DNA from: a virus
Strand: one strand, 5' to 3'
Length of the DNA stretch: 25,936 nt
Virus record (IMG/VR): IMGVR_UViG_3300027754_002030
Span: 1 to 25,936 of that record
Shown: one piece after another, positions 1 to 25,936 of the stretch
Layout: the number at the start of each line of letters is the position of its first letter
How positions within the stretch are numbered: position 1 is the stretch's first letter
Notes under the pieces: model-generated
Databases searched by the model: none
What the model saw: the letters and a program-made list of their open reading frames with translations, nothing else
What the model was told of the DNA's origin: nothing
Position numbers and translations under genes: made by a program

Positions 1-2
1 CA

Positions 3-689
3 TACTTACTTTGTAAAATTATTACAGAAAATAATTTTGATACTAAAATAGATGTTATTACTCATGTCCGTTGTTGGACAACTCGACCTTGGCAACAACC
101 CATTGGCTTGCGTATGTACAAAAAATTAAAAGATATGTTTCCAAACATTATTAATCAGCGTTATGAGAATTTTATTGCTCCAGAGTTAGAACATGGAGTT
201 ACTGGATACATTTATGAAGATCCAGTTTATAAAAAGATGCACAGTGGCGATCAGTTGTCTGTGTATAACTTTAACAAGTATGTATCTTACAGATATAACT
301 TTGATGCAATCTTTAATGCAACAAGTAAAAATCCACCTATTGATTTTCCTAAAAAGATGGATAATAGAGATAGGGATGCTAAAGACGGGGAAACTAGAGA
401 TTTAATTATTAGCACAGAAGGTCAATTCTTATGCCACCCGTTTAGGTTCGTTGATAAGTCTTGGATTGTTGCACAATATTTTTATTATGGCATTGAAGAT
501 TTATTCAACTTAACAAGGAGTTGCGAGGGTGATGTAACACATAAAAAGATAGCACCAACAATACCCAACTATCAATCATATAACCCAGAAATGGAAGTGC
601 CTGAATGCGGAACTTGTTTTTGGTGTTTAGAAAGAAATTGGGCAGTATCTCAATTAGATGAAACTTTAGAAAAATTAAAAAATGAGTAA
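3..689 (+). CDS. QueC-like PP-loop protein (7-deazaguanine nitrile/amide synthase-like), 5'-truncated
   Basis: The frame is open from the window edge, so the start lies outside; 228 residues are visible. The C-terminal third looks like QueC: a stretch reading PFRFVDKSWIVAQY, then LFNLTRSCEG, then ECGTCFWCLERNWAV. QueC binds structural zinc with one Cys after a T-x-S-C motif and a CxxCxxC cluster before an R; all four Cys are here, but the gap between the first Cys and the cluster is much longer than in canonical QueC. The SGGxDS ATP-binding loop would lie just left of the window. QueC converts CDG to preQ0 through the amide ADG using ATP and ammonia. The middle of the protein is divergent, so it could be a PP-loop ATPase with another carboxylate substrate. 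It heads the radical-SAM array and overlaps the next gene by 8 nt (ATGAGTAA), which implies translational coupling. The family call is fairly good; the exact product is inference. Confidence 0.6.
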   Translation, partial: YLLCKIITENNFDTKIDVITHVRCWTTRPWQQPIGLRMYKKLKDMFPNIINQRYENFIAPELEHGVTGYIYEDPVYKKMHSGDQLSVYNFNKYVSYRYNFDAIFNATSKNPPIDFPKKMDNRDRDAKDGETRDLIISTEGQFLCHPFRFVDKSWIVAQYFYYGIEDLFNLTRSCEGDVTHKKIAPTIPNYQSYNPEMEVPECGTCFWCLERNWAVSQLDETLEKLKNE

Positions 690-1986
690 AACTTTTTGTC
701 CTGTTCCTTGGAACTTCCAAGCTATACGTGCTAATGGCGACATCCGTGTGTGCTGTCAAGCCAACGTAACTAAAAATCAAGGAGTTATTAGAAAGCCAGA
801 CGGAACCGCATTTAATGCTGGTAAAGACCAGTTGTCTGATGCTAGGAATACTGATATGATGAAGGCCATTCGCATTAATATGCTCAATGACGAATGGAGT
901 GATGAATGTGGACGTTGCAAAAATGAAGAAGTTAATGGGCTTGTGAGTAGACGTACATATGAGAATGAACACTGGCAAATGGATTTTAATAGTGTTAAAT
1001 CTAAAACTAAAGAAGATGGAAGTATTGACACGGGGGATTTTCCTGTAGTATACTATGATTTAAGATTTGGCAATTTTTGTAATTTAAAATGTCGTATGTG
1101 TGGCCCTACTGATAGCAGTGCTTGGTATGACGACTGGATTAAATTAACTGGAACTAATAAGTTCAAAGATACATCTGGAATAATGGAAATTGTAGACGAT
1201 AAAGTTGCCGCATTTAACTGGCCAGAGTACGAGCCGTTTTGGGAACAATTGGAAACCAATATACACAACATTGAGCATGTATATTTTGCTGGCGGGGAGC
1301 CAATGCTGATTGAACGTCATTATGATTTTTTAGAAAGATGTGTTGAAGCTGATGCAGCCAAGCATATTATTGTTGAATACAATACTAATATGAGTACTCT
1401 GCCTACTCGTGTTACAAATCTATGGAAAAGTTTTAAACAAGTACGTATTGGTGCAAGTGTTGATGGAATGGGCGCAGTTCAAGAATATCAACGTAGTCCA
1501 GCTAAATGGGATAAAACTTTAGACAATCTACGTAAAGTAGATAGATTACCGTCAAATATCGTTTCTTGGTTAGCATATACTGTGACTGCGTATAACGTAA
1601 ATCATATGATTGATTTTATGAAGTGGAAACTCAGTGAAAGTGATTTTAAACGAGTTAATAGCACAAATCGAAGACCAATTATAACACATCATGTTGCACA
1701 TCATCCAAAACATTTAAATGTTAGGGTTCTTCCCAAAGCATATAAAGTAGATGTAACTGCTAGATTTTATGAGTTTTTACAATGGGTTAAGGATAACAAT
1801 TATAATGAATATGTCATAAAACAGGCAGAGGACATTGTAAAAGGTGTAACTAGTTATATGAACAGTGAAAGTTATTATGACAGCCATTGGAATGAATTTA
1901 TAAAATACACACAACAACTAGACTCTATTAGAAATGAGAATTTATTAGATGTGGAACCAAAGTTTAAGGATTATATTAATGGCTAG
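682..1986 (+). CDS. Radical SAM protein with N-terminal twitch/SPASM-like Cys cluster (copy 1)
   Basis: A 434-residue radical SAM enzyme. Residues 133-140 hold the CxxxCxxC motif (CNLKCRMC) that binds the catalytic 4Fe-4S cluster, and GGEP sits at 204-207, the SAM-contacting motif of the family. Ahead of the barrel is a Cys-rich module: FCPVPW with C6, an RANGDIRVCC segment with C24/C25, and DECGRC with C76/C79. These resemble the auxiliary-cluster ligands of twitch/SPASM domains, but they lie N-terminal to the barrel. The same arrangement recurs in the genes at 3137 and 4353. The start is set by the 8-nt ATGAGTAA overlap with the QueC-like gene and by the matching N-terminus of the two paralogues (M-[SN]-K-T). 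The substrate is unknown; no precursor peptide gene is seen nearby, so a RiPP role is not supported. An enzyme acting on a nucleotide, sugar or modified base would fit the QueC-like neighbour, but this is inference. Confidence 0.85.
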   Translation: MSKTFCPVPWNFQAIRANGDIRVCCQANVTKNQGVIRKPDGTAFNAGKDQLSDARNTDMMKAIRINMLNDEWSDECGRCKNEEVNGLVSRRTYENEHWQMDFNSVKSKTKEDGSIDTGDFPVVYYDLRFGNFCNLKCRMCGPTDSSAWYDDWIKLTGTNKFKDTSGIMEIVDDKVAAFNWPEYEPFWEQLETNIHNIEHVYFAGGEPMLIERHYDFLERCVEADAAKHIIVEYNTNMSTLPTRVTNLWKSFKQVRIGASVDGMGAVQEYQRSPAKWDKTLDNLRKVDRLPSNIVSWLAYTVTAYNVNHMIDFMKWKLSESDFKRVNSTNRRPIITHHVAHHPKHLNVRVLPKAYKVDVTARFYEFLQWVKDNNYNEYVIKQAEDIVKGVTSYMNSESYYDSHWNEFIKYTQQLDSIRNENLLDVEPKFKDYING

Positions 1987-2689
1987 TTTTGATACAATTG
2001 ATTTGCTTGACGGCAACGTATTTCAAGTAACATGGGATACAGGACGCCGCTGTAATTATGATTGCAGTTATTGTCCAGCGCATAGACATGATAATTTTAG
2101 CCCCCATGCTACTTTAGAAGATTTGATAAAAAATGCAGATTTTACATTGGAATATATCAATCTATACATGACATATAGAAGCTATAAACGGGCAAGTATC
2201 AGTTTTACTGGGGGTGAGCCTACAGTTAACCCAGCGTTTATTCCGTTTGCAAAATATATCAAACAAGCATATAAGGACAAATATAAAGACAAGTACGAAT
2301 GTAGTTTTGCGCTTACTAGTAACGGGGCAATGGGTGAAAAAATGGCAACTCAAGTTATGGAAAATTTTGATCATATAACTATAAGTTATCATGCAGAAGC
2401 TGATACAAAATTAAAACAACAAGTTAGAGACAGGATGGTTCAATTTGCCACATATGGTAAAGAGCATAAATGCACAATCAGTATCAATGTTATGTTTCAT
2501 GCCGCATATTTTAATGAATGTATTGATCTGTGTGATTTCTTAGATAGTAAAAATATCAAATATGTTCCACGTATTATAGGTGAAGAACCAGACAGCAAAA
2601 GTAATTTTGCACACATGTATACAGCAGATCAAACTCAGTGGTTTAAAGACTATTGGGCAAACAATACAAAAAAGGTACAAATGGCATGA
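1979..2689 (+). CDS. Radical SAM catalytic domain, N-terminal half of a split enzyme
   Basis: A 236-residue protein with CNYDCSYC at 25-32 (CxxxCxxC) and SFTGGEP ending at 81. It is closely similar in layout to the first two-thirds of the radical SAM gene at 5473 (CNYKCSYC, SLSGGEP), but stops before any auxiliary-cluster domain. That missing part is encoded by the next gene, in the -1 frame. The chosen ATG at 1979 overlaps the previous stop by 8 nt (ATGGCTAG); an in-frame start 30 bases upstream is less likely. Near its 3' end it carries A_AAA_AAG in frame (2668-2674), 12 bases before its TGA. Alone it would be a bare radical SAM barrel; with a -1 frameshift it would give a 388-residue fusion, almost the length of the 387-residue paralogue at 5473. 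The substrate is unknown. Confidence 0.85.
   Translation: MASFDTIDLLDGNVFQVTWDTGRRCNYDCSYCPAHRHDNFSPHATLEDLIKNADFTLEYINLYMTYRSYKRASISFTGGEPTVNPAFIPFAKYIKQAYKDKYKDKYECSFALTSNGAMGEKMATQVMENFDHITISYHAEADTKLKQQVRDRMVQFATYGKEHKCTISINVMFHAAYFNECIDLCDFLDSKNIKYVPRIIGEEPDSKSNFAHMYTADQTQWFKDYWANNTKKVQMA
2668..2674 (+). other. Candidate programmed -1 frameshift site (A_AAA_AAG)
   Basis: Six A then G, placed so that zero-frame codons are AAA AAG preceded by A: the classic X_XXY_YYZ slippery heptamer, as in E. coli dnaX. A -1 slip here enters the frame of the gene at 2686, which is open through this point (reading KKGTNG before its Met). The following GG (2674-2675) also makes an AAGG Shine-Dalgarno about 10 bases before the ATG at 2686, so the element could serve re-initiation instead of, or as well as, frameshifting. 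I see no strong stimulatory hairpin; a weak 4-bp AAGG/CCTT pairing lies around 2701-2715. Confidence 0.5.
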
Positions 2690-3144
2690 GTGAACAAAAT
2701 AAGGAATTGGCCCTTAAAATTGGAAGACCCTGTTGCGGAAGTCGCACAATGTGCCTAAGCCAAAACGGAGAAAGTCACAAAAGCAAATTTGTTGATTTTA
2801 GAGAATTTAAAGGATGGCATTGTAGTGTCAACTGGTTTTTCATGCACATTGAACAGCAAACGGACAGTGTATTCCACCACCAAACGTGCCAAGCACAGTT
2901 TGGCGGAACACGCGGGCCAATAGGTAAATTAAGTGAGGGTGATAAAATTTTAGCAGAGCTTAAAGCTAGACTAGAAAGTGAAACAATGCCAACTATAATT
3001 TGTCCTAAACACACTTGTGGTTGCGGGTTGTGTGCTCCAAAAAGCCTACATAAAGAGTCTTATAAAACAGTATTGTTTAATCATGTAGATAAAAAAGTGT
3101 TTAACAATACATTAAATTTAATTAGTGAAAAAAACAATGAATAA
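2686..3144 (+). CDS. Cys-rich auxiliary-cluster (SPASM-like) domain, C-terminal half of a split radical SAM enzyme
   Basis: A 152-residue protein with nine Cys: C16, C17, C23, C46, C68, C106, C111, C113 and C116. It has no radical SAM motif. Its order of motifs (FKGWHC, then a C followed by a G-P-I-G-K-L segment, then ICPKHTCGCGLC and a PK tail) parallels the C-terminus of the radical SAM protein at 5473 (FKDWEC, SYSCHDAPLGNI, TCISPSC, SKIPKR). It is therefore best read as the detached auxiliary 4Fe-4S domain of the gene upstream. Start: the ATG at 2686 overlaps the upstream TGA as ATGA. The frame is open upstream to at least 2653, as needed for a frameshift fusion. It may be made as a separate subunit by coupled re-initiation, as a fusion by -1 slippage, or both; a sequencing or assembly indel in the A6 run is the main alternative. 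Confidence 0.8.
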   Translation: MSEQNKELALKIGRPCCGSRTMCLSQNGESHKSKFVDFREFKGWHCSVNWFFMHIEQQTDSVFHHQTCQAQFGGTRGPIGKLSEGDKILAELKARLESETMPTIICPKHTCGCGLCAPKSLHKESYKTVLFNHVDKKVFNNTLNLISEKNNE

Positions 3145-4360
3145 AGACACTTACTGCCATTATCCTTTTAAAGCCATTGCTATTAAAGATTATAAAGGCG
3201 ACAAATTACGATCATTTTGGCCCTGTTGTATGATGGGCAATGACAGAACCCCGCACAATATAAATGCTTTAGAAGTAGAGAACCCACATTTGTTAAACCC
3301 ACAAGAAATGTTTGACCATCCAAGGATGGAACAATTGAGAACAAATTTAAACAACGGTGTTAGAGATCCTGCTTGTAAAATTTGTTGGGATCAAGAGGAC
3401 AGGGGATTGAAATCATTTAGACATTTTTCAAATGATGACTATAATCTAAGTAACGACGGATTGGAACTTGTTGATATAACAGCGTCAAATATTTGCAATT
3501 TAAGATGTAGGATGTGTTCCCCATCATCTAGTAATTTATTAATGACGGATGTTAAATATTTTAAAGATAACGGAATGGAACACGAAACTCATGCGGTAAT
3601 AAAACGGTGGGCTATGAGTGAACCGTCTAGGGCAACTGAGTCGTTGCAGTGGGATTGGCTACTGGAAAATACTCATAAAATTAAAGTATTAAAAGCATCT
3701 GGGGGCGAGCCCTTTTACGACAATAAAGTAATACAACTATTAAATCGTTATGTTGAAACAGGAGCTGCCAAAAATACCTATTTGTCATTCCATACAAATG
3801 CTACACTATTTACTGCTGAGATTGTGGAATTATTAAACCATTTTAAACAAAATAAACATACATTTAGCATTGATGGTACTGATAAAGTTTATGAATATAT
3901 TAGGTACCCCGCTAATTTTAAAGAGATGGAATCAAGTGTAATAAATTATATTAAAAATGTTAAAAACTATGATCCTATTTTAAACTTTACTATGGTAGTT
4001 TCTGCACATAATGTACTTAATGTTTCTGAATATATTGAATGGTCAAGAAAAGTTTATCCAGGGGTTAGTATGCAATTTGCTGAAATATATGATATGGATA
4101 GAGGGATTGCACTAAAACATATGCCAATACATTTATTAGAGTATGCAAAGAGTAAGGCAATCAAATATATCCGCAGAGCAAGTGGCCGTGAAGACGGACA
4201 CGTATTAAATTTAATTCGACAAATTGATTTAGCAATTTCTAATAATATTGAAAATAAAGAATTATTAAAAAATGAAACTACTTTATTTGATAAGTCAAGA
4301 AATCAATCTTATAAAGACTTTTTACATCCTGATTTAGTAAGTTGGTTAGATAATGAATAA
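3137..4360 (+). CDS. Radical SAM protein with N-terminal twitch/SPASM-like Cys cluster (copy 2)
   Basis: A 407-residue paralogue of the gene at 682. N-terminal module: YCHYPF with C7, WPCC with C30/C31, and ACKIC with C80/C83. Radical SAM motif CNLRCRMC at 120-127; SGGEP at 188-192. Start chosen at ATG 3137, giving an 8-nt ATGAATAA overlap with the previous stop and an N-terminus like its paralogues; a GTG 12 bases upstream is possible. It lies between the split enzyme and another twitch-type enzyme, so the order of the array is twitch, barrel+Cys domain, twitch, twitch, barrel+Cys domain. That order suggests duplication of a two-enzyme module. The substrate is unknown. Confidence 0.85.
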   Translation: MNKDTYCHYPFKAIAIKDYKGDKLRSFWPCCMMGNDRTPHNINALEVENPHLLNPQEMFDHPRMEQLRTNLNNGVRDPACKICWDQEDRGLKSFRHFSNDDYNLSNDGLELVDITASNICNLRCRMCSPSSSNLLMTDVKYFKDNGMEHETHAVIKRWAMSEPSRATESLQWDWLLENTHKIKVLKASGGEPFYDNKVIQLLNRYVETGAAKNTYLSFHTNATLFTAEIVELLNHFKQNKHTFSIDGTDKVYEYIRYPANFKEMESSVINYIKNVKNYDPILNFTMVVSAHNVLNVSEYIEWSRKVYPGVSMQFAEIYDMDRGIALKHMPIHLLEYAKSKAIKYIRRASGREDGHVLNLIRQIDLAISNNIENKELLKNETTLFDKSRNQSYKDFLHPDLVSWLDNE

Positions 4361-5480
4361 AACATCATATTGCCCGTTACCGTTCTCACATTTGGCAATC
4401 CGTCCTAATGGACGAGTTTTTCCTTGCTGTATTTTTAGATGGGATAGCGTACCTGAAGATTTTAAAATAAGCGACCCAAATGTTTTTAATCATCCTTTTT
4501 TAGAAGACATTAGAAATAAAATGAGGAACAACGAACCAGTTGATGGGTGTTCTAGATGTTATGAAAATGAAGAAAAAACTGGTAAAAGTACTAGAATGTA
4601 TTTTATGGAAAAAGGCGAAGATTTTGGTCTAGATGTTGGTAGTACTGATGCATCTTTAGTTTATTTAGATTTAGCATTGAGTAATACTTGTAATAACAAG
4701 TGCAGGATGTGCGGCCCAGAATTAAGTACAAGTTGGTACAGCGATGCAAAGGCGTTGGGTATGAAAATCCCCAAAGGAATTATAGAACAAAATGTAGTAT
4801 TAGAAAATTACGATTTATCCACGCTAAGAGCAATTAAACTAATTGGCGGTGAACCCTTAATGGAAGAAACCAAATTTATTGATGTTTTAAAAAGATGTGA
4901 TAGAACACAATTATCAATAATGCTTACAACAAACGTAACATTAACCCCATCACCAGAATTGTATTCATTGTTAAAAGAATGTAAACAAATTAGAATTAAT
5001 TTAAGTATAGATGCGTTTGGACCACTAAATGACTTCTTAAGAAAAGGAAGCAAGTGGGAAAAAACTGTTGAGAATTTACATTGGTTTTATAAAAATTTTA
5101 CTGAAACAATTGATAAAAATTCTGTAAGTTTACACTCGGTTGCCAGCATTTATAATTTAAATCAAGTTAATTTACTGTACTCATTTATAAAAACTAATTT
5201 TCCTAAAATGAATATTGATTATGTATTAGCGGATGGTCCAGAGTGGATGTTACCTAGGCATTTACCTGAATTAGCAAAAGATGTAATTAAAGAAAAAATT
5301 GCACAATGGAAAATTGACATTGATGCACCACTATTTAGAGTAGCATTAGATGAGCTTGGTAAATCTGGTGACTTTAGAAAGTTTATAAAACAAGACACTA
5401 TACTTAATGAGTTAAGATCAGAGCATTGGAAAGAACATAATGTTGAACTTTATGAAATGGTAAAAAGATTCTATGAGTAA
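4353..5480 (+). CDS. Radical SAM protein with N-terminal twitch/SPASM-like Cys cluster (copy 3)
   Basis: A 375-residue protein, third of the N-terminal-cluster type. YCPLPF with C7, RVFPCC with C25/C26 and GCSRC with C66/C69 precede the radical SAM motif CNNKCRMC at 113-120; GGEP is at 165-168. Its N-terminal segment S-H-L-A-I-R-P-N-G-R-V is the clearest match to the 'functional residue, G-x-v, CC' pattern of twitch domains. It overlaps the upstream stop by 8 nt (ATGAATAA) and the downstream start by 8 nt (ATGAGTAA), so it lies inside a continuous translationally coupled message. The substrate is unknown. Confidence 0.85.
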   Translation: MNKTSYCPLPFSHLAIRPNGRVFPCCIFRWDSVPEDFKISDPNVFNHPFLEDIRNKMRNNEPVDGCSRCYENEEKTGKSTRMYFMEKGEDFGLDVGSTDASLVYLDLALSNTCNNKCRMCGPELSTSWYSDAKALGMKIPKGIIEQNVVLENYDLSTLRAIKLIGGEPLMEETKFIDVLKRCDRTQLSIMLTTNVTLTPSPELYSLLKECKQIRINLSIDAFGPLNDFLRKGSKWEKTVENLHWFYKNFTETIDKNSVSLHSVASIYNLNQVNLLYSFIKTNFPKMNIDYVLADGPEWMLPRHLPELAKDVIKEKIAQWKIDIDAPLFRVALDELGKSGDFRKFIKQDTILNELRSEHWKEHNVELYEMVKRFYE

Positions 5481-6636
5481 TTTAGCAAAGTCAGCATACG
5501 ATTTTACAGAAATACCCTATAACGATATTGTACGTGTGGGTCAACGTACAATGCTATATCGTGACTTATTTACAGTAAGTTGGTTGCTTGGCAGATTTTG
5601 TAATTATAAATGTAGTTACTGTTGGCCCTATGCCCGCAGTGACAAAAAAGATCATAGACCAACTGAACTGTGTTTGCTTACAATAGACGAAATCAAACGC
5701 CAAGCTCGTGACCGTGGATTTAACAGTTTCCATTTTAGTTTAAGCGGCGGTGAACCAACATTTCATCCAGGCTATATTGATATATTAAATCATTTAAATA
5801 ATGACTCTAATAATACAAACTATACCAGTGTCCACATGACCACTAATATGAGTAGAAGTTTACAATGGCACAAAGATGAATATTGTAAAGCAGCCAGCAA
5901 ATTCCATAGAGCAAGTATCACAGCAAGTTTACATACTGAACACGTTGATACAAAAGAAAAGATGGCAGAGTTTGGTGACAAGTTGGACTTATGTCAACAA
6001 CACGATGTGCAAGTAACTATTAATATGGTCATGGTTCCAGAATGGTTTGATAGGGATTATGAAAACGCACTGTACTTTCATAATCGCGGAATCAATGTTA
6101 CACTAAAGCCACAAAGTGATCCCACAGCAAGTAAAGTAGTTGATGGGTATACACCTGACATGCTTAAAGTATTGCATAACGGAATGCCTCAACGTGCATA
6201 CACTGAAGCAAAAGCTGGTGAAGCAAACCTAGTTGAGCGTCCAAAACCAACGTTTAAAAAAGAACCAGACCCAATTTACACACAAGACTCAATCCCGCAA
6301 CATTTTCAAGTTGAATTTGTGGATAAAAATAAAAAAGTTTGGTATATGGATCAAGCTGAACGATTCAATGCATTTAACTTTAATAAATTTAAAGATTGGG
6401 AATGTAGTAGTGGCTACAGAAGTATTATTATTCGTGAACCCGATGGATCAATAAAACGCAGTTACAGTTGCCACGATGCACCTTTAGGGAACATTGAAAC
6501 TGGATTTAAGTTATTTGATGGTCCAAAAACTTGTATATCCCCAAGTTGTGTTAGTAGTGCTGACAGTAAAATACCCAAAAGAGCGCCAGGAACAAAGTTA
6601 CCTCTGTGGCCCGGCGACAATACGTTTACTGTTTAA
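5473..6636 (+). CDS. Radical SAM protein with C-terminal Cys-rich (SPASM-like) domain, unsplit
   Basis: A 387-residue enzyme with CNYKCSYC at 43-50 and SLSGGEP ending at 95. The C-terminal part carries WEC, SYSCHDAPLG, a T-C-I-S-P-S-C pair and an IPKR tail, about residues 310-367; these look like ligands of an auxiliary 4Fe-4S cluster. It is the intact counterpart of the split pair at 1979/2686, and its length nearly equals that of the predicted frameshift product there. Start at ATG 5473 from the 8-nt overlap with the preceding stop. It is the last gene of the + strand unit and converges with thyX, overlapping it by 11 nt. I see no intrinsic terminator at the junction. Confidence 0.85.
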   Translation: MSNLAKSAYDFTEIPYNDIVRVGQRTMLYRDLFTVSWLLGRFCNYKCSYCWPYARSDKKDHRPTELCLLTIDEIKRQARDRGFNSFHFSLSGGEPTFHPGYIDILNHLNNDSNNTNYTSVHMTTNMSRSLQWHKDEYCKAASKFHRASITASLHTEHVDTKEKMAEFGDKLDLCQQHDVQVTINMVMVPEWFDRDYENALYFHNRGINVTLKPQSDPTASKVVDGYTPDMLKVLHNGMPQRAYTEAKAGEANLVERPKPTFKKEPDPIYTQDSIPQHFQVEFVDKNKKVWYMDQAERFNAFNFNKFKDWECSSGYRSIIIREPDGSIKRSYSCHDAPLGNIETGFKLFDGPKTCISPSCVSSADSKIPKRAPGTKLPLWPGDNTFTV

Positions 6637-7315
6637 TGTGATTTGCCAGCATTGGAAACACGGCGGCAATAACAGATCCGCACTCGCGAGCAACCAACTG
6701 ATGTTCTAGTTGTGTGCCATTTGCACTACGTAGTTCAATAAAGTGAATCCAACTGCGTAGCGTTCCGTTCATATACAATCGACTCACAGTAAGACCTTCT
6801 GGTAATACAGCTCGGGCTTGTTCTTTAGCAATACCATTTTTAATGGCCCAAGCGTATTCTTGTTTAACACTGAACAATACACGTTTCTGAGCACGTTCCC
6901 ATTCAATGGCTAACAACTTCTGTTCTTCATTCTCTGGATCAAATGCTATGCTGTTTTGCCTATTCTTTGTGTCTTGGAATCTTGCTTCACGCAATACAAA
7001 TGCCTCATCAAGTTCAGCTGTGGGATCAGCATAACGTTGACTAAACTCTTGAAAGCTAAAACTACGGTGACGTAATATCTGACGAGCAATGTCTCGAGTT
7101 GTTGTAATTTCTAAACAAGCACTGACCATCTCTAAAGGACTCCAGTGTTGATGTTTAATAAGATAGCCAATCAATTTTTCACTTGTTTCAGTGTTAAATT
7201 GATTTGCTGGATTGCTAACACGGGCACAATATGCAATTAGCTCTTGTGCGTCATCAATTCCGTTATTAACAAACTCTTCTGTTGCTTGGCTATATGATAC
7301 TAATTTTACTTTCAT
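6626..7315 (-). CDS. thyX: FAD-dependent thymidylate synthase ThyX
   Basis: A 229-residue protein with the ThyX signature RHRxxSxxxxSxRY at 82-95 (RHRSFSFQEFSQRY), preceded by QHWSPLEM and followed late by an S-R-L-Y-M-N-G-T-L-R-S-W-I-H-F segment typical of the family. ThyX methylates dUMP to dTMP using methylene-tetrahydrofolate, FAD and NADPH, without making dihydrofolate. Length is normal. It overlaps the upstream gene by an ATGA and converges with the radical-SAM unit. It supplies thymidylate for phage DNA synthesis. The identification is very secure. Confidence 0.97.
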   Translation of the reverse strand: MKVKLVSYSQATEEFVNNGIDDAQELIAYCARVSNPANQFNTETSEKLIGYLIKHQHWSPLEMVSACLEITTTRDIARQILRHRSFSFQEFSQRYADPTAELDEAFVLREARFQDTKNRQNSIAFDPENEEQKLLAIEWERAQKRVLFSVKQEYAWAIKNGIAKEQARAVLPEGLTVSRLYMNGTLRSWIHFIELRSANGTQLEHQLVARECGSVIAAVFPMLANHIKQ

Positions 7316-7629
7316 CTTAACTTCTTTGTTTTTAAAAATTTTCTAGTACCTTTAACAATATCCGTCTTTATCTTTTCAGTGTCAAGTTTAAAATCTACAT
7401 TATCAATTTCTTCTTGATAGGTAGTAAAGATCTCGTGGATATTCTTTTCAACAGAATCCCAGTCCATCTCTTTTGACTTTGATGCAATGTCAATGTTCCA
7501 AATTTTATTGTCTTTAAACGTTATCTGTATTGAATGCAGATATTTTAAAGGTACTACATTTAAAGTAACCTCGCCAAAAACTTCGGGCCAACGTTCAACA
7601 ACATCTTTAGAAAGCTTCTTAGATGTCAT
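7312..7629 (-). CDS. Conserved-looking phage protein, unknown function
   Basis: A 105-residue protein that I do not recognise. It has a predicted mixed alpha/beta core (VTLNVVPLKYLHSIQITF, then an IWNIDIA strand), an acidic helical middle (MDWDSVEKNIHEIF) and a Lys-rich C-terminus. No signal peptide or membrane segment. It overlaps thyX by ATGA and the upstream gene by 4 nt, so it is clearly part of the operon and probably real. Confidence 0.7.
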   Translation of the reverse strand: MTSKKLSKDVVERWPEVFGEVTLNVVPLKYLHSIQITFKDNKIWNIDIASKSKEMDWDSVEKNIHEIFTTYQEEIDNVDFKLDTEKIKTDIVKGTRKFLKTKKLR

Positions 7630-8249
7630 TTTTTCTTTGTTGGTACTAATTCCTCTGCCTTACGACGCATGTCTGCGGCTTGTTTGGCTAATTTGTCTGC
7701 TTGGCTACGATAATGTTTTGCTTCTGCTTCTGCTGAATCAAATTTAGTTGGTTCAACATAAGTTTCGTTAACACTGGCTGATGTTGTTTTACCAAGATCA
7801 TTAGTTTCAGCAGGCATGTTGCTTACACTACCTACTTCTTTAACTTGAACTTTAGCAGAGGATGATTTGATTGCTAAATCATCAACAGCAACATTATTTT
7901 GTTGAGCAATGAGTACATTGAGTTCCGCTAGATTAATTTTAACATTAAAATTTGGAAGCATCTCTACTTGGCTTGTTGGCACTTTAGTAAGTTTGCCTTG
8001 TGTATGCAGTGCGGCCAGCATAATACTACCATCAGGGAAATTGGCCCTTGCCAACACTTCTGCAAATTCACCAGATTCTTGACCAGAACCAGACTCGACC
8101 AAGTTAATTAGTGCGTTGTGTTGTTCATCTGGCAAGTTTTCTGTTTGGACAACAAGACAATGATCTGATTCACCAGGCAATGTCCTATATGCGACCAAAC
8201 ACTTTCTTCCAGTAGAAACAATTCTACCTACGTGTTTTAGATCAGCCAT
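7626..8249 (-). CDS. Unknown phage protein with coiled-coil C-terminus
   Basis: A 207-residue protein. The N-terminal half (about 1-115) looks like a compact globular domain (VGRIVSTGRKCLVAYRTLPGE; FPDGSIMLAALHTQGKL). Residues 116-165 are low-complexity Ser/Thr/Ala-rich linker, and 165-200 are an Ala/Lys/Glu-rich helix (EAEAKHYRSQADKLAKQA) likely to form a coiled coil. It resembles, from memory, a conserved protein of marine T4-like phages, but I cannot name it. It overlaps the next upstream gene by 8 nt (ATGGCTGA). The architecture would suit a virion or scaffold-associated protein, which is only a guess. Confidence 0.75.
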   Translation of the reverse strand: MADLKHVGRIVSTGRKCLVAYRTLPGESDHCLVVQTENLPDEQHNALINLVESGSGQESGEFAEVLARANFPDGSIMLAALHTQGKLTKVPTSQVEMLPNFNVKINLAELNVLIAQQNNVAVDDLAIKSSSAKVQVKEVGSVSNMPAETNDLGKTTSASVNETYVEPTKFDSAEAEAKHYRSQADKLAKQAADMRRKAEELVPTKKK

Positions 8250-8499
8250 TTTGTTGTCCTTTTGCGGCCACTTGAGCCAAGAAGTTTGATAGTTTGTTAT
8301 AAACTTTACCTACAGCTTCCATTTCAGCGGCTTTGAATGAGCCACGTGAACTGGCAAGATCAATGATCTGCTTCATAGCATTTAGGTCATTAATGTTTAA
8401 ATCGTTTTCAGCAGTTTCTGGTGCTGGGGGTTGTGCGGCTGTACTAGCCACTTCTGGCGCGGAGCCATTTGGTTGTTCTACTTTAGTTTCTTCAGTCAT
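8242..8499 (-). CDS. Small acidic phage protein, unknown function
   Basis: An 85-residue protein. Residues 1-32 are Pro/Ala/Glu-rich and probably disordered; 33-80 form a helical segment (NDLNAMKQIIDLASSRG, then F-K-A-A-E-M-E-A-V-G-K-V-Y-N-K-L). The helical part resembles a small protein common in marine T4-like phages. A good Shine-Dalgarno (AAGGAGA on the - strand, 8505-8511) lies just before the ATG and supports this start. It is the first gene of a leftward cluster with 8242-7312-6626, downstream of a short intergenic region. Confidence 0.75.
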   Translation of the reverse strand: MTEETKVEQPNGSAPEVASTAAQPPAPETAENDLNINDLNAMKQIIDLASSRGSFKAAEMEAVGKVYNKLSNFLAQVAAKGQQNG

Positions 8500-8510
8500 A
8501 ACTGTCTCCT

Positions 8511-8527
8511 TAATGATGACATCATTA
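8511..8527. repeat. Perfect 17-bp palindrome in the leader of the gene at 8499
   Basis: TAATGATG-a-CATCATTA: 8-bp arms with a single central base, between a TATAAT-like -10 (8524-8529 read on the - strand, partly overlapping) and the start codon at 8499. It could be a repressor-type operator; it is AT-rich, so chance is not excluded. Confidence 0.4.
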
Positions 8528-8529
8528 TA
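8524..8529 (-). promoter_or_regulatory. TATAAT box without a -35; possible weak or late-type promoter
   Basis: The - strand reads CTATATAATG in the 52-base gap before the gene starting at 8499. No TTGACA-like hexamer is found 16-18 bases upstream. A T4-type late promoter (TATAAATA) needs no -35, and the match here is partial, so the call is weak. Confidence 0.3.
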
Positions 8530-8551
8530 TAGTCGTATAATGTTTTAGAGG

Positions 8552-8830
8552 TTACAGATTTGAATAAGAAAGTAAAAAGAAACTAATCTCTTTTTCTTGT
8601 TCAAACCCAATTTTTGTAACATAGACAATAGTGTTATTACGATCAAGAGCAATGCCTTGCCCAACGTAATATCTACCGTTTAAGTTGGTATATATCCAAT
8701 CGTCAATTTTTTTAATTAACGTTGGATTATATTTTTCTAGAGTTGTAAAATGGAAATGGCGAGCTGGAAATTCAACTCGCCTTAGATCCAAAAAGTTTAA
8801 GGGATTTGGCTTCCCATTTTTAATGGCCAT
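8552..8830 (-). CDS. Small phage protein, unknown function
   Basis: A 92-residue protein with strand-rich C-terminal half (GRYYVGQGIALDRNNTIVYV, then KIGFEQEKEISFFLL). No membrane segment or known motif. It begins three bases after the stop of the metallopeptidase gene and is probably co-transcribed with it. Residues 65-90 look like a small beta-hairpin. I do not recognise a family. Confidence 0.65.
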   Translation of the reverse strand: MAIKNGKPNPLNFLDLRRVEFPARHFHFTTLEKYNPTLIKKIDDWIYTNLNGRYYVGQGIALDRNNTIVYVTKIGFEQEKEISFFLLSYSNL

Positions 8831-8833
8831 ATA

Positions 8834-10012
8834 TTACTTTTTATCTGAAAACTCGTAATATGCATGGGAACCAAATGGAGGAACAATTTTATCATTACCG
8901 TGAATAATAAACAATGTATCACAGTAGTTGTCATCGCCCCATGAATCCCAAGGATATCCGTCTGTAAACATGATAAACTTTTTAGGAACAATGTCGTTTT
9001 CTTTCATATATGCCCAATTACACATAAAGTCGGTACCGCCACCGCCCATTATTTCGTAACTTAGTATATCTTCGCCACTGTATCCATCAAAGTCTTGTTC
9101 ATTGTACACTTTGGTATCAAAGCACCACAATTTAATATTGTAGTCTTTGTATTCATCCATAATACCTTTGAGTTCAGTAATAAAGTCCATGCTCATCTCA
9201 TCAGTAATTGAACCAGACATGTCTAAACTTACTGCAATATCAATTGTTTCGTCAAACTTCATACCAGGTAAAATTGCACCAGTATGCCATCCCTTACGAT
9301 TAGGACGACTAAAACTATAATCAGTTTTAATTGTACTTTGAATTTGTTGACGTAACAGTTCACGCCAATTCATTTTGGGCTCAGTAAGCTCTTTAATCAT
9401 ACGAGCTATGTTTGCTGGAGTATTGCCAGCACCCGCGGCATTGGCCGCTTGCATAGTAGCTTCGCGAATCTCATCGCGGATCTGTTTTAATTCATCTTTT
9501 GAATATGCTGGGCGACCTTCGCCTTCTTTTTCCCAATCAATATGATCGTCAAGCAATTGACCCAATGCCTTTAATTGTTCTTCATCGTATTTTTCAAAAA
9601 TTTCATCGTAAACTTGTTCAGCACTCTTATTGTAATGCTGTGGGTCGTGAAAGATTTTAATTTCTGGAGGCTGTTCACCAATGTGATCACGGACCAATTG
9701 TCCGTTTACGCAATAGTCAGCGGCAATATTAAAAATTTGACGATCTCTGCCTTCGTTACGTCCCATGTGGTCAAACACATTGTGCAGAATTTCATGTGCA
9801 ACAACAAACTCAACTTGTTTAGTTGTGAGACCACCAAAAAATTCACGATTGTAAAACAAATGACGACCGTCAGTTGCGGCAGTCTTACACCATGCGCTGG
9901 CATCTTGAATTTTTAAACGGGTGGCCATGTTACCAAAAAATGGATGGCGTAGCAATAGTCCCACACGGGCTACAATAATTTTATCAACGACTTCGTCTAA
10001 TGAATGTTGCAT
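8834..10012 (-). CDS. Metallopeptidase-like / VWA-like protein (DUF2201-type), partner of MoxR ATPase
   Basis: A 392-residue protein. The N-terminal domain carries HEILHNVFDH at 73-82: HExxH with a further His, a zincin-type metal site. Residues 130-210 are charged and helical. The C-terminal domain has DMSGS at 264-268, a MIDAS-type DxSxS motif, followed by a T-D-x-F-M-C-N and a FTDGYP segment, as in VWA-like folds. This two-domain layout matches proteins annotated as putative metallopeptidase plus VWA-like domain, normally encoded beside MoxR ATPases, as here. The likely role is ATPase-assisted remodelling or maturation of a target; the target is unknown. A consensus promoter (10044-10072) lies directly upstream, and AGGAGC precedes the ATG. 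Family assignment is good; peptidase activity is not shown by sequence alone. Confidence 0.85.
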   Translation of the reverse strand: MQHSLDEVVDKIIVARVGLLLRHPFFGNMATRLKIQDASAWCKTAATDGRHLFYNREFFGGLTTKQVEFVVAHEILHNVFDHMGRNEGRDRQIFNIAADYCVNGQLVRDHIGEQPPEIKIFHDPQHYNKSAEQVYDEIFEKYDEEQLKALGQLLDDHIDWEKEGEGRPAYSKDELKQIRDEIREATMQAANAAGAGNTPANIARMIKELTEPKMNWRELLRQQIQSTIKTDYSFSRPNRKGWHTGAILPGMKFDETIDIAVSLDMSGSITDEMSMDFITELKGIMDEYKDYNIKLWCFDTKVYNEQDFDGYSGEDILSYEIMGGGGTDFMCNWAYMKENDIVPKKFIMFTDGYPWDSWGDDNYCDTLFIIHGNDKIVPPFGSHAYYEFSDKK

Positions 10013-10043
10013 TTTTCTGCTCCTAATCTGTTACTATGTATAT

Positions 10044-10072
10044 ATTATAACACCTCCCGAAGGAGGTGTCAA
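10044..10072 (-). promoter_or_regulatory. Consensus sigma70 promoter TTGACA-N17-TATAAT
   Basis: On the - strand TTGACA (10072-10067) and TATAAT (10049-10044) are both perfect and 17 bases apart, upstream of the peptidase gene at 10012. The spacer is a hairpin (separate entry). It fits a phage early promoter read by host RNA polymerase. Confidence 0.8.
10050..10069 (-). terminator. UUCG-tetraloop hairpin, terminator-like, inside promoter spacer
   Basis: On the - strand ACACCTCC-TTCG-GGAGGTGT: a perfect 8-bp stem closed by C(UUCG)G, the loop typical of T4-group intrinsic terminators. It lies 14 bases after the moxR-like stop (10083). What follows is TATAATATA rather than a run of U, so termination may be weak; the same bases make the spacer and flank the -10 of a promoter. 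Confidence 0.6.
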
Positions 10073-10082
10073 TAGCTAGATT

Positions 10083-11174
10083 TTACTTCTTTTCAGTTGC
10101 GGCAGAAATGTATTTGCCAAACTTAGCGTGGAACGCATCAAAACAGCTAATCTCATCTGGATCCAACGGCAATTGATATTGCGTCAATGCAAGTTTAGTA
10201 CTCATAATTACCAATTCAGTTTCAAAATTGTCCATGATAAATTGGAAAAAGTTATTAACCTGACTATTCCAATTTTTAGCATTTTTGTCTGCGCTGTCTT
10301 TAAGTTCGTAGCACAGACTAACTGCCAAAGAATACATTGCTGAAATCTCTCTTGACTCCATCTTCTTAACAGAGCCATTCAAAATGTCTGTGGGATTTGG
10401 CATTTTGCTAGCGACTTTACGGTGAGCCATAAATTTAATAGCAAGTCCTTCACCAACTGCACCTGAGACCAAATCGGTCAATGTGTCTGCATCAGTGTCG
10501 TCATCTTCCAACAACTCGCTAACAAAGGTCCAACTACGTGGTGTAGCAAAACTACGTGAGCTAGACTTTGGATCAAAATCATACAAGTCTTTCTTAGAGA
10601 AAGTCAAAAAGCCCACTACGTCTTTATGGATACGATTCTCAGTAGCCCAAAAGCTATAGTCATCCCAGTCAACACGCATCTCCAAGTGAATAAAACGATT
10701 AGCCAACGGAGCTGGCATGCGGAATGTTACACCCTTGTCAGCTTCACGGTTACCAGCGGCAATCATTAACACATTGTCTGGCAATTTGTAAGTGCCCACA
10801 CGACGATTCAAAATCAGCTGATAAGCCGCAGCCTGTACAGCTGGAGCCGCACTATTCATTTCGTCCATAAACAAAATAATTTTTTTATGCTGTGACGCAA
10901 ATGCTTCGTCTGGCAACTCGCTAGGAGGTGCCCAAACCATTTTGCTAGTGTTACTATCAAAATATGGAATACCCTTAATGTCAGTGGGTTCCCACAAACT
11001 TAAACGGATATCAATTACATGGGCATCGAGATCTTCGCCAAGTTGCTTGACGATATCTGATTTACCAATCCCGGGAGGACCCCACAGGAAGATTGGACGA
11101 CGTTTAGAAAAACCTTTTTGGATTGCACGTTTGGCTTGCTTGGGGCCTACAGTACGGGAAATAATCTCGCTCAT
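10083..11174 (-). CDS. MoxR-family AAA+ ATPase
   Basis: A 363-residue protein with Walker A GPPGIGKS at 32-39, Walker B LFMDEM at 101-106, and a sensor-1-like MIAAGN segment near 137-142, followed by R-M-P-A-P-L-A-N-R-F, where the arginine finger of this family lies. MoxR ATPases act as chaperones, normally with a VWA-domain partner; here that partner is the gene at 8834, in the same direction. In T4-like marine phages this pair is common. Length is usual. It has its own promoter (11226-11254) and ends at a UUCG hairpin. The substrate is unknown. Confidence 0.92.
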   Translation of the reverse strand: MSEIISRTVGPKQAKRAIQKGFSKRRPIFLWGPPGIGKSDIVKQLGEDLDAHVIDIRLSLWEPTDIKGIPYFDSNTSKMVWAPPSELPDEAFASQHKKIILFMDEMNSAAPAVQAAAYQLILNRRVGTYKLPDNVLMIAAGNREADKGVTFRMPAPLANRFIHLEMRVDWDDYSFWATENRIHKDVVGFLTFSKKDLYDFDPKSSSRSFATPRSWTFVSELLEDDDTDADTLTDLVSGAVGEGLAIKFMAHRKVASKMPNPTDILNGSVKKMESREISAMYSLAVSLCYELKDSADKNAKNWNSQVNNFFQFIMDNFETELVIMSTKLALTQYQLPLDPDEISCFDAFHAKFGKYISAATEKK

Positions 11175-11225
11175 TTAAGTTCCTATCTTAGTTTGCGGGG
11201 TTGTAAAAAATTGCGCTATGTATGT

Positions 11226-11254
11226 ATTATAGCGTCAGTCCGTTAGGAAGTCAA
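11226..11254 (-). promoter_or_regulatory. Sigma70 promoter TTGACT-N17-TATAAT
   Basis: On the - strand TTGACT (11254-11249) and TATAAT (11231-11226), 17 bases apart, in the 96-base gap before the moxR-like ATG at 11174. One mismatch to consensus over both hexamers. Confidence 0.75.
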
Positions 11255-11261
11255 GCGTATT

Positions 11262-11278
11262 TTGGTTAAATCAACCAA
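11262..11278. repeat. Inverted repeat TTGGTT/AACCAA at the end of the gene at 11271
   Basis: Six-bp arms with a 5-base loop spanning the stop codon of the upstream gene, just ahead of the moxR promoter. The stem is AT-rich with no U-run; it might weakly separate the two transcription units. Confidence 0.25.
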
Positions 11279-11669
11279 TATCTTCAGATTTTTTTCTAGC
11301 GTTGATTGCTTTGACAAGACCGTATTTTCGAATATCGTCTGAAAACAGCATCAATTCAAAAGCCTTTTTTTCCGAAAAAACGGTTAAACTTTGATTGGTT
11401 AGATAGTAAGGACAATCAATAAATCGATCAAAAAATATTATCGTTTGGGGACTAAGTTCAACACTTTGAGTAAACGGTACTTCATATTGGGTCAATTCCA
11501 AAATATTTGTCAAATGTTCATAACCTTCTTCAGTAAGGCGTAGTCCTCCAGAATCTTTAGTGCGTGTATTTTTCCACCAAAGTCTGTGATGCATCTTAAC
11601 TGTGGCTTCATCACAGGATTTTTCTTGTTGTTTCAAAAAAATCTGCGTAAACGCCAATGAAGATATCAT
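11271..11669 (-). CDS. Conserved-looking phage protein, unknown function
   Basis: A 132-residue protein. Recognisable segments are GGLRLTEEGYEHL (about 41-53), a possible winged-helix-like stretch, then IIFFDRFIDCPYYL and V-F-S-E-K-K-A-F-E-L-M-L-F-S-D-D-I-R-K-Y-G. I recall similar proteins in marine T4-like phages but no function. It overlaps the upstream gene by ATGA (11666-11669). It is the last gene of the folE-promoted leftward run, ending at the moxR promoter region. Confidence 0.7.
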   Translation of the reverse strand: MISSLAFTQIFLKQQEKSCDEATVKMHHRLWWKNTRTKDSGGLRLTEEGYEHLTNILELTQYEVPFTQSVELSPQTIIFFDRFIDCPYYLTNQSLTVFSEKKAFELMLFSDDIRKYGLVKAINARKKSEDIG

Positions 11670-11950
11670 TTTAATGTTTGGCCAGATGTTAATACTGTTA
11701 CTTGGAAGTCACTACAACCAAAAGTTAAATTTAATTTTTTGGCTAGATTAACTGCATGTCCTGGATTGCTGAATGCCACTTTTTTGTATTTAGGCCCAGG
11801 ATAGCTGGTAACACTACTAAAACTCTTTAAATTAAAAGGTGAACCTTTATAAAAGACAGCCCAAATTGCTTCGGCTGCTAATACTTGCTCGCACTTATAA
11901 TTTTTTTTGTTTATGTGTTCAAGAAGAACTTTTGGTTTTGGTCTGCTCAC
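11666..11950 (-). CDS. Small basic phage protein, unknown function (GTG start)
   Basis: A 94-residue protein if it begins at GTG 11950, which has a GAGG Shine-Dalgarno nine bases upstream; a TTG at 11965 has none. It is Lys-rich (PKPKVLLEHINKKNYK) with a mixed core (AAEAIWAVFYKG, then V-A-F-S-N-P-G-H-A-V-N-L-A-K-K-L). No known motif. A separate 18-codon reading frame (ATG at 11974) overlaps its start region and may be a leader or a frameshifted former N-terminus. Confidence 0.6.
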   Translation of the reverse strand: MSRPKPKVLLEHINKKNYKCEQVLAAEAIWAVFYKGSPFNLKSFSSVTSYPGPKYKKVAFSNPGHAVNLAKKLNLTFGCSDFQVTVLTSGQTLK

Positions 11951-11983
11951 GATATGCGTCCTCAAATGTACGCATATATTTAT

Positions 11984-12232
11984 CTATTTTTGATTAGAGA
12001 AACCGCCACCGTCTAGCTCTACAGTAACAGTGTCGTTAGCTGTATTTTTAAGAATATGCATCAAATTATCGTAATCTTGAGTTAATTTACTGGTAACTTC
12101 GCCCAAGGTAAATGCCAATTGCTTTGCAGTTTTGATATCTAACTTGATTTCTTTTTGCTGACTCATATCAGCTATTTTTACCTGCTGTATAAACTGTTGC
12201 AAGGGTATTGTGTTAATTGGGTTACTTTGCAT
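11984..12232 (-). CDS. Small helical phage protein, unknown function
   Basis: An 82-residue protein from ATG 12232, which overlaps the previous stop by 11 nt; a longer frame to 12295 lies inside the upstream gene and is less likely. The core KEIKLDIKTAKQLAFTLGEV followed by a T-S-K-L-T-Q-D-Y-D-N-L helix and a short Gly-rich tail resembles a small conserved protein of marine T4-like phages. Function unknown. Confidence 0.7.
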   Translation of the reverse strand: MQSNPINTIPLQQFIQQVKIADMSQQKEIKLDIKTAKQLAFTLGEVTSKLTQDYDNLMHILKNTANDTVTVELDGGGFSNQK

Positions 12233-12695
12233 TGGCCAGTGCCTCTTTTGCTTCTTCTTCTGTTTTAAAAGGACCAGTAAATGGGTAACGCTCAATGGTG
12301 ATCAATTTAGGGCAAAAGCTTCTAACCCAATTTTTAGGGAATTTAATAATGTAGTGTCCAGCACAGAATAAACTTTTACTTTGATTACTTTTTGTAAACA
12401 ATGGTAGTTTTCTTCGTACGTCATACATTGAATTGTATGGTTGCCACTTAGTTGGATGCCCGTGGCATTCATTTACATCAACTTGTGATATAGTGGTTGT
12501 AAACCCTTTTAAGAAAAAATTAGTACCAAACTTCTTTGTTATATCAGACTTTTTAGTAAAATATATTTCTCCGTTAGCACCGCACAACACATACTTGTTG
12601 TTTTCTTTTTTATGTAAGGTACCAACTTTTTCTCCGTCTTGCTCAACAATCCAAAGTAATCCATCTACAATGGGTTTTGCATGTAAGTCTGTCAT
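12222..12695 (-). CDS. Conserved-looking phage protein, unknown function
   Basis: A 157-residue protein. The N-terminus looks beta-rich (GLLWIVEQDGEKVGTLHKK), the centre has a C-H-G-H-P segment, and the end is an F-T-G-P-F-K-T-E-E-E-A-K-E-A-L motif seen in small repeat-like phage domains. No catalytic motif is recognised. It overlaps the upstream small gene by ATGA. Confidence 0.7.
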   Translation of the reverse strand: MTDLHAKPIVDGLLWIVEQDGEKVGTLHKKENNKYVLCGANGEIYFTKKSDITKKFGTNFFLKGFTTTISQVDVNECHGHPTKWQPYNSMYDVRRKLPLFTKSNQSKSLFCAGHYIIKFPKNWVRSFCPKLITIERYPFTGPFKTEEEAKEALANAK

Positions 12696-12886
12696 TCTGC
12701 TTTTCCTCTTTGAAATTTATATTCTCTACGTAGCCACCACTTGTATTGGTGCCAGTATTGATGCATACTTAATTTTGGTTCTCTAAAATTATCTCGTTCA
12801 TCACAATTAGAAATCCAAAGTTTTCTCAACCAATTGGTAAAGTCCGTGTCATGCTCTTTGATATTTTGCTTGGAATGGTTCTGCAT
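12692..12886 (-). CDS. Small Trp-rich phage protein, unknown function
   Basis: A 64-residue protein with five Trp and many charged residues (FTNWLRKLWISNCDE, HQYWHQYKWWLRREY). It overlaps the nuclease gene by 38 nt at its 5' end and the next gene by ATGA. The ATGA coupling and unusual composition support a real gene, although the true start may be somewhat further in. Confidence 0.6.
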   Translation of the reverse strand: MQNHSKQNIKEHDTDFTNWLRKLWISNCDERDNFREPKLSMHQYWHQYKWWLRREYKFQRGKAE

Positions 12887-13817
12887 ATTGTTGTATTGAA
12901 TCCGTAATTTTCTTTAAATCGTACAAGTTACAAAATTTAAGCAATCTAATACCAACTTGATCAATTGTCTTAGGAACAGCATTAGTACTAATTGTTTCCG
13001 TAATTACATTTCTAATATCTTGAGGTTGCGCGGCCAGATCAATGAGTTTACGATTACGTTCGTAATCTTCTAGCACACGATGTTCTTCGCCATTATGGTC
13101 CACCCAACGTTGCAACATCATGTTGTTCCACGCGAATCCGCGATTTGATCTATCGTTAAATGCTTCTTCTAATTTGTTTTTACGTACCTTTGGATAAGCA
13201 CTAAACACATTGTCAGTGGGATCGCCACGCATACATTTTTCAAATAACAGCCATTCAGGATTTGGGACATCCTTAGCCGCATTAGTTTTCTTATCAATAA
13301 CACGTTTGCCCTTTTTATCTAAGATGCCTTCGTGTGTTATAGTTGTTTCCATTACACCATTATATTGTCTAACATTTGGCGCAATCAATTGTACAAAGTC
13401 GCTGTCTGTTGAAATTATCACATGATCTGCATCGGGATGTGTCTGTATCCAACCGGCAATTAAGTCATCTGCTTCTAACTGCGGATTTTGTAGTACAGTA
13501 CAGTTGGTCTTTTCTGCAATAAAATCTTTAAAAGTATCAAATGCTTCCCAAAATACTTTTTCTTCTTCTGCTTGTTTCTCTGTATGTGCGGCACGGGCAT
13601 CACTGCGATTGCGTTTGTAGGGCGCATAATAATCTTTGCGCCAGCTACGCCCTTCAAGACAGAACACAACATGACTGCCATTGAAGTCTTGCCATGCTTT
13701 TTTAATACTGTTTAATGTAATGTGGAATGCCATACCAAGTTTGATATCAGCACTGCCGTTAATAACGTGCCTAGCACGGAAGAATGTGTTTGCTGTATCA
13801 ACTAAAATATAAGTCAT
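12849..13817 (-). CDS. FEN-family 5' nuclease (T4 RNase H-like)
   Basis: A 322-residue PIN-like nuclease. Acidic metal ligands are visible in ILVDTAN (D7), LEADDLIAGW (E115, D117, D118), STDSDFVQL (D138, D140) and RGDPTDN. The basic arch region reads WRKDYYAPYKRNR at about 59-71. These are hallmarks of the 5'-3' exonuclease/flap endonuclease family to which T4 RNase H belongs; it would remove RNA primers and process Okazaki fragments during phage replication. Length is close to T4 RNase H (305). Start ATG 13817 overlaps the upstream gene by 4 nt. Confidence 0.88.
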   Translation of the reverse strand: MTYILVDTANTFFRARHVINGSADIKLGMAFHITLNSIKKAWQDFNGSHVVFCLEGRSWRKDYYAPYKRNRSDARAAHTEKQAEEEKVFWEAFDTFKDFIAEKTNCTVLQNPQLEADDLIAGWIQTHPDADHVIISTDSDFVQLIAPNVRQYNGVMETTITHEGILDKKGKRVIDKKTNAAKDVPNPEWLLFEKCMRGDPTDNVFSAYPKVRKNKLEEAFNDRSNRGFAWNNMMLQRWVDHNGEEHRVLEDYERNRKLIDLAAQPQDIRNVITETISTNAVPKTIDQVGIRLLKFCNLYDLKKITDSIQQYAEPFQAKYQRA

Positions 13818-14263
13818 TTTACCTCTGCTTTGCCACCGGCAAGTTTGTTAACATTAATAAAGCCAGCACCACGATTGGTGTCTTGACCTTCGTCGGCTAA
13901 TACGTTTCGAGCTAGGTCTTTAAACCAACGATCCACAATCTCTTCTTCTGGATCTCCATCAAATCCGTATCCTGCTTGCTTCAATTGTAACACAAACTCG
14001 GCATTCCAGTCAAGCTCAAAAAAGCCATTTCTTATATTATCTTTGTTGACATGCGTATCCAAAACGGCAACCCACGGCTCTCCTTTGGCAGTAGCACGTT
14101 CTTTTGGAGTCATTTTAGCAGTTTCTTCTGCTTTTTGAGCCAACTCTGCGGCACTAGTAGCTTGTTTGGCCACTTTCATAGCATCTTCAGCTTGTTTTAA
14201 ACTGGCTTCAGTTTGAGCTTTTATTTTATCAATGCCAAATAATTTTTCAATAAATTTATTCAT
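13814..14263 (-). CDS. Phage protein with coiled-coil N-terminus, unknown function
   Basis: A 149-residue protein. Residues 12-60 are Ala/Lys/Glu/Gln-rich and strongly helical (EASLKQAEDAMKVAKQ), likely a coiled coil. Residues 62-140 form a distinct domain: EPWVAVLDTHVNKDN, GFFELDWNAEF, then an E-E-I-V-D-R-W-F-K-D-L-A-R-N segment. The second part is very like a conserved domain of marine T4-like phages, from memory, with no function known to me. ATGA overlaps on both sides. Confidence 0.75.
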   Translation of the reverse strand: MNKFIEKLFGIDKIKAQTEASLKQAEDAMKVAKQATSAAELAQKAEETAKMTPKERATAKGEPWVAVLDTHVNKDNIRNGFFELDWNAEFVLQLKQAGYGFDGDPEEEIVDRWFKDLARNVLADEGQDTNRGAGFINVNKLAGGKAEVK

Positions 14264-14808
14264 TTTGTAGTTTCCATATGATACGTCAGTGTTTCCAATG
14301 GAAATATTGGACTAATTTTGTTTTCATAAAATTCCATATGTTTTTCAGCAAATGGAATTAGTAACTTTTGAAACCAAGTTTGATCAATACCTTCATTAAA
14401 TGTTTTACTATGCATTATAAATGCAAAATCGCTATAGGCATATCTTTCATGATACACATGCCCTTTGACAAAGTAACTTAGTGTATCTGCGGTAAAAAAA
14501 TGTTTATGTGTTGGATCAACGCAGGCCCATTTGCTACGGAAGTAGGGAACAATAATAGTTACAGTTGCACCTGCTTTGGATATGCGATGTATTTCTTGCA
14601 TTGCTCTCACAATGTCGTTTAAGTGTTCTAACACGTTGTCCAAATGAACAACATCAAATTCATTGTTATCAAACGGCCAAGGATACACATCAAGATTGTG
14701 TACCACATCCGCGCCAACGTTTTCATTAATGTCCACAGTTACAACAACGTCTCTGAGGTTTCCTGGAAATTCTTTTTTACCACATCCTAATACAAGTAAC
14801 TTGGCCAT
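14260..14808 (-). CDS. Class I SAM-dependent methyltransferase
   Basis: A 182-residue protein from ATG 14808, which overlaps the queE stop as TAATG. Motif I is LVLGCGKKEFPG (residues 5-16), an acidic end of strand 2 in TVDINENVGAD, then FDVVHLDNVLEHL as motif IV-like and a G-A-T-V-T-I-I-V-P-Y-F strand. This is the fold of small-molecule type methyltransferases (Methyltransf_11 type); there is no DNA-recognition domain and no DPPY/PCQ motif. The acceptor is unknown. Being coupled directly to queE, it may methylate a deazapurine or nucleotide, but that is inference. Confidence 0.85.
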   Translation of the reverse strand: MAKLLVLGCGKKEFPGNLRDVVVTVDINENVGADVVHNLDVYPWPFDNNEFDVVHLDNVLEHLNDIVRAMQEIHRISKAGATVTIIVPYFRSKWACVDPTHKHFFTADTLSYFVKGHVYHERYAYSDFAFIMHSKTFNEGIDQTWFQKLLIPFAEKHMEFYENKISPIFPLETLTYHMETTK

Positions 14809-15662
14809 TAAGTACCCCACTCATTTTTAAATAATGGCACTTGTAGTCGGTCACTGTAGCGCCAGCCACGTTTCATTGCCGCCAGTGCTACGTTCTTTGC
14901 ATTTAAATTGTAAACACTTTCAACACCGCCCACTGGCATCAAATATATGTGTCCTTTAAATCCTGCTGTTCTAAATTCTTCTACAGCACGTTCTGCATCT
15001 GCAATATCTTCTTCTGTTGCCACTACAAATTTAAGATATGCTGTGCCAACTTGTTCATATTCGCAAACCACTTCTGGACAAATTGCTTCCTCCCACTTTT
15101 CACCACTAGCAGGAAGTTTAGCACTTACACTAAATGTAAGTTCTCTGCCTACTACACTATTCCATTTTCTTAAATATTCTTTAAACTCGGGAGTTAGTTT
15201 TTGAGTGCCATTTGTTTCAAACGTAATCTCTTTCAATCCACGCATCTTAGTGTTATTGATCAAGTCTGGATAAGCACGTTGCCACCCAAGCAAGGGCTCA
15301 CCACCTGTGATAACCAAATGCTCATCATGCCATTCACCATGTGGAATAATTTCCGCAATTCTGTTGGCGATTGCTTCGCTTGTGAGCATTGGACTAAGAT
15401 CTTTAAAGTCTGGATGCCAACTGGCATAACTGTCACAGCCTGTACTAACTAATGGAAGTTCATTATAAGTGGGCCACTTGTTATATTTTACTTGTTTTTC
15501 TGCTAGTACATCAGCTTCGCCGCTTAATGTACCACGTAGCATACCAAACCCTGCACATTTAAAGTTACAACCAAACGTGCGTAAAAACACAGACGGGACG
15601 CCCATATATCTACCCTCGCCCTGTATACTGTAAAATAACTCAGCTATTTTTATTTTGCTCAT
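14808..15662 (-). CDS. queE: 7-carboxy-7-deazaguanine (CDG) synthase QueE, long-insert variant
   Basis: A 284-residue radical SAM enzyme. N-terminus ELFYSIQGEGRYMGVPSVFLR is the QueE hallmark, and TGGEPL lies near 120. The cluster motif is abnormal: C32 and C36 (GCNFKC) are present, but the position three after C36 is Phe (AGF). The third Cys appears to be C76 in TGCDSYASW, giving C-x3-C-x39-C. The CD pair matches the C-D that normally ends the motif, so an insert of about 37 residues sits between the second and third ligands. QueE with an insertion in this loop (CX14CX2C) is known from bacteria; this is longer. QueE makes CDG from CPH4 using SAM and Mg2+. Its start overlaps the upstream gene by 23 nt. 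Function is confident from the motif pattern and FolE nearby. Confidence 0.9.
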   Translation of the reverse strand: MSKIKIAELFYSIQGEGRYMGVPSVFLRTFGCNFKCAGFGMLRGTLSGEADVLAEKQVKYNKWPTYNELPLVSTGCDSYASWHPDFKDLSPMLTSEAIANRIAEIIPHGEWHDEHLVITGGEPLLGWQRAYPDLINNTKMRGLKEITFETNGTQKLTPEFKEYLRKWNSVVGRELTFSVSAKLPASGEKWEEAICPEVVCEYEQVGTAYLKFVVATEEDIADAERAVEEFRTAGFKGHIYLMPVGGVESVYNLNAKNVALAAMKRGWRYSDRLQVPLFKNEWGT

Positions 15663-15990
15663 TCTTTTTCCTAAAATCTTCTACATCTTCCATGGCACTC
15701 TTTAATGTTTCTGCATAGTTGAGCGCACCTTGTCTTTTCAAACAAACAGTTGATTCAGTATCAATATACCCGTTAGTTAGCAATGTCCAAATATGATACC
15801 ATCGTGTTTTTGACCAAAAGTTAGTTCTAGTGGTAGTATAAATTGTTACAGTGACTCCGGTATCGTCTGCTTCTACCCACACGTTATGGTCACATTCACT
15901 ACTTCCGCATTCGCATGTAACACGATAAACTTTTGAGTCACCCCAGTCGTTGTGTTTTAAAATACCTTCTGCTGGTAGTTGTGCGTTCAT
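15640..15990 (-). CDS. Phage protein with Cys/His cluster, unknown function
   Basis: A 116-residue protein. A putative zinc site is formed by CECGSSECDH (about 26-35). The rest is beta-rich (VTVTIYTTTRTNFW) and ends in a helix with N-Y-A-E-T-L-K-S-A. The function is unknown. ATGA overlap with the upstream gene; overlaps queE by 23 nt. Its place between queE and folE might hint at the same pathway, or only at operon packing. Confidence 0.7.
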   Translation of the reverse strand: MNAQLPAEGILKHNDWGDSKVYRVTCECGSSECDHNVWVEADDTGVTVTIYTTTRTNFWSKTRWYHIWTLLTNGYIDTESTVCLKRQGALNYAETLKSAMEDVEDFRKKNEQNKNS

Positions 15991-16298
15991 CGTAACACCT
16001 CTAGGGTTGAAATTTTAGCAATCTTTTCGCCAAAGTCTTCGTCTTTGCCAATGATATAGATCTGATGTTCTGAACGATCTGACTTTCGATCGTAGCGACT
16101 AAACTCTACAATCTTACCACCAACGGCACTATATACTTTGAATTGTAATGTAGGATCAGTACCTATATCTCGCGAGCCAATGCCAATACTATTTTTAGAT
16201 GAGACAGTGGGATAACAATCTTGTTCTGGTCTTTCTCTGCCAGCCTTGTCCCAGTCTTCACGTACCCATTTAACAATCATTCGTTTAAACCAGTTCAT
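15987..16298 (-). CDS. Small phage protein, unknown function
   Basis: A 103-residue protein from ATG 16298 (ATGA overlap with the gene upstream). N-terminus is amphipathic and basic (WFKRMIVKWVRED); the core is beta-rich (FKVYSAVGGKIVEFSRYD) followed by R-S-E-H-Q-I-Y-I-I and G-E-K-I-A-K-I-S-T-L-E. Proteins of this pattern are frequent in marine T4-like phages; role unknown. Confidence 0.7.
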   Translation of the reverse strand: MNWFKRMIVKWVREDWDKAGRERPEQDCYPTVSSKNSIGIGSRDIGTDPTLQFKVYSAVGGKIVEFSRYDRKSDRSEHQIYIIGKDEDFGEKIAKISTLEVLR

Positions 16299-16510
16299 TT
16301 GCAAGTTTCCAAAAATTCATCTAATCGTTTAACTGCTTCATTAAAATCAACAGCAAACACTTTAGCACATATTACACTATTTTCTATAGTCATGTCAAAT
16401 GGCACTATACCATTAAATCGAAAATCTTCTGGCACATCAGTTTCAACAATGAACTCTTGCAAGTTCTTTGCTCTGAATATTAGGTCATTGGCCATATCTA
16501 CTGAGTTCAT
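16295..16510 (-). CDS. Small phage protein, unknown function
   Basis: A 71-residue protein from ATG 16510, chosen because AAGGGA lies 7-12 bases upstream and because the longer frame (to 16561) would run into folE. Core: MNSVDMANDLIFRAKNLQEF and VETDVPEDFRFNG, then an amphipathic C-terminal helix. Resembles a small conserved marine myophage protein of unknown function. Confidence 0.7.
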   Translation of the reverse strand: MNSVDMANDLIFRAKNLQEFIVETDVPEDFRFNGIVPFDMTIENSVICAKVFAVDFNEAVKRLDEFLETCK

Positions 16511-16520
16511 CGTTATTCCC

Positions 16521-17291
16521 TTATCGTGGTGCAAATTCTTGTTGCAATTTAATATTATCAAAAAACTCTTTTTTAGCGCCAGGGTCAGTTTTAAATGATC
16601 CAGTCAGTACAGTAGTTTGTGTTAAACTACTATGCGCCATAATGCCTCGGTTCTCACAGCATCCGTGTATTGCTTGAATGTATACTGCTACGTTTCCTGA
16701 TCCTGTTGCTTTTTGGATTTCCCTAGTAATGTCATTGCAAAGTTCTTCCTGGAGAGTGCCGCGACGAGCACACCACTGAGCAATACGAGTATACTTGCTA
16801 AGACCAATAAGTTTTTCTGCGGCGATGATGCCAATGTAAGCGACACCGCTAACGGGCTGATGATGATGACTGCACATAGAGCGCAACTCGCTACGTACCA
16901 CCAACATACCTTCGTAACGGTCTGCCGAATCATTTGGAAATGCTGTTGCATCTGGTGCTGGTTCATATCTTCCTGCCATTACTTCGTTAAAATACATTTT
17001 AGCAAGTCTACGTGCTGTGCCTTTGCTATTGGGATCGTTTTCTCGATCAATCAACAACCGATCGAGTACCGTTTCAAATGCTTCTGCGGCTTCATCAATC
17101 AATTGTTCTTTGACATGCTCATTATCGATATATTCGCTAATATTGTCGCCGGCCCAAAAGCGTTTACCTTCACGTTTCATTTTAAAACGCAAATAGTTGC
17201 CTAGGTATTTTTCTTCTTTATAATCTTTGTCATCATCACCTTGCTGTTCAGCACCGGCAATGATACTTTTGTATATCACGGATTCAGTCAT
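16521..17291 (-). CDS. folE: GTP cyclohydrolase I (FolE)
   Basis: A 256-residue protein. Zinc ligands are C140, H143 (in RSMCSHHHQPVSG) and C211 (in AIHGCCENRG); IGLSKYTRI (162-170) and QEELCNDI are further FolE signatures, and H209 is the conserved active-site His. FolE converts GTP to dihydroneopterin triphosphate, the first step both for folate and for 7-deazaguanines. In a phage with QueE and DpdA-like genes the second role is the more likely. About 50 extra N-terminal residues precede the usual core. It is the first gene after a strong promoter (17312-17340) and heads the leftward run that includes queE. Confidence 0.95.
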   Translation of the reverse strand: MTESVIYKSIIAGAEQQGDDDKDYKEEKYLGNYLRFKMKREGKRFWAGDNISEYIDNEHVKEQLIDEAAEAFETVLDRLLIDRENDPNSKGTARRLAKMYFNEVMAGRYEPAPDATAFPNDSADRYEGMLVVRSELRSMCSHHHQPVSGVAYIGIIAAEKLIGLSKYTRIAQWCARRGTLQEELCNDITREIQKATGSGNVAVYIQAIHGCCENRGIMAHSSLTQTTVLTGSFKTDPGAKKEFFDNIKLQQEFAPR

Positions 17292-17311
17292 TTATTACTC
17301 CATTTGTTTAT

Positions 17312-17340
17312 AGTATATAGGTTTATTTAGGTTTTGTCAA
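17312..17340 (-). promoter_or_regulatory. Sigma70 promoter TTGACA-N17-TATACT before folE
   Basis: On the - strand TTGACA (17340-17335) and TATACT (17317-17312), 17 bases apart, in the short gap before the folE ATG at 17291. The -35 overlaps the stop codon of the upstream gene. It would drive the folE-queE-nuclease run. GGAG precedes the ATG. Confidence 0.75.
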
Positions 17341-17624
17341 GTGTCATTTGAATAAATCTCCCAACATTTATGATAGTCATCCCAGTGTCTAGTATCGTAA
17401 ATTCTAAAATTAATACTGTAACCAAAAAAGCCTAGAGTAAAGTCAAAGCCAGCATGGTCTTCTCTAATACCCCAACTGATATCAATATCAAATAGGCTCC
17501 CACTGTAGTATGTGTGTTCAAGTTCCCATGCTTTGTTTCCAAATAACTTACCAGATATACAGCCTAAGTTCTTAAAGTGATCAAATGGTAAACTGATTTG
17601 TGTTCTTAAATTAAATATTTTCAT
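17337..17624 (-). CDS. Conserved-looking phage protein, unknown function
   Basis: A 95-residue beta-rich protein with many aromatic residues: LPFDHFKNL, KAWELEHTYY, then a R-E-D-H-A-G-F segment and YDTRHWDD near the end. I recall similar proteins in many phages, without function. ATGA overlap with the small membrane gene upstream. Confidence 0.7.
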   Translation of the reverse strand: MKIFNLRTQISLPFDHFKNLGCISGKLFGNKAWELEHTYYSGSLFDIDISWGIREDHAGFDFTLGFFGYSINFRIYDTRHWDDYHKCWEIYSNDT

Positions 17625-17797
17625 GTAGTTTTTCCAGAACGGATCTTACGGCATTCTTCTTTTACTTTTGGTGGGATGTCCGGATGCCATTCAGCCATAC
17701 TGCAATCGTACCACTTGCCTTGTTCTTTTGGTGAATTTAAAAAAATCATACTTAATATGATGCCAAGCAGTACGGCTATGATAATATCTTTCATCAT
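17621..17797 (-). CDS. Small single-pass membrane protein, unknown function
   Basis: A 58-residue frame that is easy to miss. Residues 3-21 form a hydrophobic helix (KDIIIAVLLGIILSMIFLN), followed by a soluble tail with two Cys (WYDCSMAEWHP and a K-E-E-C-R-K segment). Start ATG 17797 overlaps the upstream stop as ATGA, and its stop overlaps the next start as ATGA, which is strong evidence for a real gene. The helix may be an anchor or an uncleaved signal. Function unknown. Confidence 0.7.
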   Translation of the reverse strand: MMKDIIIAVLLGIILSMIFLNSPKEQGKWYDCSMAEWHPDIPPKVKEECRKIRSGKTT

Positions 17798-17994
17798 AAT
17801 CGCTCACTTAACAATATGCGACATAGGGTGGCATCCTTTTGATTTTTAAATGTAAAACTCATGTAATCGTGTTCTGGTTTTGATTCATAACGGCCACCAG
17901 GTAATCCAAATACTTCTAATACCATAGCACAGGTTTCATTCCACCAAAACCCGTTTTGATTATCCCACACCACCGTAACAGTATTGTCAGACAT
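17794..17994 (-). CDS. Small phage protein, unknown function
   Basis: A 66-residue protein from ATG 17994, overlapping the previous stop by 8 nt (ATGTCTGA). It has VTVVWDNQNGFWWNETCA and a V-F-G-L-P-G-G-R-Y segment, then DYMSFTFKNQKDATLCRI. No known motif. The longer frame to 18045 lies within the upstream membrane-protein gene and is less likely. Confidence 0.65.
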   Translation of the reverse strand: MSDNTVTVVWDNQNGFWWNETCAMVLEVFGLPGGRYESKPEHDYMSFTFKNQKDATLCRILLSERL

Positions 17995-18142
17995 CTTTAG
18001 GAGTTTTTGGAAAACAATGATCAACCCATCCAGCAATGGCAACAACCCATCCGTATACTGCCGGAGTACCCCAATATAGATATATGTTGATAGCAGACAA
18101 TATTACTACTAGTACTGCTATTGTGATTTTTAATGTACTCAT
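17987..18142 (-). CDS. Small membrane protein, unknown function
   Basis: A 51-residue frame. Residues 4-22 form a hydrophobic helix (LKITIAVLVVILSAINIYL) and 29-40 a second, weaker one (VYGWVVAIAGWV). It overlaps the HIT gene stop as ATGA and the next start by 8 nt. Coupling on both sides supports it. Function unknown. Confidence 0.65.
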   Translation of the reverse strand: MSTLKITIAVLVVILSAINIYLYWGTPAVYGWVVAIAGWVDHCFPKTPKDV

Positions 18143-18507
18143 TTTTTATAGTTTCCCTTTTCAGGTATAACATGACGAACCCCGCCACGTGGATCTTCCA
18201 TATCGCCTTTGCGCCTAGGAATCATATGTACATGCGGATACATTACGGTTTGTCCAGCAGACTCGCCGCAGTTTTGGCCGACATTAAAAGCGTCCCACCT
18301 TTGTGATTGAACTCCATCGTAGCCAAACTTGTGCGCGGCTTTGAAACATTCGACGATGTTGTTGAATTTTTCTTGGGTAGGCACAAATAACAAATGTCCC
18401 TCTGTGACTGGGTAGGCATCTCTGAATACCCAAAAGTCTTTTGATCGGAAGTCAATCTCTGTCCATGGAGCTCGTTTTTCATCTAGTGCCTTTTCTAAGT
18501 CAGTCAT
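18139..18507 (-). CDS. HIT-family hydrolase-like protein
   Basis: A 122-residue protein with HVHMIPRR (H92, H94) preceded by GQTVMYP, and a terminal GGVRHVIPEKGNY segment typical of one bacterial and phage HIT subgroup. In the classical HxHxHxx triad the first His is replaced by Tyr (Y90), while the catalytic middle His (H92) is kept. HIT enzymes cleave nucleotide phosphoramidates or dinucleoside polyphosphates; the substrate here is unknown. It sits next to a phosphoribosyltransferase, consistent with nucleotide metabolism. Confidence 0.88.
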   Translation of the reverse strand: MTDLEKALDEKRAPWTEIDFRSKDFWVFRDAYPVTEGHLLFVPTQEKFNNIVECFKAAHKFGYDGVQSQRWDAFNVGQNCGESAGQTVMYPHVHMIPRRKGDMEDPRGGVRHVIPEKGNYKK

Positions 18508-18695
18508 TTTTTAAATTTATAAATTGAACTACTGGTAAACAGTAATGCAAACGCCAACCAAGTTTCCCAAGTATAAGGAATTGTTAATACTGGAAATAAA
18601 GTGTTTAATGCCCAAATACCCAATAGCGGGCCAATAACAATGGCAATTACAACTAATGTGATTCCAAAAAGTAATTTAATAAGTGCGGATGTCAT
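18504..18695 (-). CDS. Small integral membrane protein (two helices)
   Basis: A 63-residue protein from ATG 18695 (ATGA overlap with the phosphoribosyltransferase stop). Two hydrophobic segments: about 5-28 (LIKLLFGITLVVIAIVIGPL) and 42-57 (TWETWLAFALLFTSSS). Similar short membrane proteins occur in marine T4-like phages. No enzymatic motif. Confidence 0.7.
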   Translation of the reverse strand: MTSALIKLLFGITLVVIAIVIGPLLGIWALNTLFPVLTIPYTWETWLAFALLFTSSSIYKFKK

Positions 18696-19183
18696 AACCA
18701 AAATTCCTCCCAAGGATAAACTAACCAACAATCTTCTTCTGCTTTGTTCACAGTCCAGGCATAGTAGTCTGGATCTTTAAACTGACTACTTTGATTGTGT
18801 GTTAGTACTGCAAAACGAACACTGTCACCCCAAATGTTTTGCCATTTGGGATCATCCGGAAAACAGCCACTTGGCCAATCTTGTTTAATCCAGTTAACAG
18901 TGGACCCTTGATCATTGATGTCGTCTACGATAAGAATTTTTTTGCCGTTAAATGCATCTTCTGCCATGCCCAAGTTACTAACGGTATCGCCTCCATCACG
19001 TAGACTAATGTCTAGACTGTTCATCTTAATGCCCATATATTGACTAAGCAAATTAGCGGGTACAAGCCCGCCTCGACCAATCCCTACAATATAGTCTGGT
19101 CGCCAATAATGATTATGCATTTGTCTAGCAATTTCTAAACAAGCGCCTTCTATTTGTTGCCAAGTATAATATATTTTTTTCAT
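18692..19183 (-). CDS. Purine-type phosphoribosyltransferase
   Basis: A 163-residue PRTase. The PRPP-binding signature KILIVDDINDQGST lies at 82-95, with the earlier VGIGRGGLVPANLL loop (33-45). This is the pattern of Gpt/xanthine-guanine-like phosphoribosyltransferases (COG2236 type), which join a purine base to PRPP. In this context it could salvage guanine, or act on a deazaguanine base, but no specificity can be read. ATGA overlaps on both sides. Confidence 0.88.
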   Translation of the reverse strand: MKKIYYTWQQIEGACLEIARQMHNHYWRPDYIVGIGRGGLVPANLLSQYMGIKMNSLDISLRDGGDTVSNLGMAEDAFNGKKILIVDDINDQGSTVNWIKQDWPSGCFPDDPKWQNIWGDSVRFAVLTHNQSSQFKDPDYYAWTVNKAEEDCWLVYPWEEFWL

Positions 19184-19401
19184 TGTAGTATTGGTCTAGT
19201 AAATGTCTTAACTTTGTTTCGGCTATTGGAAATATTGTCCACCATTCGGTTGTAATCTTCTTCACTCATAGCACTTTTATAAATGGTCAATGCCTGTGCC
19301 ATCATAATAGCCGCTACTTCTAATGGCCCGTGTTCTGAACACATGTGATCAGTGAATTCTAAATACTGATCATATAATCTTTGTAGTTTTTTATCAGTCA
19401 T
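19180..19401 (-). CDS. Small helical phage protein, unknown function
   Basis: A 73-residue protein from ATG 19401, which overlaps the previous stop by 8 nt (ATGACTGA). All-helical: LQRLYDQYLEFTDHM, then GPLEVAAIMMAQALTIYKSA. It resembles a small conserved phage protein of unknown role. The longer frame to 19461 is inside the upstream gene. Confidence 0.7.
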   Translation of the reverse strand: MTDKKLQRLYDQYLEFTDHMCSEHGPLEVAAIMMAQALTIYKSAMSEEDYNRMVDNISNSRNKVKTFTRPILQ

Positions 19402-19819
19402 TGTCGCCTTTAATTGAATGCCACATTTTATATTTGGAAAGCTCATTAATGTATTCATCATACAGTTTCTTTAGCTTTGGATGCTTCTTTTCAAGTATAA
19501 CATCTCTTTCAGGAATATGCAAGACTTTTTCAATTGTGTTTAACCGTTCTTCCAAATCACGCCCGTTGATAACCATCTTACCTTTAACTTCTAATTCTGG
19601 AGGATTGGTCTGTTTAACAGTTAATACAGGATTGTTATTGACAGTACCAGTAGTCCAAGTTGTACCATTTGATCCGCTTGTTAAAAACTGTCCAGATGTC
19701 GTATTAGTTGTATAAATCTGTCCGCTTAATTGCGGAGGCACAACACCGTATCCAACTGCTACTGTGCTACCAATTAATCCGTTTTTAATGTTGTTTGTTT
19801 GTTTCAAGGTAGTGGTCAT
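19394..19819 (-). CDS. Short virion-associated-like protein with conserved C-terminal helix
   Basis: A 141-residue protein from ATG 19819. Residues 1-65 are Gly/Thr/Asn-rich like fibre or neck-type virion proteins (QIYTTNTTSGQFLTSGSNG). Residues 75-130 form a helical module (GRDLEERLNTIEKVLHI, R-D-V-I-L-E, KHPKLKKLYDEYINELSKY) that I have seen attached to such sequences in marine T4-like phages. A structural or tail-associated role is inferred, not proved. The start lies within the cupin gene (35-nt overlap). Confidence 0.6.
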   Translation of the reverse strand: MTTTLKQTNNIKNGLIGSTVAVGYGVVPPQLSGQIYTTNTTSGQFLTSGSNGTTWTTGTVNNNPVLTVKQTNPPELEVKGKMVINGRDLEERLNTIEKVLHIPERDVILEKKHPKLKKLYDEYINELSKYKMWHSIKGDND

Positions 19820-20261
19820 TATGTATCCATTTGTTGTTAACAAGAAATCCCCATTCTCGTTTGTGCGGCCCTGGCATAAACAACGTCCAGGGTGTTACAC
19901 CATTGCATAGTTCGATACGATGATAAGAAGTAGCACGACATAGACGGAAATGGCCAGGCCCACGCCACATTCTTTCCTCATCAATCTTTTTGCCGTTGGA
20001 GTCAAATTTAGGAACCCATTCATAATAACCACCTTTAAGAATTAGTGTTGCGTAGGGCCACGGATGATCATGTACGTCACCGGGATCGCCTTTGTGAAAC
20101 TTGTGTAGGAACACATTAAACGGAAAACGTTTACGATCCTTTAAAAACAAGTAGTAACGAGTCAACAATGGCTCGTTGCATTGACGATCCATGATAATAC
20201 GTTTGCGGTCATGTTTTTCTAAAAACGAAAAAAACTTATTTTTTATCTTTTGGATTATCAT
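19785..20261 (-). CDS. Cupin-fold protein
   Basis: A 158-residue protein. KGDPGDVHDHPWPYATLILKG (about 57-77) matches cupin motif 1 (G..hxHxh....E-type), and the R-G-P-G-H-F-R-L-C-R-A-T-S-Y-H-R-I-E-L segment matches motif 2 with its conserved His. A metal site formed by H64?/H66? and the later His is likely. Cupins range from dioxygenases and isomerases to sugar epimerases; the substrate is unknown. It lies between two virion-like short genes and upstream genes that include a glycosyltransferase, so a sugar-related role is possible. Confidence 0.65.
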   Translation of the reverse strand: MIIQKIKNKFFSFLEKHDRKRIIMDRQCNEPLLTRYYLFLKDRKRFPFNVFLHKFHKGDPGDVHDHPWPYATLILKGGYYEWVPKFDSNGKKIDEERMWRGPGHFRLCRATSYHRIELCNGVTPWTLFMPGPHKREWGFLVNNKWIHNDHYLETNKQH

Positions 20262-20646
20262 AATCGTCTTTCACTATGTTATACGTTGTTTTGAACTTGT
20301 CAAAAGCAATGGCTAATCCGGGATATTCCTTACACATTTTTTCAATTCGATTAATATCTGGCATACAGTCTACAAACTCTTCGTTCTTCCAACTAAACGT
20401 TGAGGCATTAATATTGCCAATAGTATATGTGCCACCCATAGCAGTTCCAGCACTGCCGCTACCAGTAATAGTGTAATTGGATGTGCTTCCGTTAACTGTT
20501 ATTATATTTGAAGATGCCATAGTGTCATACGCATTGCTTGTTAGCGTAATTGTATCAGGAAAAAATGTAGTAATTTCCTGTGCTATAAACCCAACATCAT
20601 TACTTGATGTTGTTGAGCAATCCAGTGGCGCTGAAGAATCGTTCAT
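20236..20646 (-). CDS. Short protein with a peptidase-S74-like (tail-fibre chaperone) motif
   Basis: A 136-residue protein from ATG 20646 (AAGGGA upstream). Near the N-terminus it reads SNDVGFIAQEITTFFPD, very close to the GFIAQEVExxFPE signature of the intramolecular chaperone domain at the end of phage tail spikes and fibres. Then follows a Gly/Ser/Thr-rich stretch (NGSTSNYTITGSGSAG) and a conserved-looking C-terminus (FVDCMPDINRIEKMCKEYPG, then A-F-D-K-F-K-T-T-Y). It overlaps the glycosyltransferase stop by 47 nt. It may be a decayed fibre fragment fused to another module or a free small virion protein. The start is uncertain. Confidence 0.55.
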   Translation of the reverse strand: MNDSSAPLDCSTTSSNDVGFIAQEITTFFPDTITLTSNAYDTMASSNIITVNGSTSNYTITGSGSAGTAMGGTYTIGNINASTFSWKNEEFVDCMPDINRIEKMCKEYPGLAIAFDKFKTTYNIVKDDYDNPKDKK

Positions 20647-21697
20647 GTAAATCCCTTGCTTGTTTATGTACAGTAGGAACAAACTTTTTATAGTTTTCCA
20701 TAAACTGAATAATTTTATTACACAAGTCTGGACGATAAACAGTGTACGAATCAAAACTTTCTGTCCATGTACTTGGATATTTGAATGTGTCGTAATACAT
20801 TTCTGTGTAACTGAGTCTATCTGGAACCATGGGAATAGCATCTACTACAGCACCCTCGTAACAACTAATACCTAGGGTTTCTTGTAAGTTAGCACTAAAC
20901 ACAATCTTAGCCTCACCTAACAAATTATGATATTCATTTTTTGTTAAGAACTGATCTTGACATACAACAAATTCATATTGTGGTAAGTGTTCTTTTAAAT
21001 CTCTAAAGATCTCAACTTGTTTTTCTGGAGCAATACGATGAGGGAAAAGAATAAGATCACGCTTGGGCATGTTCTTATACATGGTCAATGTATCTTGCAT
21101 ATACTCCATGGGCCAGCCTGTACGTACAATCCTTGGTTCTTCACCGTTTAGAATTTCTTCTAAATGTTCGCTGTACCAAGGATTCTCTGTAGGATAATCA
21201 TTTAGTAAATTTGTATAGAACATTTTGATATGAAAGTCTGTGGCAAAGTAGTTGTGATCAAATGCGTGAAAGAAACTCTTCTCTGCATTGCGTACCCAAG
21301 GCTTATTGCCAACTAGTCGACCTAAAAAGTCTTGTGGATCATAACTGCCAGCATGCCATAAGCCATGTGTAGTTACTGGAATGCCCAGCAACTCACTCAT
21401 ATACTTTAAGTTTATGATGCCCGGATGCCAAGCATCAGTAAAAATAAAATGATCGCCAGCCTTGACGGATCCTGCACAAAAAAGTCTTCCAAGCTGTTCA
21501 ACTTGGCTTGCCTTATAGATATTAGTGCCCCCAAAATTGAGAAATGCACCAGGAGTAGTGGCGCTAGGAATATCGCTAGGACCCGATACAATGTGAACTT
21601 CATGGCCTGCCTTTCGTAAGAGTTCAGGTACATGAGTCTTCCACTGACCCGTGTACCTTGTCTCAACTGATTCTAAATCAACTAAGAAAACGTTCAT
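20600..21697 (-). CDS. GT-B-type glycosyltransferase
   Basis: A 365-residue protein from ATG 21697, coupled as TAATG to the gene upstream; an in-frame extension to 21781 is a Gln/Arg-rich shadow of that gene. N-terminus MNVFLVDLESVETRYTGQW is a Rossmann start with a donor/acceptor cleft (LLRKAGHEVHIVSG). C-terminal half has LILFPHRIAPEKQVEIF, then ETLGISCYEGAVVDAIPMVP, the E-x7-E-like nucleotide-sugar motif of GT4-type enzymes. Possible acceptors are phage DNA base, virion protein or host surface sugar; none can be chosen from sequence. Confidence 0.82.
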   Translation of the reverse strand: MNVFLVDLESVETRYTGQWKTHVPELLRKAGHEVHIVSGPSDIPSATTPGAFLNFGGTNIYKASQVEQLGRLFCAGSVKAGDHFIFTDAWHPGIINLKYMSELLGIPVTTHGLWHAGSYDPQDFLGRLVGNKPWVRNAEKSFFHAFDHNYFATDFHIKMFYTNLLNDYPTENPWYSEHLEEILNGEEPRIVRTGWPMEYMQDTLTMYKNMPKRDLILFPHRIAPEKQVEIFRDLKEHLPQYEFVVCQDQFLTKNEYHNLLGEAKIVFSANLQETLGISCYEGAVVDAIPMVPDRLSYTEMYYDTFKYPSTWTESFDSYTVYRPDLCNKIIQFMENYKKFVPTVHKQARDLHERFFSATGLLNNIK

Positions 21698-21933
21698 TAA
21701 TCTCTGAACCTTGGCTTGTTGTTGAACGAGCCGTTGTGTCTTGGCTTGTTGCCTTGATAAGGCTTGCGCTCTCCGTTCCATTGTTTCTTAGGACGCTTAC
21801 TGTATTCAAAGTCACGCCAAATTTGGCTTTCCTTATTGTACAAGTCAGTCGGACTAAAGGGTTTAAGTTCAATCCTGCAAAAATCTAGCAGGGCCTCAAG
21901 GTCATCAAAAATCCTAACGACTTCTTGTTTCAT
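21697..21933 (-). CDS. Small phage protein with basic repetitive tail, unknown function
   Basis: A 78-residue protein. Residues 1-45 are a compact helical part (KQEVVRIFDDLEALLDFCRI, F-S-P-T-D-L-Y-N-K-E-S); residues 46-78 are Lys/Arg/Asn/Gly-rich with NKPR repeated (GNKPRHNG, FNNKPRFRD), encoded by a 12-base direct repeat 30 bases apart. AAGGAAA precedes the ATG. The N-terminal half resembles a conserved marine phage protein; a nucleic-acid-binding tail is suggested by composition only. Confidence 0.65.
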   Translation of the reverse strand: MKQEVVRIFDDLEALLDFCRIELKPFSPTDLYNKESQIWRDFEYSKRPKKQWNGERKPYQGNKPRHNGSFNNKPRFRD

Positions 21934-21950
21934 AGGAATATTTCCTTATT

Positions 21951-22346
21951 TTAATATTTGATAAAACTACCATTTTCTCCGTCTTCGGAGATCTCAATCC
22001 AAATCTCGCGACTTGGATACTTTTGTGAAATCTGTTGATATAAATCTTCAGACATCATTTCACAACTCTTGTAGTCAAGGCTCAAAACGGAACCTTGACC
22101 ATTATACAGCGATTCAAGCCATCGTTTGAACTGGATGAACTCGATGTCCCGATCATCGTGTTGCACATTGATCCACACCCTGAAATGAAAGATGTGGCGA
22201 TGAGGATAACCCAAAAATGATACGTCATATTCGTCTCCAGTGGCCAAGTTAGGATTTGTAAGGGCCGCTGGATATTTATGTATGCCTTCTTTGCGGAAGG
22301 TAACCCATATCATTTTAACTGGTCGAATGTCTTGTCTAATAATCAT
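21951..22346 (-). CDS. QueD/6-pyruvoyl-tetrahydropterin synthase-like protein
   Basis: A 131-residue protein from ATG 22346 (ATGA overlap with the gene upstream). The T-fold zinc His pattern is visible: H23 in EGIHKYPAA and H49-x-H51 in GYPHRHIFHFRVW, then DIEFIQFKRWLESL (like the 'D-F..lK..' helix of QueD), SCEMMSEDLYQQI (like NPTxENLA) and EIWIEISEDGENG (like the final VxVxET strand). QueD makes 6-carboxytetrahydropterin from dihydroneopterin triphosphate. The Cys that acts as general base in QueD, expected between the first and second His, is not seen, so the protein may be divergent or inactive. Such QueD-like proteins occur in phages that carry QueE and QueC. Context with folE, queE and the DpdA-like gene supports the role; the function is moderately sure. 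Confidence 0.55.
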   Translation of the reverse strand: MIIRQDIRPVKMIWVTFRKEGIHKYPAALTNPNLATGDEYDVSFLGYPHRHIFHFRVWINVQHDDRDIEFIQFKRWLESLYNGQGSVLSLDYKSCEMMSEDLYQQISQKYPSREIWIEISEDGENGSFIKY

Positions 22347-22861
22347 AGTTTTGTATCTTGTGTATATTGATCCCAATGTGTATACTTGTCCATACGCATT
22401 AAGTCATGTAGTTGATGTGTCCATACACCAGGATTTGTAGAACCCCAAGTACGGTCGTCTAGTTTAAGTGTTGTATTATAATTAAATTGATTAATGTAAG
22501 GCAATTTTACACTAATCATCGGAACAAATTTATGATTTTCAGTAAGGCCGCTTTCAAGTAGTCCTTCCGCTTGCGCTACATCTAAATCCAATGTACACCA
22601 GTAGTCAGCGTCTAAACATGATCTAATCATAAGTTCCCAAGGCCGCCACTTTTCACCATCGTTAATGCCAATGTTGGGAAAACTTTGACTAGTCCCAAAG
22701 TAAATTTGTTGTACTTTGTGTTCCTTGGCCAATAACAATATTTGATCCACGGGCTGTACGCCTACAACAAATAGTGTAAACATGTTATAGCATACAGTAT
22801 GCTCAACTTCGTAGCCTGTAAAAAAATTAACTTCTTGACGTTGTTGTGTATCTAGTCCCAT
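22343..22861 (-). CDS. Conserved-looking phage protein, unknown function
   Basis: A 172-residue protein with FFTGYEVEHTVCYNMFTLFVVG, YFGTSQSFPNIG, DYWCTLDLDVAQAEGLLESG and VPMISVKLPYINQ segments. I recall this family in marine T4-like phages, generally beside the QueD-like gene, as here (ATGA overlap). No catalytic motif is known to me; the D-L-D-V and the Cys/His residues are candidates for a metal or active site. It overlaps the dehydrogenase gene by 10 nt at its start. Confidence 0.75.
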   Translation of the reverse strand: MGLDTQQRQEVNFFTGYEVEHTVCYNMFTLFVVGVQPVDQILLLAKEHKVQQIYFGTSQSFPNIGINDGEKWRPWELMIRSCLDADYWCTLDLDVAQAEGLLESGLTENHKFVPMISVKLPYINQFNYNTTLKLDDRTWGSTNPGVWTHQLHDLMRMDKYTHWDQYTQDTKL

Positions 22862-23730
22862 TTAATATAACCTCTACTGTAACCATTTGGACGATCCGCA
22901 CCATCCGCAAATGCTTGTTGCCATTCAGTGTTACGATTATAACACCTTGTCCAGAAAGAATCAACTTCAAGATAGCCGTTTTCAATCATCCATACTGCAT
23001 CTTTCATACACTGATGAAAATTTGGATTGCGTGGACTTGGTTTAATAGTAGTTGTAGCTTTCCAAAGTTGTTGCTGTGCTTCTTCCCTACTTACTGCCTT
23101 GCCAACTGCATCAACGATTAAGGCGTTGTTATTTAGGTTTATGTCTATACCTAACGCATATTTGCCACTCAAGTCAATAACCACATCATAACTTTCAGTA
23201 GTACCAAGTAACAATCGATCGCCCCACAGATCAATATTACTTGACCCTACCACATCAACACGTTCACAATGTTTAAATTTGGTCAATGTATGATAGGCCA
23301 CCCACGCTAGAAATCCACTGCCAATAATCAGTATTTTATCTTTTCTAGAACAATCCGCAACATCCACAGCATTAATGCCACAAGCAACTGGCTCGATAAT
23401 ATAACGTGGATGAGCTTCGGGTACAAAAACATATTCATCTGCACGTACATTGTATATGTCTGCGTATGCAGGTTCTCCTCTTGTTGCAACATAATCGCCA
23501 AAGTTTACATTAGTAATGTTGGCACCAATACCAATTACTTGGCCCAGTCCTTCGTGACCTTGCATACCTAGTGGTAACGGACCAAAGTTACCTTGCATCA
23601 TATCAATGTCACTGCGACACACGCCGGTCATAACAGCACGAACACAAATTTCATCTTCAGTTAACGGAGGAATATCGTATGTTACTTGTTCAAAGTAACC
23701 TTGCCCAGTTGTTTGCAAACATCTTGTCAT
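22852..23730 (-). CDS. Zinc-type alcohol dehydrogenase-like (MDR) oxidoreductase, short form
   Basis: A 292-residue MDR-family protein. Catalytic-zinc ligands are apparent: C38 (GVCRSDI), H59-E60 (QGHEGLG) and E113/C117 (IEPVACGIN). GSGFLA at 137-142 is the nucleotide-binding loop. The usual four-Cys structural-zinc lobe after the GHE motif is missing, replaced by RGEPAYADIYNV, and the protein is about 50 residues shorter than a typical 340-350. Substrates of MDR enzymes vary (alcohols, sugars, threonine); nothing here fixes one. ATGA overlap with the MocA-like gene suggests joint action on one metabolite, for example oxidation or reduction of a sugar or polyol. Confidence 0.82.
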   Translation of the reverse strand: MTRCLQTTGQGYFEQVTYDIPPLTEDEICVRAVMTGVCRSDIDMMQGNFGPLPLGMQGHEGLGQVIGIGANITNVNFGDYVATRGEPAYADIYNVRADEYVFVPEAHPRYIIEPVACGINAVDVADCSRKDKILIIGSGFLAWVAYHTLTKFKHCERVDVVGSSNIDLWGDRLLLGTTESYDVVIDLSGKYALGIDINLNNNALIVDAVGKAVSREEAQQQLWKATTTIKPSPRNPNFHQCMKDAVWMIENGYLEVDSFWTRCYNRNTEWQQAFADGADRPNGYSRGYIKWD

Positions 23731-24611
23731 AGTTTTTCAATCACAGTGTGTATCCAAGTGTCTTGTTCGTATTGATCTGTCCAGAATTTAGCATCGTCAA
23801 CACGTTCAACTGCTTCTTTGATCATGGCTTGATAGGCTTCTTCAGGGCACCATCCTAGTTCAAAACGTTCTGCACTGTTATCCAGCGTGATAAATTCAAT
23901 AGAACTGTCTTCAGTATCCATACTGCGCCAATTGGCCGCACAGGTCCATTTATCAGTAAAGTTAATAACGCATACGTCGTCAACGTCATACGTACCTTTG
24001 GGATTAACAGTACCATAATCAGTGCTGTCAATGTCCTCCAACTTCCATGCGGCCAGTGTAGTTGTTCCGTTGACTATATCTGCTCTCCAGTGCGGGTTCA
24101 TGGCAATATATAGACTTAGCAAATGCGGCATCAAGTCACGACTAACGCCGCCGAACGCTAACTTCTTAGTAGTAAACCAACTACCAGGACTGGGAATACA
24201 ATTTTTACGTATCCATTTAATTTTTACGGTTTTGGCTTGACTGGCTAACATTTTTAACTCAGCAATATTACTGCGCCACATGTTGTTTTTAACCATCATG
24301 AAGCGTGTATACTTAAATGTTTCTATTAAAATATTCCAACTGTTACTATCGGCTACTCCAGGTTTTTCAATAAACACAATTTTGCTAACTGGTGCTACTT
24401 TTGCGGCAATTTCAAAGTGTGTGAAATTTGGAGTGCATATATGCACAGTATCAAACGGTGCATATACTAATATAGCCGCATCAACACTTGGCAACATTGC
24501 ACCTTTGCTAGTGTCGTGGTCTACTGTAATAACTTCATGGCCAAGTTTTTCTAGTACAGTTTTATACAACTGTCCAATACCCATGCCAATAACTAGACTA
24601 CGCTTGCTCAT
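23727..24611 (-). CDS. Gfo/Idh/MocA-family oxidoreductase
   Basis: A 294-residue NAD(P)-dependent oxidoreductase. Rossmann loop GMGIGQ at 9-14, V-H-I-C-T-P-N in the second half of the fold, and EKPG at 82-85, the conserved Lys-containing motif of this family. The C-terminal domain has a GGVSRDLMPHLL segment, like the GG..xDxG.H.. active-site helix (His kept). These enzymes oxidise sugars, inositols or related compounds. It is next to the MDR gene and 14 bases overlapping a small gene upstream, in the DpdA-like transcription unit. The substrate cannot be inferred. Confidence 0.85.
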   Translation of the reverse strand: MSKRSLVIGMGIGQLYKTVLEKLGHEVITVDHDTSKGAMLPSVDAAILVYAPFDTVHICTPNFTHFEIAAKVAPVSKIVFIEKPGVADSNSWNILIETFKYTRFMMVKNNMWRSNIAELKMLASQAKTVKIKWIRKNCIPSPGSWFTTKKLAFGGVSRDLMPHLLSLYIAMNPHWRADIVNGTTTLAAWKLEDIDSTDYGTVNPKGTYDVDDVCVINFTDKWTCAANWRSMDTEDSSIEFITLDNSAERFELGWCPEEAYQAMIKEAVERVDDAKFWTDQYEQDTWIHTVIEKL

Positions 24612-24843
24612 TTTTCTTTTCTTCGTATTTTTTAAACATACGAGTCACATCTTCCATACGTTGCTGGAATATATGCGGAGCATTTTCAGCCGCACGAATC
24701 ATGTCAGATTCACTAGGATAGTGGCGTAAACAATATCTTGCACCATCTTTAATTGTTTTTGGAACTCGAGGAGTAGACAGGATCTCAAGTAAAAACTTTT
24801 GAGTCTGTACTACTGCTCGATATCTTTCATCAGGTAATGTCAT
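24598..24843 (-). CDS. BPSL0761-like small protein
   Basis: An 81-residue protein from ATG 24843 (a TTG two codons earlier is possible). TLPDERYRAVVQTQKFLLEI, RVPKTIKDGARYCLRHYPSE closely recall a small bacterial family annotated BPSL0761, found mostly in proteobacteria, of unknown function. Here it sits between the DpdA-like gene (14-nt overlap) and the MocA-like gene. Its presence in a phage beside DNA-modification genes is noteworthy. The family name is from memory. Confidence 0.6.
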   Translation of the reverse strand: MTLPDERYRAVVQTQKFLLEILSTPRVPKTIKDGARYCLRHYPSESDMIRAAENAPHIFQQRMEDVTRMFKKYEEKKNEQA

Positions 24844-25936
24844 TTTCAACTTCTATTTCTAGTTGATCAAGTTTATTAATTTCGTCTTCACTGAACTCTT
24901 CAGTGTGTTCTTTCTCTAATTGTACACTGGTAGTACCCACTTCGTCAAACAAATTGGCAAATTGACTATGTGCATTAATGGCTTTCTTACCACTGGCGCC
25001 ACGTGTACCAATAACTCGATTCCAAAAGAATCGAAACTCGTCAATGACTTTTAATGCAGTGCCTTTGTCGCTTGTGGCGAATAATGCTTCAACAATGTCT
25101 TTAAAGAATATTTGATCAAAACGCTCATCAACTAGCATATTTGGACAACAACCGTTATCATATTGACGATTAGCTTCTTGTACAGCGTTCAAATGCATCC
25201 AAACATTATGACCCATCATAATACCATAACTAAAACTATCCCAACTGGTTTTGTTAATCTGACCAAATTTATTTTTATCATTTGGTCCGTAAATACAAAT
25301 TTCGTTAAGTTTAATTTGATCAATAATAGGACTAGTGTCAAAATATTTTAAAATGCGGTCTTGTATAACTGCATCTTTATACAGTCGTGTATCGTTAGCA
25401 TACTTTTTATCGTCTGCACTAGATGTCATTCTATATGTCCACTTTTTACGATCTTCTGTTTCAGTTTGAACGTAAATTTGACCATTAGCAGTTGCTAGGA
25501 ACGGACTTGCACAGTCAAAGCTGACGCTAAAATTTTCATTGTGATATTTGCGTACAGCACGTTGAATATCTGTTAGTAGCACAGCCCACTCTAATTTACT
25601 TGTACCAAGAAAGTGCATCCAGTCTTGATGTCCTTTTTCTAATAAGCCGTCAAATCTCAGTTCAACTAAACGTCTTAGCACAAGTTCAATATCACACATG
25701 TTCTGGCCACCCATCCCCCATCCATTAAATGCACGATCACCATATTGTTTAGGGTCACAATATTTTTTCATACGATCATACCAGTCATCAGCTTGGTCAT
25801 GCCGTTCGCCTTGTAACACATTTAAGAACTTACAGTTACCATTGCGATTGTTAACAAAATAATCATTGTTAATATATGTTCCGTTGACTGCATCTGCATA
25901 ACTACCAATGCCAATCAGTTTAGGACTTTCTGGATT
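24830..25936 (-). CDS. dpdA: DpdA-like DNA/tRNA-guanine transglycosylase, 5'-truncated
   Basis: The frame is open to the right edge, so the N-terminus is missing; 368 residues are visible. TGT-fold landmarks occur in order: NVLQGERHD (like the VQG motif), GWGMGGQN (like GGxxVGE), the M-H-F-L-G-T-S segment (like YLMGVGTP), VSFDCASPF (like MFDCVxPTR, containing the nucleophilic Asp), and G-H-N-x-W-M-H-L-N-A-V late in the protein (like the H-N segment of TGT). Known tRNA-TGT lacks several of the intervening lengths, and the Cys4/His zinc site is not clear, which fits DpdA, the DNA-specific branch that swaps guanine for a 7-deazaguanine in DNA. Together with FolE, QueE and QueC/QueD-like genes this points to modified genomic DNA. 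Specificity for DNA rather than tRNA is inference from phage context. Confidence 0.7.
   Translation of the reverse strand, partial: NPESPKLIGIGSYADAVNGTYINNDYFVNNRNGNCKFLNVLQGERHDQADDWYDRMKKYCDPKQYGDRAFNGWGMGGQNMCDIELVLRRLVELRFDGLLEKGHQDWMHFLGTSKLEWAVLLTDIQRAVRKYHNENFSVSFDCASPFLATANGQIYVQTETEDRKKWTYRMTSSADDKKYANDTRLYKDAVIQDRILKYFDTSPIIDQIKLNEICIYGPNDKNKFGQINKTSWDSFSYGIMMGHNVWMHLNAVQEANRQYDNGCCPNMLVDERFDQIFFKDIVEALFATSDKGTALKVIDEFRFFWNRVIGTRGASGKKAINAHSQFANLFDEVGTTSVQLEKEHTEEFSEDEINKLDQLEIEVENDIT

Follow-up and report, generated by a model that had tools for sequence, protein, structure and literature searches.

Phages that carry several radical-SAM genes have already been published; within the open PubMed Central subset that formed the scope of our literature search, the accessible parts of these papers describe neither the core reported here nor a function for it. 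The Aeromonas giant phage vB_AerVM_332-Vera (record PQ474292) has eight radical-SAM genes in a large structural cluster with baseplate and tail-fibre genes, a number that its authors call highly unusual (PMC12390700). It is a Chimallinviridae-type phage, compared here by description only, and the available text of that paper describes no function, core, or partner genes (PMC12390700). The large T4-like marine phage genome TARA_ERS488813_N000010, probably a relative of the phage studied here, contains 12 radical-SAM genes, which its authors interpreted in terms of Fe-S metabolism; the sections consulted describe neither the order of the genes nor a core or partners (PMC5332604). For the pelagimyophage host recognition cluster, the available sections give no array, core, or function for its radical-SAM genes (PMC7029224), and in the part seen of another paper radical SAM is mentioned solely as ahbD, with queC as an AMG (PMC9301287). 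Vibrio phage K566 resembles our locus in having a small overlapping radical-SAM group, with five CxxxCxxC ORFs in 35 kb whose best matches are the N-twitch-clade families f40 and f21, but identity to the families here is 24–28%, and the stretch contains no match to R5, f2, f18, f14, or QC (described below). At E ≤ 1e-3, 40 Vibrio phage records matched R4, with 20–22% identity among the 15 matches listed. At E ≤ 1e-5 in isolate phages, R1 and f2 gave matches at 21–26% identity, and R5, QC (a 5'-incomplete query), f18, and f98 gave none.

The window analyzed here is the whole 25,936-nucleotide stretch of the IMG/VR record IMGVR_UViG_3300027754_002030. At positions 682–6636 it contains one run of five radical-SAM genes, one of them split in two, with a PP-loop/QueC-like gene directly 5' of the run. 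The features are as follows:

3–689, + strand: QC, PP-loop ATPase with a C-terminal Cys cluster (ORF, alignment); the 5' end lies beyond the window edge.
682–1986, + strand: R1, radical-SAM enzyme with an N-terminal twitch domain (NF033640; ORF, Pfam, NCBIfam).
1979–2689, + strand: R2a, radical-SAM barrel of the split enzyme; the ORF opens at 1949.
2686–3144, + strand: R2b, stand-alone 8-Cys auxiliary Fe-S-type domain, ATGA-coupled to R2a.
3137–4360, + strand: R3, radical-SAM enzyme with an N-terminal twitch domain; the ORF opens at 3125.
4353–5480, + strand: R4, radical-SAM enzyme with an N-terminal twitch domain (ORF, Pfam, NCBIfam).
5473–6636, + strand: R5, radical-SAM enzyme with a C-terminal twitch-like domain, the final array gene in this phage.
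6626–7315, − strand: ThyX, convergent with the array (PF02511, 141 bits).

A sequence-only reading had proposed five coupled barrels without gaps, each with CxxxCxxC and GGEP, and our analysis bears this out. Both motifs are present in all five barrel translations, the five barrels score 38.1–55.0 bits against Radical_SAM (PF04055; Pfam cut-off 29.5), and every one of the six array junctions overlaps by 8 or 4 bases (starts 682, 1979, 2686, 3137, 4353, and 5473). The radical-SAM ORFs as opened span 682–1986, 1949–2689, 3125–4360, 4353–5480, and 5473–6636; the start of R2a was set at 1979 because the same 8-base overlap as at other junctions results. The proposed order of barrel types also stood: whole-protein NF033640 scores (387.6, 229.3, and 234.6 bits for R1, R3, and R4; cut-off 170) indicate the N-terminal-twitch type, and R2 and R5 stay below the cut-off at 28.9 and 40.5 bits. 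Membership of NF033640, which the upstream genes f2 and f17 share, is that of a sequence family only. R5 is the most conserved array enzyme (mean column identity 76% over 14 aligned rows), and its C-terminal domain has four invariant Cys in addition to CxxxCxxC. ThyX is the array border in this phage and lies outside the pathway. An island that is dominated by radical-SAM genes, has an R5/f2 core, and ends at ThyX differs from the pelagimyophage cluster as described in the accessible text (PMC7029224).

R2 is divided into a barrel and a separate 152-residue Cys domain by an ATGA stop/start overlap. R2b can be aligned to the C-terminal domain of relatives that are not split, with eight Cys columns kept in 13/13 chosen rows, and its counterpart in other phages and in Bdellovibrionota forms one protein with the barrel. 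Among 28 split copies, 26 show a 4-base overlap of the R2b ATG with the R2a stop and two an 8-base overlap. A programmed frameshift was ruled out because R2b starts at its own ATG. Viperin identity was likewise rejected for R2 and R5, whose weak likeness to prokaryotic viperins (47.6 and 38.4 bits; cut-off 180) was taken as the shared barrel only; the R5 profile matched viperin structures with an E value of about 0.006. That radical-SAM enzymes can be split into a barrel and a free-standing Fe-S-type domain is interesting for enzymology in its own right.

The window starts inside the array. The near-identical contig sequences L007/L076, which match the window at 99.8–99.9% identity across 10.0 and 14.6 kb, contain four further radical-SAM-type genes upstream of the window start, and the nine genes lie within an overlapping 15-gene run, with GT-A-fold and methyltransferase-fold genes in addition. 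Upstream f2 and f17 also exceed the NF033640 cut-off. The five enzymes first taken for the array are thus the 3' half of an island that the window cuts short. In a tree of 116 barrel rows (quick method, SH-aLRT support only, several long branches), each window barrel clustered with orthologues in other phages and not with its array neighbors. R1, R2, and R5 also clustered with Bdellovibrionota sequences, and R1 relatives in Bdellovibrionota-titled MAGs reached 54% identity. R1 was nearest to upstream f2 (support 94), rather than to R3 or R4. The suggested duplication of a two-enzyme module is therefore unsupported as a recent event, and the part that holds is the existence of two deep, ancient paralogous sets, R1/R3/R4 and R2/R5.

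Among the 80 related phage records found, each of the 45 over 50 kb has between 4 and 22 radical-SAM places. The upstream enzyme f2 (E ≤ 1e-120; best place at least 665 bits) was present in 39/47 phage records and f18 in 38/47, counts that are not independent because several records are near-duplicates; some of the records without f2 (eight) or f18 (nine) are large, such as G004 without f2 and G035 without both. We also found f2 in 16 of 18 R5-bearing bacterial MAGs, which belong to one phylum and are titled mainly Bdellovibrionota. R5 was present in 11/11 bacterial genomes examined (one place in nine, two partial places in two), MAGs chosen from 60 loci, near several of which R5 had previously been seen. 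Across 10 bacterial 20-kb regions, f18 was absent from three and f14 from five, and plasmids gave no f2-type match. Judged from these sequences, R5 and f2, both radical-SAM enzymes, form a conserved core common to large aquatic phages and Bdellovibrionota chromosomes, and the notion of a phage-only system falls with this chromosomal occurrence. The bacteria that carry the core chromosomally are relatives of predatory bacteria.

The folds of two partners were assigned from models. The f18 model is GT-A-like (Z 9.2–11.5, rmsd 2.7–4.9, 125–212 aligned; 50 rows), with similar scores for IspD-type nucleotidyltransferases and glycosyltransferases, and the f14 model has a class I methyltransferase fold (Z 14.2–16.5, rmsd 2.5–5.1, 159–204 aligned). 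f4 matched SDRs (E 6e-5). Sequence searches of the PDB gave nothing useful for f18, f14, and f98 and no match for f44, named PLP-like by eye; many array partners have no Pfam match. Sister loci near R5 contain genes for a carbamoyltransferase, Asp/Asn-hydroxylase-type oxygenases, and UDP-glucose-dehydrogenase-like, GNAT, and FAD/NAD reductase proteins, and one contains an inosamine-phosphate-amidinotransferase-like gene (E 1.9e-25). The bacterial islands include GT2 in two loci and PMT_2 with a UDP-glucose-dehydrogenase-like gene in one.

In 18 of 20 records, R5 lies 32–65 kb downstream of a baseplate wedge gene on the same strand; the exceptions are G001, whose wedge gene is on the opposite strand, and G002, where the wedge follows R5. 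Of 264 CxxxCxxC ORFs upstream of R5, 258 are on the R5 strand, and G006 has a tail-fibre match between the wedge and R5. The window itself is without a tail gene; related records show the features of a host recognition cluster of T4-like aquatic phages (a variable island downstream of baseplate genes, a tail fibre, a GT). The closest isolate wedge proteins are those of jumbo phages (35% identity). Such clusters have VrlC and the neck protein gp14 as their borders, and a 4,400–4,600-residue gene adjoining the wedge may, as a guess, be VrlC.

The array has the look of a pathway for radical tailoring in several steps, an earlier proposal that gains support from an array that is real and translationally coupled. 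We propose that large T4-like aquatic phages carry the island in their tail (host-recognition) region as a variable radical-SAM tailoring set. In the reaction order that we infer, the R5 and f2 core, usually with an f3-type radical-SAM enzyme and the GT-A-fold f18 and in many cases joined by f14, would assemble a shared modified unit, for which an unusual sugar or glycan is the likeliest identity. Variable enzymes, namely R1–R4, PP-loop ATPases, SDRs, 2OG oxygenases, and amidino-, carbamoyl-, and acetyltransferases, would decorate this unit phage by phage. Since the island continues reading from tail genes, its product probably appears late and ends up on tail fibres or on the surface of the host, where it may act in receptor matching or masking; Bdellovibrionota would apply the same core to their own surface glycans. 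As a whole, this favored reading, in which a core of radical-SAM enzymes and a glycosyltransferase acts on a surface glycan and its tailoring partners are exchanged, is quite possible, if somewhat short of probable.

A protein could be the target instead: tail-fibre or other virion proteins would be matured by post-translational cross-links, hydroxylation, epimerization, or glycosylation. Peptides are frequent substrates of Asp/Asn-hydroxylase-type oxygenases and of SPASM/twitch radical-SAM enzymes. Such oxygenases (of the β-hydroxylase type) occur in the sister loci and SPASM/twitch domains in the array enzymes, peptide glycosyltransferases head the weak f18 Foldseek list (TM 0.4), and, together with the IspD-like f18 scores, these points make a protein target fit nearly as well. 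The location in the tail region agrees with it, and we shifted some weight, slightly, from glycan to protein because the unrelated isolate 332-Vera is described as having its eight genes inside a structural cluster (PMC12390700). However, the core also occurs in Bdellovibrionota chromosomes, where no tail genes were recognized and several loci have glycan genes. f13 (74 residues), the one conserved small phage ORF, is protein-like and does not resemble a precursor, and the mapped chromosomal islands (ORFs of at least 60 residues called) yielded no copy of it. A protein target remains a doubtful candidate. A RiPP pathway, for which no precursor was seen in the window array without intergenic gaps (ORFs of at least 50 residues surveyed), is possible.

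In a nucleobase pathway, QC would make an activated carboxylate or nitrile from which the radical-SAM enzymes build a hypermodified DNA or tRNA base. QC has a PP-loop (SGGADS) and an invariant C-terminal Cys cluster, motifs as in QueC, and the phage backbone includes genes for a QueE-like enzyme and a GTP cyclohydrolase, points of likeness to phage DpdA-type 7-deazaguanine DNA modification. The label "QueC-like" holds for these motifs, but not for family membership: QueC (PF06508; cut-off 22 bits) had no match in the window, the 286-residue full-length copy in L007 (7148–8008) reached no NCBIfam family, its full-length relative in L077 reached no Pfam family, and the QC profile gave only weak PP-loop matches in the PDB. 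DpdA (NF041059) was found in 0/14 records, which may be incomplete, with a weak control (signal in 3/14 control genomes, none over the cut-off), and TGT (PF01702) in 0/21, again possibly incomplete; QueC exceeded its cut-off in 2/21. The QueE-like and GTP cyclohydrolase genes lie on the strand opposite to the island, and the G006 map has QueE without a QC-type gene. The deazapurine link suggested earlier fails because DpdA was in none of the 14 records and just 26 of 69 loci have a QueC-like gene (f6/f30) in the 8 kb upstream of R5; the array is common without a queC or dpdA neighbor, the outcome that the sequence-only reading itself had named as refuting, and QC is not tied to it. We consider a nucleobase product improbable.

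A secondary metabolite that diffuses, resembles an aminoglycoside or a cofactor, and is directed against competitors or the host appears similarly unlikely. The amidinotransferase, carbamoyltransferase, PP-loop, and radical-SAM enzymes do resemble a tailoring set, but an unsystematic look at the loci revealed no synthase or export gene, and a slowly exported product would presumably be of little gain to a phage that lyses its host. That the genes mainly reflect phage-supported Fe-S metabolism, as the 12-gene T4-like genome was treated in the part seen of Nishimura 2017 (PMC5332604), is very improbable: an A-type carrier (PF01521) accompanies them in 12/47 records, but 35/47 (fragments included) have radical-SAM arrays without it, and the genes are arranged in an ordered island that has a core of its own.

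Returning to the surface-glycan reading, its bolder form is a "decoration code", possible but on the unlikely side, in which the shared core (R5–f2, the f3-type enzyme, and the GT-A enzyme) would make a new radical-modified glycan or glycoprotein and lineages would swap further radical-SAM enzymes, including the split barrel/Fe-S-domain pair, and accessory enzymes, diversifying receptor use or superinfection exclusion. Through orthologous genes, the phages, which are uncultivated, are linked to Bdellovibrionota, a connection relevant to their hosts or to gene flow. If the proposal is true, the 4 to 22 places per record would represent a large reservoir of radical chemistry, the small defined set f18–f2–R5–f3 would be open to expression and testing, and phages would compete via chemically unusual surface structures.

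In the window, a virus record of 25,936 bases, five radical-SAM barrels (R1–R5) scored above the Pfam cut-off at 682-6636 on the plus strand, and the radical-SAM array proposed by the sequence-only reading, with overlapping junctions behind QC (a PP-loop ATPase, QueC-like by motif), was borne out. With the starts taken at 682, 1979, 2686, 3137, 4353, and 5473, the overlaps at the six junctions between QC and R5 are, in order, 8, 8, 4, 8, 8, and 8 bases. The next gene after R5, ThyX, lies on the opposite strand. R2 is encoded in two pieces, a barrel (R2a) and the following domain:
2686-3144, plus strand: R2b, separate Cys-rich domain of the split R2
Two loci, L007 and L076, belong to one contig of 28,248 bases, to which the window has 99.82% identity over 9,983 bases and 99.87% identity over 14,633 bases, respectively. 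Upstream of QC, this contig carries f17, f2, f16, and f3 (f numbers denote ORF clusters obtained by the Louvain method from BLASTP), each with CxxxCxxC, and beyond them f13 (74 aa), f14, f18, and then f38, which is cut. On this contig the array has nine radical-SAM-type genes, and the run from f38 to R5 is unbroken over 15 genes, each overlapping its successor by at least 1 base. NF033640 members among the upstream genes are f2 (414.4 bits) and f17 (208.1 bits); f3 and f16 match radical-SAM families with scores below the family cut-offs.

R1 as the query found 61 viral loci; R5 found at least 592 confirmed stretches, 80 of which were kept for analysis; some R5 records are near-duplicates, so these counts are not independent. 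In the 69 kept loci whose sequence upstream of R5 spans 7.9 kb or more, at least two further CxxxCxxC ORFs (≥190 aa, within 8 kb upstream) were found in 67 (median 4, maximum 6; none in L096 and L120), and 258 of the 264 such ORFs share the strand of R5. PF04055 was searched (E ≤ 0.001) in the 45 kept records longer than 50 kb and was found at 4 to 22 places per record, with 10 or more in 31 records; these counts cover the whole record, QueE-like genes included, rather than the array alone. Gene content around R5 differs strongly from phage to phage, and some genes recur. Among 47 phage records (the 45 plus G018 and G019), which may be fragments, f2 (E ≤ 1e-120) was present in 39, at two places in two of them, and f18 in 38. 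An alignment of R5 (14 rows) showed 76% conservation per column and, besides CxxxCxxC, invariant Cys at 311, 333, 354, and 359; these four residues suggest that R5 carries one auxiliary cluster.

Among 50,697 phage records, tblastn at E ≤ 1e-5 gave no match for R5, QC (truncated query), f18, or f98, and R1 and f2 gave a few matches of 21 to 26% identity. At E ≤ 1e-3, R4 matched 40 Vibrio phages. Vibrio phage K566 has five CxxxCxxC ORFs in 17 kb, with best matches to f40 or f21 (24–28%), and R5 and f2 are absent from this stretch. In this cultured phage, the small radical-SAM cluster (L264, 11549-22011) lies next to a gene that carries the annotation PagP (lipid A modification).

Scanning genomes with an N-twitch alignment yielded 60 loci; 34 have titles naming Bdellovibrionota groups, and the best identity to R1 is 54%. 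Several of the 60 loci are clearly chromosomal: by eye, L182 ends in secE-nusG-rplK-rplA-rplJ-rpoB (Pfam confirms NusG), L184, on a 937-kb contig, has a serS-like gene beside it, and L186 has uvrA- and atp-like genes. L188, L190, and L198 seem to be phage contigs that were binned with bacterial metagenome-assembled genomes (MAGs), because the phage-type f13 is present; the MAG titles for L198, L188, and L190 are Gammaproteobacteria MED685, Rickettsiales MED657, and a Neisseriaceae MAG. R5 was present in all 11 genomes searched from the 60 loci (partial pieces in two), R5 having previously been noticed beside several of these loci. R5 is patchy in the phylum of the L184 MAG, since it occurs in 17 of 290 genomes, ten of which are among the eleven.

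The core, R5 with f2 and usually an f3-type gene and f18, was also found in bacteria. Sixteen of 18 R5-bearing bacterial genomes have f2, three of them at two places. Ten 20-kb regions at bacterial R5 (10 of the 18) contained f2 in nine, f3-type genes (f3 being a wide cluster rather than a set of orthologues) in nine, f18 in seven, and f14 in five, and the shortest version of the core is f18-f2-R5-f3 (L259). Island neighbours include GT2 in L182 and L183 and PMT_2 and a UDP-glucose-dehydrogenase-like gene in L182. Judged by eye alone, L192 and L257 carry GT2-like genes and L258 an O-antigen-like set. A 366-aa PP-loop protein (L192, 14250-15347, minus strand; 25.8 bits, barely above the QueC cut-off) adjoins a bacterial core, so PP-loop enzymes accompany the core in bacteria as well. 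Membrane-protein-like gene pairs recur beside the islands (L182, 1186-2620 and 4551-6000; L184, 4509-5958); the one such gene scanned had no Pfam match.

A tree of 116 barrels, built by a quick method, shows a single clade for each of R2, R3, and R5; the window R1 and R4 fall with their own orthologues. The Bdellovibrionota copies of R1, R2, R5, and f2 each group with the phage clade of the same enzyme. R2 and R5 come together on a deep branch, and the nearest neighbour of R1 is f2. Duplication of a two-enzyme module, as the five barrels had been read, is not supported as a recent event, the barrels grouping with orthologues. Phage R5 nests inside bacterial R5 (supports 89–99), a pattern that suggests bacterium-to-phage transfer, but with weak rooting. 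In the R2 cluster (68 members, some contigs counted twice), R2 is a single ORF of 369 to 429 aa in 36; in 28 it is split, with a 234- to 246-aa barrel ahead of R2b, and the remaining four are cut or broken. The split halves overlap by 4 bases in 26 of the 28 and by 8 in two, and all eight Cys seen in the fused form are also present in the stand-alone domain (13 of 13 rows). Short barrels and stand-alone Cys domains also share loci in f77/f67 (L109, 3392-4727 and 6339-6701) and f28/f56 (L028, 3914-4204). These look like further splits, and a barrel may have been separated from its Fe-S domain more than once.

The window backbone encodes the following:
8834-11174, minus strand: metallopeptidase-like/VWA (DUF2201) protein beside a MoxR-like AAA ATPase
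14808-15662, minus strand: QueE-like radical-SAM enzyme (phrog_2076, E 1.3e-51)
16521-17291, minus strand: GTP cyclohydrolase I (PF01227)
18692-19183, minus strand: phosphoribosyltransferase
19785-20261, minus strand: protein matching a phage 'cysteine dioxygenase' family
The QueE-like enzyme and GTP cyclohydrolase I indicate that part of a preQ0 pathway exists, separate from the array; TGT/DpdA was not found in the related records searched. Relatives of the metallopeptidase-like/VWA protein occur in 735 phage records.

The AlphaFold model of f18 (mean pLDDT 89.3) resembles GT-A enzymes (B4GALNT1: Z 11.5, rmsd 2.7, 135 aligned), and IspD-type nucleotidyltransferases score within about 1 of the GT-A matches. 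The model supports a GT-A-like fold, and f18 is a putative glycosyltransferase by activity. The model of f14 (87.4) has a class I methyltransferase fold (best match Z 16.5, rmsd 2.7, 162 aligned; many near-ties), and f4 matches SDRs. Within 8 kb of R5, sister loci carry carbamoyltransferase, Asp/Asn-hydroxylase-type, UDP-glucose-dehydrogenase-like, GNAT, and FAD/NAD reductase genes, and an amidinotransferase resembling the inosamine-phosphate enzyme. No Pfam match at E ≤ 0.01 was found for 19 of the 30 partner proteins scanned.

A baseplate wedge gene (phrog_10646) was found in 20 of the 45 records, its protein having 35% identity to the wedge proteins of jumbo phages (Agrobacterium phage Atu_ph07 and Salmonella phage Munch, for example). 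In 18 of the 20, R5 is 32 to 65 kb downstream of the wedge gene and shares its strand; the exceptions are the two largest records (G001, opposite strand; G002, same strand with R5 upstream). In G008, all called genes from about 61 kb up to R5, those of the wedge, tail, and array included, are on the plus strand. In G006, four opposite-strand genes within the island interrupt the same-strand run, and one gene between wedge and array matches tail-fibre families. The island is probably expressed late, linked to the tail genes. A virion-protein target is the main rival to the glycan reading given below and is considered somewhat less likely than that reading. Aeromonas phage 332-Vera is reported to carry eight radical-SAM genes among its structural genes, "highly unusual" according to the authors (PMC12390700).

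In the portions consulted, one report finds 12 radical-SAM genes in a T4-like genome and reads this as Fe-S metabolism (PMC5332604). Another describes, for pelagimyophages, a host recognition cluster that is hypervariable and contains glycosyltransferases; radical-SAM cassettes get one sentence there (PMC7029224). An A-type carrier occurs in 12 of our 47 phage records. The open literature searched gave no description of the core, the Bdellovibrionota link, or the function of the array. Alongside the observed parts, overlaps, core co-occurrence, and position, we tentatively read the array as a pathway that tailors a glycan, in which the core stays constant and the decoration enzymes can be exchanged. 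In this glycan-tailoring pathway, f18 would transfer a sugar, R5, f2, and f3 would act on it, QC would adenylate a carboxylate for amidation or nitrile formation, and the product would sit at the phage or host surface.
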